This document shows positions 1 through 64,000 of a stretch of 64,000 bases of DNA, piece after piece. A program made the position numbers and the translations under genes. Location of the stretch: the NCBI RefSeq assembly GCF_000092025.1, contig NC_003062.2:680001-744000 (forward strand), read 5' to 3'. The notes under the pieces are model-generated. The model did not search any database. It had not been told where the DNA came from and worked only from the letters and a program-made list of their open reading frames with translations. This stretch comes from Agrobacterium fabrum str. C58. Its GTDB lineage: Bacteria > Pseudomonadota > Alphaproteobacteria > Rhizobiales > Rhizobiaceae. Numbering within the stretch: position 1 is the first letter of the stretch; each line of letters begins with the position of its first letter.

Positions 1-590
1 TCGGCAAGGGCCGCGAGGGCGGTCCGGCATTCCTGATGGCAGCCGGCAAACGTCACGGCTTCGACGTGACGCTGGTGGATGCCTTCCGCGACGAGGGGTC
101 GGATGTCGTTTCCTCCAGCCGTATCCGCTCGCTTCTGTGTGAGGGCGATGTGGCGGGTGCCGCCGGTCTGCTCGGTTATCGCTTTACCGTGGAGAGCGAG
201 GTCATCGGCGGCCAGAAGCTCGGCCGCACATTGGGATACCCCACTGCCAACATGGCGCTGGCGCCGGAGACGGAGCTGAAGGCGGGCATCTATGCCGTGC
301 GGTTCCGTCGCCTCGATGGTTCGATCCACGATGGCGTCGCGAGTTTCGGCTACCGCCCGACGGTGACGGAGAACGGTGCGGCGCTGCTCGAAACCTTCCT
401 GTTCGATTTTTCGGGCGATCTTTATGGGGAAGTGTGTTCGGTGTCCTTCTTCGGGCACCTGCGCGACGAGCTGAAGTTCGACGGGCTCGATCCGCTTGTC
501 GCCCAGATCAGGCGTGATGAAGAGGAGGCGAGGGCGATGCTATCAGGCGTGCGTCCGCTCAGCCAGCTGGACGCGAAGATCGCGTTCTGA
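1..590 (+). CDS. ribF: Bifunctional riboflavin kinase/FAD synthetase, C-terminal part (cut by window start)
   Basis: The frame is open from base 3, so the gene begins before the window. RibF phosphorylates riboflavin to FMN and adenylates it to FAD in the cytosol. The visible part starts inside the FAD synthetase (nucleotidyltransferase) domain. It reads GKGREGG and then VSSSRIRSLL, the family's ISSxxIR signature. The riboflavin kinase domain follows, with GRTLGYPTANM (the phosphate/ATP-binding PTAN motif) and an intact C terminus at base 590. The ATG at 36 is internal and not the true start. ileS lies 272 bp downstream on the same strand; ribF-ileS is a common order in proteobacteria. Confidence 0.93.
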   Translation, partial: GKGREGGPAFLMAAGKRHGFDVTLVDAFRDEGSDVVSSSRIRSLLCEGDVAGAAGLLGYRFTVESEVIGGQKLGRTLGYPTANMALAPETELKAGIYAVRFRRLDGSIHDGVASFGYRPTVTENGAALLETFLFDFSGDLYGEVCSVSFFGHLRDELKFDGLDPLVAQIRRDEEEARAMLSGVRPLSQLDAKIAF

Positions 591-862
591 TCGTGTTCGT
601 CCGGCTGCGCCTTGCCGTCGCTTTTCTCTTCCTTTTTGCTGGGAAACCGCATAAACAACCGTCCATGTCCCAATACCGGTTGAAATTTGCAATTCAGATT
701 GGCCGAATTATTGGCCCGGCCTTCCGCCCGCTCTGAGAGAGCCGGAAGGTCCGGGATTTTGGCGCTTACATGACATGTGACATATGGCATGGCGCTTTCC
801 GAATTTGCCCTCTTTGCAATTGAGATGGCGCGACTGATACGGCGCGCAACAACGGTACGATT

Positions 863-3766
863 ATGAGCGACACCGCAGAAAAACTGGACTATTCCACCAC
901 CCTCTATCTGCCGCAGACGGATTTTCCGATGCGTGCCGGCCTGCCGCAGAAAGAACCGGAAACGGTGAAGCGCTGGCAGGATATGGGCCTCTACAAGAAG
1001 CTGCGCGCTTCCGCCGCCGGCCGCGAGAAATTCGTGCTGCATGACGGCCCGCCCTATGCCAACGGCAACATCCACATCGGCCATGCGCTGAACAAAATCC
1101 TGAAGGACGTCATCACCCGCTCGTTCCAGATGCGCGGTTTCGACGCCAATTACGTGCCCGGCTGGGATTGCCACGGCCTGCCGATCGAATGGAAGATCGA
1201 GGAAGCCTACCGCGCCAGGGGCAAAAACAAGGACGAGGTTCCGGTCAACGAATTCCGTAAGGAATGCCGTGACTTCGCGGCCGGCTGGATCAAGGTTCAG
1301 TCGGAAGAGTTCAAGCGTCTCGGCATCGAGGGCGACTTCGAAAACCCCTATACGACGATGAACTTCCACGCCGAAGCCCGCATCGCCGGTGAACTCCTGA
1401 AGATCGCCCGGAGCGGCCAGCTTTATCGCGGTTCCAAGCCCATCATGTGGTCGGTGGTCGAGCGCACGGCGCTGGCGGAAGCCGAAGTCGAATACCACGA
1501 TGTCGAGAGCGACATGATCTGGGTGAAATTCCCGGTGAAGGATGCTGCGCCCGCTCTTTCCGGCGTCTCCGTCGTCATCTGGACGACCACGCCGTGGACC
1601 ATCCCCGGCAATCGCGCCATCGCGTTCTCTTCGCGGGTCGAATATGGCCTTTTCGAAGTCGAAAGCGCGCAGAATGATTTTGGCCCGCAGACGGGCGAAA
1701 AGCTGATCTTCGCCAGGAAACTTGCTGACGAGGCCGCAGCCAAGGCGAAGCTGACCTTCAAGTTCGTTCGCGATGTGAAAAGCGAAGAACTGGCGGCCAT
1801 CACCTGCGCCCATCCTTTGGCATCACTCGGCTACGATTTCCCGGTTCCGCTTCTCGATGGCGATCACGTCACCGACGATGCCGGTACGGGTTTCGTGCAC
1901 ACCGCGCCAAGCCATGGCCGCGAGGACTTTGATGCCTGGACGAATAGCGTCCGCACCCTTGAAGCACGCGGGATCGATACCAAAATCCCGTTCCCGGTCG
2001 ATGACGCCGGTTTCTACACCGAAGACGCCCCCGGTTTCGGCCCGTCGGCCGAAGGTGGTGCGGCCCGCGTCATGGACGACAACGGCAAGAAGGGCGATGC
2101 CAACGAGCGCGTCATCAAGGCGCTGATCGCGGCCAACAACCTGTTTGCGCGGGGTCGTCTGAAGCACAGCTATCCGCATAGCTGGCGCTCCAAGAAGCCG
2201 GTGATCTTCCGCAACACGCCGCAGTGGTTCGTCTACATGGACAAGGAACTCGGCGACGGCACGACGTTGCGTTCGCGTTCGCTCGATGCCATCGACCAGA
2301 CCCGCTTCGTTCCGGCTTCCGGCCAGAACCGTCTGCGCGCCATGATCGAAGGCCGGCCCGACTGGGTTCTGTCGCGCCAGCGCAGCTGGGGCGTGCCGAT
2401 CGCCGTTTTTGCCGACGAGCAGGGCGAGGTTCTGGTGGACGAAGCCGTCAACGCCCGCATCCTCGAGGCCTTCGAGGCCGAAGGTGCGGATGCCTGGTTT
2501 GCCGAAGGTGCCAAGGAACGTTTCCTCGGCAACGACCACGACCATGCCAAATGGCAGCAGGTCATGGACATCCTCGATGTGTGGTTCGACAGCGGCTGCA
2601 CCCATACCTTCACGCTGGAAGACCGCCCGGACATGAAGTGGCCGGCGGATGTCTATCTGGAAGGCTCCGACCAGCATCGCGGCTGGTTCCATTCGTCGCT
2701 GCTGGAAAGCTGCGCGACGCGTGGCCGCGCGCCCTATAACGCCGTCGTCACCCATGGTTTCACCATGGACGAGCAGGGCCGCAAGCAGTCCAAGTCTCTC
2801 GGCAACGTGGTTGCACCACAGGACGTGATGAAAGAGTCCGGCGCGGATATTCTGCGCCTGTGGGTCATGACGACCGACTACTGGGAAGACCAGCGTCTGG
2901 GTAAGGCCATCATCCAGACCAACATCGATGCCTACCGCAAGCTGCGTAACACGGTGCGCTGGATGCTCGGCACGCTCGCGCACGACAATGGCGAGGAGAT
3001 CGCCTATGCCGATCTGCCGGAGCTGGAAAAGCTGGTGCTGCACCGCCTGTCCGAGTTGGATAAGGTTGTGCGCGATGGGTACGACGCCTTCGACTTCAAG
3101 AAGATCACCCGCGCCCTGATCGATTTCGCCAATGTCGAGCTGTCGGCGTTCTATTTCGATATCCGCAAGGACACGCTTTATTGCGACGCGCCGTCGTCGC
3201 TGAAGCGTCGCGCATCGCTGTCGGTCATCGCCAAGCTGTTCGATTGCCTCGTCACATGGCTCGCACCCATGCTGCCCTTCACAACTGAAGAAGCATGGCT
3301 GTCGCGCTATCCGGATGCGGAATCGGTGCATCTTGCCCAGTTCCCGGAAATCCCGGCGGAGTGGAAGAACGACGCGTTGGAAGCCAAGTGGGAAAAAATC
3401 CGGAAGGTCCGCACCGTCGTGACGGGCGCGCTGGAAGTCGAGCGCCGCGAAAAGCGTATCGGCTCCTCGCTGGAGGCAGCCCCGGTCGTCCACATTGCCG
3501 ATTCCGATCTTCTGGCGGCGCTGTCAGGACAGGACTTTGCCGAAATCTGCATCACCTCCGCCATCACGGTGGTGGGCGATGAGGGCCCGGCCGATGGCTT
3601 CCGCTTGCAGGAAGTGGCGAAGGTCGTGGTCGAGCAGAAGCTGGCGGAAGGCGTGAAATGCGCCCGTTCGTGGCGCATCACCACCGATGTCGGCTCCGAT
3701 CCGCAATATCCCGACGTATCGGCCCGCGATGCGGCGGCACTGCGGGAGCTTGCCGCACTCAAGTAA
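863..3766 (+). CDS. ileS: Isoleucyl-tRNA synthetase
   Basis: This 967-residue class Ia synthetase charges tRNA-Ile in the cytosol. The HIGH signature is at residues 71-74 after PPYANGNI. The second signature is KQSKS at 641-645, with Gln in place of the usual Met of KMSKS. The CP1 editing domain lies between them, with TTPWTIPGN and the [11 protein letters not shown] segment. The C terminus, where many bacterial IleS proteins have a CxxC zinc finger, keeps only a single Cys (KCARSW), so the zinc site looks degenerate. The start is the ATG at 863. The length fits the family. I saw no T-box leader in the 272-bp gap upstream. Confidence 0.96.
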
Positions 3767-3832
3767 TGAAAATGGCCGGATGAATTGCGCTTTGCCTCTT
3801 CATCCGGTACACCTGCCTGAAAATGGCCGGAT
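3767..3832. repeat. 15-nt direct repeat and stem-loop between ileS and the lipoprotein gene
   Basis: TGAAAATGGCCGGAT occurs at 3767-3781 and again at 3818-3832. Within the first copy CCGGATGAA pairs with TTCATCCGG (about 3776-3807) across a 14-nt loop. There is no T-run, so this may be a weak transcription stop or an mRNA-processing hairpin. The direct repeat and the hairpin are visible; any function is inference. Confidence 0.5.
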
Positions 3833-3908
3833 TTGCACGGCAATGCGGGCTGCCGCCTGCCGAAAGACGATGTCTGGCGAAGTGGGACGGACGGCTGGAA
3901 GGGTTTCA

Positions 3909-4547
3909 ATGAAGACGATGCAGGGTAATGCGCAGGGTTTGGGCATGTTTCGCACGGTTGTTGGCGTCACGACGATAGGCGTGCTGCTGGGCGCCTGCAC
4001 CAGCCCGACCTACGGTACGGGCAAGACGGCTGCCGAACAGCTCGTCGACGATCTCGGCAACGCGACCTCGATCACCGGCGACCAGAGCAAGCGCAACCTG
4101 AAATACGGCCCCCGCCCGGGTCTCGTCGTTCCCGCCCAGGCCCGTGCCGAACAGCTGACCACGCCGCAGCAGAACATGGCCAACCGCGAAAACAACCCGC
4201 AATGGGTCGAATCGCCGGAAGAAACCCGCGAACGTCTGCGCGATGAGGCGGATGCCAACAAGAACAACCCGCATTACCGCTCGCCGCTGCTCGCCGGCAA
4301 CGGCACCGCCGGCCAGATGACCGAAAGCCAGAAGTGGGAAGCCTTCCGCAAGGCCAAGGCCGATGCCCAGGGCGGTTCCGTCGTTAATGCCCAGCGCAAG
4401 TTCCTGACCGATCCGCCGGCTGAATATCGCAGCGTTCCGCAGGATCAGCTGACCGATCTCGGTGAGCCGGAACAGAAAAAGGAAAAGCGCCGCAAGAAAG
4501 AAGCGGCTGTCGCCAACACCGGCAAGAGCTGGTGGAACCCCTTCTGA
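3909..4547 (+). CDS. Putative outer-membrane lipoprotein, function unknown
   Basis: I take the ATG at 3909 (212 aa), which follows GGAAGG by a few bases, rather than the longer open frame that runs back into ileS. The N terminus is a type II signal peptide: a short basic start, a hydrophobic stretch and the lipobox LLGAC, with the Cys at about residue 33. The mature part is hydrophilic, rich in Asn, Lys, Glu and Gln, and ends in a basic KKEKRRKKEA run before SWWNPF. No enzymatic motif is visible. The composition suggests a periplasm-facing, partly disordered lipoprotein. It sits alone after ileS and is convergent with tadA. Confidence 0.8.
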   Translation: MKTMQGNAQGLGMFRTVVGVTTIGVLLGACTSPTYGTGKTAAEQLVDDLGNATSITGDQSKRNLKYGPRPGLVVPAQARAEQLTTPQQNMANRENNPQWVESPEETRERLRDEADANKNNPHYRSPLLAGNGTAGQMTESQKWEAFRKAKADAQGGSVVNAQRKFLTDPPAEYRSVPQDQLTDLGEPEQKKEKRRKKEAAVANTGKSWWNPF

Positions 4548-4601
4548 GAAAAATGACGGGCTGATGGGCCTGCGGGAAAGCTTGTGCCTCCCGCCGGCCG
4601 C

Positions 4602-5060
4602 TTAGTCGTCGAGACGTTTCTCGCGGAAGAATTGCCGCAGGATTTCAGCACTTTCGCTTTCCGCCAGTCCTGAATAGACATCCGGTGCATGGTGGCAGGT
4701 TGGCTGGCTGAAGAAGCGCACGCCACTCTCCACAGCGCCGCCCTTCGGGTCTTGCGCGCCGTAATAAAGGCGGCGGATACGGGCAAATGAAATCGCCGCC
4801 GCGCACATGGTGCAGGGCTCCAGCGTAACGTAAAGATCGGCACCGGGCAGGCGTTCCTGTCCCAGCGCTTCGCAGGCCATGCGGATCACAGCGATTTCGG
4901 CATGCGCGGTCACATCGTTCAATTCACGGGTGCGGTTGCCGGAACGGGCAATGACGCGGCCATCCAGAACAAGCACGGCGCCGATCGGAACCTCATCCCG
5001 CTCGCCGGCGGAACGGGCTTCGACAAGCGCCAGTTCCATGAAATGCGTCCTTTCGGCCAT
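4602..5060 (-). CDS. tadA: tRNA-specific adenosine deaminase
   Basis: TadA deaminates A34 of tRNA-Arg(ACG) to inosine and is normally essential. The 152-aa protein carries the cytidine-deaminase-fold zinc site: HAE with ligand His53 and catalytic Glu55, then PCTMC with Cys83 and Cys86. The length matches bacterial TadA. It is divergent from rluB (71 bp between starts), an arrangement that puts two RNA-modification genes under one intergenic region. Start is the ATG at 5060. Confidence 0.93.
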   Translation of the reverse strand: MAERTHFMELALVEARSAGERDEVPIGAVLVLDGRVIARSGNRTRELNDVTAHAEIAVIRMACEALGQERLPGADLYVTLEPCTMCAAAISFARIRRLYYGAQDPKGGAVESGVRFFSQPTCHHAPDVYSGLAESESAEILRQFFREKRLDD

Positions 5061-5131
5061 TGCGGTTCAATTTCCTCTTAACCCTTGTGCTTGGACCTGA
5101 TAGGACAGCCCAAACAACAGGCAAATAGCAA

Positions 5132-7141
5132 ATGACTTTTAAAGACAAGCCGAAGCGTGACGGCGGCAAAACTTTTGGCGGCGACAGGAAGCCGAAAGGC
5201 CCCGGCAAACCCGCTGCAGAGCGTGAAAAGAAACCGGCGCAAGCCAAGGCTGCGCCCGCTTCTGCCGCCACGGCCGAAGTGGTTGGTGCCGGCAAGCCCG
5301 AGCGTATCTCGAAAATCATGGCGCGCGCCGGCGTTGCCTCGCGCCGCGATGTCGAGCGCATGATCATGGAAGGCCGCGTGTCGCTGAACGGCGTCTTGCT
5401 GGATACGCCGGTGGTCAACGCCACGCTCTCCGACAAGATCGAAGTGGACGGCATGCCGATTCGCGGTGCGGAGCGCACCCGCCTCTGGCTCTACCACAAG
5501 CCCGCCGGCCTGGTGACGACCAATTCCGACCCGGAAGGCCGCCCGACCGTTTTCGATAATCTGCCGGGTGAACTGCCGCGCGTGCTCTCCATCGGCCGCC
5601 TCGATATCAATACAGAAGGCCTGCTGCTGCTCACCAATGATGGCGGCCTTTCCCGCGTGCTGGAACTGCCGACCACCGGCTGGCTGCGCCGTTACCGCGT
5701 GCGCGCCCATGGCGAGGTCGATCAGGCAGCACTGGACAAGCTGAAGGACGGCATTGCCGTTGACGGCGTGCTTTATGGCGCGATCGACGCAACGCTCGAC
5801 CGTACCCAGGGCCACAATGTCTGGATCACCATGGGTCTGCGCGAAGGCAAGAACCGCGAAATCAAGAACGTGCTCGGCGCGCTCGGTCTTGAGGTTAACC
5901 GCCTGATCCGCATTTCCTATGGCCCGTTCCAGCTGGGTGATCTGCCCGAGGGCAAGGTGCTGGAAGTGCGCGGCCGCATGCTGCGTGACCAGCTTGGCCC
6001 GCGCCTGATCGAAGAGGCCGGCGCCAATTTCGACGCGCCGATCTACAATACATCTGTCGACGATGAGGAAGAGGCGCCGGCTAAGCGCGCCAAGTCCGAA
6101 TGGGCAAAGAGCGACGCGCCTGAGGGCAAGCCGCGTTTTGAAAAAGCAGCCGGCAAGCCGGAAGACCGCCGCGAAAAGGCGCTCGGCCGTCTGGATACCA
6201 AGCGCAGCGACAAGCCCGCTGGCAAGTTTGGCGCCAAGCCTGCCGGAAAATTCGGTGGCAAGGGCCGCAATGACGACGAGGGCGATGATCGTCGCCCCCG
6301 CCCGCCCGCCGGCACCAGCCGCACCGCCAATGTCTGGATGGCACCTGGCGCAAAGCCCACCCGCGATGGCAAGGAACGCAAGTCGTCAGCCCGCGCTGAA
6401 GCTGAAAGCCTGTTCAAGAAGCCGTCTGCGCAGGATGAAGCCCGCCGTAACGTCGTGCGGCATGCTGACGCCGAAGGCGAGTGGATTCGTTCGGACTCCC
6501 CCCGTGAAGAAGAAGGTGGCCGCGGACGCGGTGACCGTCCTGGCCGCGGCGAAAAGAGCTTTGGCGATCGCGGTGGACGCGGCGGCAAACCTTTTGGCGA
6601 CAGACCCTCCGGCGACCGGCCATTCCGGGATCGCCCCCGCGAAGACGGCGATCGCCCCCGTGGGGATCGACCTGCACGCGGAACAAAGAGCTTCGGTGAT
6701 CGCCCCGCACGCGGCGACAAACCCTTCGGTGACCGTCCGTTCCGTGACCGGCCTCGCGAAGACGGCGATCGCCCACGCAGCGACCGTCCGCGTGGCGAGA
6801 AGAGTTTTGGCGATCGTACCGCGCGTGGCGAAAAGCCATTCAGCGAACGCCCGTTCCGTGACAAGCCCCGCGAAGAGGGAGATCGTCCCGGCAGTGATCG
6901 TCCGCGCGGTGACCGGCCTTTCGGCGACAAGCCCAGAGGCGGTAAACCCGGCGGCAGGCCCGCATCGGGCAAGCCGTCCTTCGGCAAATCCGGCGAGCGT
7001 GGCGAACGCTCCGGTTTTTCGGGCAAGGGTAAAGGCCCCGGTGGCAATGGCCCCGGCGGCGGCAAGCCGGGCGGCAAAGGCCCGGGTGGCAAACCTTCTG
7101 GTGGCAGGGGAATGACACGTAATGCGGATCGTAGGCGGTGA
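5132..7141 (+). CDS. rluB: Ribosomal large subunit pseudouridine synthase B with long low-complexity tail
   Basis: RluB-family enzymes isomerise a uridine of 23S rRNA helix 89 (U2605 in E. coli). An S4 RNA-binding domain spans about residues 54-110 and the RsuA-type catalytic domain about 115-300. The signature GRLDINTEGLLLL places the catalytic Asp at about residue 158. The 669-aa length is more than twice the E. coli enzyme because of a tail from about residue 300. That tail is rich in Lys, Arg, Gly, Pro and Asp, with repeated FGDRP, FRDRPRE and GDRPRGDRP units and a Gly/Lys/Pro end. The tail looks disordered and RNA-binding-like. The last 20 bases overlap rsmD. Confidence 0.9.
   Translation: MTFKDKPKRDGGKTFGGDRKPKGPGKPAAEREKKPAQAKAAPASAATAEVVGAGKPERISKIMARAGVASRRDVERMIMEGRVSLNGVLLDTPVVNATLSDKIEVDGMPIRGAERTRLWLYHKPAGLVTTNSDPEGRPTVFDNLPGELPRVLSIGRLDINTEGLLLLTNDGGLSRVLELPTTGWLRRYRVRAHGEVDQAALDKLKDGIAVDGVLYGAIDATLDRTQGHNVWITMGLREGKNREIKNVLGALGLEVNRLIRISYGPFQLGDLPEGKVLEVRGRMLRDQLGPRLIEEAGANFDAPIYNTSVDDEEEAPAKRAKSEWAKSDAPEGKPRFEKAAGKPEDRREKALGRLDTKRSDKPAGKFGAKPAGKFGGKGRNDDEGDDRRPRPPAGTSRTANVWMAPGAKPTRDGKERKSSARAEAESLFKKPSAQDEARRNVVRHADAEGEWIRSDSPREEEGGRGRGDRPGRGEKSFGDRGGRGGKPFGDRPSGDRPFRDRPREDGDRPRGDRPARGTKSFGDRPARGDKPFGDRPFRDRPREDGDRPRSDRPRGEKSFGDRTARGEKPFSERPFRDKPREEGDRPGSDRPRGDRPFGDKPRGGKPGGRPASGKPSFGKSGERGERSGFSGKGKGPGGNGPGGGKPGGKGPGGKPSGGRGMTRNADRRR
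6530..6960 (+). repeat. Degenerate in-frame repeats in the rluB tail
   Basis: The coding DNA repeats a unit of roughly 100-130 bp that encodes FGDRP...FRDRPREDGDRP. Full units are visible at about 6595-6680, 6715-6800 and 6835-6920, with codon-level drift between copies. This is an expanded coding repeat, not an intergenic repeat or CRISPR. Confidence 0.75.
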
Positions 7142-7679
7142 GTTCCGCGGCCGGACACTGGCCGCGCCGAAATCGAATTCCATTCGTCCAACCATCGACA
7201 GGACGCGGGAAAGCCTCTTTAACATCCTGAGCCACGCCTATCCGGAAAGTCTTGACGGTACGCGCGTGCTGGACGTTTTTGCCGGAACCGGCGCGGTGGG
7301 GCTGGAAGCCCTGTCGCGCGGCTGTCGGGTGGCGCTCTTCGTCGAAAACGGCGTCGAGGGCAGGGGACTGCTCTGGGAAAACATCGATGCGCTCGGCCTG
7401 CATGGCCGCGCCCGTATCCTGCGGCGTGACGCCACCAAGCTCGGTGGCGTCAACAATATCGAGCCCTTCGATCTTCTCTTCGCCGATCCGCCCTATGGCC
7501 ATGGCCATGGCGAGAAGGCTTTCGCTGCAGCCCATGCCGGCGGCTGGCTGACATCAGGCGCGCTCGCCATTCTGGAAGAGCGCGGCGATGTGACGGTCAC
7601 GGTCGAGCCGGTATTCAAGCTGCTCGAAAGCCGGATTTTCGGTGATACCAAGATGCATTTCTACCGCTACGAGCCCTGA
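7122..7679 (+). CDS. rsmD: 16S rRNA (guanine966-N2)-methyltransferase
   Basis: RsmD methylates G966 of 16S rRNA using S-adenosylmethionine. The 185-aa protein starts MRIVGGEFRGR, typical of the family. It has SAM motif I (VLDVFAGTGAVGLEA, about residues 49-63) and the amino-methylase motif ADPPY at about 123-127. It starts inside the last 20 bases of rluB, so the two rRNA-modification genes are translationally coupled. A hairpin (TGACGGGA, 4-nt loop, TCCCGTCA) overlaps its stop at 7677-7696. Confidence 0.93.
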   Translation: MRIVGGEFRGRTLAAPKSNSIRPTIDRTRESLFNILSHAYPESLDGTRVLDVFAGTGAVGLEALSRGCRVALFVENGVEGRGLLWENIDALGLHGRARILRRDATKLGGVNNIEPFDLLFADPPYGHGHGEKAFAAAHAGGWLTSGALAILEERGDVTVTVEPVFKLLESRIFGDTKMHFYRYEP

Positions 7680-7756
7680 CGGGAGCCTTCCCGTCACGCC
7701 ACGGTCTTGTCTTGTTTGCGCAATAGGCAGAGCCTTTGCCGTGGTAATCTTTTAGG

Positions 7757-8692
7757 GTGTTTCGCATGGAGCAGGCTGGCAACGACAGCGTCACGATCGT
7801 CCGCGCGGGGGAGGACGTCCTCAAGGGCGCTGGCGGCAGCGGCCACGAGCCGACATTCGGACTGGCGCTCGGCGGTGGCGGTGCCCGCGGCATCTGCCAC
7901 ATCAACATCGTCGAGGCGCTGGATGAACTCGGCATCCGGCCGGTGATGCTCTCCGGTTCCTCCATCGGCTCCATCATTGGTGCGGGCATGGCAGCCGGCA
8001 TGTCGGGCCGCGAAATCCGCGAATATACGCTTGAACTCATGGGCCGGAAGGGCTCGGTGGCACACCGGCTCTGGAGCCTCGGCCCGGCATCGATGCGCCA
8101 TGCGGCCCACGGTTTTCGCCTCGGCCAGTTCAATCTCGAACTCATCCTTCATGCCCTGATGCCGCAGGCCCTGCCGAAGGATTTTTCGCAGCTTGCCATC
8201 CCGCTGAAGGTGATAACGACAGATTATTACGCCCAGACCGAAGTGGTGGTGGAAAGCGGCGAGATCATCCAGGCACTCGCCGCATCCGCCGCCATACCGG
8301 CGCTGTTCATGCCTGTTCGTATCGATGGCCGTATCATGATTGATGGCGGCATTTTCAATCCGGTCCCTTATGAGCATCTGCTTGAACACGCCGATATCGT
8401 CATCGGTGTCGATGTGGTCGGCGGCCCGGAAGGCGATGGCAGCACCATGCCGAACCGGCTGGATAGCCTGTTCGGCGCCAGCCAGCTGATGATGCAGGCG
8501 GCGATTGCTCTAAAACTGAGGCTGCGCCCGCCGCACATTTTCCTGCGCCCACCGGTGCACCGTTTCGGCGTGCTGGATTTTTTGAAGTCGGAGGAGGTGC
8601 TCAATGCGTCGGCCAGCATCAAGGATGATCTGAAACGCCAGATCGAGATGCAGGTGGAGTTGTTTCACCGCGGGCAGGGCGTGGAGGCTTGA
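7757..8692 (+). CDS. Patatin-like phospholipase (RssA/NTE family)
   Basis: This is a 311-aa serine lipase of the patatin fold. The oxyanion-hole motif GGGGARG is at residues 39-45, the nucleophile elbow GSSIG at 67-71 (Ser69), and the dyad partner DGG at Asp196. All catalytic elements are intact, so hydrolysis of phospholipid or lyso-lipid is likely. The substrate cannot be read from sequence. I give the GTG start at 7757; ATG at 7766 in the same frame is equally possible. It has no signal peptide, so it is probably cytoplasmic or peripheral at the inner membrane. It converges on the Kef-type antiporter gene. Confidence 0.85.
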   Translation: MFRMEQAGNDSVTIVRAGEDVLKGAGGSGHEPTFGLALGGGGARGICHINIVEALDELGIRPVMLSGSSIGSIIGAGMAAGMSGREIREYTLELMGRKGSVAHRLWSLGPASMRHAAHGFRLGQFNLELILHALMPQALPKDFSQLAIPLKVITTDYYAQTEVVVESGEIIQALAASAAIPALFMPVRIDGRIMIDGGIFNPVPYEHLLEHADIVIGVDVVGGPEGDGSTMPNRLDSLFGASQLMMQAAIALKLRLRPPHIFLRPPVHRFGVLDFLKSEEVLNASASIKDDLKRQIEMQVELFHRGQGVEA

Positions 8693-8739
8693 GCGTTACA
8701 CCCTGAATAGGAAGCCGAGCGGGGGCCGCTTATTTGACA

Positions 8740-10572
8740 CTACAGTAAAACTTCCGTCTCGCTTTCCTCCATATCCTCTTCTTCCTCCTCCCGCTTCTCC
8801 GCCTTGTTCTTCGGCTTCATCAGCGGTTCCGGCTTCACTTCGCGCACGGGTTTGTTGTGCAGCATCTGCCGTCCGGCCGCGAGGCCTTCGACGGCCTGAA
8901 GCTCCAGTCGCTGTTCGTCGCGTTCGCGGATGTCGTCGGAAATGGCAAGTGCCCTTTCAGCGTCCATATCCAGCCCTTCCAGAATGCGCCTGCCGAACAG
9001 CAGGCCGGATTCCAGCGTCTCTCGGATTTCATATTCCACGCCCTTTTTCCTGAGGTCGAGGGAATGAATGCGGTCATAGGAGCGGGCATAGATGCGCACG
9101 CTTGGAAATTCCGACTGGATCATGTCGATGATACGGTCGGTGACCTCCTTCTTGTGGGTGCAGACCGCCACCAGATCGGCGCGTTCGATACCGGCTGCGA
9201 TCAGCACATCCTTGCGGGTGCCATCGCCGAAAAAGATGCGGAACCCGAAACGGGCGGCCTGACGCACACGGTCGGCCGAACTGTCGATGACAGTCACGTC
9301 GCGGCCGCCAGCAAGAAGGATCTGCGAGGCGATCTGGCCGAAGCGGGAAAAGCCGATCATCAGCACATCCGCACCCGCCCCGTCGAAATCCTCTTCCAGC
9401 TTGTCCTCTTCCGCATCCTCCGCGGTCAGCCGCCGCGAAATCACTGCCAGAACCGGCGTCAGCGCCATGGAGAGCGTGACGACGGCGACGAGGATCGAGG
9501 CCGTGGCCTGCGGAAACAGGCCGGACGCGGCGGCCGTGGTGAAAAGCACGAAACCGAATTCGCCGCCCTGCGCCAGAAGCAGCGCGATGCGGCTCGACGC
9601 ATAACGCGACGAACCGGCAATGCGGCAAAGACCATAGATCAGGGCCGCCTTCACCGCCATCATGACAGGCACGGCGATGAGGATGAGGACGATGTGCTCG
9701 TAGACGATATTGATATGCAGCGACATGCCGACGGCCATGAAGAACAGCGCCAGGAACAACCCGCGAAACGGCTCGATATCGGCCTCCAGCTCATGCCGGT
9801 AAGAGGATTCCGACAGCATCAGCCCTGCCAGCAGCGCACCCATGCCCATCGACAGGCCCACCATCTCCATAATGGCGGCCGCGCCGATGACGACAAAAAG
9901 GGCGGCCGCGATCATCACTTCGCGCGCACCCGTGCGGGCGATGATCTGGAACATCGGCGTCAGCAGGAAGCGTCCGGCCAGCACCATGCCTGCCACCGCA
10001 ACGACCGAGGCGACGAGATCGTAAGCCATCGAATCCGTCGGCACATCCGGCCGGTTGGAGAGAATGGTCACGAGCGCCAGAAGCGGCACGATGGCAAGAT
10101 CCTGAAACAGCAGGATCGAGAAGGAACGGTTGCCGTGGCGCGTATTCATGTCGCCGTCGTCTTCCAGAATCTGCAGCGCAAAAGCGGTGGAGGAAAGCGC
10201 AAGGCCGAAACCCGCAACCACGCTTCCCCGCGCGTCGATCAGCCCCGCCCACCAGGCAATCGCCGCCAGCGCGCTACCCGTCACCAGCACCTGCGCCAGC
10301 CCGAGGCCCAAAATATCGCGCCGCATCTGCCAGATGCGCGAGGGTTTCAGTTCCAGCCCGATGATGAAGAGCAGGAAAACCACGCCGAGTTCCGAGACAT
10401 TGAAGATGTCCTTCGCATCCGTGACGAGATGCAGGAACGGCCCGATGATGATGCCGGCCACCAGATAACCGAGCACGGTGCCAAGACCTAGCTTGCGGAA
10501 AACGGAGGCCGCGATGACCGCGCCGGCCAGAAGCAGCAATGGTTCGGAAAAGAGAGCGTCGTGCTCGGTCAT
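8740..10572 (-). CDS. Kef-type K+/H+ antiporter with TrkA-N domain
   Basis: The 610-aa protein belongs to the CPA2 monovalent cation:proton antiporters. Residues about 1-385 form 12 or so hydrophobic segments. A TrkA-N (RCK/KTN) nucleotide-binding domain starts at about 397 with VLMIGFSRFGQ, where the usual GxGxxG is GFSRFG, and has an acidic VIDSS strand end. The last 30 residues are highly charged (Glu/Lys-rich). KefB/KefC proteins export K+ during electrophile stress under glutathione control. Whether this one does so is not visible, and no KefF/G ancillary gene is adjacent. It is divergent from pmbA with a 116-bp gap. Confidence 0.85.
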   Translation of the reverse strand: MTEHDALFSEPLLLLAGAVIAASVFRKLGLGTVLGYLVAGIIIGPFLHLVTDAKDIFNVSELGVVFLLFIIGLELKPSRIWQMRRDILGLGLAQVLVTGSALAAIAWWAGLIDARGSVVAGFGLALSSTAFALQILEDDGDMNTRHGNRSFSILLFQDLAIVPLLALVTILSNRPDVPTDSMAYDLVASVVAVAGMVLAGRFLLTPMFQIIARTGAREVMIAAALFVVIGAAAIMEMVGLSMGMGALLAGLMLSESSYRHELEADIEPFRGLFLALFFMAVGMSLHINIVYEHIVLILIAVPVMMAVKAALIYGLCRIAGSSRYASSRIALLLAQGGEFGFVLFTTAAASGLFPQATASILVAVVTLSMALTPVLAVISRRLTAEDAEEDKLEEDFDGAGADVLMIGFSRFGQIASQILLAGGRDVTVIDSSADRVRQAARFGFRIFFGDGTRKDVLIAAGIERADLVAVCTHKKEVTDRIIDMIQSEFPSVRIYARSYDRIHSLDLRKKGVEYEIRETLESGLLFGRRILEGLDMDAERALAISDDIRERDEQRLELQAVEGLAAGRQMLHNKPVREVKPEPLMKPKNKAEKREEEEEDMEESETEVLL

Positions 10573-10688
10573 GCGGGCGGACTTTCAAATAGGGTGGCGA
10601 TGGAGCCGTCTGAATGGAGAAAGCGGCGTTTCGCCCTTGATGCAGGGTTGCTGGCACAATAAATGGAACAGGAATGAAAGGCCAACTC

Positions 10689-12035
10689 ATGTCCTCAGAA
10701 ATAGATTCTTCCAAACTTCTCGATCGCGCCAGCCAGCTTGTCGATCTCGCCCGTGCCGCCGGTGCGGATGAGGCGGATGCCGTTGTCGTGCGCTCCCGTT
10801 CGCAATCGGTCGGCGTGCGGCTTGGCAAGGTGGAAAGCACCGAATCCTCCGAAAGCGATGATTTTTCCCTGCGTGTCTTCGTTGGCCGCCGGGTGGCAAG
10901 CGTTTCGGCCAATCCGGGTTTTGATCTGAAGACCCTTGCCGAACGGGCCGTCGCCATGGCGAAGGTTTCCCCCGAAGACCCCTTTGCCTGCCTTGCGGAC
11001 AAGCAACGGCTGGCGACATCCTATGACGATCTCCAGCTTTTCGACGCGACGGAAGTCTCGGCGGATCAGCTTCGGGAAGCGGCACTTGCCTCGGAAGAGG
11101 CGGCGCTGGCGGTCAAGGGCGTCAGCAATTCCTCCGGTGCCGGCGCATCGAGCGGCATGGGCGGGCTCGTGCTCGTCACCTCACACGGTTTTTCCGGCAG
11201 CTATATGGGCAGCCGCTTCGGCCGCTCCGTCAGCGTCATCGCCGGCGAAGGCACGAAGATGGAGCGCGACTACGATTACGATAGCCGCCTTTATTATGCT
11301 GATCTGGATACAGCCGAAGAGATCGGTCGCCGCGCCGGGGAAAAAGTGGTGCGGCGCGTCGGCCCGCGTCAGGTCGATACCGGCAGCAATATCACTGTGG
11401 TGTTCGATCCCCGTATCGCCCGCGGTTTCGTCGGCGCCATTGCCGGTGCGATCAATGGTGCTTCGGTTGCCCGCAAGACCAGCTTCCTGCGCGACAAGAT
11501 GGGCCAGCAGATTCTGAAAAAAGGCCTTTATCTCACCGACGATCCCCAGATCGTGCGCGGCCCGTCCTCCCGTCCCTTTGACGGCGAGGGTATCAGGGGT
11601 GAGAAGATGACGATGATCGAGGATGGTGTTTTGAAACACTGGTTCCTCTCCACCTCGGCGGCGCGCGAGCTTGGCCTTGAAACCAATGGCCGCGGCGTGC
11701 GCGGCGGCACCTCGGTCTCGCCTGCCTCCACCAACCTGGCGCTGGAGCCGGGCGATCTCTCACCGGAAGAATTGCTGGTGCAGATCGGAACCGGTTTTTA
11801 CGTCACCGAACTGATTGGTCACGGCGCCAACATGCTGACAGGTGAGTATAGCTGCGGTGCCAGCGGTTTCTGGATCGAGAACGGTGAAAAATCCTTCCCC
11901 GTGTCCGAAGTCACCATCGCGTCCAACCTGAAGGACATGTTCATGCGGGTGACGCCTGCCAATGATATCGACCGCAAATATGGTGTCGCGGCACCGACGC
12001 TCGCCATCGAAGGCATGACGATCGCCGGCAAGTGA
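10689..12035 (+). CDS. pmbA: TldE/PmbA metalloprotease subunit family protein
   Basis: The 448-aa protein matches the TldE/PmbA half of the TldD/TldE protease, which in E. coli matures microcin B17 and degrades unfolded peptides. It lacks the HExxxH zinc motif that belongs to TldD, as expected for PmbA. Family landmarks are the N-terminal ADEADAVV region, FDPRIARGFVGAIAGAINGASVARKTSFL-type core segments, and the C-terminal GEYSCGASGFWIENG block. ATG at 10689 is preferred over ATG 10674 because AAAGG lies about 7 nt before it. The tldD partner is not in this window. Confidence 0.88.
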   Translation: MSSEIDSSKLLDRASQLVDLARAAGADEADAVVVRSRSQSVGVRLGKVESTESSESDDFSLRVFVGRRVASVSANPGFDLKTLAERAVAMAKVSPEDPFACLADKQRLATSYDDLQLFDATEVSADQLREAALASEEAALAVKGVSNSSGAGASSGMGGLVLVTSHGFSGSYMGSRFGRSVSVIAGEGTKMERDYDYDSRLYYADLDTAEEIGRRAGEKVVRRVGPRQVDTGSNITVVFDPRIARGFVGAIAGAINGASVARKTSFLRDKMGQQILKKGLYLTDDPQIVRGPSSRPFDGEGIRGEKMTMIEDGVLKHWFLSTSAARELGLETNGRGVRGGTSVSPASTNLALEPGDLSPEELLVQIGTGFYVTELIGHGANMLTGEYSCGASGFWIENGEKSFPVSEVTIASNLKDMFMRVTPANDIDRKYGVAAPTLAIEGMTIAGK

Positions 12036-12128
12036 TGCGGCCTGCGGGTTGTTTTCGCGGGCACTTTATGTGCAAGTGCGAAGAGAAAAACGGGCGCGCC
12101 GTTTGAGGCGCGCGGAAAAGACGGCAAA

Positions 12129-12935
12129 ATGAACGATATGGCTGAGGCCCGCTGGGCCTCCGATTTGAGGCTGGTTCTCGGAGCCGCCCGCAAGGCGGGC
12201 GAGACGGCGCTGGGTTTCTTCCGCAAGGACCCCGAGGTCTGGTGGAAGAATGGCGGGCTTTCGCCGGTCAGCGCGGCGGATTATGCCGCCAACGACATTC
12301 TCGCAACCATTCTTCGCTCCGCCCGGCCTGACTATGGCTGGCTTTCCGAGGAGACGGATGACGATACGGAGAGGCTGTCGCGCTCCACCGTCTTCGTCGT
12401 CGATCCCATTGACGGAACCCGCGCCTTCATCGGCGGTCGGGATACCTGGTGCGTCAGCGTTGCGGTGGTCCATGAGGGTCGGCCGGTCGTCGGCGTGCTC
12501 GTCGCGCCGGCGCTGGCGGAGGAGTTCACCGCGGTGGAAGGCGGCATGGCGTTGAAGAACGGAGCCGCCATCTCGGCAACCCGTGACAATGGCGGAACCT
12601 TCCATCTTGCCGCAGCGGCGGAAGCGATCGCGCACCTGCCGGAAGCGTTGCGCAACACCGTCGAGCGCATTCCGCACGTCCCTTCGCTTGCCTACCGGCT
12701 GGCGATGGTAGCGGATGGCCGCATCGATGGAACGCTGGTCAAGGCGAACTCGCATGAGTGGGATCTCGCCGCCGCCGATCTCATCCTTGAGCGGTCCGGC
12801 GGCCAGCTTGTCGGCCTCGATGGCAAACCTCTGATGTATAATCGCCGCGAGGTGAACCACCCCGCATTGTGCGCCGCAGCAGATTATGCGCTGCCTGCAC
12901 TTTTGAAAGCGTTTTCACATCTGTCTGACGGTTGA
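12129..12935 (+). CDS. Inositol monophosphatase-family phosphatase (CysQ/SuhB/HisN-like)
   Basis: The 268-aa protein has the lithium-sensitive phosphatase signatures: WLSEET (metal ligand Glu), DPIDGTRAFI (the DPxDGT metal site at about residues 95-104) and WDLAAADLI near the C terminus. These Mg2+-dependent enzymes act on inositol monophosphate, 3'-phosphoadenosine 5'-phosphate or histidinol phosphate, and the substrate cannot be fixed from motifs alone. Neighbouring DUF4170 and LPS genes lie downstream on the same strand with a 61-bp gap. The start is ATG 12129. Confidence 0.85.
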   Translation: MNDMAEARWASDLRLVLGAARKAGETALGFFRKDPEVWWKNGGLSPVSAADYAANDILATILRSARPDYGWLSEETDDDTERLSRSTVFVVDPIDGTRAFIGGRDTWCVSVAVVHEGRPVVGVLVAPALAEEFTAVEGGMALKNGAAISATRDNGGTFHLAAAAEAIAHLPEALRNTVERIPHVPSLAYRLAMVADGRIDGTLVKANSHEWDLAAADLILERSGGQLVGLDGKPLMYNRREVNHPALCAAADYALPALLKAFSHLSDG

Positions 12936-12996
12936 CGTTTGCCGGGAAATCCCGCAGATGAAGGCCTCTCTCAGCGTTTAAGAAAGAGATAAAGAC

Positions 12997-13236
12997 ATGA
13001 CGGAAACTGGCAAACCGAAACAGCTGCTGCACCTCGTCTTCGGCGGCGAACTTGAAAACCTTCAGGATGTTCAGTTCCGGGATTTGAACGCGCTCGATAT
13101 CGTCGGCATCTATCCGGATTACGCTTCCGCGCTGACCGCATGGAAGTCCAAGGCGCAGATGACGGTTGATAACGCCCATATGCGTTATTTTATCGTGCAT
13201 ATGCACCGTCTTCTCAATCCTGACGACAAAATTTGA
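12997..13236 (+). CDS. DUF4170 family small protein
   Basis: This 79-residue protein (MTETGKPKQLLHLVFGGEL...) matches the small alphaproteobacterial DUF4170 family as I recall it. It contains the conserved VFGGEL, IVGIYPDYASA and YFIVHMHRLL segments. It is soluble, with no signal peptide and no known catalytic motif. It sits between an inositol-phosphatase-type gene and waaA, and the same neighbourhood is common in rhizobia, suggesting a link to envelope or LPS genes. Its function is unknown. Confidence 0.8.
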   Translation: MTETGKPKQLLHLVFGGELENLQDVQFRDLNALDIVGIYPDYASALTAWKSKAQMTVDNAHMRYFIVHMHRLLNPDDKI

Positions 13237-13281
13237 GTCCTTTTCCCCTTGCGTTGTAATACTATTGGGTGAAGGCGGTTT

Positions 13282-13318
13282 TTCCCGTGATTCCTGCGCA
13301 AGAGGCGCAGGCCGGGAA
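13282..13318. repeat. Two-tier stem-loop downstream of the DUF4170 gene
   Basis: CCTGCGC (13293-13299) pairs with GCGCAGG (13305-13311) across a 5-nt loop. An outer arm TTCCCG (13282-13287) pairs with CGGGAA (13313-13318). No T-run follows. It could terminate the upstream mRNA or be a remnant of a palindromic intergenic element. Confidence 0.45.
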
Positions 13319-13450
13319 TAACGGAGCGAGAAAATGTGATCGCGCTTTCATTTGCCATGACAAAAAATGACGCAATTTAAGAAGAAGTAGGCGGCGACAA
13401 CAACAAGAACAGGGGCAGGCATTGCGCGGAATGATCAAGGACAGAATGTC

Positions 13451-14773
13451 ATGAGCAGCCGTCTCGCACGCTTCGCTCTTTCGGGTTACCGGATCGCCGG
13501 TATCGCCGCCTATCCCTTTGCCAGACCCTACCTTTCTTATCGGGCGGCAAAAGGCAAGGAAGACAAGCGCCGCCGGCTTGAACGTTTCGGTTACGCCAGC
13601 GCCGAGCGCCCGCGTGGCCCGCTCGTCTGGTTCCATGCTGCAAGTGTTGGCGAAACCCTTGCCCTCATCCCGCTGATCCGCGAAATCCGCAAGCGCGATA
13701 TCTTCGTGCTTCTGACCACCGGCACCGTCACCTCCGCTGAACTGACCCGCACCCGGCTTGGCGACGACGTGATCCACCAATATGTGCCGCTCGACATCAA
13801 GATCGCGGTCAACCGTTTCCTGACCTATTGGGCGCCGGATGCGGCCATAACGGCGGAATCGGAAATCTGGCCGGTGACGATGATGGAACTGGAGCGTCGG
13901 CACATCCCGCAGATAAGGGTCAATGCGCGCCTTTCCGATCGTTCCTTCGACCGCTGGAAAGCCCGCCACGACATTGCGGAATCGCTGTTTTCCAAGCTGG
14001 CGCTGGTGGTCGCGCAGTCCGATCTCGATGCCGAACGTTTCCGCGATCTCGGCTCCTGGCCGGTGGTGATTTCGGGCAACCTCAAGGGTGACACCGACCC
14101 GCCGCCCTGCGACGAGGCGCTACTGGAGAGCTATCGCAAACAGGTCGGCAATCGCAAGACATGGGCGGCGATCTCCACTTTCGACGGCGAGGAGAAGGCA
14201 GCCGCTACAGTTCACGCGGCGATCAAGTCGCGCAACGGCCAGCTGACCATCATCGTGCCGCGCCATCCTGAGCGTGGCGATGATGTGGAGGCCATGCTGA
14301 AGGGCATGAACCTTTCCGTCGCCCGCCGCAGCCGCAATGATGTGATCACCCCGGGAACCGATATTTTCCTCGGCGATTCCATCGGCGAAATGGGGCTTTA
14401 CCTGCGGCTGACCGAACTTGCCTTTGTCGGCCGCTCGCTGACGGCCGAGGGCGGGCAGAACCCGCTGGAGCCGGCCATGCTCGGCTGCGCCGTATTGTCG
14501 GGTGCCCATGTGCAGAATTTCCGCGAGGCCTATCAGAAGCTGATTCGCGCCGGCGGTGGTCGCATCATCCGTGATGTCGAGATGCTGGCCAAGGCGGTGC
14601 ATTATCTCTTGGTCAACGACAATGAGCGGTACAAGATGATCGACGCCGGCAACCGGGTCATTCAGGATATGCGCGGCGCGCTCTCCTCCACCGTCAAGGC
14701 GCTGGAGCCCTATATCAACCCGCTCACCGTTTCGGCCAAGCTGCAACCGCGGAGCGCCATCGGTTCATGGTAG
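13451..14773 (+). CDS. waaA: 3-deoxy-D-manno-octulosonic acid (Kdo) transferase
   Basis: WaaA (KdtA) transfers Kdo from CMP-Kdo to the lipid A precursor at the inner membrane. The 440-aa length and family landmarks fit a GT30 glycosyltransferase: an N-terminal membrane-associated segment (residues about 5-25), WFHAASVGE with the catalytic Glu, TTGTVTSA, AESEIWP, and the CMP-binding NPLEPAMLG near residue 340. The gene overlaps the next reading frame by 7 nt. lpxK follows two genes later, so this is a lipid A/Kdo group. Confidence 0.93.
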   Translation: MSSRLARFALSGYRIAGIAAYPFARPYLSYRAAKGKEDKRRRLERFGYASAERPRGPLVWFHAASVGETLALIPLIREIRKRDIFVLLTTGTVTSAELTRTRLGDDVIHQYVPLDIKIAVNRFLTYWAPDAAITAESEIWPVTMMELERRHIPQIRVNARLSDRSFDRWKARHDIAESLFSKLALVVAQSDLDAERFRDLGSWPVVISGNLKGDTDPPPCDEALLESYRKQVGNRKTWAAISTFDGEEKAAATVHAAIKSRNGQLTIIVPRHPERGDDVEAMLKGMNLSVARRSRNDVITPGTDIFLGDSIGEMGLYLRLTELAFVGRSLTAEGGQNPLEPAMLGCAVLSGAHVQNFREAYQKLIRAGGGRIIRDVEMLAKAVHYLLVNDNERYKMIDAGNRVIQDMRGALSSTVKALEPYINPLTVSAKLQPRSAIGSW

Positions 14774-15504
14774 CGGATATCGAACTTGATGCGGCACAGT
14801 CGATCGCCGCTGTGCTCTTCGACAAGGACGGCACGCTGTTAGGTTACGACGCGAGCTGGGGACCGGTAAACCGCGAACTCGCGTCGATTGCCGCCAAGGG
14901 TGACGCAGCACTCGCCGACCGGCTTCTCGCAGCCTGCGGCATGGACCCCGTCACCGGCCATGTGGTGCCGGACAGCCTGCTCGCCGCCGGCAACACGGCG
15001 GAAATCGCCGCCGGCCTGGTCGCCGCCGGTTCATCCTGCGATGTTGTCGAACTGACGCAACGCCTCGACCGGCTGTTCACCGAGGCCGCGGATAAATCCG
15101 TGCCGGTCACTGATCTCAAGGCCTTTTTCGCAAGGCTCAAGGCGCGCGGCTACAAGCTCGGCATCGCCTCCAGCGACAATGAAAATTCCATCCGCCAGAC
15201 GGCCATCCGCTTCGGTTTCGAAGAAGATATCGATTTTGTAGCGGGTTATGACAGCGGTTACGGCACCAAACCGCAGCCCGGCATGGTTCTCGGTTTCTGC
15301 GAGGCGATCGGTTTCCCGCCGGAACGCGTGGCTGTTGTCGGGGATAATAATCACGATCTGCACATGGCCAAAAATGCCGGCGCCGGTCTGCGGATCGCCG
15401 TTCTGACGGGGACCGGCTCGCGCGAAAGCCTTGGTGCGGATGCGCATTATTGTTTCGACGACATCACCGGACTTGAGGCCCTTTTGCCGGAACGGGCGGT
15501 CTAA
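14767..15504 (+). CDS. HAD-superfamily phosphatase (Gph-like)
   Basis: The 245-aa protein shows the four HAD motifs: FDKDGTLL (motif I nucleophile Asp), GIASSDN (motif II Ser), a Lys in GTKPQPG (motif III) and VVGDNNHDLHMA (motif IV). It is therefore a phosphatase, of the phosphoglycolate-phosphatase subgroup by length and cap position. The ATG lies inside the waaA stop region (waaA TGG TAG overlaps ATG GTA), giving a 7-nt overlap and translational coupling. A Kdo- or LPS-related substrate is possible from context but not shown. Confidence 0.85.
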   Translation: MVADIELDAAQSIAAVLFDKDGTLLGYDASWGPVNRELASIAAKGDAALADRLLAACGMDPVTGHVVPDSLLAAGNTAEIAAGLVAAGSSCDVVELTQRLDRLFTEAADKSVPVTDLKAFFARLKARGYKLGIASSDNENSIRQTAIRFGFEEDIDFVAGYDSGYGTKPQPGMVLGFCEAIGFPPERVAVVGDNNHDLHMAKNAGAGLRIAVLTGTGSRESLGADAHYCFDDITGLEALLPERAV

Positions 15505-15520
15505 GAAGAGCTCAGCTTCC

Positions 15521-15600
15521 GTCATTCCGGGCTTGTGCCGGAATCCAGCCCGCCCAAGTCCTTTGCTGAAAAAAGAGTCCTTCCCGCCGCAAGACGTGGA
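15521..15600. repeat. RIME-like palindromic intergenic element, truncated copy
   Basis: The copy starts with ATTCCGG, a 7-nt loop and CCGGAAT, then the conserved CCAGCCCGCCCAAGTCC core, and then decays. The right outer arm found in the other copies is missing. It matches the copies at 33.7 and 54.1 kb in the same orientation and the 22.5 kb copy in reverse orientation. Confidence 0.7.
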
Positions 15601-15708
15601 AAGCCGTTTATTCCATTTTTGCAATTTACGGTTTTTTCTGGCAAACAACCTCCCAGATGTGAATAGCGAACGGAATGCCGTGGGCGACGCGGCCGGGAGC
15701 AGGAATAG

Positions 15709-16755
15709 ATGGTTTCTGAAGCGCCGCCCTTCTGGTGGCAGAAAGCAGGTTGGCAGGCATGGCTCCTGTCACCTTTTTCGCTTCTTTATGGCAAGGTCGC
15801 CGGCCGGCGCATGCGCACGGCAAAACGGGCAAACGTTCCCGTTCCGGTCATCTGCATCGGCAATTTCACGGTCGGCGGGGCAGGCAAGACACCGACGGCG
15901 ATAGCCATCGCCAGAGCCGCCGTCGCACGGGGAATGAAGCCCGGCTTCCTCAGCCGCGGTTATGGCGGCACGCTTGACGTCACCACTCTTGTGGATGCGC
16001 AGCACCATCGCGCCGCCGCTGTCGGAGATGAACCTCTTCTCCTGGCGCGCGAGGCGGTAACGGTCATTTCGCGCAGACGCGTGGAGGGCGCACACCGGCT
16101 GGTAAAGGAAGGCGTCAATCTCATCATCATGGATGACGGGTTCCAGAGCGCCCGCCTGACGCTGGATTACGCGCTCGTTGTTATTGATACGGTGCGCGGC
16201 ATCGGCAATGGCCATCTCGTGCCCGGCGGCCCGGTGAGGGCGCCGCTGGCAGAACAGATGCGGCAGATGACCGGACTGCTGAAGGTCGGCAAGGGCCACG
16301 CGGCCGATCCGCTGGTGAGGCAGGCGGCAAAGGCCGCCAAACCCGTCTTCGTCGCCGCGATCATGCCGCAGGAGCCGGAGGATTTCAGGGGAAAGCGCGT
16401 GCTGGCTTTCGCCGGTATCGCCGATCCGGCGAAATTCTATCGCACCGTCGAGGCGCTTGGCGGCGACATCGTGCTGAGCCGCTCCTTTCCGGATCATCAT
16501 CATTTCAGCGATGATGAAATCGACGATCTCCTCAAGGATGCCCGCAAGGAGAATTTGCAGCTGGTGACGACCGCCAAGGATGCGGTGCGGCTCAACGGAC
16601 ATCACGGCCGGGCGGAAGAGCTGCTGTGGAACAGTCAGGTGATCGAAATCGACATGGTATTCGACGATCCCAATGCGGCCGGAACTGTTATCGAGACGGC
16701 GGTGGTGAACTGCCGCGCGCGCCTGCTGCGGGACAACGCACGGTCGTCAACTTAG
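15709..16755 (+). CDS. lpxK: Tetraacyldisaccharide 4'-kinase
   Basis: LpxK phosphorylates the 4' position of the lipid A disaccharide to give lipid IVA, at the cytoplasmic face of the inner membrane. The 348-aa protein has an N-terminal hydrophobic helix (residues about 10-30), the Walker A motif GGAGKTPTA (about 56-64) and the Walker B/catalytic DDGFQS motif. The latter is diagnostic for LpxK. It lies 204 bp downstream of the HAD gene, past the RIME-like element. Its TAG stop overlaps the TAA stop of the convergent DUF2093 gene. Confidence 0.93.
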
Positions 16756-16985
16756 AGCCCGACTGAGGCCGGCAAATCGCCAGCCTTCCGCTCCGCCTCC
16801 AGCGAAGCCGCCGCGTCCACATAGGCCTCCTGACGCGCCACGCTCCAGTAGCGCAGCTCATCGAGCGGAATAGTCTTTCCCGTGACGGCGCAGAGGACAT
16901 GCGAGCCGGTCTGGACGATGCGGAAGTCCCCGTCGAGATATTCGATGACGGCGAGGCGGTTGCCGCCTCCTTCAAATCTGTTCAT
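16752..16985 (-). CDS. DUF2093 family small protein
   Basis: This 77-aa protein reads [19 protein letters not shown] at its start and contains [17 protein letters not shown] and [14 protein letters not shown] recognise this as the alphaproteobacterial DUF2093 family. The ATG at 16985 is preferred over an upstream in-frame start because family members begin at this point. It has no signal peptide. The single Cys in the VLCAVTG segment may bind metal, but no clear zinc motif is present. It converges on lpxK with a 4-nt overlap of stop codons. Its function is unknown. Confidence 0.8.
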
Positions 16986-17137
16986 CCGTTTTCGTCTCCT
17001 GCTCTGTCCTGCAAGGGCACCCAGTCCGAAACGGCGTAGCGTTTTCCTGAACAATCCGGATGCTCCAATGTCCCAAATTTATATAGCTCGGCGCGGCGCA
17101 AGGCCACCCCCGCCTGCCTTGCCATTCAATGTAGGCG

Positions 17138-18958
17138 TCAGCTGCGGCCGAAGAGCCGTTCTATATCGGAAAGTTTCAGTTCGATATAGGTCGGTCGGCC
17201 GTGATTGCATTGGCCCGAACCCGGCGTGTTTTCCATCTGCCGCAGAAGCGCGTTCATCTCCTCCGGCCGCATGCGCCGGCCGGAGCGCACCGAGCCGTGG
17301 CAGGCCATGGTCGCAGCCACATATTCCAGCTTGTTGGCAAGCGTGGAAGCGGCGTCCCATTCGGCGATCTCATCGGCTAGCTGGCGCACCAGCCCCTGCA
17401 CGTTGACTTCGCCGAGCATGGCCGGCGTTTCCCGCACCGCGATTGCGCCCGGCCCGAAACGTTCGATGACGAGGCCAAGCGCGTCGAAACCGGCTGCGTG
17501 ATCCATCAACCGGTCGCAATCTTCCTCGGGCAGGTCGATGATTTCAGGGATGAGCAGCACCTGTGAGGGCGGACGCCTCGAATGCAGGGCATTGCGCATT
17601 TCCTCGAACACCAGCCGCTCATGCGCGGCATGCTGGTCGACGATGACGAGGCCGTTTTCCGTCTGCGCGATGATGTAGTTCTCGTGCAGTTGCGCCCGTG
17701 CCGCTCCAAGCGGATAAAGCACCGGTTCCGGCGAAGGGCTCTGGGAAGCTTCATAAGCCTCGCGAGGTTCCGCCCGTGCGGTCGGCATGGTGATGTCGGA
17801 GAAGCGCGATTGCGCCGCTTCGGCAAATTGCATGTCCCCGGAAACGGCGAGCGGCCGCGACGGCGAGGTGGCGGCGGACCATGTCGCGGAGGGGGAGGGT
17901 CTTAGACCGGACGGGCTGTAGCCGGGGCGGAAGGCGTTCATCATCTGGCTGGCGCCCGTCGTTGCCGCCCTGTCGCCGTCACGCGTCAGCGCCTGGCGGA
18001 TCGCGCCGACGATCAGCCCGCGAATGAGTCCGGGATCGCGAAACCGCACGTCGGATTTCGCCGGATGCACATTTACATCAACAAAGGCAGGGTCGAGCGT
18101 GATGGACAGCACCGCGACCGGATAGCGCCCATGCGGCACGGTCTCGGCATAGGCGCCGCGAATGGCCGATAAAAGCAGCTTGTCCTGCACCGGGCGGCCA
18201 TTAACGAAGACATATTGATGCGACGAGTTGCCACGGTTGAAGGTCGGCACGCCGGCAAAGCCTGTCAGCGTCACGTCCTCGCGCCCGGCATCGATTTCGA
18301 TCGCGTTATCCTTGAACTCCGCGCCGAGAATTTGCGCCATGCGGGCAAGGTGGTCGTCGCCGGTCGAGGGAATTTCGAGCGTCGAACGGTCGGTGCCCGA
18401 GAGCACGAAGCGGATATGCGGAAAGGCGATCGCCATCCGTTTGACGACTTCGGTGATGGCGGCCGCTTCCGCCCGTTCCGTCTTCAGGAATTTCAGCCGC
18501 GCCGGTGTGGCGAAGAACAGGTCGCGCACCTCGACGATGGTGCCGGCATTCGAAGCTGCCGGTCGCACGTCAGACACCTTGCCGCCGGTAACCGAAATCA
18601 CCGAACCCTGTTCTGCCCCCTGTTGCCGGCTGGTGATCGTCAGCTTTGCGACCGAGCCGATGGAGGGCAGGGCCTCGCCGCGAAATCCGAGCGTGCGGAT
18701 GTCATCCAGCGTCGTAGAAATTTTCGAGGTGCAATGACGCCTGACCGCAAGCTCCAGATCGGCGGGTGACATGCCGGAGCCGTTATCGGTAATCCGCACC
18801 AGCCCCTTGCCACCGCCCGCCGTGGCGATCTCGATCCGCGTAGCGCCCGCGTCGATGGCGTTTTCGACAAGCTCCTTCGTGGCGCTGGACGGTCTTTCGA
18901 TGACCTCGCCGGCGGCGATCTGGTTGATGAGGGTTTCTGAAAGCTGCTTGATGGCCAT
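17138..18958 (-). CDS. mutL: DNA mismatch repair protein MutL
   Basis: MutL links mismatch recognition by MutS to strand incision. I use the ATG at 18958 (606 aa, [19 protein letters not shown]), since the longer frame adds 22 atypical residues. The GHKL ATPase domain shows NAIDAG, DNGSGM and GFRGEAL. The C-terminal domain carries a full endonuclease metal motif, DQHA-x2-E-x4-E starting at about Asp441, plus ACHGSVR and CNHGRP near the end. This protein should nick DNA itself, as in bacteria without MutH. Confidence 0.95.
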
Positions 18959-19078
18959 GATCGTCATTTTCGCGGATTCGCTGCAGCTTCGAAAGCAAAA
19001 AACCGGGGTGGCGGACATTTGCACATGTTTTGCAGGTTTCCGGGCATTTGATCATTTCGGTCAAGAGACGGCTAAGCG

Positions 19079-19093
19079 TTAATCCGCCTTTAA
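19079..19093. promoter_or_regulatory. CtrA-like full binding box (TTAA-N7-TTAA)
   Basis: TTAA at 19079-19082 is followed by 7 bases and TTAA at 19090-19093, the spacing of the alphaproteobacterial CtrA recognition sequence. It lies in the divergent gap, 121 bp before mutL and about 230 bp before the PAS/receiver gene. The motif is visible; binding is inference, and a match this short will occur by chance at times. Confidence 0.4.
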
Positions 19094-19324
19094 TCGGCCA
19101 TGAATATGGTGGGGCAGCTTGAAATGACCGCAGAAACGAGGCCCCCTTCGCCGGGTGGTGTGTGACGTCGACTATGGGTGAGCGTCATCTTCTCCTCACG
19201 ACTGCTTCAAGTGGCGAACCCTGATGTCTCTTTTTCGGAATTTGTCGTTTCATCCCGGCATCTGCCCTGGACGATTCCAATAGAAACATAAGCCTGATCC
19301 AGAAAAACAGGTGGGAGTTTGCAG

Positions 19325-20986
19325 TTGAGTGATTTGGCGTCCTCTGGCGCGGGCGTTCATACGGTGATGCTTGATGCCCTTTGCGACGCGCTTGGCGCGG
19401 CGATCGTCGTTTACGACCGAAACGATCACATTATTTTCGCAAGCCGGAAACTCCTGAGCTTTTTCCCGCTGGAAGAGGCCGTCGCCAGTCCGGGCGCGCG
19501 CCTGCGCGACTATCTGAGCGCGCTTTACGATTGTTATCTGCTGGAGGCGGAAAGTCTCTCCAGCAATGCCCGCCAGCTCGGCCGGGAGGAATGGATCGGC
19601 GAGCGGCTGGCGCTGCACTGGAAGGAACGGTCGGAAAAGACCGAGCGGCTGAAGGGAGAGCGCTTCCTGCGCTTCGTCATGAACCGTCTGCCGTCTGGTC
19701 TCGGCATCAGCGTGGTTGCCGATATTTCCGAACAGAAGAAACGCGAAGAGCAATGGCGCCTCGACCTCGAGCGTGTCCAGCTCATTGAGGACATTCTCGA
19801 CAATCTGCCGTTTCCGGTTCTCGTCAAGGATCGAAACCTCGCTTATGCGGCCGTCAACAAAGCCGCCTGCACCATGGTTGAAACCAGCGCCGAGAGCATT
19901 CTCGGCCGCACCGTTTTTGATCTGCATTCGCGCAAGGTCGCCCGCCGGATCGATGCCGCGGACCGCATGGTCCTGGATAGCGGCACGCCGAGCATCATTC
20001 CTGAAAGAGTGAGACGCCTGAATGGCGAAGAGGTTCTGACGATCACCCGCAAGCAGCGCGTGGGCAGGCCCGGCCGATATTTTCTGGTAACGACGATGGA
20101 GGACGTGACCGCTCTCGCCACCATCGATGCGAACGGCATGCCTGTCATCCCCTCGCTCGAACATGTTCCCTTCGTGGCCTCCACCTATGGCAAGGATGAG
20201 GAAACGGACGGCCGCAGCGGGCTTTTGAAGAGCAAGGCGGTGCTGATCGTCTCCGAAAACACACGTTTTGCGGAGGCCGCCGGCCAGCGGCTGGCTGCCG
20301 GCGGCATGGATCATGCGGCGGTGATGAGCGAGGACGAACAGCGCGCCTTCATCGATGTCGCTGCCTCCGCCGGTGTGGGCATCGACGTGGTCGTCGTCGA
20401 CGCCCAGATGAGCGTCGCATGCCTTGATATTGCCGCCGCCCACGGCCTGCCCGTCGTCACCATCGAGGAAGAGGAGATCGATGCATCGCTCATGCATTAT
20501 CTCGCCGTCGGGCTGAAATCCTCACCGAAGGAGAAAGCCGAGGACGAGGACTGGGAGATCATGACCGACGACCTGCCGGAAATGCTCAGAACCGGCAGCG
20601 TCTGCGATATCCTTCTCGTTGAGGACAACAGGGTCAACCAGATCGTCTTTTCGCAAATCCTCGAGGGGCTGGGACTTTCCTGGCGGCTCGCCACCTCCGG
20701 CGAGGAGGCCTTGCGCCTTTTTGTCGAACAGTCGCCATCCGTCGTCCTTCTCGATACGACGCTCGGGGATATCGACGGTTTCGAGGTCGCCCAACGCATG
20801 CGCGATCTCGCCGGCGACAAACATATTCCCATCGTCGGTGTCATCACCCATGCCTTCGAGGGCGATCTCGACAAATGCCTGGCGTCCGGCATGGACGACA
20901 TGCTGCTGAAACCCGTAAGCCCTGACATGGTCGAGGCGGTTTTCCTGCGGCTTATCGGCAAGGATGTCCTGCGGCTGCAGGCCTGA
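19325..20986 (+). CDS. PAS-domain response regulator with pseudo-receiver, no kinase domain
   Basis: I place the start at TTG 19325 (553 aa), because GGGAG at 19313-19317 sits 7 nt before it. The N-terminal 270 residues look like two PAS-type sensory modules with an EQKKREEQWRLDLERVQ coiled linker between. Residues about 303-400 resemble a receiver fold (VLIVSENTR, then VVVVDAQMS) but lack a normal acidic pocket. A true receiver follows at about 427-548, with EDN, phospho-acceptor Asp477 (LLDTT), Thr508 and Lys529. No histidine kinase or output domain is present, so it is likely an adaptor or phosphate sink. An EAL protein gene lies 86 bp downstream. Confidence 0.75.
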   Translation: MSDLASSGAGVHTVMLDALCDALGAAIVVYDRNDHIIFASRKLLSFFPLEEAVASPGARLRDYLSALYDCYLLEAESLSSNARQLGREEWIGERLALHWKERSEKTERLKGERFLRFVMNRLPSGLGISVVADISEQKKREEQWRLDLERVQLIEDILDNLPFPVLVKDRNLAYAAVNKAACTMVETSAESILGRTVFDLHSRKVARRIDAADRMVLDSGTPSIIPERVRRLNGEEVLTITRKQRVGRPGRYFLVTTMEDVTALATIDANGMPVIPSLEHVPFVASTYGKDEETDGRSGLLKSKAVLIVSENTRFAEAAGQRLAAGGMDHAAVMSEDEQRAFIDVAASAGVGIDVVVVDAQMSVACLDIAAAHGLPVVTIEEEEIDASLMHYLAVGLKSSPKEKAEDEDWEIMTDDLPEMLRTGSVCDILLVEDNRVNQIVFSQILEGLGLSWRLATSGEEALRLFVEQSPSVVLLDTTLGDIDGFEVAQRMRDLAGDKHIPIVGVITHAFEGDLDKCLASGMDDMLLKPVSPDMVEAVFLRLIGKDVLRLQA

Positions 20987-21072
20987 AATTTCCATTGTCG
21001 GGAGGCTATGGCTTTTTTAATACTTGCCCTGCATTGTGAGCGCGGTCGACACAGGATTCACGAGATGCAGGA

Positions 21073-22425
21073 ATGAAACGGGCAGAGCCGCAATCGTTGC
21101 AGGTCAGCCAGAACGAGCTGCAGGCGATGGCCTACAGTGATCCGCTGACGGGGCTCGGCAACCGCTACCGTCTGCGGGACAAGATTCGCATGCTCGCCAG
21201 TGAACGATCCAGCGATCCGGCACCCTTTACGGTCGGCATTGCCAATATCGACGGTTTCAAACCCATCAACGATCTCTTCGGCGTCCAGGCGGGTGACGAA
21301 ATCCTGTGCCAGGTGGCGCACCGGCTGAAGGCCTGCATTCCCGATGGCGCCATCGTGACGCGCCATGACGGCGACGAATTCGCCTTCGTGCTGCCGCTGA
21401 TTTTCGAGCGCATCGGCGCGGAGCGCATTGGCAACATGATCAAGGACGTGCTGTCGGCCCCTTACGATCTCGGCGATCGCAATGTCCGCCTGTCCTCCTC
21501 TTTCGGTTTCGCCATTTATCCCTTCGCCGGTGATGAATACGAGGATCTGCTGAAAAGCGCCGAGACCGCGCTTTACCGCTCGAAGCGTCGCGGCCGCGGC
21601 CAGATCACCGTCTATTCGCGTGAGATCGCGCAGGAAATGAAGCGCGCCACGCAGCTGGAACAGGCGCTCAGAAACGCGATCATCACCGATGCGATCGACG
21701 TGCATTTCCAGCCGATCGTTCGGCTGGAGGAGGCGAAGGTCATCGGTTTCGAGGCGCTCGCCCGCTGGAACGATCCCGATCTCGGCTTCGTGTCGCCCGC
21801 AGTCTTCGTGCCGCTAGCCGAAGAGCGCGGTTTCATCGATGCGCTGTCGGAAGCCCTGCTGCGCAAAGCGGCGGAAGCGGCCCTGTTCTGGCCGCGTGAG
21901 CTGTTCCTGTCCTTCAACCTGTCTTCCGCGCAATTGATGGACCCGAGCACATCGGACAATATTCTCTCCATTCTCTCGCGTGTCGGCCTCGATCCGCACC
22001 GGCTGGAGCTGGAAATCACCGAAACGGCGGTCATGACGTCAGCCGATACCGCGCAGCGCATCATCAGCGAATTGCAGAGTGCCGGCGTTCGCATCTCGCT
22101 CGACGATTTCGGCACCGGCCAGTCGAGCCTCGGCCGCCTGCGTGACTTCACCTTCGACAAGGTGAAGATCGACCGCGCCTTCGTCTCGCGCATCAGCAGC
22201 GACCGCCCCTCCGAACACATCATCAAGGCCATCGTCGCCATGTGCGAGGGGCTTGATCTCGAGGTTGTGGCCGAGGGGATCGAGGAGCGGGTGGAAGAAG
22301 AAAAACTGCGTGCGCTTGGCTGCGCCATGGGGCAGGGCTATTTCTACGGCCGCCCCGTCGACGCTGCGGCAACCCAGCGTTACCTGCACGAGAATTATCG
22401 CGAGATATTGTCGGATATTTCCTGA
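21073..22425 (+). CDS. Degenerate-GGDEF/EAL protein, probable c-di-GMP phosphodiesterase
   Basis: The 450-aa cytoplasmic protein has a GGDEF domain (about 15-180) and an EAL domain (about 195-440). The GGDEF signature reads DGDEF at residues 99-103, with the first Gly replaced, and there is no RxxD inhibitory site five residues upstream; cyclase activity is doubtful. The EAL domain looks complete: EAL at 227-229 in GFEALARW, FNLS, LEITET, DDFGTG, KIDR and AEGIE. Hydrolysis of c-di-GMP is therefore likely, with GGDEF as a possible GTP sensor. It has no membrane segment. It lies just after the PAS/receiver gene, suggesting joint signalling. Confidence 0.87.
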   Translation: MKRAEPQSLQVSQNELQAMAYSDPLTGLGNRYRLRDKIRMLASERSSDPAPFTVGIANIDGFKPINDLFGVQAGDEILCQVAHRLKACIPDGAIVTRHDGDEFAFVLPLIFERIGAERIGNMIKDVLSAPYDLGDRNVRLSSSFGFAIYPFAGDEYEDLLKSAETALYRSKRRGRGQITVYSREIAQEMKRATQLEQALRNAIITDAIDVHFQPIVRLEEAKVIGFEALARWNDPDLGFVSPAVFVPLAEERGFIDALSEALLRKAAEAALFWPRELFLSFNLSSAQLMDPSTSDNILSILSRVGLDPHRLELEITETAVMTSADTAQRIISELQSAGVRISLDDFGTGQSSLGRLRDFTFDKVKIDRAFVSRISSDRPSEHIIKAIVAMCEGLDLEVVAEGIEERVEEEKLRALGCAMGQGYFYGRPVDAAATQRYLHENYREILSDIS

Positions 22426-22513
22426 TGTAACATAGCTTTGCCGCAACGTTTGCTGATCATTCCGTTGCGTTGTCTAGCCAAGCCGAGCACTATATGTGCC
22501 GGCACATCCCCAA

Positions 22514-22631
22514 CCCTCATTCCTGTGCTTGTCACAGGAATCCAGCCGACGCGCGTCTGCGCGGCGAAAGAGTCCCTATAGCCCAAGGACTTGGGCTGAC
22601 TGGATTCCTGTGACAAGCACAGGAATGAGGG
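22514..22631. repeat. RIME-like palindromic intergenic element, complete copy
   Basis: The 32-bp left arm (22514-22545) is a perfect inverted repeat of the right arm (22600-22631). Each arm can also fold on itself (ATTCCTGTG with CACAGGAAT). The core holds GCCCAAGGACTTGGGC and a GACGCGCGTCTGCGCG segment. It is in reverse orientation relative to the other three copies. It fills most of the 275-bp gap between the EAL gene and the SMP-30 gene. Confidence 0.85.
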
Positions 22632-22701
22632 AGGTGGGCTATAGCGCCCTTACCTGAAAGGCGCCCCAGGCGCTGTTATTGCGGCAGGCCGCTGCCGCGC
22701 C

Positions 22702-23646
22702 TCAGAGCCTGTAAAGCGGCTCGAACCTGCCCTTCACCTCGATACCGAGTTCGAATGTCAGACCATGCTGCGGATTTGCGGTAATGGCGTCGTCATCGAG
22801 ATGTTCGCGGGCGGAGGTGACGAGCAGGCGCGAAGCGTCGGGGCCGATGAAGGCCGGGCAGGTCGTCTGTTTGCCGGGCACCTCGTATCGGGCGATGTGA
22901 TTGCCATCGGTATCGTAACGATCAACCGCACCTTCACCCCAACGGGCATTCCAGATATGCCCTTCGGCATCGCAGACCGATCCGTCCATACCGCCCTTGA
23001 TACCGGTGGAATCGATGAAGACTTCGGCCTTGCCGGTGGGAAGACCGGTCCGCGCATCGAGCGGCACCCGCATCAGCCTGTTCACCTTGGTATCGACGAA
23101 ATAACCCGTTGTGCCGTCGGGGGAGAAGCAGATCGAATTCGGAATGCTGATATCCGCGAAAAGCTTCGTCACCTTGCCTTTGGCGACATGATAGATGCTG
23201 CCGGCGCCGGTTTCGGCCTTGCGACCCATGGTGCCGATCCACAGCGCGCCGGATGGGTGCATGCGCCCGTCATTGGAACGGTTGCCAGGCAGGTCGCTTT
23301 CCAGCTCCGCATGCAATGTCAGCACGCCGGTCGCGGTGTCGCGCAGGAAAAGCCCGTCATCGGAGGCGATCAGCTGCTTGCTGTCGCTGATCTTGGCGAG
23401 CGCGCTGCCCATGAAGGGCAGGGCATGTACGGTCTTGCGGCCGGAGGCGAGATGCAGCTCATGCAGTTCGCGCTCGAGAATATTGAACCACCAGGCGGTG
23501 CCGCTGGCGGGGTCGAAGGTCGGGCCTTCGCCAAGCAGCATCGGCGTTTCGTCCAGAACACGTCCTGCAAAGGGAAAAACGGTCGCCAAGCTCTTATCCT
23601 CCGATGGCTGCATCATAGGCCGCGAGTGTGACAGTGGCGCGTTCAC
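22702..23646 (-). CDS. SMP-30/gluconolactonase family sugar lactonase
   Basis: This six-bladed propeller enzyme opens aldonolactones; in this operon galactonolactone is the natural candidate. Landmarks are LGEGPTFD near the N terminus (metal ligand Glu), SNDGRMHPSGALWIGTM (the NDG metal-site segment) and PNSICFSPDG. The GTG at 23646 gives 314 aa and has GGAGG 3 nt upstream. ATG 23616 or 23613 (304 or 303 aa) would give only about 20 bp of overlap with dgoA and is equally plausible. It is the last gene of the minus-strand cassette. Confidence 0.85.
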   Translation of the reverse strand: MNAPLSHSRPMMQPSEDKSLATVFPFAGRVLDETPMLLGEGPTFDPASGTAWWFNILERELHELHLASGRKTVHALPFMGSALAKISDSKQLIASDDGLFLRDTATGVLTLHAELESDLPGNRSNDGRMHPSGALWIGTMGRKAETGAGSIYHVAKGKVTKLFADISIPNSICFSPDGTTGYFVDTKVNRLMRVPLDARTGLPTGKAEVFIDSTGIKGGMDGSVCDAEGHIWNARWGEGAVDRYDTDGNHIARYEVPGKQTTCPAFIGPDASRLLVTSAREHLDDDAITANPQHGLTFELGIEVKGRFEPLYRL

Positions 23647-24223
23647 GCACCTCCGCCGCCGTCATGCCGGGCTTGTAAAGGCTGGTCCCGAGACCGAAAG
23701 CCCGAATGCCGGCCGAGGTATAGTCGGAAAAATTCTTGTCCGAGACACCGCCGACGGCGGCGATGATCAGCTCCTTCGGCAGGATCGTCCTGATGGCATT
23801 GATGCCGGAAGGGCCGATGATGCTGGCGGGGAAAAACTTCAGCCCCGTCGCTCCGGCCTTTGCGGCCACCAGCGCTTCGGTGGGGGTGAGAACACCCGGC
23901 ATCGTTACCATGCCTTTTTCACGCGCGGCGGTAATGACCTCGGCATCGGCATTGGGGCTCACCATCAGCTTGCCGCCTGCCGCATCCAGCGATGCCACGT
24001 CTTCCACGCTGAGCACGGTGCCGGCGCCAATCAGGCAATCGGCCGGGGCCATCCTGGCGGCGATCTCGATCGAGCGGAACGGATCGGGCGAGTTGAGCGG
24101 AATTTCGATGGCGCGGAAGCCGGTCTCGATCAGCGCGCCGACGACGCCTTCGGTTTCCTCGGGTTTCAGACCGCGCAGAATGGCGATCAGCGGATATTTG
24201 ATGGAAGGGAAGGGAATACGCAT
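23594..24223 (-). CDS. dgoA: 2-dehydro-3-deoxy-6-phosphogalactonate aldolase
   Basis: DgoA splits 2-keto-3-deoxy-6-phosphogalactonate into pyruvate and glyceraldehyde 3-phosphate. The 209-aa class I aldolase has ILRGLKPEE, the catalytic-site Glu in RAIEIPLNSPDP, GAGTVLS, and the Schiff-base Lys in TGLKFFPA. These fit the KDPG/KDPGal aldolase family, and the DgoA identity rests on the adjacent dgoK. It starts 15 bp after dgoK and overlaps the start of the lactonase gene. Confidence 0.9.
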   Translation of the reverse strand: MRIPFPSIKYPLIAILRGLKPEETEGVVGALIETGFRAIEIPLNSPDPFRSIEIAARMAPADCLIGAGTVLSVEDVASLDAAGGKLMVSPNADAEVITAAREKGMVTMPGVLTPTEALVAAKAGATGLKFFPASIIGPSGINAIRTILPKELIIAAVGGVSDKNFSDYTSAGIRAFGLGTSLYKPGMTAAEVRERATVTLAAYDAAIGG

Positions 24224-24238
24224 GGTCGATCTTTCTTC

Positions 24239-25153
24239 CTATGGCCAGATGGCATTTGCAGCGGCCAGCAATCCGCGCCGCACGGCGTCGTCGGCGTCGA
24301 TGACCGTATAGTGGATATCAAGGGCGGTGAAGGCACCTTCATAAAGCGCGCCGAGTGCGCCGGAGCCGATGAGCACCACCGGCGTCTCGCGCTTTGCCTG
24401 CGAATGAGCGCCGGCGATTTCCAGCCCGATCATGATGCCGGAAAGCCTCGCCTTGGCGTCGGTCGCGGCAAGCCCGTGCAGCAATTGGCCGGATCGCAGG
24501 GTGAAAAGGCGATTGGTCGCAAGCTCGGGATGGGCGTAGATATCGCGCACGGCTGCCGTGAAAGCCTCGTGCTCGCCGGTGAAGGCTTCGGCCTCCGCCA
24601 CCGCGTGTGACAGAATGGTCTGTTTGGAGATCGCCTCAAAGAGTTCGCCGGTCATGAAGGTGGCGAAGCGTGTCACGCCGCCATCCTTGACGGTCACCCA
24701 TTTGGAATGGGTGCCGGGCATGCAGACGAGTTTCTCTCCACTATCTCCCGAAGACAGAGCGCCGAGCAATTGCGTTTCTTCGCCGCGCATCACGTCGGGC
24801 GCGCCTTTGTCCCGCTGTGCGAGACCCGGCAGGATGCGCACATCCCGTGTCTGACCCGGCACGCGGACAGCACCTTCCAGAACCGCCGAAAGCGAGGCCG
24901 GCACGTCGATATAACCCGCCTCGACCCAGCCCTGCCGTGCGCCCGCCATGCCGCAGACGAGAACCGGCAAATCCGCGGGTGCGCCGATGGCGTCGAGATG
25001 CGCCTGCAATACGTCGGCAAAACCGGTCCGCATGGCGGTGGTCATGCCTTCCGCGCTGCGCCGTTCGGCAAGCACCGCGCCCGATCGGCTGAGAAGCCAG
25101 AGCCGGAAACTGGTCGTGCCCCAGTCAACGGCGATGAAAGCGGGTTCGGACAT
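24239..25153 (-). CDS. dgoK: 2-dehydro-3-deoxygalactonokinase
   Basis: DgoK phosphorylates 2-keto-3-deoxygalactonate with ATP. I use ATG 25153 (304 aa), whose ATG shares its A with the TAA stop of the upstream SDR gene (TAATG), so translation is coupled. The start reads FIAVDWGTTSFRLWLL, the phosphate-1 motif of this actin-fold kinase family. CGMAGARQGW, MPGTHSKWV and a C-terminal VVLIGSGALG segment also fit. A longer open frame upstream (to 25270) lies inside the SDR gene and is rejected. Confidence 0.9.
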   Translation of the reverse strand: MSEPAFIAVDWGTTSFRLWLLSRSGAVLAERRSAEGMTTAMRTGFADVLQAHLDAIGAPADLPVLVCGMAGARQGWVEAGYIDVPASLSAVLEGAVRVPGQTRDVRILPGLAQRDKGAPDVMRGEETQLLGALSSGDSGEKLVCMPGTHSKWVTVKDGGVTRFATFMTGELFEAISKQTILSHAVAEAEAFTGEHEAFTAAVRDIYAHPELATNRLFTLRSGQLLHGLAATDAKARLSGIMIGLEIAGAHSQAKRETPVVLIGSGALGALYEGAFTALDIHYTVIDADDAVRRGLLAAANAIWP

Positions 25154-25935
25154 TATAACAGGCCTCCGTCTACGATAATGGATTGCGCCGTGATGGCGCT
25201 CGATGCCGATGATGCGAGAAACAGGCACGGCCCGGAAAGATCGGCAGCGACGAGCGTGCGCTTCAGGCACTGCCGCGCCGTGGTGGCCGTAATGCCCTCA
25301 TCCGTCAGCCACAGTTCCTTCTGCCGCTCCGTCACGATCATGCCCGGCAGGAGCGTGTTGACGCGGATATTTTCCGGCCCCAGCCTGCCGGCAAGGCTCT
25401 TGGTGAGACCGATAATGCCGGCTTTCGCCGCTGCATAGGAAGGCAACTCGCCCATGTTCAGCAAAAACGAGATAGACGAAAAATTGACGATCGAGGCATC
25501 CTTCGCCTGTCGCAGATGGGGAAGGGCAGCCTGAACCGTGAAGAACATCTGCTTGAGATTGACCGCCTGGTTGGCGTCCCAATAGGCCTCTGTGACGCTG
25601 TCGATGTCGTGACGGTCGTCCCAGGCGGCATTGTTGACCAGCACCTTGATGCCGCCGGTGGCGGAGGCGGCCATATCCACCGTACGCTTGATCGCGTCGA
25701 TATCACTGAGGTCGGCCCTGAAATAATGGACCGGGTGAGGCACCGTCGCCGCAAGCCGCTCGACAAGCGCTATGCTCGGCTGTTCGGCGATGTCGATGAA
25801 CGAAACCTTCGCCCCCTGCATCGCGAAGGCTTCGACCAGCGATGCCCCGATGCCCGAACCGCCGCCGGTAACGAGCACGCCCGCATCCTTGAGGTCTGGA
25901 AATTGGGCTTGCATCATTGGCGTCATCTCGTTCAT
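25153..25935 (-). CDS. SDR-family dehydrogenase, probable sugar dehydrogenase
   Basis: The 260-aa short-chain dehydrogenase has the NAD(P) motif TGGGSGIG (about residues 23-30), NNAA, the catalytic Ser in FSSISF and YAAAK with catalytic Tyr and Lys. An Asp after the second strand (SFIDIAEQ) favours NAD+. As first gene of a dgoK-dgoA-lactonase cassette it most likely oxidises D-galactose (or a related aldose) to the lactone, opening a De Ley-Doudoroff route. This is inferred from context. ATG 25935 is used; in-frame ATGs at 25926 and 25917 are possible. The divergent IclR gene and palindrome lie upstream. Confidence 0.85.
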   Translation of the reverse strand: MNEMTPMMQAQFPDLKDAGVLVTGGGSGIGASLVEAFAMQGAKVSFIDIAEQPSIALVERLAATVPHPVHYFRADLSDIDAIKRTVDMAASATGGIKVLVNNAAWDDRHDIDSVTEAYWDANQAVNLKQMFFTVQAALPHLRQAKDASIVNFSSISFLLNMGELPSYAAAKAGIIGLTKSLAGRLGPENIRVNTLLPGMIVTERQKELWLTDEGITATTARQCLKRTLVAADLSGPCLFLASSASSAITAQSIIVDGGLL

Positions 25936-25948
25936 GAAAGGCTTGATT

Positions 25949-25965
25949 GTTCCATTATTTGGAAC
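25949..25965. promoter_or_regulatory. Perfect inverted repeat, likely IclR operator
   Basis: GTTCCA-TTATT-TGGAAC is a perfect 6+5+6 palindrome in the divergent gap, 14 nt before the SDR start and about 70 nt before the preferred IclR start. IclR-type regulators of sugar-acid genes (KdgR-like) use TGGAAC/GTTCCA half-sites, so this is a good operator candidate for the divergently encoded regulator. Confidence 0.65.
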
Positions 25966-26035
25966 TAAATTTTACTAAGTGGAATTATTCTCTTGGCGTC
26001 TCGATGATGTCAAGACCGATGACGGTGGATGGCGC

Positions 26036-26875
26036 ATGCCTGATGATAAAAAAGCCAATGGCGGAAAGCCCGATGCGGTTCCGCCCTCACACCAGAAAAC
26101 CGAAAACGCCACCGGCACGCTCGGCAAGGTCGTCTCGCTGCTGGAACTGATCGCCCTTGCCGAAAAGCCGATGCGTTTTACCGATGTCGTCGAGGCAAGC
26201 GGTCAGCCTCGCGGCACGGTTCACCGCCAGCTCGCGCATCTGGTTGCCGAGGGCCTGGTGGATCATGCCGCCGATCAGACCTATGCGGTGGGGCTGAGGC
26301 TCCTGCAACTGGCGGCGAAGGCCTGGAGCGGCAATGATCTGCGCAACGTCGCAGCACCTCATCTTTCGGCCTTGCAGGAAGCGACGCAGGAATCCGTGCA
26401 TCTCGCCGTTCTGAACGGCGGGCAGGTCACCTATCTCGACAAGATGGAGGGTCGCCATACATTGCGCATGCATTCGCAGGTCGGCAAAACCTCGCCGGCC
26501 TATTGCACGGGGGTGGGCAAGGCGGCGCTGTCGCTGCTGCCCGTCGATGAGCTGGCGGAACTTGCCGCAGGAATGGAGTTTCACCGTTTCACGGAGGCGA
26601 CGCTGATAACGCCGGAAGCCCTGATGGCCGATGTCGCCGCCATCTGCGACAATGGTTACGGTTTCGATCTTCAGGAACATGAAATCGGAATTCATTGCGT
26701 CGCCGCACCGGTCCGGGCGCGGGGCCGCAATTTTGTGGCGGCGATCTCGGTCACCGGTCCCGCCTACCGGGTGGATGCGGAACAGCTGCGCAACTGGGCG
26801 CCGCTGGTGCGCGAAACGGCCGATAAAATCTCTGCGGAACTCGCCTGCAGATTATCCCCGGTTGCGGATGATTGA
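26036..26875 (+). CDS. IclR-family transcriptional regulator of the galactonate cassette
   Basis: The protein (279 aa from ATG 26036; a GTG at 25979 would add 19 residues but lacks a ribosome-binding site) has an N-terminal winged helix-turn-helix: GKVVSLLELIAL, then PRGTVHRQLAHLVAEGLV. An IclR effector domain follows, with QESVHLAVLNGGQVTYLDKMEG and FDLQEHEIGIHCVAAPV. It is divergent from the SDR-dgoK-dgoA-lactonase operon and probably represses it until an intermediate such as keto-deoxygalactonate binds. The effector identity is inferred from context. Confidence 0.88.
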   Translation: MPDDKKANGGKPDAVPPSHQKTENATGTLGKVVSLLELIALAEKPMRFTDVVEASGQPRGTVHRQLAHLVAEGLVDHAADQTYAVGLRLLQLAAKAWSGNDLRNVAAPHLSALQEATQESVHLAVLNGGQVTYLDKMEGRHTLRMHSQVGKTSPAYCTGVGKAALSLLPVDELAELAAGMEFHRFTEATLITPEALMADVAAICDNGYGFDLQEHEIGIHCVAAPVRARGRNFVAAISVTGPAYRVDAEQLRNWAPLVRETADKISAELACRLSPVADD

Positions 26876-27085
26876 GAGAAAAACGGCGCGCCCCGTCGGG
26901 TTTCTCCGCCAGAATTGGCCGTGAGGACACTCATACATGTGTGTTAGTAATTATTTTCGACTATTCGGAATTAAACTTTCAACTTTTGTTTGCATGAATC
27001 GATTTGCTGAGTAACATCCCCCACAATTCCGGGCAGGGGCGGGGCTTTTGCGGCGGCATTTTCTCATTCTCGAAGAACAGCTTTG

Positions 27086-27826
27086 ATGCAGAAAACAGAA
27101 ACGGCCGCCGTTCAGTCGATTGGTGTGGATTGCGTTCGCGAGATCGCCGGTCTCAACACGCAATTCGATATATTCCGCTTCCTGAAACGGCTGACGGAGG
27201 TCTGGGAGTTTCGCGCCTTCATGGTGCTCGACCTGTCGTCGGAACTGGCGAGCGAATTGTCGCAATATACTGTTATCACCAGCTGGCCGGCCGAGCTTTT
27301 GCAGCGTTATGATGAAGAGGGCATGCTGCAGAACAGCCGGGTGATGGCGCAGCTGAAAAAATCGACCATACCCTTCTCCGTCTCCATGGATTTTCTGGTC
27401 AACGGCGAGGAGCATATCGCTAATAAAACGGTGATAGGTCTGTTCGAGCGCTTCGAGATGGTGAATTCGGTCTGGTTTCCCGTTCACGACGTCACCATGA
27501 GGCGCGGCGCCATATCCTTTTCAGGCAATAAGGCGGTTCTGCCAACCACCCGGCTTGCCGAACTTTTGTATATTTCCTGCCATGTCTTTGCCCGGCTATC
27601 TGAAATCCGCCGCCTGGACCTCAGGGTTCCCGAAACACTGAGCGAGCGGGAGATCGACTGTCTGAACTGGACCGCCGCTGGCAAGACGAGCGCTGAAATC
27701 GCTGAGATCATGATGCTCTCGGAACATACCATCAATCACTACCTGAACCGCGCGACCAAAAAACTCGACACGGTCAACCGCACCCAGGCTGTCGCGAAAG
27801 CGCTGCGGGTCGGCCTGATAAAATAG
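27086..27826 (+). CDS. LuxR-type regulator, solo, AHL pocket residues altered
   Basis: The 246-aa protein has an autoinducer-domain-like N-terminal part and a C-terminal LuxR helix-turn-helix (LSEREIDCLNWTAAGKTSAEIAEIM..., about 182-240). In the N-terminal domain the SWPAELLQRY segment is kept (Trp67, Tyr75). The nearly invariant Asp-Pro pair that follows is Asn83-Ser84, so acyl-homoserine-lactone binding is doubtful. No luxI-type synthase gene is in the window. ATG 27086 is used. A solute-binding-protein gene begins 78 bp downstream, an association that suggests a shared ligand-response role. Confidence 0.82.
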   Translation: MQKTETAAVQSIGVDCVREIAGLNTQFDIFRFLKRLTEVWEFRAFMVLDLSSELASELSQYTVITSWPAELLQRYDEEGMLQNSRVMAQLKKSTIPFSVSMDFLVNGEEHIANKTVIGLFERFEMVNSVWFPVHDVTMRRGAISFSGNKAVLPTTRLAELLYISCHVFARLSEIRRLDLRVPETLSEREIDCLNWTAAGKTSAEIAEIMMLSEHTINHYLNRATKKLDTVNRTQAVAKALRVGLIK

Positions 27827-27904
27827 CGAAATCATAATTTTATCATTGTGATAAACCGCTACCTGGGCGATCCTCCTTTCGAATCACCGGAAAGGAGAAA
27901 TCGT

Positions 27905-29128
27905 TTGCCGGAACGGCATAAGGTTAAAGCGGGATTTTCTCCGACTATCGATTGCGCCGTGTTGATAGCCGCTGCCGAAAAAGGTTTTGCTGCCGATGAA
28001 GGCATAGAACTGGAACTTTTCAGAGAGCAGTCTGCGCGCGCCGTTCTCGCCGCACTTGGCGGGGATGACATTCACATAGGGCATCTGCCCGCACCGGTTC
28101 CGGTCGGCTCCGCTGTCGGCCTCGATGATCTGCCGGCCGATATTGTCGGCGTTTTCACGCTTTCCCTCGGCGGATCGGCAACGGCGGTTTCCCATGGATT
28201 TTACGATGAGCTTTACCGCGAAGGGATGAAGCTGCCCGATCCGGCTGCCTTCGGGCGGGCCATGGCCCGCGTCTGCGCCGCGCGGCGGGCGGCGGGCAAA
28301 AATCCGCCGGTCTTTGCTGTGGAGGATATTGTCTCCACGCCCTTTTATACCTTGCGTTATCTGCTCGGAAGCTGCGGCGTCCTGCTCGGCCGGGACATGG
28401 AAATCATCGAGGCCCTGCCGAAAGCAATGCCCGCACTTCTGGAAAGCGGCAAAGTCGATGCACTCTGTACCGCCGAACCGGCCGGCAGCGCCGTGGTGCT
28501 CGGCGGCGCCGGGCGGATCGTCACCACGGGCGCCCTGATCTGGCATAATGCGCCGGAAAAGATACTGGCCGTGAAAAAAGGCTGGGCGGAGGAAAATGCC
28601 ACTTTGCTGGAAGGATTGCTGCGGGCGCTCTACCGTGCCGGCGAATGGTGTGCGAACGACGCCAATATCGAGGAGCTGGCCGGCATTCTCGCCGCCCCTC
28701 AATACATCGATGAAAACGGTGAATTCCTGCTGCCGGCGCTGACCGGCTATATTTCCACTTCGCAACGGGACATGCAGCGTTTTCAGGAATTCTTCGTGAC
28801 GAGCGCCAAGGCGGCCAATTTTCCATGGCAGAGCCAGGCGCTATGGTTCTTCAGCCAGATGCTGCGCTGGGGCGAAGTTCCCGCTGAGCGACGGCTGGAA
28901 CCAACGATGGCGGAGGCGGCGCGCAATGCCTATCGGCCGGATATTTTCCGCAAGGCCATGAAGCCGCTTTTCGTACCCGTGCCGGGCGCCAATCTGAAGC
29001 TTGAAGGCACGCTGAAGGAACCTGTCCATGTCGGCGCCTCGCGCACCGGCCTCGTCCTTGGCCCCGACTGTTTTTTCGACGGCCGTGTCTTCGACCCGGA
29101 AACGCTCGAGATGGACGACGAAATCTGA
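27905..29128 (+). CDS. Leaderless NrtA/NasS-like substrate-binding protein
   Basis: The start is TTG 27905 (407 aa), because AAAGGAG at 27891-27897 sits exactly 7 nt before it; the GTG at 27848 has no such signal. The sequence resembles the nitrate/bicarbonate binding-protein fold (NrtA/CmpA/NasF): FSPTIDCAVLIAAAEKGFAADEGIEL-type opening, then a hinge region and EPAGSAVV. There is no signal peptide or lipobox at either start and no permease or ATPase gene nearby. A cytosolic sensor like NasS is more likely than a transporter subunit. It directly follows the LuxR gene. The ligand is unknown. Confidence 0.75.
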   Translation: MPERHKVKAGFSPTIDCAVLIAAAEKGFAADEGIELELFREQSARAVLAALGGDDIHIGHLPAPVPVGSAVGLDDLPADIVGVFTLSLGGSATAVSHGFYDELYREGMKLPDPAAFGRAMARVCAARRAAGKNPPVFAVEDIVSTPFYTLRYLLGSCGVLLGRDMEIIEALPKAMPALLESGKVDALCTAEPAGSAVVLGGAGRIVTTGALIWHNAPEKILAVKKGWAEENATLLEGLLRALYRAGEWCANDANIEELAGILAAPQYIDENGEFLLPALTGYISTSQRDMQRFQEFFVTSAKAANFPWQSQALWFFSQMLRWGEVPAERRLEPTMAEAARNAYRPDIFRKAMKPLFVPVPGANLKLEGTLKEPVHVGASRTGLVLGPDCFFDGRVFDPETLEMDDEI

Positions 29129-29244
29129 AACCGCAGCGTTAAATCGTCGCGAATACCTGCCGCCTGCGCTTTGGCATTGGCGAAGCGCTCCGGCTTGGCT
29201 ATGGATGCACGCAATACCCTGGAATGATGTAGCGGAGGATGAAC

Positions 29245-30411
29245 ATGGCAGAGGTCAGCAAGAACCAGGTCGAAAAGGCGCTGGAAACGGTGATCTATCC
29301 CGGCAGCGGCAAGAACATCGTCGCGCTCGGCATGGTCTCGGAAATCTTCATCGCCGACGCGAAGGCCTATTTCTCCATCACCGTTCCGGCCGACAAGGCC
29401 TCTGAAATGGAACCTCTGCGGCTTGCAGCCGAACGGGCGGCCAAAAGCGTGGAAGGCATTGCCGGCGCGGTCGTTGCGCTGACGGCCGATCGCAAACCCG
29501 GCCAGCAGCAGCCCGCCCCCGCAGGTCCCACCCCCGCGCGTCCCGCCGCAGCAACCGGCCGGCCCGCCGCCGCGCCCGGTCGGCCGACACCGCAGCCGGG
29601 CTCGTCCAAGGTGGGCGTGCCGGGCGTCCGCGCCATCATCGCCGTGGCGTCGGGCAAGGGTGGCGTCGGCAAATCAACGACGGCCGTCAATCTGGCGCTT
29701 GGTCTGCAGGCGCTCGGCCTCAAGGTCGGCATGCTCGATGCCGATATTTACGGCCCCTCGCTGCCGCGGCTCTTGAAAATCTCCGGCCGTCCGAAGCAGC
29801 AGGAAGATCGCATCATCCTTCCCATGGAGAATTACGGACTGAAGGTCATGTCCATGGGCTTTCTGGTGGATGAGGAAGCTGCGATGATCTGGCGCGGGCC
29901 GATGGTGCAGTCTGCCCTGATGCAGATGTTGCGCGAGGTGGCCTGGGGTGAACTCGATGTGCTGGTGCTCGACATGCCGCCCGGCACGGGCGATGCCCAG
30001 CTTACCATCGCCCAGCAGGTGCCGCTTGCCGGTGCGGTCATCGTCTCCACGCCGCAGGACCTGGCGCTGCTCGATGCGCGCAAGGGTATCACCATGTTCC
30101 GGAAGGTGGAGGTGCCGCTGCTCGGCGTCATCGAGAATATGAGCTATTTCATCGCACCGGATACTGGTGCGCGCTACGATATTTTCGGCCATGGCGGCGC
30201 CAAGGCGGAAGCGGAGAGGATCGGCGTGCCGTTTCTCGGCGAAGTGCCGCTCACCATCTCCATCCGTGAAATGTCGGATGCCGGAACCCCGGTCGTCGTC
30301 GCCGAGCCGGATGGCCCGCAGGCCGCGATCTACCGCGAGATCGCGGAAAAAGTCTGGGCGCGGATGGGTGCTGACGAGAGAAAAGCCGCGCCGAAGATCG
30401 TTTTCGAATAG
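29245..30411 (+). CDS. mrp: Mrp/ApbC (NBP35-type) Fe-S cluster carrier ATPase
   Basis: Mrp proteins load and deliver Fe-S clusters. ATG 29245 (388 aa) is preferred because GGAGG (29234-29238) lies 6 nt before it. Residues about 5-80 form a MIP18/DUF59 domain. A Pro/Ala-rich linker runs to about 125. The P-loop domain follows, with SGKGGVGKSTT (deviant Walker A), DADIYGPSLP and DMPPGTGD. The usual CxxC cluster-bridging pair near ENMS is absent here (YFIAPDTGARYDIFG), a variant I recall from other alphaproteobacterial homologues. Confidence 0.9.
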   Translation: MAEVSKNQVEKALETVIYPGSGKNIVALGMVSEIFIADAKAYFSITVPADKASEMEPLRLAAERAAKSVEGIAGAVVALTADRKPGQQQPAPAGPTPARPAAATGRPAAAPGRPTPQPGSSKVGVPGVRAIIAVASGKGGVGKSTTAVNLALGLQALGLKVGMLDADIYGPSLPRLLKISGRPKQQEDRIILPMENYGLKVMSMGFLVDEEAAMIWRGPMVQSALMQMLREVAWGELDVLVLDMPPGTGDAQLTIAQQVPLAGAVIVSTPQDLALLDARKGITMFRKVEVPLLGVIENMSYFIAPDTGARYDIFGHGGAKAEAERIGVPFLGEVPLTISIREMSDAGTPVVVAEPDGPQAAIYREIAEKVWARMGADERKAAPKIVFE

Positions 30412-30749
30412 AGCGGTATGCCCCCGGTGCAAATGGATGTGCGTCGGCGGGCTCCGAATAGTCCTTTTAAAACAGAAGATTAATCGCCAGTATCGGGCAT
30501 GTTTTCGGGGTTTGAACTCCAGAGATGCTTCGCCTGCAATGCTGTCGAGAAAAAATATTGCTTGATTGCATCCCGCTTTGGGCGCATACGCCTGCGCCGT
30601 TTGGCTCTTGGTCCGTCGGGCTGGTGGGATAGTCTGTCCTGCGCGTTCCGGAGTACTCTCGAAGTGTCGTCCAGAGGTTTGCCGACCGCAAACAGGATAT
30701 GTTAAGCAGCATTGCGGCTGATGCCTGCGATGTGGAGCGGAGAAACGGA
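30412..30749. other. Intergenic region without a recognised gene
   Basis: About 340 bp between mrp and corA. Open frames here are short and have no recognisable family or good ribosome-binding site. It should contain the corA-kup promoter. I see no riboswitch-like or strong terminator structure. Confidence 0.5.
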
Positions 30750-31727
30750 TTGATAAAAGCCTATCGCGCCAATTGCGAGGCGATCAGCCTGTCGACAGAC
30801 GACGGCTCCGGACCGATTCCCGACGACATCGTCTGGATCGATCTCGTCAATCCCGACAGGGCGGAAGAGCAGCGTGTGGAAAAGCTGCTGGGCGTTGAAC
30901 TGCCGACGCGCGAAGACCTCAAGGATATCGAGCCTTCCAGCCGCCTCTATATGGAAGACGGCAATGTCTTCATGACCGCTTCTCTGGTGTGGAAGGCGGA
31001 TTCGGACGATCCGCGCCTGACCGATATCGCCTTCATTCTGATCGGCAAGCGTCTGGTGACGATCCGTTATGCCGAGCCGAAATCATTCCATCTTTTCATC
31101 GCCGCCATCACCCGCGCGCCGCACGAGATGCGCAGCGGCACGGCGCTGCTGTTGAAACTGCTGGAAACCATCGTCGACCGGACCGCGGAAATTCTCGAAA
31201 ATTCAGTTACGGGCATCGACAATCTCGCCGCCGACATTCTCGGCAGTCAGGCGCGCAGCAAGCGCAAGGCACCCCGTTATCTCGAAGATCGCCTGACCAA
31301 CATCGCCGCCTATCACCGGCTGATCTCGAAGCTTCGCGTCAGCCTCGCATCGCTGGCGCGGCTGCAGACCTTCCTGTCCACCAGCGACCAAGCGCGCGAG
31401 GACAAGGGGGCAAAGGAACAGGGTAAGTCTGTCGGGCGCGATATACAATCGCTGAACGAACATGCCTCCTTCGTTTCCGGCAATCTGACATTTCTGCTCG
31501 ACGCCTCTCTCGGCATCATCAACATCGAGCAGAACGGCATCATCAAGATTTTCTCGATCGCTTCGGTGGTGTTTTTGCCGCCAACGTTGGTGGCTTCGGT
31601 TTATGGAATGAACTTTCAGCTCATGCCGGAGTTGAACTGGACATTTGGTTATCCCCTTGCGCTGGTCGTCATGCTGATGTCCGCCATCATCCCGTTTCTC
31701 TTTTTCCGCTGGAAGGGCTGGCTCTGA
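30750..31727 (+). CDS. corA: CorA-family magnesium/divalent cation transporter
   Basis: CorA pentamers carry Mg2+ (or Co2+, Ni2+) across the inner membrane. I use TTG 30750 (325 aa), with GGAG at 30739-30742 placed 7 nt before; the ATG at 30699 would add 17 residues with a worse signal. A long soluble helical domain fills residues 1-255. Two C-terminal membrane segments are separated by the diagnostic YGMNF motif, and the end is short and basic (FRWKGWL). kup begins 15 bp downstream, so Mg2+ and K+ uptake genes form one unit. Confidence 0.88.
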   Translation: MIKAYRANCEAISLSTDDGSGPIPDDIVWIDLVNPDRAEEQRVEKLLGVELPTREDLKDIEPSSRLYMEDGNVFMTASLVWKADSDDPRLTDIAFILIGKRLVTIRYAEPKSFHLFIAAITRAPHEMRSGTALLLKLLETIVDRTAEILENSVTGIDNLAADILGSQARSKRKAPRYLEDRLTNIAAYHRLISKLRVSLASLARLQTFLSTSDQAREDKGAKEQGKSVGRDIQSLNEHASFVSGNLTFLLDASLGIINIEQNGIIKIFSIASVVFLPPTLVASVYGMNFQLMPELNWTFGYPLALVVMLMSAIIPFLFFRWKGWL

Positions 31728-31735
31728 AGAGCCAG
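31718..31735. promoter_or_regulatory. Perfect palindrome over the corA stop, at the kup ribosome-binding site
   Basis: CTGGCTCT-GA-AGAGCCAG is an 18-nt near-perfect stem across the corA TGA. The AGGA that should serve kup (ATG 31743) begins at the 3' edge of the stem. The hairpin could couple kup translation to ribosomes finishing corA. The structure is visible; the role is inference. Confidence 0.45.
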
Positions 31736-31742
31736 GATCATC

Positions 31743-33662
31743 ATGTCTCAAATCGCAGACAAGGACGTTGCCGAGAAACCGGATGCCGATGACTCGCACA
31801 AGAACAAGGGGCTTTATGCTGCCATCCTTGGTTCCATCGGGGTCGTTTACGGTGATATCGGCACCAGTCCGCTTTATGCCTTTCGCGAAGCCCTGAAGCC
31901 GATCGCCTATGATGGCGTGACGCGGGAGGAGGTCATTGGTCTCACATCGCTGATGATCTGGTCGCTGACGATCATCGTGACCTTCAAATATATCACGCTT
32001 CTGCTGCGTGCCGACAATGACGGCGAAGGCGGCACGCTGTCGCTTCTGGCGCTGCTTATGAAGACGGCGGGCACGCATCGCAGCGTTCTCATCGTGCTCG
32101 GTCTCATCGGCGCCGCCCTGTTCCTGGGTGACGCGATGATCACGCCGGCGCTATCGGTGCTTTCGGCGGTGGAAGGTCTGAAGCTCGTCACGCCTGCCAT
32201 GGACGACTTCATCATTCCGATATCCGTCTGCATCCTCATCGGCCTCTTCGCAATCCAGTCGCATGGCACCGGCACGGTGGCGAAGTTCTTCGGCCCGATC
32301 ACGGCGGTCTGGTTTCTCGTGATGGGCGGGGCCGGCCTTATTCATATAGCCGATGATTTCGGCATTCTTTTTGCCTTCAATCCCTGGCATGCGGTGGAGT
32401 TTCTGGCCAATGAAGGCTTTTACGGCGTCGTCGTGCTCGGTGCGGTCTTCCTGACGATAACAGGTGCTGAAGCACTTTATGCAGACCTTGGCCATTTCGG
32501 CCGCCGCCCCATCCAGTGGGCGTGGTTCTGTCTGGTTTTCCCGGCTTTGACGCTGAATTATCTCGGGCAGGGCGCGCTGGTCCTGAAAGACCCGGCAGCC
32601 ATGTCCAATCCGTTCTACCTGATGTTCCCGCAATGGGCGATCCTGCCGGCCGTCATTCTGGCGACCGCCGCTACCATCATCGCCAGCCAGGCGGTGATAA
32701 CAGGCGCGTTTTCGCTGGTTCGTCAGGCGATCCATCTTGGCTACCTGCCGCGTATGGAAATCCTCTTCACCTCGGAAACCAATACCGGGCAGATCTATCT
32801 GCCGGCCGTCAATACCATCCTTTTGTTCGGCGTCGTGGCACTGGTGCTCACCTTCAAAAGTTCGGATGCGCTGGCCACCGCCTACGGTATCTCGGTTACC
32901 GGCGCGATGGTCGTCACCAGCCTGATGTTCTTCGAATTCGTGCGCAAACGCTGGCAATGGTCGATTTGGCTGGCGCTTGCTGTGCTGACCCCGCTTCTGC
33001 TGCTGGAGCTGATCTTCCTTGGCGCGAACCTGCTCAAGATCCACGATGGTGGTTACGTGCCGGTGCTGCTGGCGATCGCCTTCACCGTCATCATGACCAC
33101 TTGGCAGCGCGGCTCGAGAATCCTTTTCGCCAAGACCCGCCGCGGGGATGTGCCGCTGAAGGCCTTCGTCGCTTCGGTGGAAAAAGAAAGCGCCCATGCG
33201 CCGGTGCGTGTGCCCGGCACCGCGATTTTCCTCACCGGCGATCCGGAGGCAGCACCGGCGGCATTGTTGCACAATCTCAAGCATAACCATGTCCTGCACG
33301 ACAAGAACGTCATCCTGACGATCCGCACCGAGGACCAGCCGCGCGTTCGTCCGGAGGACAGATACACGCTGACGAAACTCAGCGATCGTTTTGCCGTGGT
33401 CGAGCTGCATTTCGGCTTCATGGAAACCCAGAACGTTACACAGGCGCTGGGCTATCTGAGACGCACCGGCTACAAGTTCGACATCATGTCGACCTCGTTT
33501 TACCTCGGCCGCCGCAAGCTGGTGCCGGATCCGAAATCCGGCATGCCGGGCTGGCAGAACCGTCTGTTCATCGCGCTTGCCGAAACCGCTGCCGATCCCT
33601 CCGACTATTTCCGCCTGCCTGCAAACCGTGTGGTGGAACTCGGCTCTCACGTCGTCGTCTGA
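31743..33662 (+). CDS. kup: Low-affinity potassium uptake protein Kup (TrkD)
   Basis: Kup is an H+-coupled K+ importer of the KUP/HAK/KT family. The 639-aa length fits. The family signature [16 protein letters not shown] is at about residues 36-51. Twelve hydrophobic segments fill residues about 25-460, including [18 protein letters not shown]. The cytoplasmic C-terminal domain of about 170 residues has [12 protein letters not shown] and ends [17 protein letters not shown]. It is cotranscribed with corA by spacing. The RIME-like element at 33.7 kb follows. Confidence 0.94.
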
Positions 33663-33698
33663 TGGAGCCATCCGGCGGCGCGCCGGTTCCTGTTTTCT

Positions 33699-33812
33699 CC
33701 GTCATGCCGGCCTCGAGACGGTATCCGGCCGGCCCAAGTCCTTGGGCTGAAGGGAGTCTTCCCCCGCGCAGACGCGCGTCGGCTCGATTCCGGCTCGAGG
33801 CCGAAATGACGG
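33699..33812. repeat. RIME-like palindromic intergenic element
   Basis: The outer arms CCGTCAT...CCGGCCTCGAG and CTCGAGGCCG...ATGACGG are inverted repeats. The core CGGCCCAAGTCCTTGGGCTGA and the GCGCAGACGCGCGTCG segment match the copies at 15.5 and 54.1 kb in the same orientation. The outer arms differ in sequence from those copies but keep pairing, so base-pairing rather than sequence is conserved. Confidence 0.8.
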
Positions 33813-33926
33813 ATGTGGGAGATGCCCTGTGGGACAATTATAGCCGGCATATGCAAACCCGATGCACCCGCCACGCCAATTAGGATATGTTCACACACTA
33901 ACGTGAAGGCACCTTCCTGCGCGGCG

Positions 33927-33947
33927 TTAACCAAGCATCAAGGTTAA
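33927..33947. promoter_or_regulatory. Inverted repeat TTAACC-N9-GGTTAA upstream of the cell-wall hydrolase
   Basis: The two 6-bp arms are perfect complements with a 9-bp spacer and lie 75-95 bp before the preferred start at 34023. TTAACC is close to a CtrA half-site, but the spacing does not fit the TTAA-N7-TTAA box. It is a possible operator for an unknown regulator. Confidence 0.35.
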
Positions 33948-34022
33948 TAAGAGATTCTTGAACACCTGTAGAAAATTCGGTTGTCGGTGTTCGGAGTGCT
34001 GGTTTTGCGTTCGAAAAGTGTA

Positions 34023-35186
34023 ATGCGTCGTCGGTCCGCCATGTCCCGAGAGGGGTGGGCGTCAAAATGGACCTCGCCCGTCGTCTTCGGCCTTGCCGCC
34101 TGGCTCGTCTTTCCTTCTCTTGCCGCCCGTGCGGATCTGGCCTCGCTTCTGGCGGGGCTGGACAATGGCGGTGAGCAATGGCGCATGGTGCTGACCGCGT
34201 CTCCGGCAGGTTCGGTGCACAATGCCTCGCTCACCTTCAATGACGCGGCAGGCGATGCGGCGCTGCATGGCAGCGGCATGACCCTGCCAAATGGCAGCAA
34301 GGTCGCTTTCGTCACCAACAAGAAGGGTGAGGCAACGACGCCGGATAGCGAGCGTGTCAACCGCGCCGCCAAGAAAGGCCGCATCGTCGCAACCGAAATC
34401 ATGCAACCGCCCAAGGCCTTCACTGCCGGTTCCGTCCTCCAACGCACGAGCATGCTGGATATCGAACCGCTGAAGCGCAAGGACCGCACGGCCTTCGTCA
34501 AGCCGAAACGCGGCAAGGACGTCGAACTCGCCTCCTTCTATTTCCGCCGCGACGAAAAGAAGGCGGATAAGAGCGTCTCGCCGATGCTGGCGGAACTCGT
34601 CACCAACCGTACTCCGGACATTCTCGCCACGGCCTATGCGCCGGCTGCCCCCGATTTCGCCCGAGAATCGCCTTTCGACGCCATTCTCAAAAAGCCGGAG
34701 GCCGGCCGTTTCGTGCCGCAGATCAGTGCGGACGATCATGCCTGGGCGGCGACCCCGCTGCCGGCCGAAGTCTTCTCCGCAGCCGAGCAGCAGTGCCTCG
34801 CCTCCGGCATCTATTTCGAGGCACGCGGTGAATCGGTGAAAGGCCAGGCGGCGGTGGCGCAGGTCATCCTCAACCGCGTGCGCAACCCCGCCTATCCGAA
34901 AACCATCTGCGGTGTGGTCTATCAGAACAAGGATTGGCGCAACCGCTGCCAGTTTTCCTTCGCCTGCGACAATATCAAGGACCGGGTGAATTCCGAACGT
35001 CACTGGAAAATGGCGCGCGAAGTGGCCATGGCCACCACCGCCGGCAAGATCTGGCTGACGGAAGTCGGCTCTGCGACTCATTATCATGCCGTTTATGTTC
35101 GCCCCGCCTGGGGAAAATCCATGAAGAAGGTCGGCAGGATCGGCCTGCACGTCTTTTATCGTACCTATGGTGGCGGCTGGAGCTGA
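34023..35186 (+). CDS. Secreted SleB-type cell-wall hydrolase
   Basis: The C-terminal 130 residues match the Hydrolase_2/SleB family of peptidoglycan lytic enzymes. YFEARGES carries the likely catalytic Glu, followed by QAAVAQVILNRVRN, CQFSFACD and THYHAVYV. ATG 34023 (387 aa) gives a clean N terminus: an Arg-rich start, a hydrophobic stretch and an SLAARADLAS cleavage region, so export to the periplasm is expected. The 250 residues between have no recognised domain. The longer frame to TTG 33981 is possible. It stands alone, 270 bp before the atp operon. Confidence 0.82.
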   Translation: MRRRSAMSREGWASKWTSPVVFGLAAWLVFPSLAARADLASLLAGLDNGGEQWRMVLTASPAGSVHNASLTFNDAAGDAALHGSGMTLPNGSKVAFVTNKKGEATTPDSERVNRAAKKGRIVATEIMQPPKAFTAGSVLQRTSMLDIEPLKRKDRTAFVKPKRGKDVELASFYFRRDEKKADKSVSPMLAELVTNRTPDILATAYAPAAPDFARESPFDAILKKPEAGRFVPQISADDHAWAATPLPAEVFSAAEQQCLASGIYFEARGESVKGQAAVAQVILNRVRNPAYPKTICGVVYQNKDWRNRCQFSFACDNIKDRVNSERHWKMAREVAMATTAGKIWLTEVGSATHYHAVYVRPAWGKSMKKVGRIGLHVFYRTYGGGWS

Positions 35187-35323
35187 TACCACCGCCAATT
35201 TGTCGCATTTTGCGTGTCAAAAATGCCGATTCCCTGGCGAAACATCGCCGCCAAACCGTGATTTGGCATTAAGTTATTGTTATAAAAAAATAAATTTGTA
35301 TCGAAACAAGCTGCGCCAGTGCC

Positions 35324-35352
35324 TTGACTAGCGAAGCCCCTAAAACTATGTT
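35324..35352 (+). promoter_or_regulatory. Likely sigma-70 promoter of the F0 operon
   Basis: TTGACT (35324-35329) and TATGTT (35347-35352) are separated by 17 bp, about 105 bp before the atpI start. This fits the housekeeping consensus. It is the best promoter match in the 270-bp gap. It was read by eye. Confidence 0.55.
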
Positions 35353-35456
35353 GCGCGCGACTTCAGAGCGGGCTGGAACAGGCTTAATCCGTCACCGTTT
35401 ACAACTCCAAAGGGTTCTGGCATGGCTGGAACGGAGAAAATGGGTGGGATTTTAAG

Positions 35457-35822
35457 ATGACTGGCAACCGTGACGATAGTCTGGACGAGCGTCGCAAGCG
35501 CCTTGCTGATGAGTTGGCAAAGGTGAAGGCGGAGGATGAGGCGGACGTGAGGGCGGAGACCAACGCTGCGGAAAACCGGAAAGGTTTTGCGATGGCGGTC
35601 AAGCTCTCATCGGAGTTCATTTCGGCCATCGTGGTCGGCGCTATGCTGGGTTATCTTCTGGACTATTTTGTCGGCACGACGCCGTGGGGGATGATCGTTC
35701 TTCTTCTTCTCGGTTTCTGCGCAGGCGTATTGAATGTGTTGCGCTCGACGGGCGCGGTGGCCAAGCCGCCGCTGCTGGAGAAGGCGGACAGACAGGACGA
35801 GGGTGGAAAAGGCGGCGCTTAA
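35457..35822 (+). CDS. atpI: F0F1 ATP synthase assembly protein I
   Basis: This 121-aa small membrane protein heads the F0 operon and is thought to help assemble the c-ring. A charged, helical N-terminal half (Asp/Glu/Arg/Lys-rich, residues 1-45) is followed by two membrane segments at about 50-70 and 78-96, with the GYLLDYFVGTTPWG turn between. It matches the AtpI/Mg2+-gate family in position and pattern. The start is ATG 35457. atpB starts 60 bp downstream. Confidence 0.87.
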   Translation: MTGNRDDSLDERRKRLADELAKVKAEDEADVRAETNAAENRKGFAMAVKLSSEFISAIVVGAMLGYLLDYFVGTTPWGMIVLLLLGFCAGVLNVLRSTGAVAKPPLLEKADRQDEGGKGGA

Positions 35823-35882
35823 GCTGTTTTTTCTTGCAGTTGAGATGCCGCGATGCGCGGCGACAGGTAAAGAGGGCAGCCG

Positions 35883-36632
35883 GTGGCAAACGATCCGACC
35901 CATCAGTTCTTGGTGCAGCCGATCATTCCGATCGAAATTGGCGGCGTCGATTTTTCCTTCACCAATGCGTCGCTGTTCATGGTTGCGACCGTGGCTGCTG
36001 CGTCCGGTTTTCTTTATTTCGCAACGTCGAACCGCGGTCTGATCCCGACCCGCATGCAGTCCGTTGCTGAAATGTCCTATGAGTTCATCGCCTCCATGCT
36101 GCGCGAAGGCGCCGGCAAGAAGGGTATGGTGTTCTTCCCATTCGTTTTCTCGCTGTTCATGTTCGTGCTGACGGCAAACCTTCTCGGCATGTTCCCGTAT
36201 TTCTTCACGGTGACCAGCCAGATCATCGTCACATTCGCGCTTGCCTGCCTCGTCATCGGCACGGTCATCGTTTACGGTTTTTACAAGCATGGCCTGCATT
36301 TCTTCGGCATCTTCGCCCCGTCAGGCGTTCCGAAGGCGCTTTTGCCGCTTGTCGCGTCGATTGAAATGATCTCGTTCCTGTCGCGCCCCATCAGCCTTTC
36401 GGTTCGTCTTTTCGCGAACATGCTGGCTGGCCACATCACGCTCAAGGTTTTCGCAGGCTTCGTCGCCTCCATGGGTGCGCTCGGCGCACTCGGCGTCGGC
36501 GGCGCTGTCCTGCCTCTCATCATGACGGTCGCAATGACCGCTCTCGAATTTCTCGTTGCCTTCCTGCAGGCTTATGTGTTCGCGGTACTGACTTGCATGT
36601 ACCTGAACGATGCCGTGCATGGTGGTCACTGA
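35883..36632 (+). CDS. atpB: ATP synthase F0 subunit a
   Basis: Subunit a forms the proton half-channels in the inner membrane. The 249-aa protein has five to six hydrophobic segments. The essential Arg is in [14 protein letters not shown] (about residue 177), facing the c-ring Glu. [17 protein letters not shown] near the C terminus is also family-typical. The order atpI-atpB-atpE-atpF'-atpF with no F1 genes is the alphaproteobacterial arrangement. Confidence 0.95.
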
Positions 36633-36705
36633 GAAGTAAAGTCGCTGGCCCCGGCAACGGGCGCCAAAAGATAGCCGCAACAACCTATATCTCAAGGAGT
36701 CTCAC

Positions 36706-36933
36706 ATGGAAGCGGAAGCAGCAAAGTACATCGGCGCAGGTCTCGCATGCCTCGGCATGGCTGGTACGTCCCTCGCACTCGGCCGTATCTTCGGTGATTA
36801 CCTCTCCGGCGCACTGCGCAACCCCTCTGCTGCCGACAGCCAGTTCGGCCGTCTGGTATTCGGCTTCGCCGTTACGGAAGCTCTGGGCATCTTCTCGCTG
36901 CTCGTTGCTCTCCTTCTCCTGTTCGCTGTCTGA
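36706..36933 (+). CDS. atpE: ATP synthase F0 subunit c
   Basis: The 75-residue proteolipid forms the rotating c-ring. It is a hairpin of two membrane helices: the first (about 8-28) is Gly/Ala-rich, a polar loop GRIFGDYLSGALRNPSA-like segment contacts the central stalk, and the second carries the proton-binding Glu58 in FAVTEALGIF. A clear ribosome-binding site (AAGGAG) precedes ATG 36706. High c-ring stoichiometry is usually matched by translation strength, which fits this signal. Confidence 0.96.
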   Translation: MEAEAAKYIGAGLACLGMAGTSLALGRIFGDYLSGALRNPSAADSQFGRLVFGFAVTEALGIFSLLVALLLLFAV

Positions 36934-37012
36934 TAACGGCATCAGGTCTGGATCACGGCCCGCAAATGGCGTGCCGTGATCCTTCGCATTTGCAGTCCCC
37001 CTGGAGGTGAGC

Positions 37013-37654
37013 ATGTTCGTGACCGAGGCTTATGCCCAGTCAGCACCGACCGTAGGTGAAACGCATACGGAAACTCCGGCCGTCGGCCAGCCGCAACCGG
37101 AAGCCACGCACACGGAAACCGGTGTAGCGCATGGCGCCGAACACGGTGCTTCCGGCGTTTTCCCGCCGTTCGACCAGTCTACTTATGCATCGCAGGTCCT
37201 GTGGCTCGCGATCACGTTCGGCCTTTTCTACCTGCTCATGCAGAAGGTCATCGTTCCGCGCGTCGGCGGCATTCTCGAAAACCGTCACGGACGCATCGCA
37301 CAGGATCTCGACGAAGCGGCGCGGCTGAAAGCCGAAGCCGACACAGCCGTCGAAACCTATGAAAAAGAACTCGCGGCAGCCCGCGCCAAGGCAAGCTCGA
37401 TCGGCGCCTCGGCACGTGACGCCGCCAAGGCGAAGGCCGATGCCGACCGCGCCGCAATCGAAGCCGGTCTTGCTGAGAAGCTCGCCGCCGCCGAAAAGCG
37501 CATTGCGGGTATCAGGGATCATGCATTCGCGGATGTTGGCGCAATCGCCGAGGAAACCGCGACCGCAATCGTCGACCAGCTGGTTGGCGCCAAGGTCAAG
37601 GATACCGACGTCAAGGCCGCCATTGCCGCCGCTTCTGCCGTGAAGGGAGCCTGA
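37013..37654 (+). CDS. atpF': ATP synthase F0 subunit b'
   Basis: One of two b-type stator subunits, as in photosynthetic bacteria and alphaproteobacteria. ATG 37013 (213 aa) follows GGAGG (37003-37007) by 5 nt and is preferred over the GTG at 37007. A hydrophilic, Thr/Glu/His-rich leader of about 50 residues comes first. One membrane helix follows ([15 protein letters not shown], about 60-80), and then a long Ala/Glu/Lys coiled coil to the end. The next gene (b) starts 1 nt after its stop. Confidence 0.93.
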
Positions 37655-37655
37655 C

Positions 37656-38141
37656 ATGGCATTTGATGCATCATTTTTCGCTCTCGTCGGTCTCGTCCTT
37701 TTCTTTGTCCTGATCGCCTATCTCAAGGTTCCGGGCATGCTCTCCAAGTCTCTGGACGAGCGCGCACAGAACATTCAGGACGAGTTGGCCGAAGCCAAGC
37801 GTCTGCGCGAAGAGGCCCAGCATCTGCTGGCCGAATATCAGCGTAAGCGCAAGGAAGCTGAAGCGGAAGCCGCCGGCATCGTTGCCGCCGCCGAACGCGA
37901 GGCAGCCGCACTCACCGAAGAAGCCAAGCAGAAGACGGAAGAATTCGTCGCCCGCCGCACGGCCCTTTCGGAACAGAAAATCAAGCAGGCCGAAGAAGAC
38001 GCCATCGGCGCCGTCCGCGCCGCCGCCGTCGACATTGCCATCGCCGCTTCCGAGAAGCTGCTGGCGGAAAAGACCACGGCCGCCGCAAAGGCCAAGCTTT
38101 TCGCTGCCACGATCGGCGAAGTGAAGTCGAAGCTGAACTGA
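37656..38141 (+). CDS. atpF: ATP synthase F0 subunit b
   Basis: The 161-aa stator subunit has an N-terminal membrane helix (about 6-25, ALVGLVLFFVLIAYL) and a long charged coiled coil. DERAQNIQDELAEAKRLREEAQHLL-type heptads make up most of the rest. It starts 1 nt after the b' stop, so translation is coupled. The gene is followed by a strong intrinsic terminator that closes the F0 operon. Confidence 0.94.
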   Translation: MAFDASFFALVGLVLFFVLIAYLKVPGMLSKSLDERAQNIQDELAEAKRLREEAQHLLAEYQRKRKEAEAEAAGIVAAAEREAAALTEEAKQKTEEFVARRTALSEQKIKQAEEDAIGAVRAAAVDIAIAASEKLLAEKTTAAAKAKLFAATIGEVKSKLN

Positions 38142-38177
38142 GATTTTACATCAGACCTTCCGTGGTCTTGTAATCTG

Positions 38178-38213
38178 AAACCCCTCCAGTCCGCTGTGAG
38201 GGGTTTTTTCTTT
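38178..38213 (+). terminator. Intrinsic terminator of the F0 operon
   Basis: AAACCCCTC pairs with GAGGGGTTT across an 11-nt loop and runs straight into TTTTTTCTTT. It lies 36 nt after the atpF stop. This is the classic stem plus U-tract form. Confidence 0.88.
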
Positions 38214-38422
38214 CTGCCTGTAAGGCGGCTTCGCCTTTGAACGGGCGCCGTATGGCTCCCTTCCACTTCAGACAAGTATCTCTCCACCGCCAATAATGGT
38301 TGCAACATATTGAGGTTCAGCGATAGCTTCGCCGGAAGGTTGGTGTATGGGGTGGCGGAAATGATTGATTGAGTTGCAAAAGATCGGCTCACGTCGGCGC
38401 TGGATTGAAAGGGAGGAACATT

Positions 38423-38884
38423 ATGAAGATCAACGACGCGATCAGGGCCGATATGGAAAACTCGGTACTCTGCTGGCTTGCGACCGTCGATGATGATGGC
38501 ACTCCCAGTGTGACACCGAAGGAGATATTCACCAGCTACGGCGAGGAACATATTGTCATCGCTGACATTGCTTCGTCACACAGCGTCCACAACGCCATCG
38601 CCCGCCCGAAAGTCTGCGTCAGCTTCGTTGATGTATTTCGACAGAAGGGATTCAAACTCACCGGCAATGCCAGAATATTGGCACCCGGCAACGCGGATTT
38701 TCAGGCGTTCGGTGCCGACCTACTGCATATGGCGGGCGCGGATTTTCCGATACGGAATATTATTGCTGTCAAAATCGAAAGCGTTTCCCGCATATGGGCA
38801 CCGAGCTACAAGCTGTTTCCCGAGCGCAGCGAGAATGAGAGAATGCAGAGCGCTTATGCGACCTATGGGGTCCAGCCTGTCTAG
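38423..38884 (+). CDS. Pyridoxamine 5'-phosphate oxidase-fold flavoprotein
   Basis: ATG 38423 (153 aa) has GGGAGG about 6 nt upstream; longer in-frame starts have none. The sequence shows the split-barrel PPOX pattern: a start near VLCWLATVDDDGTPSVTPK, HIVIADIASSHSVHNAIARPKV, then KLTGNARIL. Such proteins bind FMN or F420-like cofactors or heme and reduce varied substrates; the substrate is not visible. It is monocistronic after the atp terminator. Confidence 0.78.
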   Translation: MKINDAIRADMENSVLCWLATVDDDGTPSVTPKEIFTSYGEEHIVIADIASSHSVHNAIARPKVCVSFVDVFRQKGFKLTGNARILAPGNADFQAFGADLLHMAGADFPIRNIIAVKIESVSRIWAPSYKLFPERSENERMQSAYATYGVQPV

Positions 38885-39043
38885 ACGCTTTGATATCAAA
38901 AATCTTCATTGGAACGATACGTGGGCCGCAATGGATTTCCATGCTGTGTGACATTAGTCTCGTCGCAACACAGTCGCCCGCAGGGTTTTGCAGAATGCTG
39001 CATCTCATCAGCCTAGCTAGCGATGCACTTAAAAAGGTTCATC

Positions 39044-39679
39044 ATGGCTCTTCTCGACAGGAATGCGGTTTATCCGATTACTTTACCCGACGGTTGCTTG
39101 TATCGGGATACGGTATATCTGAAGAACGTTGTGGATCATCCACGCATGGAGATAGGTGATTTCACCTATTACACGCATTCTGGAAGACTAGAAGATACAG
39201 CGGTGATCCTTGCGCCTTATCTGGGGCATAGCGTTCGCGAGCGATTGGTGATCGGCAAATTTGTCCAAATCGCGAGAGGCAGTTACTTCATAACGAGTTC
39301 GGCAAACCATCCGATGACTGGCTTCACGACCTATCCGTTTCGCATCTTCAAACCAGAGACCTTTGGTTACAAAGACCTGCCCGTTAAGGACACGATTGTT
39401 GATCACGATGTATGGATTGGCCAGAACGCGGCAATCATGCCGGGGGTTCGCATAGGCCACGGTGCGATTGTCGCCGCTGCATCGGTTGTTGCTCGCGATG
39501 TTCCACCCTACGCAGTCGTCGGAGGAAACCCGGCATCCATCATCCGAATGCGTTACTCCAGCGAAGTTGTCAGCGAACTACTTCATCTTGCCTGGTGGGA
39601 CTGGCCGATCGATAAAATCGAGGCCAATCTAGGGGCGCTTGATAGCGGCGATATTGCCGCGCTCAGATTGGTTCAATAG
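39044..39679 (+). CDS. CatB-related hexapeptide-repeat O-acetyltransferase
   Basis: The protein (211 aa from ATG 39044; ATG 39023 adds 7) belongs to the xenobiotic acetyltransferase group of left-handed beta-helix enzymes. IGDFTYYTHSG, the catalytic-His region SSANHPM, and WIGQNAAIMPGVRIGHGAIVAAASVVARDVPPYAVVGGNPA-type repeats are visible, as is the C-terminal WWDWP. The acceptor is unknown; chloramphenicol resistance cannot be claimed. Codon use is more A/T-rich than neighbours, which hints at horizontal gain. Confidence 0.82.
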   Translation: MALLDRNAVYPITLPDGCLYRDTVYLKNVVDHPRMEIGDFTYYTHSGRLEDTAVILAPYLGHSVRERLVIGKFVQIARGSYFITSSANHPMTGFTTYPFRIFKPETFGYKDLPVKDTIVDHDVWIGQNAAIMPGVRIGHGAIVAAASVVARDVPPYAVVGGNPASIIRMRYSSEVVSELLHLAWWDWPIDKIEANLGALDSGDIAALRLVQ

Positions 39680-39743
39680 AAACGCAACATTTTTAACTAC
39701 CCGCTTTGAAAGCGGAGAAGATTAAAAGTCCCGTATTCGCCGC

Positions 39744-40397
39744 TCAATCCCGCTTCAGCGGCCGAAAGCTCATCCGGTGCAGCGCGCAAGGCCCATGGCT
39801 TTCGATGGCGCGCAGATGGGCCGGCGTGCCGTAACCGGCATGCCCTTCGAAGCCGTAGGAGGTGTGCACCACGCCGGCCCGTTCCATCATCCGGTCGCGG
39901 GTCACCTTGGCGATGATCGAGGCGGCGGCGATGGAGAGGGAGCGGGAATCGCCCTTGATGACGGCCTTGGCTTCGCAGGGGATGCCCGGTGGCCTGTCGC
40001 GGCCGTCGGCCAGCACGAGGGCGGGGGGGATTTCGAGGCCGAGCACGGCGCGGCGCATGGCGTCGAGGCTGGCACGCAGGATATTCACGCTGTCGATCAG
40101 GCCGGGGCCGGAGGAGGCGACCGACACGATCGAGGTTTCCATGATCTGCACAAAAAGGCTTTCCCGTTTCTGCCTGGTCAGCTTCTTGGAATCGTCCATG
40201 CCTTTGGGAATATTATCCGGATCGAGAATGACGGCCGCCGCAACCACCGGGCCGGCAAGTGGCCCCCGGCCTGCCTCATCCGTGCCGGCCACGGGCCAGA
40301 AGCCCTTCTTTTTGGCTTCCAGTTCGAACGCGAAGTCCGGGCCGGTATCGACAAGGTCGAAAAGAGCAGGAGAATCGGGTGTGGCGGTGCGTTTCAT
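39744..40397 (-). CDS. rnhB: Ribonuclease HII
   Basis: RNase HII cleaves RNA in RNA-DNA hybrids and starts removal of misincorporated ribonucleotides. I use ATG 40397 (217 aa); the longer frame adds 12 residues. The [15 protein letters not shown] motif gives the catalytic Asp-Glu pair, and Asp residues in DDSKKL and in [11 protein letters not shown] complete the site, followed by [18 protein letters not shown]. Strand and position are independent of the radical SAM gene 330 bp away. Confidence 0.93.
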
Positions 40398-40728
40398 GCG
40401 GCGAAACTCGCATACACACCCGATCTCCTGCAAGCCCCCGGAAGCGGGCGATGACAGGCGCGGTGAGCCGGGGTCGAGGGGCGTGGCTCACCGTGCCCCT
40501 TAGGTCGTCATGACCTTTGATCCTCCAGCGGGGCGGCGGAGGAAAAACGATCGCACGCGAGGCGGCGGGTTCCGGGGGCAATGTCCGGCAGGCCAGGGAA
40601 AACCCGCCGGGCATTTCGTCAGGAGCATGCCGGTTAAACGAAGGACCGGCGCTCCAAATAATATTCTTCCTGATATCGGCACGTCGGTAAGACAGCCGTA
40701 ATCAACAGCGACGCTTTCAGCGCCGGTT

Positions 40729-41886
40729 TCAAAGCAGTGACAATTGGACCCCGGCACCCCCCGGCGGCACGAAGAGATCGTCGCGCAGATGAATGCCACG
40801 GCGGATAAGGCCAAGCCTTTTCGTCGCCATCTCGAAACGCCGGCCGATCTGCCAGGCGTAGGGACCGGCGCCCTTCATGCGCTTGCCGAATTCCGCGTCG
40901 TAATCCTTGCCGTCACGCATGGAGCGCACCAGCGACATGACATGGCGATAACGGTCCGGATAGTTGCGCAACAACCAGTCGCGAAACAGTGGGCTCACCT
41001 CCAGTGGCAGACGCAGCAGCACATAAGAAGCCTCGGTCGCCCCCGCTGCCTTGCCGGCCTCGAGAATACGTTCGATCTCATGATCGTTGAGGGCCGGAAT
41101 GACGGGCGCCATCATCACGGCAACCGGAACGCCAGCCTCCGTCAATGCCTTCACTGCCTCCAGCCGTTTCTCCGGCGTGGCAGCGCGCGGTTCCATGTTG
41201 CGCGCGAGCTTGCGGTCCAGCGTGGTTACGGAAATGCCGACCTTGGCGAGACCCTTTTTAGCCATTGGCGCCAGAATGTCGATGTCCCGCCTGATCAGCG
41301 CCGATTTGGTGACGATGGCGACGGGGTGATCGGCCTTGGCCAGCACTTCCAGTATCTGCCGCATGATACGCCATTCGCGCTCTATCGGCTGATAAGGATC
41401 GGTATTGGTGCCGATGGCGATCACCCGCGGCTTGTAGCCCGGTTTCGCCAATTCCCGTTCGAGCAGCTTTGCAGCATCCGGCTTGGCGAAAAGCTTCGAC
41501 TCGAAATCGAGCCCGGCCGAAAGCCCCATATAGCTGTGGCTAGGCCTTGCGAAACAATAGATGCAGCCATGTTCGCAACCGCGATAGGGATTGATGGAAC
41601 GGTCGAACGGGATATCTGGAGATTCGTTGTGAGTTATAATGCTGCGCGGCTTTTCGACCTGCACCTCGGTGCGGAATTCCGGCATATCCTCAAGCGTCTG
41701 CCAGCCATCGTCGAAAACCTCGCGCTGCAAGGCCTCGAAGCGCCCGTCCGGGTTCAACCCGGCGCCCCGCCCGCGACGACGGTCGATCTCGATGCGCAGG
41801 CCGGATGCATCGGCAAGCGCATTGGCAATATCAGGCATATGGCTCGGCTGAAAGGTGGCCTGCCCGTCAAGCGTATGGTTTCTCAT
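40729..41886 (-). CDS. Radical SAM protein of the SplB-like PA0069 family
   Basis: The 385-aa protein (ATG 41886; 41910 possible) carries the radical SAM cluster motif in YRGCEHGCIYCFARP. The spacing is Cys-x3-Cys-x2-Cys. PYRGCEHGCIYCFARPSH also has the Arg-Gly typical of this group. It is related to spore photoproduct lyase-like proteins found widely in non-sporulating bacteria, of unknown substrate. FDSGxx-type SplB catalytic Cys residues are not evident, so a DNA-repair role is not supported by sequence. Confidence 0.83.
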   Translation of the reverse strand: MRNHTLDGQATFQPSHMPDIANALADASGLRIEIDRRRGRGAGLNPDGRFEALQREVFDDGWQTLEDMPEFRTEVQVEKPRSIITHNESPDIPFDRSINPYRGCEHGCIYCFARPSHSYMGLSAGLDFESKLFAKPDAAKLLERELAKPGYKPRVIAIGTNTDPYQPIEREWRIMRQILEVLAKADHPVAIVTKSALIRRDIDILAPMAKKGLAKVGISVTTLDRKLARNMEPRAATPEKRLEAVKALTEAGVPVAVMMAPVIPALNDHEIERILEAGKAAGATEASYVLLRLPLEVSPLFRDWLLRNYPDRYRHVMSLVRSMRDGKDYDAEFGKRMKGAGPYAWQIGRRFEMATKRLGLIRRGIHLRDDLFVPPGGAGVQLSLL

Positions 41887-42168
41887 CTGGATGCTCCCAG
41901 AGCGCCGCACGCCATCAAGGCACGCTCAACGCCCTAAACCGTTTCCATCTGGAGCGGCGTTTGCTCGCCGTCCGAATGATTAAATTCCTACATCAGGAAT
42001 GAGAACAATACAAGAACAAAATTATGAGATTACGACTGGGTCGCCGGCCTGCGGCACAAACGGCGGAAGCCGGATGGCTATCGACGCCGGTGCAATGTGC
42101 CGCACGCATCGGGCTATTCTCCATCGCAAAGAGGCCAGTGGCAATTTATTGTGCGATGCGTTAGAGCT

Positions 42169-42693
42169 ATGCCTATGTTGACAGTCTTAATGGAATGCCG
42201 GGATCAGGAACCGGAACTGGCGCACACGCTGTCCGCGCTTGTGACCGGTGCAGTGGAAGGGCTTGTGAGCGATGTGGTGATTCTCGATCACGGTTCGCGC
42301 GATGGATCGTCGCGCGTGGCCGATGCCGCCGGTTGCCGCTTTTATGGGCAGTGGGACATTCAGGAAATCCTGCAATCCGCGCGTGGCGGCTGGCTGTTGT
42401 TGATCGAGCCCGGTGCGCGCCCGCAGGCGGGCTGGATCGACGAAATCCTCGAATATGTCGCGATCTGCCCTGATCCCGCACGTTTTTCGCCCTCGCGTTA
42501 TCACCGGCGGAATATCTTCAGCCGCATGGTGCACCGCGCACCGCCGCTGGAACACGGATACCTCCTGCCAAAGACACAGGCCCTTGCAATCGCAAAATCG
42601 GGCATGAGCCTTAAGGAGCTGGTTGGCGGGCAAAAGCCGCGCCGCTTGAATGCGGAAATGGTGCCGGCCTGGGCTTTGCGAACGCCGGCCTGA
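42169..42693 (+). CDS. Glycosyltransferase family 2-like protein, short, no DxD motif
   Basis: ATG 42169 (174 aa) is the preferred start; the frame stays open to 42097. It opens like a GT2 fold (TVLMECRDQEPELAHTLSAL, then VSDVVILDHGSRDGS), with the Asp-x-Gly-Ser-x-Asp nucleotide loop. Where a GT-A enzyme has its metal-binding DxD, this protein reads LLIEPGARP. It is shorter than usual and may not bind a sugar nucleotide. It has no signal peptide. It is convergent with the GlcD-type gene. Confidence 0.6.
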   Translation: MPMLTVLMECRDQEPELAHTLSALVTGAVEGLVSDVVILDHGSRDGSSRVADAAGCRFYGQWDIQEILQSARGGWLLLIEPGARPQAGWIDEILEYVAICPDPARFSPSRYHRRNIFSRMVHRAPPLEHGYLLPKTQALAIAKSGMSLKELVGGQKPRRLNAEMVPAWALRTPA

Positions 42694-42704
42694 GGCCGGC
42701 AATC

Positions 42705-44141
42705 TTACCCCACCAAAACCTTGCCGGGGTTCATGATACCCGCAGGGTCGAAGGCGTGCTTGATGCGATGCATCAACTCCATTTCAATGCCGGGCCGGAT
42801 GGCGGCCAGTTCGTCGCGCTTCAGCTGGCCGATACCATGTTCGGCCGAAATCGAGCCGCCGAGCGACAGCACGATACCGTGCACGATCTCGTTCATGTCT
42901 CGCCAGCGGCCGAGGAATTCGGCCTTGTCGGCACCGACTGGCTGGGAGATATTGTAGTGGATGTTGCCGTCGCCGAGATGGCCGAAGGCGCAGATGCGGG
43001 CGCCGGGAATGGCGGCGAGCACGGCCTTTTCCGCAGTAGTCATGAATTCCGGTATTTTCGACACCGGAACGGAAACGTCATGCTTGATCGATCCGCCCTC
43101 CGGCTTCTGCGCGTCCGACATGCTTTCACGCATGTGCCACAGCGCCTGACGCTGCGCTTCCGATGAGGCGATCACCGCATCCTCGACCAGCCCGGCCTCA
43201 AAACCACGCTCCAGCAGCGATTGCATCATCGTGTCCGCCGTCTCGGCCGAATCGGAGGTGGAGATATCGATGAGCGCGTACCAGTCATGCGGCTGCCCCA
43301 GAGGGTCGCGCACGCCGGGAATGTGCCTGGCGGTGAACTCGACGCCGATTCGTGGCATGAGTTCAAAGCCGGTCAGCGCCGTGCCGCAGAGGTTGGAGGC
43401 CATTTCGAACAGTTTCAGGGCATCCTCGGTGGAGGCAAGACCGGCAAAAGCGACCTGATGGCCGAGCGGCTTGGGGAAAAGCTTCAGCACCGCGCCGGTG
43501 ATGACACCGAGCGTGCCCTCGGAGCCGATGAAGAGATCGCGCAGATCGTAACCCGTATTGTCCTTTTTCAGCCGGCGCAGCCCGTTCCAGATTTCGCCGG
43601 TTGGCAGGACCACTTCGAGCCCGAGGCACAGCTGGCGCATATTGCCATAGGCAAGCACCGCCGTTCCGCCTGCATTGGTGGCGAGATTGCCACCGATGCG
43701 GCAGGAGCCTTGAGAACCGAGCGATAGCGGGAACATGCGCTCCACGGAGCTGGCGGCCTTGTGAATGTCGTCAAGAATGCAGCCGGCATCGGCGACGATG
43801 ATATTGGCAACGGGATCGATGTCGCGGATGCGGTTCATGCGCTCCAGCGATAGGATGATATCGGTGCCGTCAGCGCGCGGCGTCTGGCCGCCCACAAGGC
43901 CGGTATTGCCGGTTTGCGGCACGATGGGCGTGCCGGTCTCGCTGGCGAGCTTCAGGATGGCGGCAACCTCCTCGACGGAACCGGGCTTGAGGAGCAGGGG
44001 GGAAGCGCCGCGATAAAGTCCGCGATTTTCCACCAGGCGCGGTGCCATTTCCGCCAGGTCGCGCACCGCATTTTTTTCGCCAACGATGGCGGTGAAGCGG
44101 TCAAGGATATCGGAGGAGGGGATGGCGGTCATGGGCGTCAT
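42705..44141 (-). CDS. FAD-linked oxidoreductase, GlcD/D-2-hydroxyglutarate dehydrogenase type
   Basis: The 478-aa protein belongs to the VAO/PCMH flavoproteins. FAD-binding segments QTGNTGLVGGQTP and GSQGSCRIGGNLATNAGG are in the first half. The C-terminal FAD-oxidase domain has HLGDGNIHYN and SAEHGIGQLKRD, with the His and Glu typical of 2-hydroxyacid dehydrogenases. D-lactate, glycolate or D-2-hydroxyglutarate are candidate substrates; motifs do not separate them. It is upstream of no related gene; tsaC lies 50 bp upstream on the same strand. Confidence 0.85.
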   Translation of the reverse strand: MTPMTAIPSSDILDRFTAIVGEKNAVRDLAEMAPRLVENRGLYRGASPLLLKPGSVEEVAAILKLASETGTPIVPQTGNTGLVGGQTPRADGTDIILSLERMNRIRDIDPVANIIVADAGCILDDIHKAASSVERMFPLSLGSQGSCRIGGNLATNAGGTAVLAYGNMRQLCLGLEVVLPTGEIWNGLRRLKKDNTGYDLRDLFIGSEGTLGVITGAVLKLFPKPLGHQVAFAGLASTEDALKLFEMASNLCGTALTGFELMPRIGVEFTARHIPGVRDPLGQPHDWYALIDISTSDSAETADTMMQSLLERGFEAGLVEDAVIASSEAQRQALWHMRESMSDAQKPEGGSIKHDVSVPVSKIPEFMTTAEKAVLAAIPGARICAFGHLGDGNIHYNISQPVGADKAEFLGRWRDMNEIVHGIVLSLGGSISAEHGIGQLKRDELAAIRPGIEMELMHRIKHAFDPAGIMNPGKVLVG

Positions 44142-44191
44142 GGGCGGCGTCTCGCTGTCTTTTGAAACATGGGCGAAAGGGTTGAGTGCCG

Positions 44192-45169
44192 TCAGCCTCG
44201 CGGCGCGGCGGCGCGGGAAAGGCGGTCGTTGATCGCCTCTCCAAGACCATGGGTGGGAATTGCGGTGATGGCGATGGTGTCCGCACCGCTCGCATCGGCA
44301 GCTTTCAGGTAATCGAAGAGGTTGGCGGCGGCCTCGGCAAGATCGCCGGAAGGGCTGAGGTCGAGAATGGTGCGCGCGGTCTCTTCGCCTGATATGGCGA
44401 TGCCACCAAATCGGATCAGCGCTTCATCAGGCAGAACCGACGTGGCGCCGAGGCGGACAGTGGCGCCCGGCGCATAATGCGAGGCCAGCATTCCCGGCGC
44501 CTCGATGGCGGCGGAGGCTTTTTTCGGTCGTTCGAGCCTGACGCCGGCTAGGCGCTCGATTTCCTCGGTGACGATGCCGCCGGGGCGAAGCAGCCGCACC
44601 CGGCCATCCTGCTCCACCTTGACGATGGTGGATTCGACACCCACGGCGGCGGCACCGCCATCGAGAACGAGATTGATCTTCTGCCCGAGATCGGCTTCCA
44701 CATGGGCCGCACTTGTCGGGCTGATCTTGCCGGAACTATTGGCGCTGGGGGCGGCGAGCGGTTTGCCGAACCGGCGGATAAGATCGCTGGCAAAACCCTG
44801 CGGCACGCGAATGCCGACGGTATCGAGCCCGGCCGTCGCCAGCGAATGAATGTCGCTTTCCGGTTTCAGCGGCAGAACCAATGTCAGTGGGCCGGGCCAG
44901 AAGGCCTCTGCGAGTTTCCGCGATATCGGGTCGAAAACCGCGTAACGCTCGGCCATGGCGATATCGGCCATATGGCAGATCAGCGGGTTGAATTGCGGCC
45001 GGCCCTTGGTCTCGTAAATACGGGTGATGGCAGCGGGATTGGTGGCGTCGGCGGCAAGGCCATAGACGGTTTCCGTCGGCAGCGCGATGGGCCTGCCGTC
45101 CGCAAGCTCGGCCACGGATGCCTGCAGGGCTGTTTCCCGCTCGGTTTCAATGTTGATATGACGCGCCAT
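44192..45169 (-). CDS. tsaC: L-threonylcarbamoyladenylate synthase (TsaC/Sua5)
   Basis: This enzyme makes threonylcarbamoyl-AMP for t6A37 in ANN-decoding tRNAs. ATG 45169 (325 aa) is used. The YrdC domain (about 10-210) has LPTETVYGLAADA, KGRPQFNPL, WPGPLT, and APSANSSGKISPT. A C-terminal Sua5 domain follows (about 230-325), with APGMLASHYAPG at its start, so this is the two-domain Sua5 form. It may be cotranscribed with the FAD oxidoreductase. Confidence 0.92.
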   Translation of the reverse strand: MARHINIETERETALQASVAELADGRPIALPTETVYGLAADATNPAAITRIYETKGRPQFNPLICHMADIAMAERYAVFDPISRKLAEAFWPGPLTLVLPLKPESDIHSLATAGLDTVGIRVPQGFASDLIRRFGKPLAAPSANSSGKISPTSAAHVEADLGQKINLVLDGGAAAVGVESTIVKVEQDGRVRLLRPGGIVTEEIERLAGVRLERPKKASAAIEAPGMLASHYAPGATVRLGATSVLPDEALIRFGGIAISGEETARTILDLSPSGDLAEAAANLFDYLKAADASGADTIAITAIPTHGLGEAINDRLSRAAAPRG

Positions 45170-45232
45170 GATGCTGCCTTTCAGGGCGGTCAATAGCGTA
45201 TTTCAGGCGGGGATGGAAAGTGCTATCGCGCT

Positions 45233-45841
45233 TTATATCGCCCTGATGATCTTGCGCATCTCCGCCGAGCGCGCGCCGAGCAAGAGCACGTTTTTCAGCG
45301 CCACGCGCGGATCGTGCGTCTGGAATAGCAGGCCGCCGCGATGGAAGGAGGTGTCGATGGCGACCTCCCGATCGGGAAGCGCATTGATGGCGACGGCGAA
45401 ATACATGCGCGAGTAACGCGCATCGATATTTTCGAAGAAGTTTTCGGCCCCGCTCAGCTCGGCGAAGAAATTCGCGAAGTAAAACGACCACATCACATGG
45501 CGCTCGGCATCGAAACTGGTTCTCGCCGCCGTGACATGGCAATAGCCAAGATGCGGTCGGTCATTGAGCAGATGGTGAAAAACCATCTTCGGGAAACGGA
45601 TGGACTGGTGAAAGGTGTTGAGACGGCTGTGGGTGGCATCGGCGGCGGCTTCCAGCTTCCGCCCGGTCAGCGCAGCCACATCGTCATGGCTGTAATAGAC
45701 ACGTTCCCTGGGCAGCCAGCGCTCTTCATAACGGCTGATACGGCCCGTGCGCAGGAAGTCGGAATGCGCGGTCTTCGATCGTATCGGCGTGACCGAGTGC
45801 CTTGCCGCATCGAAATAGCGTATGCGTGTCGCCTTCTCCAC
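45233..45841 (-). CDS. Conserved-looking protein of unknown function
   Basis: The 202-aa protein is soluble with no signal peptide or known motif that I can assign. It is rich in His, Phe, Tyr and Arg, with segments FHQSIRFPKMVFHHLLN, HVMWSFYFANFFAELSG and FHRGGLLFQTHDPRVALKN. Its codon use matches neighbouring real genes, it is the longest frame of the region, and it starts at an ATG with GGTGGAGAAGGC just upstream. I do not recognise the family beyond an impression of rhizobial distribution. Confidence 0.6.
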   Translation of the reverse strand: MEKATRIRYFDAARHSVTPIRSKTAHSDFLRTGRISRYEERWLPRERVYYSHDDVAALTGRKLEAAADATHSRLNTFHQSIRFPKMVFHHLLNDRPHLGYCHVTAARTSFDAERHVMWSFYFANFFAELSGAENFFENIDARYSRMYFAVAINALPDREVAIDTSFHRGGLLFQTHDPRVALKNVLLLGARSAEMRKIIRAI

Positions 45842-46172
45842 CAGGAGCGCCTCCGTTGCTGTCGTTCCTTCAATATAGTTTAGGGCACGTTAAAACTCCG
45901 TTGCGCCGCACCTCCCGTTTTTTAATGGGTGGAGAGGAGGGCAAGCGCTATCATGCGTCATATTGCGACGTCACGTCCGGCGCTGAATAGCCGTTGGATT
46001 TCCCAGCGGAATGGGCAGCGAGGGCGAATTGCGCATGTCGCAATTTGTCGCCAATGCGGAAGCCAATGTCGCTGTTTGTGCTGCCGCAAATGACCGCCGG
46101 TGTTTAGATGAGGACATGCTTCCGCAACCCCGCAAATGGTGCCGGGCGGGCGGTTTGATCGAGGATTTGGCC
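45842..46172. other. Divergent intergenic region upstream of the Rieske oxygenase
   Basis: The gap of about 330 bp lies between two divergent genes and should hold both promoters. The frame of the downstream gene stays open back to 46011, but the residues there do not look like the family, so I treat it as untranslated. No clear operator or riboswitch is visible. Confidence 0.45.
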
Positions 46173-47417
46173 ATGGAATTGCGTGACACCGTATTGCGCC
46201 AGCTAAAAAACCGCCGCGAAGGCTTCAGCCTGGAGCAGCCGTTCTACACGGACCCGGATTATTTCAAGCTGGATATGGAGACGATCTGGTATCGCGACTG
46301 GCTGTTCGTCGGCCATGATTGCGAGGTGCCCAAGTCCGGCAACTACATGACCGTTCAGGTCGGCGCATACTCGGTCGTCATCGTTCGCGGACGCGACGGG
46401 CAGATCCGCGCCCTGCAAAATTCCTGCCGCCATCGCGGTTCGCGCGTCTGCAGCGCGCAGAAGGGCCAGGCCGCCCGTCTCGTCTGTCCCTATCACCAGT
46501 GGACCTATGATCTGGATGGCAAGCTGCTGTTCGCACGCCATATGGGCGAGGAATTCGACAAGGCGGAATTTGGCCTGAAGCCGGTCGCCTGCGAGACCGT
46601 TGCCGGTTACGTCTTCATCTGCCTTGCCGACCAGCCCGCCGATTTCGCGCCGATGCGCGCCGAGGTCGAAAGCTACATGGCCCCGCACCGCATCTGGGAA
46701 GCCAAGGTCGCGCATGAAAGCACCATCATCGAAAAGGGCAACTGGAAGCTCGTCTGGGAAAACAACCGCGAGTGCTACCATTGCGCCGCCAACCACCCCG
46801 AACTCTGCCGCACCTATCCCGAAAACCCGAGCGTGACGGGAACGGATGGCGGCGCGAGCGATCCCGAGATCGGCGGTCACTGGGCGCGCTGCGAGGCGGC
46901 CGGCCTGCCGAGCCGCTTCAAGATCGATCCGAAGGGCCAGTTCCGTGTTGCCCGGATGCCGCTGATCGGCGAGGCGGAAAGCTACACCATGTCGGGCAAA
47001 CGCGCCGTGCGCCGGCCGCTGTCGGAGGATGTCAGCATCAGCCATATCGGCGCGCTGCTTCTGTTCCACTACCCGACGACCTGGAACCATTTCCTCGGCG
47101 ACCACACTATTTCTTTCCGGGTGCTGCCGCTCAACGCCAACGAGACCATGGTCACCACCAAATGGCTGGTGCACAAGGATGCCGTCGAAGGCGTGGATTA
47201 CGATCTCGAAGACCTCACCCACGTCTGGAACGAGACCAACGACCAGGACCGTCGCATCGTCGAGGAAAATGCCTTCGGCATTCGCTCGCCGGCCTATCAG
47301 CCCGGTCCCTATTCCATGGAAGACGAAGGTGGCGTGATGCAGTTCGTCAACTGGTATTCCGATTTCATGGTCGATCGCCTCTCCGGCGACAAGGCCCGGC
47401 TCTCGGCCGTAGCGTGA
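46173..47417 (+). CDS. gbcA: Rieske non-heme iron oxygenase alpha subunit, GbcA-like
   Basis: The 414-aa protein from ATG 46173 (GAGGA about 9 nt before) begins MELRDTVLRQLKNRREGFSL, as GbcA-type demethylases do. The Rieske [2Fe-2S] site is Cys85-x-His87 and Cys105-x2-His108. The mononuclear iron site has His203 and His208 in CYHCAANHPE. GbcA with GbcB oxidatively demethylates glycine betaine to dimethylglycine; related stachydrine and carnitine-family oxygenases are close, so substrate is inferred. The reductase gene follows after 7 bp. Confidence 0.82.
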   Translation: MELRDTVLRQLKNRREGFSLEQPFYTDPDYFKLDMETIWYRDWLFVGHDCEVPKSGNYMTVQVGAYSVVIVRGRDGQIRALQNSCRHRGSRVCSAQKGQAARLVCPYHQWTYDLDGKLLFARHMGEEFDKAEFGLKPVACETVAGYVFICLADQPADFAPMRAEVESYMAPHRIWEAKVAHESTIIEKGNWKLVWENNRECYHCAANHPELCRTYPENPSVTGTDGGASDPEIGGHWARCEAAGLPSRFKIDPKGQFRVARMPLIGEAESYTMSGKRAVRRPLSEDVSISHIGALLLFHYPTTWNHFLGDHTISFRVLPLNANETMVTTKWLVHKDAVEGVDYDLEDLTHVWNETNDQDRRIVEENAFGIRSPAYQPGPYSMEDEGGVMQFVNWYSDFMVDRLSGDKARLSAVA

Positions 47418-47424
47418 TGCGAAG

Positions 47425-48507
47425 ATGAATATGGTTGTGACCTACAAGCACATAGACGAGATGAAGCCGTGGAGCGACAAGCTCCAGCTGCTGGAATGCA
47501 TTTCAGTGACGCCCGAGACATCGGACGTGATGACCTTCCTGTTCCGCTCCGAGGACCAGAACTGGTTCCGTTATCTGCCGGGCCAGTTCGTCACGCTGGA
47601 ATTGCCCGTGGGTTCGGAGCCGATTTACCGCACCTACACACTGTCCTCCAGCCCGTCGCGGCCCTATGCGCTGTCGGTCACGGTCAAGGCGCAGGCCACC
47701 AGCATCGGCACGCGCTGGATGTTCGATAATCTGAAGCCCGGCATGAAAGTCCGGGCGCTCGGACCGCTCGGCGACTTCTCCTACGTCAAACATCCCGGCG
47801 ACAAATATCTGTTCATCTCGGCAGGCTCCGGCGTCACGCCGATGATGTCGATGGTGCGCGACATGAGCGACCGCGCGCCGCAGAGCGACATCACCTTCAT
47901 CAACTGTTCACGCACCCCCGGCGATATCGTCTTCCGTCACGAGCTGGAATATCTCGCCCGTTTCATGCCTAACCTGTCGCTCGGCTTCATTGTCGAGAAA
48001 TGCGGTCGTACCGATCTCTGGTCCGGACTGAGGGGCATGGTCGACAAGGCCAAGATCGCGCTGCTCGCGCATGATTTCATGGATCGCACCGTCTTCTGTT
48101 GCGGTCCGGAGCCGTTCATGGCCGCCGTCCGCTCCATGCTCGACGCATCCGGCTTCGATATGAGCCGCTATCATCAGGAAAGCTTTGCGCCGGCCGCTCC
48201 GGTCAGCGTGGGTGAAACAGTTCTCACCGGTGCCGACGGCGAAGCGTTGTCCATGGTGGGCTTCACTCTTTCTGGAAAAGAGCTGCCCTGCCAGCCAGGC
48301 CAGACGGTTCTGATGACGGCGCGTGCTGCCGGCGTCCGCATCGGCGCCGCCTGCGAATCCGGTATCTGCGGCACCTGCCGGGTGCTGAAGCTTTCCGGCG
48401 AGGTGGAGATGAACCACAATGGCGGCATTCTCGATGAGGAAATCGAGGAAGGCTATATTCTTGCCTGCTGCTCACGGCCATTGACCGACATCAAGGTGGA
48501 GGCGTGA
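47425..48507 (+). CDS. gbcB: Ferredoxin-NAD(P)H reductase partner, GbcB-like
   Basis: The 360-aa reductase feeds electrons to the upstream Rieske oxygenase. Order of domains: FAD-binding barrel with YRTYTLSSSPS, NAD-binding domain with ISAGSGVTPMMSM and FCCGPEPFM, and a C-terminal plant-type [2Fe-2S] ferredoxin with CESGICGTC and a final Cys in LACCSRP. This fused layout is the GbcB/hybrid-cluster-reductase type. The two genes are 7 bp apart and form one operon. A stem-loop overlaps the stop. Confidence 0.85.
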   Translation: MNMVVTYKHIDEMKPWSDKLQLLECISVTPETSDVMTFLFRSEDQNWFRYLPGQFVTLELPVGSEPIYRTYTLSSSPSRPYALSVTVKAQATSIGTRWMFDNLKPGMKVRALGPLGDFSYVKHPGDKYLFISAGSGVTPMMSMVRDMSDRAPQSDITFINCSRTPGDIVFRHELEYLARFMPNLSLGFIVEKCGRTDLWSGLRGMVDKAKIALLAHDFMDRTVFCCGPEPFMAAVRSMLDASGFDMSRYHQESFAPAAPVSVGETVLTGADGEALSMVGFTLSGKELPCQPGQTVLMTARAAGVRIGAACESGICGTCRVLKLSGEVEMNHNGGILDEEIEEGYILACCSRPLTDIKVEA

Positions 48508-48535
48508 CGTCCAACGGCGTCACGTTCTAATTTTC
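48503..48535 (+). terminator. Possible terminator after gbcB
   Basis: CGTGACG (48503-48509, over the TGA stop) pairs with CGTCACG (48518-48524) across 8 nt and is followed by TTCTAATTTT. The U-tract is broken, so strength is uncertain. Confidence 0.5.
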
Positions 48536-48554
48536 CTTCGCCGAATAGCTGTCT

Positions 48555-48579
48555 GGAACTAAATTTTAGCAAACTCGTT
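48555..48579 (+). promoter_or_regulatory. EcfG-type general stress promoter upstream of a BA14K gene
   Basis: GGAAC (48555-48559), 16 bp, CGTT (48576-48579) matches the alphaproteobacterial EcfG (sigma-EcfG) consensus GGAAC-N16/17-CGTT. It lies about 100 bp before ATG 48682 on the same strand. The motif is direct; control by the PhyR/NepR/EcfG system is inference. Confidence 0.6.
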
Positions 48580-48681
48580 TGCACGTCATCGAATTCTTTT
48601 CGGGCGAGGGGCTGCCCTGACCTCCGACAAGAGCACGGTGAAAGGCGCTGTTAAAGGCGTCAGAGCAAATGGAGGAAGATC

Positions 48682-49143
48682 ATGCTGAATTTCCGGACAA
48701 CGAGTGTCGCTACAGCGATTATCGTGTTCTTCACTAGCTTCACGCCATCTCAGGCGTTTCAAGCGCCGGTGCCTATCACCAAGCCGGCGGTAGCGACCGA
48801 AAACGTCGTGCCTGTACAATACCGCGAGTGGGATCGCCGCCGCAATTGGGATGGTCGTCACATGCGTCGTCCGCCCCCGCACCGCGACGGCTTTTACAAC
48901 GGCCACCGCGGCTACCGTGACCGTCGCGCGGGTTACCGTTATCACAACGGTTACTGGTTCCCGCTTGCCGCTTTTGCCACCGGCGCCATCATCGGCGGTG
49001 CCATGCAGCAGCCGCGTCCAGCCTATGGCGGCAGCCATGTTTCCTGGTGTCAGAACCGCTGGCGTTCGTATCGCGCCTATGACAACACCTATCAGCCGAA
49101 CAGCGGTCCGCGTCGCATCTGCGTCTCGCCCTACAGCCGCTAA
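48682..49143 (+). CDS. BA14K-family secreted protein (first of a tandem pair)
   Basis: The 153-aa protein has a signal peptide (residues 1-25, ending TPSQAFQ). The middle is Arg/Tyr/Gly/His-rich, with a short hydrophobic segment [16 protein letters not shown] at about 92-107. A C-terminal BA14K motif follows: WCQNRWRSYRAYDNTYQP...CVSPY. BA14K proteins were described from Brucella as immunoreactive, lectin-like proteins. GGAGG precedes the ATG, and a stress promoter match lies upstream. The Cys pair in the last 40 residues may form a disulphide. Confidence 0.85.
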   Translation: MLNFRTTSVATAIIVFFTSFTPSQAFQAPVPITKPAVATENVVPVQYREWDRRRNWDGRHMRRPPPHRDGFYNGHRGYRDRRAGYRYHNGYWFPLAAFATGAIIGGAMQQPRPAYGGSHVSWCQNRWRSYRAYDNTYQPNSGPRRICVSPYSR

Positions 49144-49153
49144 CAGTAATTTT

Positions 49154-49187
49154 GAAAGCCCGGATTTCGATCCGGGCTTTCGTTTTC
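49154..49187 (+). terminator. Terminator with UUCG loop after the first BA14K gene
   Basis: GAAAGCCCGGAT (49154-49165) pairs perfectly with ATCCGGGCTTTC (49170-49181) around a TTCG tetraloop and is followed by GTTTTCC. A 12-bp stem closed by a UUCG loop is unusually stable. Confidence 0.85.
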
Positions 49188-49365
49188 CAGCTGCCGGATC
49201 GGGTAAACGAAGCGTGATGGGATTGTTAATGCTGGGTTCAGGCGAAAACGCCTAGCCTGCAACCTGGAATGTCCAGCCAGACTGAAAAACTGGCCGAATG
49301 AGAAGAAAAAAGTGTTATTATTCACGGAGAACGGCCTGTTGACCGTCGTGAATGGAGGAAGTCAG

Positions 49366-49890
49366 ATGAAAAGCTATATCAAGAATATCATGGCTGTCGG
49401 TCTTTCTGCGATCGTGGTTGCGGGAGCGATTGTTCCGGCAGAAGCCGCAATGCCATTGCCGGCCGCGCCGAAGAGTGTTGAGACCGCAGGCAATGATGCC
49501 AGCAACAATGTCGTGAATGTTCAATACTGGCGCGACCGCGGTGGTCGTGGCGACTGGGGCGACCGTCGCGGCTGGTATGGCGGCCATCGCGGTTATCGTG
49601 ATTACCGCCCGGGCTATCGTCATCATGACGGCTACTGGTTCCCGCTCGCAGCCTTTGCGACGGGTGCGATCATCGGTGGCGCTCTCTCGCAGCCACGTGA
49701 AGTCTATCGCCCGGTTCCGGAATATCGTCCGCGTCCCGTGTATCGCGAATACCGCCCAGTCCGCCGTGGGGGTATGAGCCAGGCGCATGTGAACTGGTGC
49801 TATGGCCGCTATCGTTCCTACGATGCCTATAGCAACACGTTCCAACCTTATAACGGCCCGCGCCAGCAGTGCTATTCGCCATACGGCTGA
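49366..49890 (+). CDS. BA14K-family secreted protein (second of a tandem pair)
   Basis: ATG 49366 (174 aa) follows GGAGGA; the frame is open from 49312 but the upstream part is untranslated-looking. A signal peptide covers residues 1-27 (IVPAEAAM). A Gly/Arg/Tyr-rich middle holds [16 protein letters not shown], shared almost residue for residue with the gene upstream, then a YRP-rich insert and the BA14K block [22 protein letters not shown]...CYSPYG. It is a paralogue that arose by duplication, with an extra proline/tyrosine repeat. It has its own terminator. Confidence 0.87.
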
Positions 49891-49917
49891 TAGACATAAC
49901 AGGCTGAGATCGACAGA

Positions 49918-49946
49918 GCCGTCCGGTCACCACCGGACGGCTTTTT
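49918..49946. terminator. Bidirectional terminator between BA14K and the CorA/ZntB gene
   Basis: GCCGTCCGGT (49918-49927) pairs with ACCGGACGGC (49932-49941) around CACC, followed by TTTTT (49942-49946). It lies between convergent genes, so it may serve both. Confidence 0.88.
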
Positions 49947-49950
49947 GCTG

Positions 49951-50946
49951 TCACAAGATACGCGCGCGCTTCAGCACGAACCAGGCAAGCGCTACCGAAA
50001 TCACGATGAAGATGCTGGCTGCCATGGTGCCGCCAGTGCCGACGGTGAACGGCAACTCATCCGTATTCATGCCGAAGAAACCGGTCACCAGCGATGGCGG
50101 CAGCAGGAATGCCGTCATCAGCGACAGGATATAAAGGTGCCGGTTGGTTTCGGACGAGAGTTTGGAATCGATTTCTTCATGCAGCAGCCTTGCGCGCTCC
50201 TGCAGCGCATAGACGTCGTGATCGACGGCTTCGAGCCGTCCCATCAGGCGCGAAGCGACATCCTCGAAACCGTCAGGCATCTCGTCGTCATCGGCGGCCG
50301 ATGCACGCCGCATCAGGGTGAGTACGGTGCGCAAGTGCCGGTGCAGGCGCACGACAGTGCGGCGTAGCGGTGCAAGGCGGCGCCGCTCGTCGCGGTTTTC
50401 GCTGTCATAAACCATATCCTCGATGGCATTGAGTTCTTCCGTCGTCTCCATCACCAGATTGATGAGCGAGCGCTGGAATTCAGCAACGAGACCTTCGAAG
50501 ACATGCGATGGCGTGAGGTAGCGGTTGGAATTCTTGTCGACTGCCGCCTTCAGCCGGTCCACCGAATGCAGCGGCTGCAGGCGGGTGGTGATGATGAAGC
50601 GGTCGCCCACCGCAAAATGCAGCCAGCCGAAATCGCGCGTTTCCTTGTCGAATTCCCGCTGGAAATCGACCAGCGTGCCGTAGAGCGATTTTTCATCGAC
50701 CACGATGGAAGGATGCGTCTCATGGGTGGTGAGGCTTGCCCGCGCCGCCGGATCGAGGCCGACGATTGTTTCGAGGAAGCCGGCAACCCGCTGGTCGGCG
50801 AGATTGAGATGCAGCCAGTAGAACCCCTCATATCCTGCCATGTCCTCGAAACCAGCATCGGGCGCCAGCCGGCGGCACGGGGCTGTGCCCGGATGAAAAT
50901 GATAGGCCCAGACAAGGCCGGGAATGGTGGGCGTTATGAGATCCAT
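49951..50946 (-). CDS. CorA/ZntB-family divalent cation transporter
   Basis: ATG 50946 (331 aa) is preferred to the open frame from 51039. The long N-terminal soluble domain (about 1-270) is followed by two membrane segments near the C terminus, with the FGMNTDELPF motif after the first. GMN is diagnostic of the CorA superfamily; the following sequence resembles the ZntB branch, which moves Zn2+. It is a second CorA-type protein in this window, distinct from the one at 30.7 kb. Confidence 0.83.
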   Translation of the reverse strand: MDLITPTIPGLVWAYHFHPGTAPCRRLAPDAGFEDMAGYEGFYWLHLNLADQRVAGFLETIVGLDPAARASLTTHETHPSIVVDEKSLYGTLVDFQREFDKETRDFGWLHFAVGDRFIITTRLQPLHSVDRLKAAVDKNSNRYLTPSHVFEGLVAEFQRSLINLVMETTEELNAIEDMVYDSENRDERRRLAPLRRTVVRLHRHLRTVLTLMRRASAADDDEMPDGFEDVASRLMGRLEAVDHDVYALQERARLLHEEIDSKLSSETNRHLYILSLMTAFLLPPSLVTGFFGMNTDELPFTVGTGGTMAASIFIVISVALAWFVLKRARIL

Positions 50947-51085
50947 CGTGGCAGTCCTGACCGGCGGGATGGGAGGAGGGGAGGCGTCCGTCGTTCCGCA
51001 GCGGCGAGGCGCATGTCTGCGCATGCTGAGCAAATTCACATGACAGTTTTATAACAAACCTGTCGAAATCGTGGGAATTTTCAAA

Positions 51086-51101
51086 TTGACGTTTACGTAA
51101 A
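51086..51101. promoter_or_regulatory. Inverted ACGT repeat upstream of the acyl-CoA dehydrogenase
   Basis: TTGACGTTTACGTAAA contains two ACGT cores 2 bp apart (51089-51092 and 51095-51098) in a near-perfect palindrome. It lies about 55 bp before the ATG at 51156. It resembles operators of MerR-type LiuR regulators of branched-chain amino-acid and acyl-CoA genes, as I recall them. Confidence 0.45.
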
Positions 51102-51155
51102 AATCATTTAGCCCGAGGGCATTAGCAAGATGCAAGAGCTTCGGGAGGAGGCAGC

Positions 51156-52940
51156 ATGTATAGCGCGCCGGTGGATGATATCGCCTTTACACTCAAGCAT
51201 GTGGCGGGTCTTGAAGACGCGCTCTCACAGGGTGTGCTGGGAGACCTGAGCGAAGATCTCGTTGATGCCATTCTTGAGGAAGCCGGCCGTTTCGCCACCG
51301 GAGAGGTAGCCCCGCTCGCCGATATTGGCGACCGTCAGGGCGCGAAGCTCGCAGACGGCAAGGTCACGACGCCGGATGGCTGGGCCGATCTTTACCGCCG
51401 CTGGGCGGAAGCGGGCTGGAACAGCCTGACCGCGCCCGAAGAATTCGGCGGCCAGAACCTGCCGCACATGCTGAATGTCGCGGCACTCGAAATGTGGAAT
51501 TCCGGCTCCATGGCCTTTGCGCTGGCGCCGACGCTCACCATGGGCGCGGTGGAAGCCATCGTTACCCACGGCAGCAATGATCTGAAGCGCATCTATCTGC
51601 CGAAACTCGTATCCGGCGAGTGGACCGGCACCATGAACCTCACCGAACCCCATGCGGGATCGGACCTGGGCGTGTTGAAGACCCGGGCGGAGCGTAATGG
51701 TGACGGCACCTACCGCATCTTCGGCCAGAAGATTTTCATCACCTGGGGCGAACACGACGCGGCGGATAATATCATCCACCTCGTTCTCGCCCGTCTGCCG
51801 GATGCGCCGACCGGTACGCGCGGCATCTCGCTGTTCCTGGTGCCGAAATTCCTGCCCGATGAAAACGGCGCACCGGGCAGCCGCAACGACCTGTTCTGCC
51901 ATTCGCTGGAGCACAAGCTCGGCATTCACGGCTCACCCACCTGCACGATGATCTTCGGCGACGGCAAATTCGGTGACGAAAAGGGCGCTCTCGGCTGGCT
52001 GATCGGCGAGGAAAACAAGGGCCTCGCCTGCATGTTCACCATGATGAACAACGCCCGCCTTGCGGTCGGCATGCAGGGCGTGGCGATCTGCGAAGCGGCG
52101 ACCCAGAAGGCGATCGAATACGCGAAAGAGCGCACGCAGGGCAAGGCGCCCGGCTGGCAGGGTTCCGGCATGAGCCCGATCATCGAACATCCTGACATCG
52201 CCAGGACGCTTCTGACCATGAAGGCGCTGACGCAAGGATCGCGGGCGATTTCCTTCAGCTGCGCCCATGCCATCGACATGGCGCATGCGACCGAAGACGC
52301 CTCCCAGCGCGCTCACTGGCAGGAACGAGCTGCCCTTTTGACACCGATTGCCAAATCCTTCTCCACCGATGCCGGTGTCGATGTCGCCTCCATGGGCATT
52401 CAGGTGCATGGCGGCATGGGCTTCATCGAGGAGACAGGTGCTGCGCGTTATCTGCGCGATGCCCGTATCGCGCCGATCTACGAGGGTACCAACGGCATTC
52501 AGGCCATCGATCTGGTGCTGCGCAAGCTGCCGCTCTCCGAGGGCGCGCAGGTGCGCGGTTTCATCGCTGAGCTGCGTGAGATTGCCGCCCGGACGGCCGC
52601 GTCTAACCGCGATGATCTTGGCGAGACCGCCCGTTATCTTGAAGCCAGCCTCAACGATCTGGAAACGACGACCGACTGGTTGCTCTCCCGCATCAAGGCG
52701 GGCGAAACCGAAACCGCGCTTGCTGGTGCCACGGCCTATCAGCGGCTCTTCGGTCTGGCGCTCACCGGTGCCTATCTCGCCAAGGGCGCATTGGTCTCCG
52801 TCGATGATGGCCGGAGCGGGCATCGCGCAGCACTTTGCCGGTTCACGGCGGAAAACCTGCTGGCGGAAACGGCGGCGCTGAAGGATCGCGTTATATCAGG
52901 GGCGGCAAGCCTTGCCGCCGCCCGCACCCTGTTGGCTTGA
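51156..52940 (+). CDS. Acyl-CoA dehydrogenase
   Basis: The 594-aa flavoenzyme introduces the 2,3 double bond in acyl-CoAs. Family marks are NLTEPHAGSDLG (FAD/substrate loop), HGSPTCTM, and HGGMGFIEETGAARYLRDARI-type C-terminal segment with YEGTNGIQAIDL, which carries the catalytic Glu. The C-terminal extension beyond residue 460 makes it longer than a basic ACAD and similar to the DmdC/long form. GGAGGAGG precedes the ATG. The enoyl-CoA hydratase gene follows after 10 bp, so this is a two-gene beta-oxidation unit. Confidence 0.9.
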   Translation: MYSAPVDDIAFTLKHVAGLEDALSQGVLGDLSEDLVDAILEEAGRFATGEVAPLADIGDRQGAKLADGKVTTPDGWADLYRRWAEAGWNSLTAPEEFGGQNLPHMLNVAALEMWNSGSMAFALAPTLTMGAVEAIVTHGSNDLKRIYLPKLVSGEWTGTMNLTEPHAGSDLGVLKTRAERNGDGTYRIFGQKIFITWGEHDAADNIIHLVLARLPDAPTGTRGISLFLVPKFLPDENGAPGSRNDLFCHSLEHKLGIHGSPTCTMIFGDGKFGDEKGALGWLIGEENKGLACMFTMMNNARLAVGMQGVAICEAATQKAIEYAKERTQGKAPGWQGSGMSPIIEHPDIARTLLTMKALTQGSRAISFSCAHAIDMAHATEDASQRAHWQERAALLTPIAKSFSTDAGVDVASMGIQVHGGMGFIEETGAARYLRDARIAPIYEGTNGIQAIDLVLRKLPLSEGAQVRGFIAELREIAARTAASNRDDLGETARYLEASLNDLETTTDWLLSRIKAGETETALAGATAYQRLFGLALTGAYLAKGALVSVDDGRSGHRAALCRFTAENLLAETAALKDRVISGAASLAAARTLLA

Positions 52941-52950
52941 GGAGTTTCAG

Positions 52951-53709
52951 ATGTCGGACGATCATATTCTTGTTGAGCCGGTTGGTCATGCGCCTGAGGT
53001 TGTGACCATCCGCTTCAACCGGCCGGAGAAGAAAAATGCCATCACCGATGCCATGTATCTGCGCATGGCCGAAGCCCTGCATGCCGCCAATGCGAACACC
53101 GAAATTCGGGTGGTCGCATTTCTCGGCACGGAAGGCTGCTTTTCCGCCGGTAATGACATGGCCGATTTCCTCGCCTTCGCCATGTCGGGCGGCAAGGGCA
53201 AGCTTGCGGCACTCGAATTTCTGAAAGCGCTCGTCGCCTTCGAAAAGCCGCTGGTTTCGGGCGTGGACGGGCTCGCCATCGGCATCGGCACGACGCTGAA
53301 CCTGCATTGTGACCTGACGGTCGCCTCCAGCCGCAGCCTGTTCAAGACGCCCTTCGTGGATCTGGCACTGGTGCCGGAAGCGGCCTCCAGCCTGCTTGTG
53401 CCAAAACTCATTGGCCATCAGCGCGCCTTTGCGCTGCTTGCCATGGGCGAGGGTTTTTCCGCTGAACAGGCGATGCAGGCCGGGCTGATCTGGAAGGTTG
53501 TCGCTCCGGAACACGTAGAAACCGAAACGCTGGCGCTCGCCACCCGCCTTGCCGCCAAACCGCAGCAGGCGCTGAAGATCGCGCGTGATCTGGTTCGCGG
53601 TAACCCGCAGGACATACTTGCCCGCATCGAAGAGGAAGGCCGCCACTTCATCGCGCAGCTGCAGAGTGCGGAAGCCCGCGCTGCCTTCGAAGCCTTCATG
53701 CGCCGTTAA
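52951..53709 (+). CDS. Enoyl-CoA hydratase/isomerase (crotonase family)
   Basis: ATG 52951 (252 aa) has GAGGAG a few bases upstream and sits 10 bp after the dehydrogenase. FNRPEKKNAI starts the domain. GCFSAGNDMADF supplies one oxyanion-hole backbone segment, and GVDGLAIGIGTT the second. The Glu at about residue 134 in FVDLALVPEAASS is a plausible catalytic acid. It should hydrate enoyl-CoA made by the upstream enzyme; specificity is unknown. Confidence 0.89.
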   Translation: MSDDHILVEPVGHAPEVVTIRFNRPEKKNAITDAMYLRMAEALHAANANTEIRVVAFLGTEGCFSAGNDMADFLAFAMSGGKGKLAALEFLKALVAFEKPLVSGVDGLAIGIGTTLNLHCDLTVASSRSLFKTPFVDLALVPEAASSLLVPKLIGHQRAFALLAMGEGFSAEQAMQAGLIWKVVAPEHVETETLALATRLAAKPQQALKIARDLVRGNPQDILARIEEEGRHFIAQLQSAEARAAFEAFMRR

Positions 53710-53799
53710 GCGTTCCAGCAGGAAATAGTTGCGGTTAAGTGCCGGGCAATACGCGCTGTGTTAAATCATGCACCGTCCACCCTTTGGAAGGCCACCCGC

Positions 53800-54114
53800 A
53801 TGCGTCAATTCGGTTTTGCCCTGTTCGTCCTCATCTCCGTCACGACTGTAACACAGGCAGCAGCGATCACGCCCTTGCCGGCTACGGGTAACGACGTCAT
53901 TCTGGCGCAGTCTTCGGACGAGGACAGCCCGAACTTTTATTCCCGCAATAATCGCGACCGCCAGCGCCGCGCCCAATTTATCTGCGTCATCACCCCGCCG
54001 GACAGCGCCAATCGCCGTCGTCCTTATATCTGCCCGCTGGAGCGCGGGCGAGTCGGTGGCTCCTGCCGCTGCTCGGGTGTGGTCGGCAGCGGCACTGTCG
54101 ATACGGCCTGGTAA
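53800..54114 (+). CDS. Small secreted protein of unknown function
   Basis: The 104-aa protein has a signal peptide (residues 1-20, ending VTQAAA). The mature part is short, basic and hydrophilic, with Asp/Ser/Asn-rich stretch and then four Cys residues: ICVI..., YICPL and SCRCS. The Cys pattern suggests disulphides or a metal site in the periplasm. No family is recognised. ATG 53800 is used. A RIME-like element follows 26 bp later. Confidence 0.7.
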   Translation: MRQFGFALFVLISVTTVTQAAAITPLPATGNDVILAQSSDEDSPNFYSRNNRDRQRRAQFICVITPPDSANRRRPYICPLERGRVGGSCRCSGVVGSGTVDTAW

Positions 54115-54139
54115 GAACTTTCAGGCGTCCCCCCGCTTT

Positions 54140-54251
54140 CATTCCTGTGCTTGCCACAGGAATCCAGCCAGCCCAAGTCCTTGGGCTGAAAAGATTTCCT
54201 CTCGCCGCGCAGACACGCGTCGACTGGATTCCCGTGACAAGCACAGGAATG
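54140..54251. repeat. RIME-like palindromic intergenic element
   Basis: The arms CATTCCTGTGCTTG and CAAGCACAGGAATG are exact complements at the ends, and inner segments GGAATCCAG and CTGGATTCC also pair. The core has CAGCCCAAGTCCTTGGGCTG and GCGCAGACACGCGTCGAC. Its outer arms are the same sequence as those at 22.5 kb, but the core is inverted. Confidence 0.85.
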
Positions 54252-54322
54252 AGGGCCTTTGGGCTTGCGGGCCTATGAACCGTTGCGTCAGCTTCGCGTG
54301 AACGACCCAGCGTCCAGACTGC

Positions 54323-55573
54323 TTATTTCTCCAGTACCGCCACTGCTTCCACATGCGGCGACCACAGGAACTGGTCGACCGGCGTGACGCGGGTGACGCG
54401 GTAGCCGCCTTCCGTGAGGATGGCGAGATCGCGTGCGAGTGTCAGCGGATTGCAGCTCACCGCAACGATCTTCTTCACCGTGCTGCGGGCAAGTTCCTTG
54501 CACTGGACTTCCGCACCGGCGCGCGGCGGATCGAACACGACGGCATCGTAATTCTTGAGTTCGCTTGTCATCAGCGGCCGGCGGAAGAGATCGCGCTTTT
54601 CGACGCTGACCGGTTTCAGGCCCTGCGTGTTGCGGGCGGCGAAATCCAGTGCCTTCAGCGCTTTGTCTTCGGCCTCCACCGCATGCACCCTGCCGATGCG
54701 CGCGAGCCTGAGTGCAAACGTTCCGGAACCGCAGAACAGATCGGCAATGCGTTTGGATTTGCCGACATGGGCAAGCATCAGCTCCGCCATGGCATCTTCG
54801 GCCTGCTTCGTCGCCTGCGTGAAACCGCCGGCCGGCGGCGAAACCGGAATGCCGCCGAATTCGATGATCGGCTTTTGCGGTTCGATCAGGATTTCACCCG
54901 ACAGCGAAACGCGGGCAATGCCGCGCATGGCCAGCACCGTTTCCGTGAGCGTGCGCCGCTGCTTGTCGTTGACCGACTTGATGCCCTCGACGGAAATATC
55001 GAGACCGGAGAGCGTTTCGAGAACGGTGATGCGGAACGGCTCGGCATTCGCCACCATGGAAAGCCCGATGGCGCGGATGGCATCGAACCGTGAGACAATG
55101 CCCGGCGAGGTAACGGGACATTCCTCGATGGCGACGATGTGATGGCTGTTCGCCTGGCTGAAGCCTAGCAGCAGACCCTTTTCCGTCTTGCGGGCGGCAA
55201 ACACCGCACGGCGGCGCTCGCCGGGGCGACAGATGACGAGATCGTCCACTGGCGGGGTCAGGCCCTTCGATCTCAGTGCCGAAACCACCAGTTCCCGCTT
55301 GAAGGCGTGGTAGGGTTGATCAGCCAGATGCTGCAACGAACAGCCGCCGCAGGTGCCGTTGATGCCTTCGGGACCGAAGTGGCGACAGACGGGGTCACGG
55401 CGGTCAGCCGAAGCTTCCGTTATCGACATGACCGTGCCCTGATCCTTGACCTTGGCAATCGCGACCGTTTCGCCGGGCAGCGCGAAAGGCACATAGACCG
55501 GGCCGTCGGGACAGTGTGCGATGCCATCGCCCTGCGCGCCAAGGCTCTTGATGGTGACGGTCTGTGTGCTCAT
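54323..55573 (-). CDS. rlmD: 23S rRNA (uracil-C5)-methyltransferase, RlmD/RumA type
   Basis: The enzyme methylates uridine C5 in 23S rRNA (U1939 in E. coli) using a 4Fe-4S cluster and SAM. The 416-aa protein has an N-terminal TRAM-like start (VTIKSLGAQGDGIAH), cluster cysteines Cys63, Cys75 and Cys78 plus a later one. The SAM motif DLFCGSGTFAL is at about 280-290, DPPRAG follows, and the catalytic Cys is in VAVSCNPLTLARDL. The E. coli split into RlmC and RlmD cannot be assigned from motif alone. The start overlaps tlyA by 4 nt (ATGA). Confidence 0.88.
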   Translation of the reverse strand: MSTQTVTIKSLGAQGDGIAHCPDGPVYVPFALPGETVAIAKVKDQGTVMSITEASADRRDPVCRHFGPEGINGTCGGCSLQHLADQPYHAFKRELVVSALRSKGLTPPVDDLVICRPGERRRAVFAARKTEKGLLLGFSQANSHHIVAIEECPVTSPGIVSRFDAIRAIGLSMVANAEPFRITVLETLSGLDISVEGIKSVNDKQRRTLTETVLAMRGIARVSLSGEILIEPQKPIIEFGGIPVSPPAGGFTQATKQAEDAMAELMLAHVGKSKRIADLFCGSGTFALRLARIGRVHAVEAEDKALKALDFAARNTQGLKPVSVEKRDLFRRPLMTSELKNYDAVVFDPPRAGAEVQCKELARSTVKKIVAVSCNPLTLARDLAILTEGGYRVTRVTPVDQFLWSPHVEAVAVLEK

Positions 55574-56322
55574 GGCTTTTCGCCTCCGAGAAGAAATTCG
55601 ACATTGCCGTCACCGCCGGAAATTGGCGAGGGAATGAGGCCGAGGCTTTTCCAGCCCATGTCCTCGGTCAGCCAGCGTTCCAGCTCGGCCGCCACGGCAG
55701 GCGCCGTTTCCGGCTCCTTCAGAAGGCCTGCCTTGCTGATGGCATCACGCCCCGCCTCGAATTGCGGCTTGACGAGCAGAACCGCCAGAGCACCCGGTTC
55801 CGCAAGCTCGAGCGCCGGGGCAAGCGCAAGCTTCAGCGAAATGAAGGACACATCGGAAACGATGAAGCCGATGGGTCGTTCATCGATATCATCAGTGGTG
55901 AGGAAGCGCGCATTCAGCCCTTCCAGGCTGGTGACGCGCGGATCGTTCTCGATCCTTGGATGGATCTGCCCGTGGCCGACATCGATGGCGACGACATGTT
56001 TCGCGCCGCGATGCAGCAGCACCTCGGTAAAGCCGCCCGTCGATGCGCCAACGTCGAGGCAGTCAAGGCCCCTCGGATCAAGCTTGAAATGATCGAGCGC
56101 GGCTGTGAGCTTCAGGGCGGCGCGCGAGACGTAAGCCTGCGCCGGATCGGTGATGGCGATCTTGACGTTCGCAGCAACGGTCTGGCTCGGTTTGGTGACG
56201 ATTTTGCCGTTCACGCTCACGGTGCCGCGCGAAACCGCGTCGCGCGCACGCGAGCGGCTGGCAAAGTGGCCACGCGACACAAGAAGCTGGTCTAGCCGTT
56301 CATTTTCAGATGTTTTGGACAT
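55570..56322 (-). CDS. tlyA: TlyA-type rRNA 2'-O-methyltransferase (hemolysin A family)
   Basis: TlyA methylates 2'-OH of cytidines in 16S and 23S rRNA in mycobacteria; it was first called hemolysin. The 250-aa protein has an S4 RNA-binding domain (about 8-65, LDQLLVSRGHF...SVNGKIV) and an FtsJ-type domain with LDVGASTGGFTEVLL (SAM motif I). A K-D-K-E-like set of polar residues follows. It overlaps rlmD-like gene start by 4 nt, a rRNA modification pair. The whole-organism role is not visible. Confidence 0.88.
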   Translation of the reverse strand: MSKTSENERLDQLLVSRGHFASRSRARDAVSRGTVSVNGKIVTKPSQTVAANVKIAITDPAQAYVSRAALKLTAALDHFKLDPRGLDCLDVGASTGGFTEVLLHRGAKHVVAIDVGHGQIHPRIENDPRVTSLEGLNARFLTTDDIDERPIGFIVSDVSFISLKLALAPALELAEPGALAVLLVKPQFEAGRDAISKAGLLKEPETAPAVAAELERWLTEDMGWKSLGLIPSPISGGDGNVEFLLGGEKP

Positions 56323-56600
56323 GATCCCGTGTCAATGACCGCCAAACCCCGCAGATGCAAGCGATTTATCGCTGGAACCACCCCACAGGCCCTCCGGAAG
56401 GCATAAGAAATATGCCGCGGGTATCATGAAAACGACATATGAGATTAATCCAATATAAAGTCTTGTAATGCACTTTGTCCGCAAGGCCCGTGTGGCCGGT
56501 CGGAACCTGCCATGACGGCGTCTCCCCCATTTTCCAGAAATTGCGGCCGTTGCAGCGCAGACGTTTGCTCCGTGGCATCGGGTCGCCGAGAGAGTTTGCG

Positions 56601-58622
56601 ATGTCGCTGAAAAATCTCCCCATTAACCTGAAGCTCATAGCCACCTTCTGTGCCTTGATGGGCGTGTGTCTGCTCGCGTCTGCGGTTGTGTTCTGGCAGA
56701 CCCGGGGGAGCGAGCGTGTCACGATTGAAAACAACCGCACCAAGGACATCATCCAGGCTGTGGATGGTGCGACGGCGGCCATGCTGGAACAGGCCGTCAA
56801 CCAGCGCGGTTTCCTGCTGTTCCGCAGCGACAGCACCTATAATGATGTCTTCGCACAGCGCGAACTGATGCTGAAGAAGCTCAGCGACGCCCGCGCCCTG
56901 GCCGCCGGCCAGCCTGATATCCTGAAGTCCATCGACGATATGGAAAAATCCGCCACCGTGTTCTTCAAGGAACTGGCAGAGCCGCAGATCGCCGCCCGCA
57001 AGACGACGGAAGCGCCGATTTCTGAAATCATCGAGATCGGCCGCAACCAGGCGAAAGGTCAGCTTGATGGCTTCCGCGCTGCCGCCGCCAAGATCAAGGA
57101 ACAGCTGAACGGCCTGTCCACCGTCTACGCTGCTGAACAGCAGGCTGCCGCCCGCAATCTGGAATACGCGCTTCTGGGCGGCGGTGCCGTCGCCGGCCTT
57201 CTCGCCGTTCTCCTGATCTGGGCGCTGTCGCGCTCCATCGTCACGCCGATCGTCGGCATGACGGCGGCCATGAGCCGGCTTGCTGATGGCGACCTGACGA
57301 CGGAAGTTCCCGCCACGGATCGTGGCGACGAAGTCGGCAAGATGGCGAAGGCCGTTCTGGTCTTCAAGGAAGCCGGTCTCGAAAAATCCCGCCTTGCCGG
57401 GGAGACTGACCGCATGCGCTCCGCAACGGACGCCGAACGCCGCCGCAACGAGGAAGAAAAGGCGCGCGACGAAGCCGCCAGCGCCTTCGCCAGCGCCGAG
57501 CTTGGCAAGGGCCTTGCCGCTCTCGCCGACGGCGATCTTTCCTATCGCATCGAAACGCCTTTTGTGCCTGCCATCGATCCGGTTCGCGTGAATTTCAACA
57601 GCGCGGTCGAAAAGCTGCAGCAGGCGCTGCGCACGGTGGGTGAAAACGCCGCCGCCATCAATGCCGGCGCTTCGGAAATGCTCTCTGCCGCCGACGACCT
57701 GTCGCGCCGCACCGAACAGCAGGCGGCCTCCATCGAAGAAACCGCTGCGGCTCTGGAAGAAGTCACCACCACGGTGCGTGATAGCGCCCGCGGTGCGGAG
57801 GATGCCGGCAATCTGGTCCAGCGCGCCCGCGCCGGTGCGGAGAAGTCGGGCGTCGTGGTCCGCAAGGCGGTTGCCGCCATGCGCGAGATCGAGAAATCCT
57901 CGGGTGAAATCGGCAATATCATCGGCGTCATCGACGATATCGCCTTCCAGACCAACCTCTTGGCGCTGAATGCCGGTGTGGAAGCGGCCCGCGCCGGTGA
58001 TGCCGGCAAGGGTTTTGCTGTTGTCGCACAGGAAGTTCGCGAACTCGCCCAGCGCTCCGCCAATGCTGCCAAGGAAATCAAGACGCTGATCGGCGCGTCC
58101 AGCCAGCAGGTGGAAAACGGTGTCAATCTGGTCGATGAGACCGGCAAGGCTCTGGAACTCATCGTGTCGGAAGTCGAAGAGATCAACGCCCATGTCAGCG
58201 CCATCGTCGTTGCCGCCCGCGAACAGGCAACCGGCCTGCAGGAAATCAACACGGCCGTGAACACGATGGATCAGGGCACCCAGCAGAATGCCGCCATGGT
58301 GGAACAGCAGACCGCCGCCAGCCATTCTCTGGCCCGCGAAGCGGAAGCGCTGAACAGCCTGCTTGGCCAGTTCCGGATGGGCGGCACGCGCGCCGCCGTC
58401 GCCGGTGCCGGCGGATATTCCGCGCCGCGCCAGTCTTCCGCCAAGCCCGCCTTCCAGCCCGCGCCCGCCGCACCGGTTCGCAAGGCCCCGGTCAAGTCGG
58501 CTTCCGCAGCCGCACGGCCGGTCGCTTCTCCCGCCCGCGCGCTTGGCCAGAGCCTCGCCCGCGCCTTCGGCGGCGCTGCCGAAGCACCGGCTGCCAAGGA
58601 TCAGGACTGGACGGAATTCTGA
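56601..58622 (+). CDS. Methyl-accepting chemotaxis protein with CheR-tether-like end
   Basis: I use ATG 56601 (673 aa). A first membrane helix spans about 10-33 and a second about 190-212, flanking a helical periplasmic ligand-binding domain of about 150 residues. A HAMP domain follows, and then a second HAMP-like segment ([15 protein letters not shown]). The signalling hairpin tip is [20 protein letters not shown]. An Ala/Pro-rich linker leads to the last residues DQDWTEF, like the NWETF pentapeptide that binds CheR. The ligand is unknown. Confidence 0.9.
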
Positions 58623-58646
58623 GACCGTTTTCAGATTGAATAACGG

Positions 58647-58673
58647 AAAACGGGGCCGCAGGGCCCCGTTTTT
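58647..58673. terminator. Terminator between the chemoreceptor and permease genes
   Basis: AAAACGGGGCC (58647-58657) pairs with GGCCCCGTTTT (58662-58672) around GCAG and continues with T. It sits between convergent genes and may act in both directions. Confidence 0.87.
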
Positions 58674-58691
58674 GCATCATCACTTGAGATA

Positions 58692-59654
58692 TCATGTTCC
58701 CTGCACTCGGAACATCCGGGCAAAAAACTGCTCATCGGACAGTCGGTGCAGCAGGGCGGCAATGACGGCGGTCGCCGCAATGGCGAAAACAAGCCGCCCG
58801 ATGAGAACGCCATAGACATCGGCGCCGAGCGACATCACCACCAGCGTGTCTTCAATCACGCTATGGGCAAAACCCATGAACACGCAGGATAGAAACACCT
58901 GGCGTGGTGAGATCGTCCCCGACTGCGCTTCGCGGATCAGGAAACCCGCACCATAGGAAATCCCCAGGAACAGACCGATGGCGGTGAGATGTTCCGCCTC
59001 GCCGCGAATGCCGGCAAGACGCAGGAGCGGAGAAAGCGCCTTCATCATCAGCGCCAGCAGACCGGTGACGCGAAGGATTTCAAGTCCGAACGACAGGGCA
59101 AGGAGGATGACAAACATCCAGACCATGGTTTCCCCGAGACCGAGGAAATAGCCGGTCCATTCAGGCGTAGTGCTCATCGCAATCCGGGCAGGGTTCACCG
59201 GTGCAGACAACCATCCAGTCGCCTCCAGAAGCTGGTGCAGCAGAAACGCATAAAGCAGCCCGCCGCCGATGCGCAGCACCGTGGAAACGAGCATGCCCGG
59301 TCCTGCCTTTTCAATGATCTTCTGCTCGACAGGCAGACCGTGGGCAAAGAGGATAAGCGCCGAAAAAACGGTAATATCCGCAGCGCTCAATGATGATGCT
59401 GGGACGAGTGTGAAGATGAGCGGCACCGCCCCCCATATGCCGACCAGCATCGCCGTCAGCCAGGCAAGACCGAGTTCCGGGGGAAGTCCGATGAGGTTCA
59501 TGACGGGCGCAAAGGCCGGTGCAGCCGCCTCGATTGCCCCCATTCTCGATAGAACTTCGGTCAATATGGCGATCGGAACGGTAATCCGGACGAGTACCCA
59601 GTAAATTCCGAGCGTTTCCCGCGTTTTCTGCCGGACGGTTGTTGAAAATGGCAT
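58692..59654 (-). CDS. Nucleoside-recognition (Gate) domain membrane protein, YjiH-like
   Basis: The 320-aa protein is almost entirely membrane helices (about 8-10 segments). Two similar halves suggest paired Gate (nucleoside-recognition) domains. Motifs include GAVPLIFTLVPAS, FSALILFAHGLPVEQKI and LFLGISYGAGFLI, plus FLSCVFMGFAHSVIEDTLVV. This matches YjiH/SpmA-type permeases, whose substrate is not known. It is divergent from the Lrp gene and is a probable Lrp target. The ATG is at 59654. Confidence 0.78.
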   Translation of the reverse strand: MPFSTTVRQKTRETLGIYWVLVRITVPIAILTEVLSRMGAIEAAAPAFAPVMNLIGLPPELGLAWLTAMLVGIWGAVPLIFTLVPASSLSAADITVFSALILFAHGLPVEQKIIEKAGPGMLVSTVLRIGGGLLYAFLLHQLLEATGWLSAPVNPARIAMSTTPEWTGYFLGLGETMVWMFVILLALSFGLEILRVTGLLALMMKALSPLLRLAGIRGEAEHLTAIGLFLGISYGAGFLIREAQSGTISPRQVFLSCVFMGFAHSVIEDTLVVMSLGADVYGVLIGRLVFAIAATAVIAALLHRLSDEQFFARMFRVQGT

Positions 59655-59773
59655 TTGAGGCTCCCTGAAGATCGCCCCTCTTCTCTAGGCCGAAGCCTTT
59701 CGCATTTGTGGTCAAAGATTGCATTCTCTTGCAATTTTATTGCAAATGAACTCAAGAGAGCTAAGCTGCCAAC

Positions 59774-60226
59774 ATGGATGGGATCGACCGGAAACTACTG
59801 AACATTCTGCAGGGCGATGCCTCGCGCACCAATGTGGATATGGCCGATGAGGTGGGGTTGTCTCCTTCCAGCTGCCTGCGCCGCCTCCAGCGCCTGTGCG
59901 CATCCGGCGTGATCGACCGCATTGTCGCGATCCTTAACCCCGCCAAGGCGGGACGCGTCCTCAAGGCGCTGGTGACGGTGGAGCTGAAACTGCACGGCGA
60001 GCAGCATATGCGCCGCTTTCTGGACATTGCGAGCGCCGAAGAGGCCGTATCCCACGCCTATGCGGTCACCGGCGCAACCGATGTCGTGCTGATGCTGCGG
60101 CTGCGCGATATGGAGGAATTCGACGCCCTGTGTGACCGGCTTTTCCGCGACCAGCACAATGTCGCGCGCTTCTTCACCATGGTCGTCATCAAGACGGCGA
60201 AAGAAGAAACGGCGATCCGGCTTTAA
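59774..60226 (+). CDS. Lrp/AsnC-family transcriptional regulator
   Basis: The 150-aa protein has the standard N-terminal helix-turn-helix: IDRKLLNILQGDASRTN, ADEVGLSPSSCLRRLQRLCASGVI. A C-terminal RAM effector domain follows (about 65-150, with VTGATDVVLMLRLRDMEEFDAL). Lrp proteins sense amino acids. It is divergent from the Gate-domain permease, 119 bp between starts, and the ACT-domain gene follows after 38 bp. The regulation of the permease by amino-acid-type ligands is a reasonable inference. Confidence 0.9.
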   Translation: MDGIDRKLLNILQGDASRTNVDMADEVGLSPSSCLRRLQRLCASGVIDRIVAILNPAKAGRVLKALVTVELKLHGEQHMRRFLDIASAEEAVSHAYAVTGATDVVLMLRLRDMEEFDALCDRLFRDQHNVARFFTMVVIKTAKEETAIRL

Positions 60227-60264
60227 CCGGAACCGTCGCGGTTTTTCAGAAAGGTAATTTCCAG

Positions 60265-60648
60265 ATGGCGCCTCGCATTAAACTGAAAATCCTGAATGGT
60301 TCCTACGGGATAGCCCGGCTTTCCGCGTCCGAGGCCATTCCGGCATGGGCCGATGGTGGCGGCTTTGTCAGCATCACCCGGACCGATGACGAACTTTCCA
60401 TCGTCTGCCTGATAGATCGTATACCGCAGGATGTGCGGGTTGATCCCGGTTGGTCGTGTTTCAAGTTTCAGGGTCCGTTTGCCTTTGATGAGACCGGCAT
60501 CGTTCTGTCGGTCATCTCGCCGTTGTCGACCAATGGAATAGGAATATTCGTGGTTTCGACTTTCGACGGTGACCACCTGCTGGTGAGATCCAATGATCTG
60601 GAGAAAACAGCCGACCTGCTGGCAAATGCAGGGCATTCACTCCTTTAA
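60265..60648 (+). CDS. ACT-domain-like small protein
   Basis: The 127-aa protein resembles the CASTOR/ACT-type sensor domain family: LKILNGSYGIARLSASEAIPAW, DDELSIVCLIDRIPQDV, then FAFDETGIVLSVISPLSTNGIGIFVVSTFDGDHLLV, an ACT-like alpha/beta repeat. Such domains bind amino acids. It follows the Lrp gene in the same direction, so a shared amino-acid sensing role fits. No catalytic motif is visible. ATG 60265 is preceded by GAAAGG. Confidence 0.72.
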   Translation: MAPRIKLKILNGSYGIARLSASEAIPAWADGGGFVSITRTDDELSIVCLIDRIPQDVRVDPGWSCFKFQGPFAFDETGIVLSVISPLSTNGIGIFVVSTFDGDHLLVRSNDLEKTADLLANAGHSLL

Positions 60649-60690
60649 AAATCTATTTCGCCACGACGGCTTTTCTAAAAGAGGTGCGTT

Positions 60691-61062
60691 TTGAACAGTG
60701 AAATCGAACTCCCGGTGCAAAAGCAGCTGGAGGCCTATAATGCCCGCGACATCGATGCATTCATGGCCTGGTGGGCGGATGATTGTCAGTATTATGCGTT
60801 CCCGGCGACGCTTCTGGCAGGAAACGCGGCCGAGATACGAGTGCGCCACATCGAGCGCTTCAAGGAGCCGGATTTATACGGGGAACTGCTGACGCGCGTT
60901 ATTGTTGGAAATGTCGTCATCGACCATGAGACCGTCACGCGGAACTTTCCGGAAGGAAAGGGAGAGGTCGACGTTGCCTGCATCTATGAAGTCGAAAACG
61001 GCAGGATCGCCAAGGCTTGGTTCAAGATCGGCGAGCCGCGGATAGTGTCGCAAAAATCCTAG
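60691..61062 (+). CDS. NTF2-like (SnoaL-type) small protein
   Basis: The 123-aa protein starts at TTG 60691, with AGAGGTG upstream. The pattern VQKQLEAYNARDIDAFMAWWADDCQYYAFP is the typical first helix and strand of the NTF2/SnoaL cone fold, and ENGRIAKAWF is its usual last strand. Functions in this superfamily range from isomerases to binding proteins. The specific role is unknown. A weak hairpin (CCCGCG/CGCGGG, 61076-61094) separates it from the next convergent gene. Confidence 0.7.
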   Translation: MNSEIELPVQKQLEAYNARDIDAFMAWWADDCQYYAFPATLLAGNAAEIRVRHIERFKEPDLYGELLTRVIVGNVVIDHETVTRNFPEGKGEVDVACIYEVENGRIAKAWFKIGEPRIVSQKS

Positions 61063-61115
61063 CATGCGCAGAGGACCCGCGTCTCGTGCGCGGGGCTTCT
61101 TCACGGTCCATTTCG

Positions 61116-61424
61116 TTATGTGGCGTAGTCGGCCCGCATGGGATGCCAGACGGAAATATCCCGCGGCGCATCCAGAAGATCGGGCAGGGCATCGTGCCAT
61201 GCCTGTCGATACGGGCGGTTGATCTGAACGTCGATGACGTCCTGATGGTCGCTCCAGGTTTCGTGCAGCAGGAAGCGGTTCTCGTTTTCACCATCGCGGT
61301 GCAGGGTTGCGTTCACGAAGGTCTTTTCGTGTCGCATGGCGTCGAGCAGCGCGTTCAGCAATTCGAGAAAACGCTCGCGCTGGCCGGGGCGCACCTGAAA
61401 GCCGATGAGATAGGTGGTGTGCAC
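61116..61424 (-). CDS. ABM-domain protein, putative quinol monooxygenase-like
   Basis: GTG 61424 (102 aa) is chosen because AGGAG lies 8 nt upstream, inside the end of the regulator gene; the longer open frame is within that gene. The ferredoxin-like fold pattern is visible: YLIGFQVRPGQRERFLELLN, ATLHRDGENENRFLLHETWSD, then a C-terminal helix. Such small dimers are cofactor-free monooxygenases or stress-inducible proteins (YgiN type). It follows the XRE regulator gene directly and is likely cotranscribed. Confidence 0.7.
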   Translation of the reverse strand: MHTTYLIGFQVRPGQRERFLELLNALLDAMRHEKTFVNATLHRDGENENRFLLHETWSDHQDVIDVQINRPYRQAWHDALPDLLDAPRDISVWHPMRADYAT

Positions 61425-61429
61425 GGGTC

Positions 61430-62224
61430 TTACTCCTGGGTGCCTTGCATCAGGGCCGCGCGGGTTGCCGCATCGGCGGGGTAGAAACATTCCAGCACCA
61501 GTTCGGACAGTGTGACATCGGTCGCGGTACCGAAAACCGTGGTGGTTGAAATGAAGCTGAGGGTAGCGCCCGAAGACGGATCACGAAGCTGGAGCGGTAT
61601 CGCCAGCGGATCGGCCCCGTCGGCATGGGCAGAAAGCTTCGGTGCGGGATAGGACGCAAGCTCCGCATACACGCGGGAAAGCACGTCGTCTCCGGTTTCT
61701 TCCACCTGGCGTTTCAACCGCTCCAGCAGGTGGTGCCGCCATTCGGCAAGGTTGACGATGCGGGAACTCAGGCCGTCGGGATGTAGGCTCAGCCGCAAGG
61801 CATTGAGCGGCGACTGAAGCAGCTCGGCGGAAACGCCGGCGAGCAGCGATGTGATCGCATCATTGGCGAGAACCACGTTCCAGTGCCGGTCGACGGCAAG
61901 GGCGGGGAAGGGCATGTGCCCATGCACCACGGTTTCGACGGCTTGCCGGGCTGCCGCCATGTCAGGTGCATCCAGTGACCGTTCAGAATGAACAGGTGCA
62001 TAACCCGCCGCCAGCATCAGCCGGTTGGCGGCGCGGGCGGGCATGGAAAGCTGCTCCGCCAGTTTCGCGAGCATCTCGCGGCTGGGGGATGAACGCCCGC
62101 TTTCCACGAAGCTCAGATGGCGCGCCGATATGTCCGCCTCTATCGCCAGATCGAGCTGGCTCAGCCTGCGGCGGGCTCGCCATTCTTTCAGCACCTGGCC
62201 GACATGTTCGCGATGATGTGTCAT
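61430..62224 (-). CDS. XRE regulator with MmyB-type ligand domain
   Basis: ATG 62224 (264 aa) is used; the frame continues upstream without a good start signal. The N-terminal Cro/XRE helix-turn-helix reads LSQLDLAIEADISARHLSFVESGRSSPSREMLAKLA. The rest matches the MmyB-like receptor domain found with this HTH: VDRHWNVVLANDAITSLL, and LRLSLHPDGL near the middle. These regulators respond to small hydrophobic ligands in streptomycetes. A perfect 17-bp palindrome lies upstream, and an ABM and an NTF2-like gene flank it. Confidence 0.85.
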   Translation of the reverse strand: MTHHREHVGQVLKEWRARRRLSQLDLAIEADISARHLSFVESGRSSPSREMLAKLAEQLSMPARAANRLMLAAGYAPVHSERSLDAPDMAAARQAVETVVHGHMPFPALAVDRHWNVVLANDAITSLLAGVSAELLQSPLNALRLSLHPDGLSSRIVNLAEWRHHLLERLKRQVEETGDDVLSRVYAELASYPAPKLSAHADGADPLAIPLQLRDPSSGATLSFISTTTVFGTATDVTLSELVLECFYPADAATRAALMQGTQE

Positions 62225-62258
62225 GTCCCGCAGCCTAGCAGAAGACATCGCCAATGCG

Positions 62259-62275
62259 ATTACCTCTGAGGTAAT
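62259..62275. promoter_or_regulatory. 17-bp perfect palindrome, operator candidate
   Basis: ATTACCTC-T-GAGGTAAT is a perfect inverted repeat, 34 nt before the regulator start on one side and 56 nt before the NTF2-like gene on the other. It is the likely target of the XRE/MmyB regulator, controlling both directions. Confidence 0.7.
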
Positions 62276-62331
62276 TGTTCCGCTTCCCGACCGCCGGCAT
62301 GTTTGGGCCGTCAACCAGAAGGAGCGCAACC

Positions 62332-62694
62332 ATGACGCAACATCTCACAATCGCCCAGACCTATCTCGCAGCCTGGAACGAAGAGGACAATGAACGCCGC
62401 AGGCATCTCGTCGGTCAGGCATGGGCAGAAAATACGCGCTATGTCGATCCGCTGATGCAGGGCGAAGGCCAGCAGGGGATTGCCGCGATGATCGAGGCGG
62501 CGCGGCAGAAATTTCCGGGATATCGTTTCGTTCTTGCCGGCACCCCGGATGGCCACGGCAACTTCACCCGTTTCTCATGGCGGCTCATTTCGCCTGATGG
62601 GGATGATGTTGCGGGTGGTACCGATGTCGTCAGCCTCAATACCGAGGGACGGATCGACAATGTCGTCGGTTTTCTCGATGGCGCTGTATCCTGA
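62332..62694 (+). CDS. NTF2-like (SnoaL-type) protein, divergent from the XRE gene
   Basis: The 120-aa protein from ATG 62332 (AAGGAG upstream) shows the NTF2 fold pattern: IAQTYLAAWNEEDNERRRHLVGQAWAENTRYVDP, and a late strand with RFSWRLISPDGDDVAGGTDVVSLNTEGRIDNVVGF. It probably binds or converts a small hydrophobic molecule. It shares a palindromic regulatory gap with the XRE/MmyB regulator and is likely its target. A GAGGCGGGA hairpin (62699-62719) follows the stop. Confidence 0.75.
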   Translation: MTQHLTIAQTYLAAWNEEDNERRRHLVGQAWAENTRYVDPLMQGEGQQGIAAMIEAARQKFPGYRFVLAGTPDGHGNFTRFSWRLISPDGDDVAGGTDVVSLNTEGRIDNVVGFLDGAVS

Positions 62695-62736
62695 GAAAGA
62701 GGCGGGATAGTCCCGCCTCCTGTCCCGGCAATCTTG

Positions 62737-64000
62737 TCAGCCGGCGAAACCGACGCCGGCCTGACGCTGGCCGAGCGCATTAAACACGGTGGAAACGATG
62801 CCGGCGCGGTCGAGGCCGGCATTGGCATACATGGTCTCAGGCTTGGCCTGCTCCACCCACTGGTCGGGCAGGGTCAGGGTCCGAACCTTCGGGCCATGGT
62901 CGAGTAGGCCGGCGCTGGCCATGAAATGCAGCACATGCGCACCAAAACCGCCGACAGAACCTTCCTCGATCGTTACCAGAACCTCGTGATGGGCGGCAAG
63001 CTGGCGGATGAGATCGAGATCGAGCGGCTTGGCGAAGCGCGCATCGGCAACCGTAGTCGAAAGGCCCGCGGCATCGAGATCTTCGGCGGCCGCAAGGCAT
63101 TCCGCAAGCCGCGTTCCGAAGGAGAGGAGGGCAACCTTGGTGCCTTCCTTGATGATGCGGCCTTTGCCGATCTGGAGAATCTCACCGCGTGCCGGCATTT
63201 CGACGCCGACACCTTCGCCGCGCGGATAACGGAATGAAATCGGGCCTTCATCGTAAGCCGCCGCCGTGCGGACCATATGTTTTAGCTCCGCCTCGTCGGC
63301 CGCCGCCATCACCACCATGCCGGGCAGGGTGGCGAGGAACGTCGTGTCGAAGGAGCCGGCATGGGTCGGTCCGTCGGCGCCGACGAAGCCGGCGCGATCG
63401 ATGGGGAAACGCACGGGCAAGCTCTGGATCGCCACATCATGCACCAGCTGGTCGTAACCGCGTTGCAGGAAGGTGGAATAAAGCGCGCAGAACGGCTTGT
63501 AACCATCGGCCGCAAGTCCCGCCGCGAAGGTGACTGCGTGTTGCTCGGCAATGCCGACATCGAAGGTGCGGGACGGGAAAAGCTCGGCCATCTTGTCCAG
63601 CCCGGTACCATTCGGCATGGCAGCGGTGACACCGATGATCTTCTCGTCGAGGGTCGCTTCCTGGATCAGCGCTTCGGCAAACACGCTGGTATAGCTCGGC
63701 GCATTTGGCTTGGCTTTCGCCTGCGCGCCGGTGATGACGTCGAACTTGTTGACGCCGTGATATTTGTCCGCTGCCGCTTCCGCCGGGGCGTAACCCTTGC
63801 CCTTCTGCGTCACCACATGGATCAGGACAGGGCCTTTCTGGTTGTCGCGCACATTGCGAAGCACCGGCAAAAGGTGATCGAAGGAATGACCGTCGATCGG
63901 GCCGATGTGATAGAAACCAAGCTCCTCGAACAGCGTGCCGCCGGTCACATAACCGCGGGCATGGGTCACGGCGCGGGTAATGGCGCGATCGATGGTCTTG
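62737..64000 (-). CDS. dxs: 1-deoxy-D-xylulose-5-phosphate synthase, C-terminal part (cut by window end)
   Basis: DXS condenses pyruvate and glyceraldehyde 3-phosphate for the MEP isoprenoid and thiamine/pyridoxal routes, using TPP. The frame is open to base 64000, so about 421 codons are here and the N-terminal TPP-binding part is outside. Visible: IGPIDGHS, the pyrimidine-binding [46 protein letters not shown] and a transketolase C-terminal domain. It runs toward the NTF2-like gene, convergent, with a hairpin between them. Confidence 0.94.

Follow-up and report, generated by a model that had tools for sequence, protein, structure and literature searches.

Downstream of a LuxR-type regulator gene, an open reading frame encodes a protein related to the nitrate-binding proteins NrtA and NasS. 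What does such a protein sense in this position, and to which partner does it report? The window analyzed here is a stretch of 64,000 nucleotides from contig C1 of a four-contig genome of 5.67 Mb (G000). Genes called in region 25153-33662 encode an SDR protein, an IclR-family regulator, the LuxR-type regulator, the sensor, Mrp, CorA and Kup; the names other than IclR, LuxR and sensor come from sequence reading. The IclR gene (25979..26875, forward strand) forms the left flank of the conserved locus. The right flank is a gene for an Mrp-like ATPase (29239..30411, forward strand), named from sequence reading and from published context. Mrp is a P-loop ATPase of a non-ABC kind. Among the genes called between 25153 and 33662, none for an ABC permease or an ABC ATPase was seen, which bears out the initial annotation on the lack of transporter genes near the sensor.

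The sensor gene (27905..29128, forward strand) encodes 407 residues. As first proposed, it starts with a TTG at 27905, and the Shine-Dalgarno sequence AAAGGAG (27891..27897, forward strand) is placed 7 nt ahead of it. An AGGAG-type site precedes the TTG in most of the 38 loci read in the genus. Judged by eye, the N-terminus shows neither a signal peptide nor a lipobox. Upstream starts, checked in the same manner, give no signal peptide either; the in-frame GTG at 27848 would add 19 residues without any hydrophobic leader. The leaderless character initially ascribed to the protein is therefore retained. The sequence matches Pfam NMT1_2 (E-value 4.8e-46) and no PHROGs family. Its predicted model (pLDDT 92.6) is closest in fold to NrtA (2g29, E-value 2.1e-28). 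The best sequence matches in the PDB are the regulatory domains of CmpC/NrtC (9uai, 9uak, 8wm7), followed by NrtA. These C-terminal domains are NrtA-like, as is the sensor, and located on the cytosolic side, but they belong to the ATPase subunit of an ABC transporter whereas the sensor is free-standing. A search for homologs scored 8000 candidates and found 152, of which 120 were listed; 69 of these 120 were aligned with the window sensor in the structure alignment. Public records name such homologs CmpA/NrtA family or NitT/TauT transport proteins.

The neighboring gene (27086..27826, forward strand; ATG at 27086, stop at 27826) encodes a protein with the domain architecture of AHL-type LuxR receptors, an autoinducer-binding domain (Autoind_bind, 3.7e-18) and a GerE helix-turn-helix domain (6.8e-16), with a predicted model at pLDDT 83.4. 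The contact residues of AHL-type receptors were mapped in a register that we take to be that of TraR. Out of W57, Y61, D70, P71 and W85, only Y61 survives, as Tyr75; the four others are replaced by Leu71, Ser84, Arg85 and Val99, respectively. Asn83-Ser84, initially read as the counterpart of TraR Asp70-Pro71, is off by one residue, the ungapped register giving Ser84-Arg85. D70S is the change given for this LuxR group in PMC4338825. Of 691 LuxR homologs found, 41 among the 120 matches listed were aligned with the window LuxR. The contact residues are already changed in relatives that do not have the sensor.

The origin of the sensor was traced with trees. NasS of the Paracoccus NasS-NasT system (PMC3795266) and the sensor are of the same sequence family and both are leaderless. 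In the trees, the genus sensors that have no NasT beside them, hereafter orphans, form one fully supported clade nested within NasS and grouped with NasS from full operons. The stem branch of this clade is long (0.93 to 1.1). Tree 1 contained 24 of 38 orphans, all 40 NasS and 6 of 23 NrtA; tree 2 had 51 rows, with 14 of the 38 orphans, and tree 3 had 50 rows, with 12 of them. The orphans differ from NasS of NasS-NasT in lying behind luxR, in their nitrate contacts (see below) and in the absence of a neighboring NasT, which is encoded beside 40 of 40 canonical NasS and 0 of 38 genus orphans.

Five relatives (G061, G363, G465, G434 and G459) carry nasT-nasS-nrt-nirBD-nasA behind the same luxR. 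The series in G061 runs mutL, PAS, GGDEF/EAL, luxR, nasT, nasS, nrtA, nrtB, nrtCD, nirB, nirD and nasA, with mrp some 5 kb further on and kup. In G363 it is luxR-nasT-nasS-nrtA-nrtB-nrtD-nirB-nirD-nasA-mrp-corA-kup. G465 has the layout of G363, and G434 has the nrtCD type. Beyond the operon, mrp was found in all four genomes read that far (G061, G363, G465 and G434), G459 having been read only into nasA; the annotation of the full-operon genomes leaves out stretches of roughly 2 to 5 kb that separate nasA from mrp. A transporter operon elsewhere had initially been held to speak against a sensor. In relatives, this site does hold such an operon, accompanied by nasT. Upstream in the window, PAS-type and GGDEF/EAL genes (19319..22425, forward strand; domain names from sequence reading, not from HMMs) are neighbors found again on the left side of the luxR-nas operon, in G061, G363, G465 and G459. 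A sugar-acid type block is located at 22702-26875, with SMP30/regucalcin-like, KDPG aldolase-like, DgoK-like kinase, SDR and IclR genes (all but IclR named by sequence reading); it also adjoins luxR in relatives.

On its contig C2, the window genome carries a canonical cluster, nasT-nasS-nrtA-nrtB-nrtD-nirB-nasA. The window sensor and the C2 NasS share 35% identity; thus the sensor is not a recent copy of the C2 protein. NrtA, NrtD and NirB encoded on C2 are 84%, 88% and 90% identical, respectively, to those of G363. More generally, C2 NrtA, NrtB, NrtD and NirB show 76-90% identity to the products of the genes behind luxR-nasT-nasS in G363, G465 and G459. From these identities, it looks as if the structural nrt/nirB genes had passed from one replicon to another and come to stand beside a different nasT-nasS. 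A second ANTAR protein (L042) is encoded on contig C3 (524559-524693).

luxR and the sensor gene are adjacent in all 39 genomes of the window's genus. The description of a cytosolic NrtA/NasS-like protein without its own transporter, beside a LuxR-type regulator with non-AHL contacts, is thereby right for the whole set. In 38 of the 39, the aligned starts leave a gap of 76-104 nt after luxR and mrp comes next. In the remaining genome (G207), the sensor lies broken across the ends of two contigs, its first part adjoining luxR by coordinates. Among the named records found to carry the sensor, the closest are strains of Agrobacterium or Rhizobium (13 loci). Of 199 genomes drawn across the family, 105 had some NasS/NrtA-type match and 75 a LuxR match at 1e-25. 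With strict cut-offs, draws of 394 genomes gave luxR and a nearby sensor outside the genus only in G061 and G363; these cut-offs missed G323, which was found later with P0074. In eight relatives that were fetched, luxR precedes mrp with no nas gene between them. Co-conservation of the pair, which the initial annotation proposed to check across Rhizobiales, thus holds within the genus (39/39) but not across the order. In G071 and G103, two adjacent luxR genes precede mrp, as in a published tandem arrangement.

A second genus (g107) also contains the arrangement. It includes G480, the sensor of which shows 100% identity to a protein carrying the name Agrobacterium vitis. Among its 63 genomes, 22 have a NasS with at least 56% identity to P0074. 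The contexts of all 22 matches at or above this level were read: four have nasT and nrt genes and 18 show luxR-sensor-mrp without nasT. On a tree of Mrp and Kup, which omits G459 because its flanking genes are missing and in which G434 is 38% filled, the orphan label requires four changes. This locus tree favors several changes, gain and loss being indistinguishable on it. An AU test did not reject one shared origin for the Agrobacterium and A. vitis-type orphans (p 0.456).

The nitrate pocket distinguishes the two kinds of proteins. NrtA contacts nitrate through Trp102, Gln155, His196, Gly240 and Lys269 (PMC13204499), and NasS is stated to retain all nitrate-coordinating residues (PMC3795266). 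NrtA of the window genome was aligned to 2g29 and, counting by hand, the contacts were placed at sensor residues 44, 91, 146, 190 and 219, which are Ala44, Ser91, Pro146, Ala190 and the conserved Lys219. The 40 NasS encoded beside nasT, including that of G061, have Trp (40), Asn (40), His (40), Gly (37) and Lys (40) at these sites. By contrast, the 38 genus orphans have lost Trp102, Gln/Asn155 and His196 in every case; Gly240 is found in 6 and Lys269 in 37, the exception having Arg. In the second genus, the four NasT-bearing proteins are all W/N/H/G/K, and the 18 NasT-less ones are W/G/Q/A/K (12), W/G/Q/S/K (1), W/N/C/A/K (4) or W/N/A/G/K (1). In total, 44 of 44 NasS with an adjoining nasT keep Trp102, Gln/Asn155 and His196, and 56 of 56 NasT-less sensors have lost His196 while 55 of 56 keep Lys269. 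Absence of NasT and loss of His196 therefore coincide without exception in these sets. Among the 120 listed homologs, the orphan-like public proteins P0030, P0036 and P0042 have Arg or Ala in place of Lys269, and mixed pocket states occur, such as W/S/H/G/K in P0050. Cys or Ala stands in place of His196 in P0060, P0062 and P0081, all of them NasS-like; P0060 comes from a MAG that bears the name Shinella.

Because Trp102, Gln/Asn155 and His196 are gone in all 38 genus proteins, the nitrate-like ligand of the initial annotation has to be abandoned, and a plain nitrate sensor is rejected. Within Agrobacterium, the entropy at the four sites that lost their contact residue equals or exceeds the median, which does not point to one fixed new ligand. 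The protein is nevertheless maintained. Across 22 close genomes out of the 38, dN/dS is 0.083 for the sensor (231 pairs), 0.082 for LuxR and 0.057 for Mrp, and no in-frame stop was found in the genus sensor matches. The Agrobacterium sensor is under purifying selection. Taken with the lost contacts, this argues that it is neither a decaying gene nor a plain nitrate sensor. By homology, ancestry, absence of NasT, lost contacts, purifying selection and genus-wide adjacency to luxR, the sensor is an orphan NasS.

We propose the following course of events. The ancestral site would have held an assimilatory nitrate operon, nasT-nasS-nrt-nirBD-nasA, with luxR before it and mrp behind. The genes for NasT, for the transporter and for the reductases would then have been lost here, another nas operon being present on the second replicon. 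nasS would have been retained and brought to 76-104 nt behind luxR, with its pocket altered. The cytosolic sensor may now close on a different ligand, probably still anionic since Lys269 is kept and the bulky contacts are replaced by small residues. Contact between proteins would relay the ligand state, the most likely recipient being the LuxR-type regulator whose gene immediately precedes. The simplest account of the locus is that a nas operon following luxR was stripped of everything but nasS. This history, taken together with a new ligand and with signaling probably to LuxR, has in our view an even chance of being right. Gene position and retention make the adjoining LuxR our best single guess for the partner. 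A bolder version is put forward tentatively, as possible rather than probable: the NasS-derived sensor would have exchanged its ANTAR partner for LuxR and its nitrate site for a new one, probably more than once in Rhizobiaceae, and would be the input of AvhR in the A. vitis group.

The sensor could also be an independent cytosolic binder of a small molecule acting on a third partner, its place behind luxR being merely historical. This is a minority possibility, though one with arguments of its own. The old operon order explains the position. No residue of LuxR tracks the presence of the sensor across genomes, one gappy N-terminal column excepted; the eight relatives with a LuxR and no sensor show that the basic function of LuxR is independent of the sensor. 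Direct co-evolution of the two proteins was sought with Mrp and IclR as controls. Sensor and LuxR distances correlate (r 0.970; partial correlation 0.844 given Mrp), but in the close group the sensor correlates with IclR (0.944) at least as well as with LuxR (0.913). The co-variation is unspecific and is therefore not counted as support for coupling. On the other hand, it would be odd for nasT in front and nrt-nasA behind to be removed, and nasS kept by luxR, apparently more than once.

Signaling to LuxR has also to be weighed against an action in trans, which we consider unlikely. A nitrate-blind NasS might bind the NasT encoded on the second replicon and, as a constitutive anti-activator, set a floor on nas expression. 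The descent from NasS and the canonical nasT-nasS pair on C2 of the window genome fit this idea. The Paracoccus NasS-NasT complex dissociates on nitrate or nitrite (PMC3795266), so that a ligand-blind form could hold NasT permanently. However, two genomes retain the orphan without such company: G226, a 91% complete assembly, gave neither an ANTAR match nor a further NasS/NrtA match, and G431 (99% complete; the search covered NasS/NrtA only) gave no further NasS/NrtA match at E 1e-30. Low identity to the resident NasS also argues against this model, and luxR, not nasT, adjoins every orphan locus read. A functionless remnant of a decaying nas operon would agree with a sole survivor on a long stem, but is rejected on its dN/dS, intact reading frames and presence throughout the genus, and is highly improbable. 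Just as improbable is a substrate-binding protein of an ABC importer, as public names and the fold closest to NrtA would have it, rejected on the missing leader and neighboring ABC genes as well as on NasS ancestry.

Published gene orders connect the locus with known LuxR solos. In A. vitis, the context of AvhR is given as calcium-binding protein (C)-avhR-nrt, with nrt tabulated as a nucleotide-binding ABC transporter (PMC4338825). G480 has the same order, with SMP30 on the other strand, luxR and the sensor. We take this SMP30 to be the calcium-binding protein of the AvhR context. Among the changes listed for AvhR, D70S is found in 20 of 20 LuxRs read in the second genus, W57F in 8 of 20 (Leu in G480) and W85R in none of the 20, which have Phe or Tyr. 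The LuxR of the A. vitis luxR-sensor locus is probably AvhR. The title of Hao et al. 2005 links AvhR to grape necrosis and a tobacco response. Its ligand is listed as not yet determined (PMC10134790). Under the bolder proposal, the NasS-derived sensor would provide the signal input so far missing for AvhR in the A. vitis group.

For LuxR solo group 6, which occurs in Rhizobium, Agrobacterium and others, the context is given as fabG2(C)-iclR-luxR-[luxR]-mrp (PMC4338825). This is the locus of the window, with the difference that the sensor is absent from the group 6 context and from that of SMc00878/SMc00877 of S. meliloti; it is from published context that we infer the location of SMc00878 at this locus. 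SMc00878 seems to affect denitrification (PMC5977203), and expression of nap, nor and nos is cited as lowered in its mutant, a finding of others (PMC12445080). The sensor offers a tangible candidate for the input of one group of LuxR solos, to which AvhR probably belongs and, judging from published context, SMc00878 as well. The initial annotation knew of no described system with this pairing. A literature search, with sources available in part, found nothing describing a LuxR-NasS pairing, but the avhR-nrt gene order is in print (PMC4338825). Reading the sensor proteins as NasS would correct the transporter-type names that sources give to them. Across related species, a single chromosomal site displays three states: luxR with the complete operon, luxR with the sensor alone, and luxR by itself. 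A nitrate sensor is caught there in a change of function. This suggests that a descendant of a nitrate sensor was repurposed for a new sensing job beside a LuxR-type switch.

The gap between luxR and the sensor was also inspected. An Rfam scan of 26800-29400 gave no known RNA element to E 1. Over the same region, promoter predictions (1 versus 0.9 expected) and terminator predictions (6 versus 3.7 expected, sd 1.9) were counted and given no weight. The palindrome TTTATCATTGTGATAAA (27839..27855) starts 12 nt past the luxR stop and overlaps the in-frame GTG at 27848. It is a possible operator. It is exact in 21 of 22 close genomes and has one mismatch in the 22nd, against 4-8 mismatches in 16 divergent ones, so that its conservation is limited to the close group of the genus. 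Allowing at most one mismatch, TTTATCANNGTGATAAA occurs as a single copy in the whole genome, at 27839..27855.
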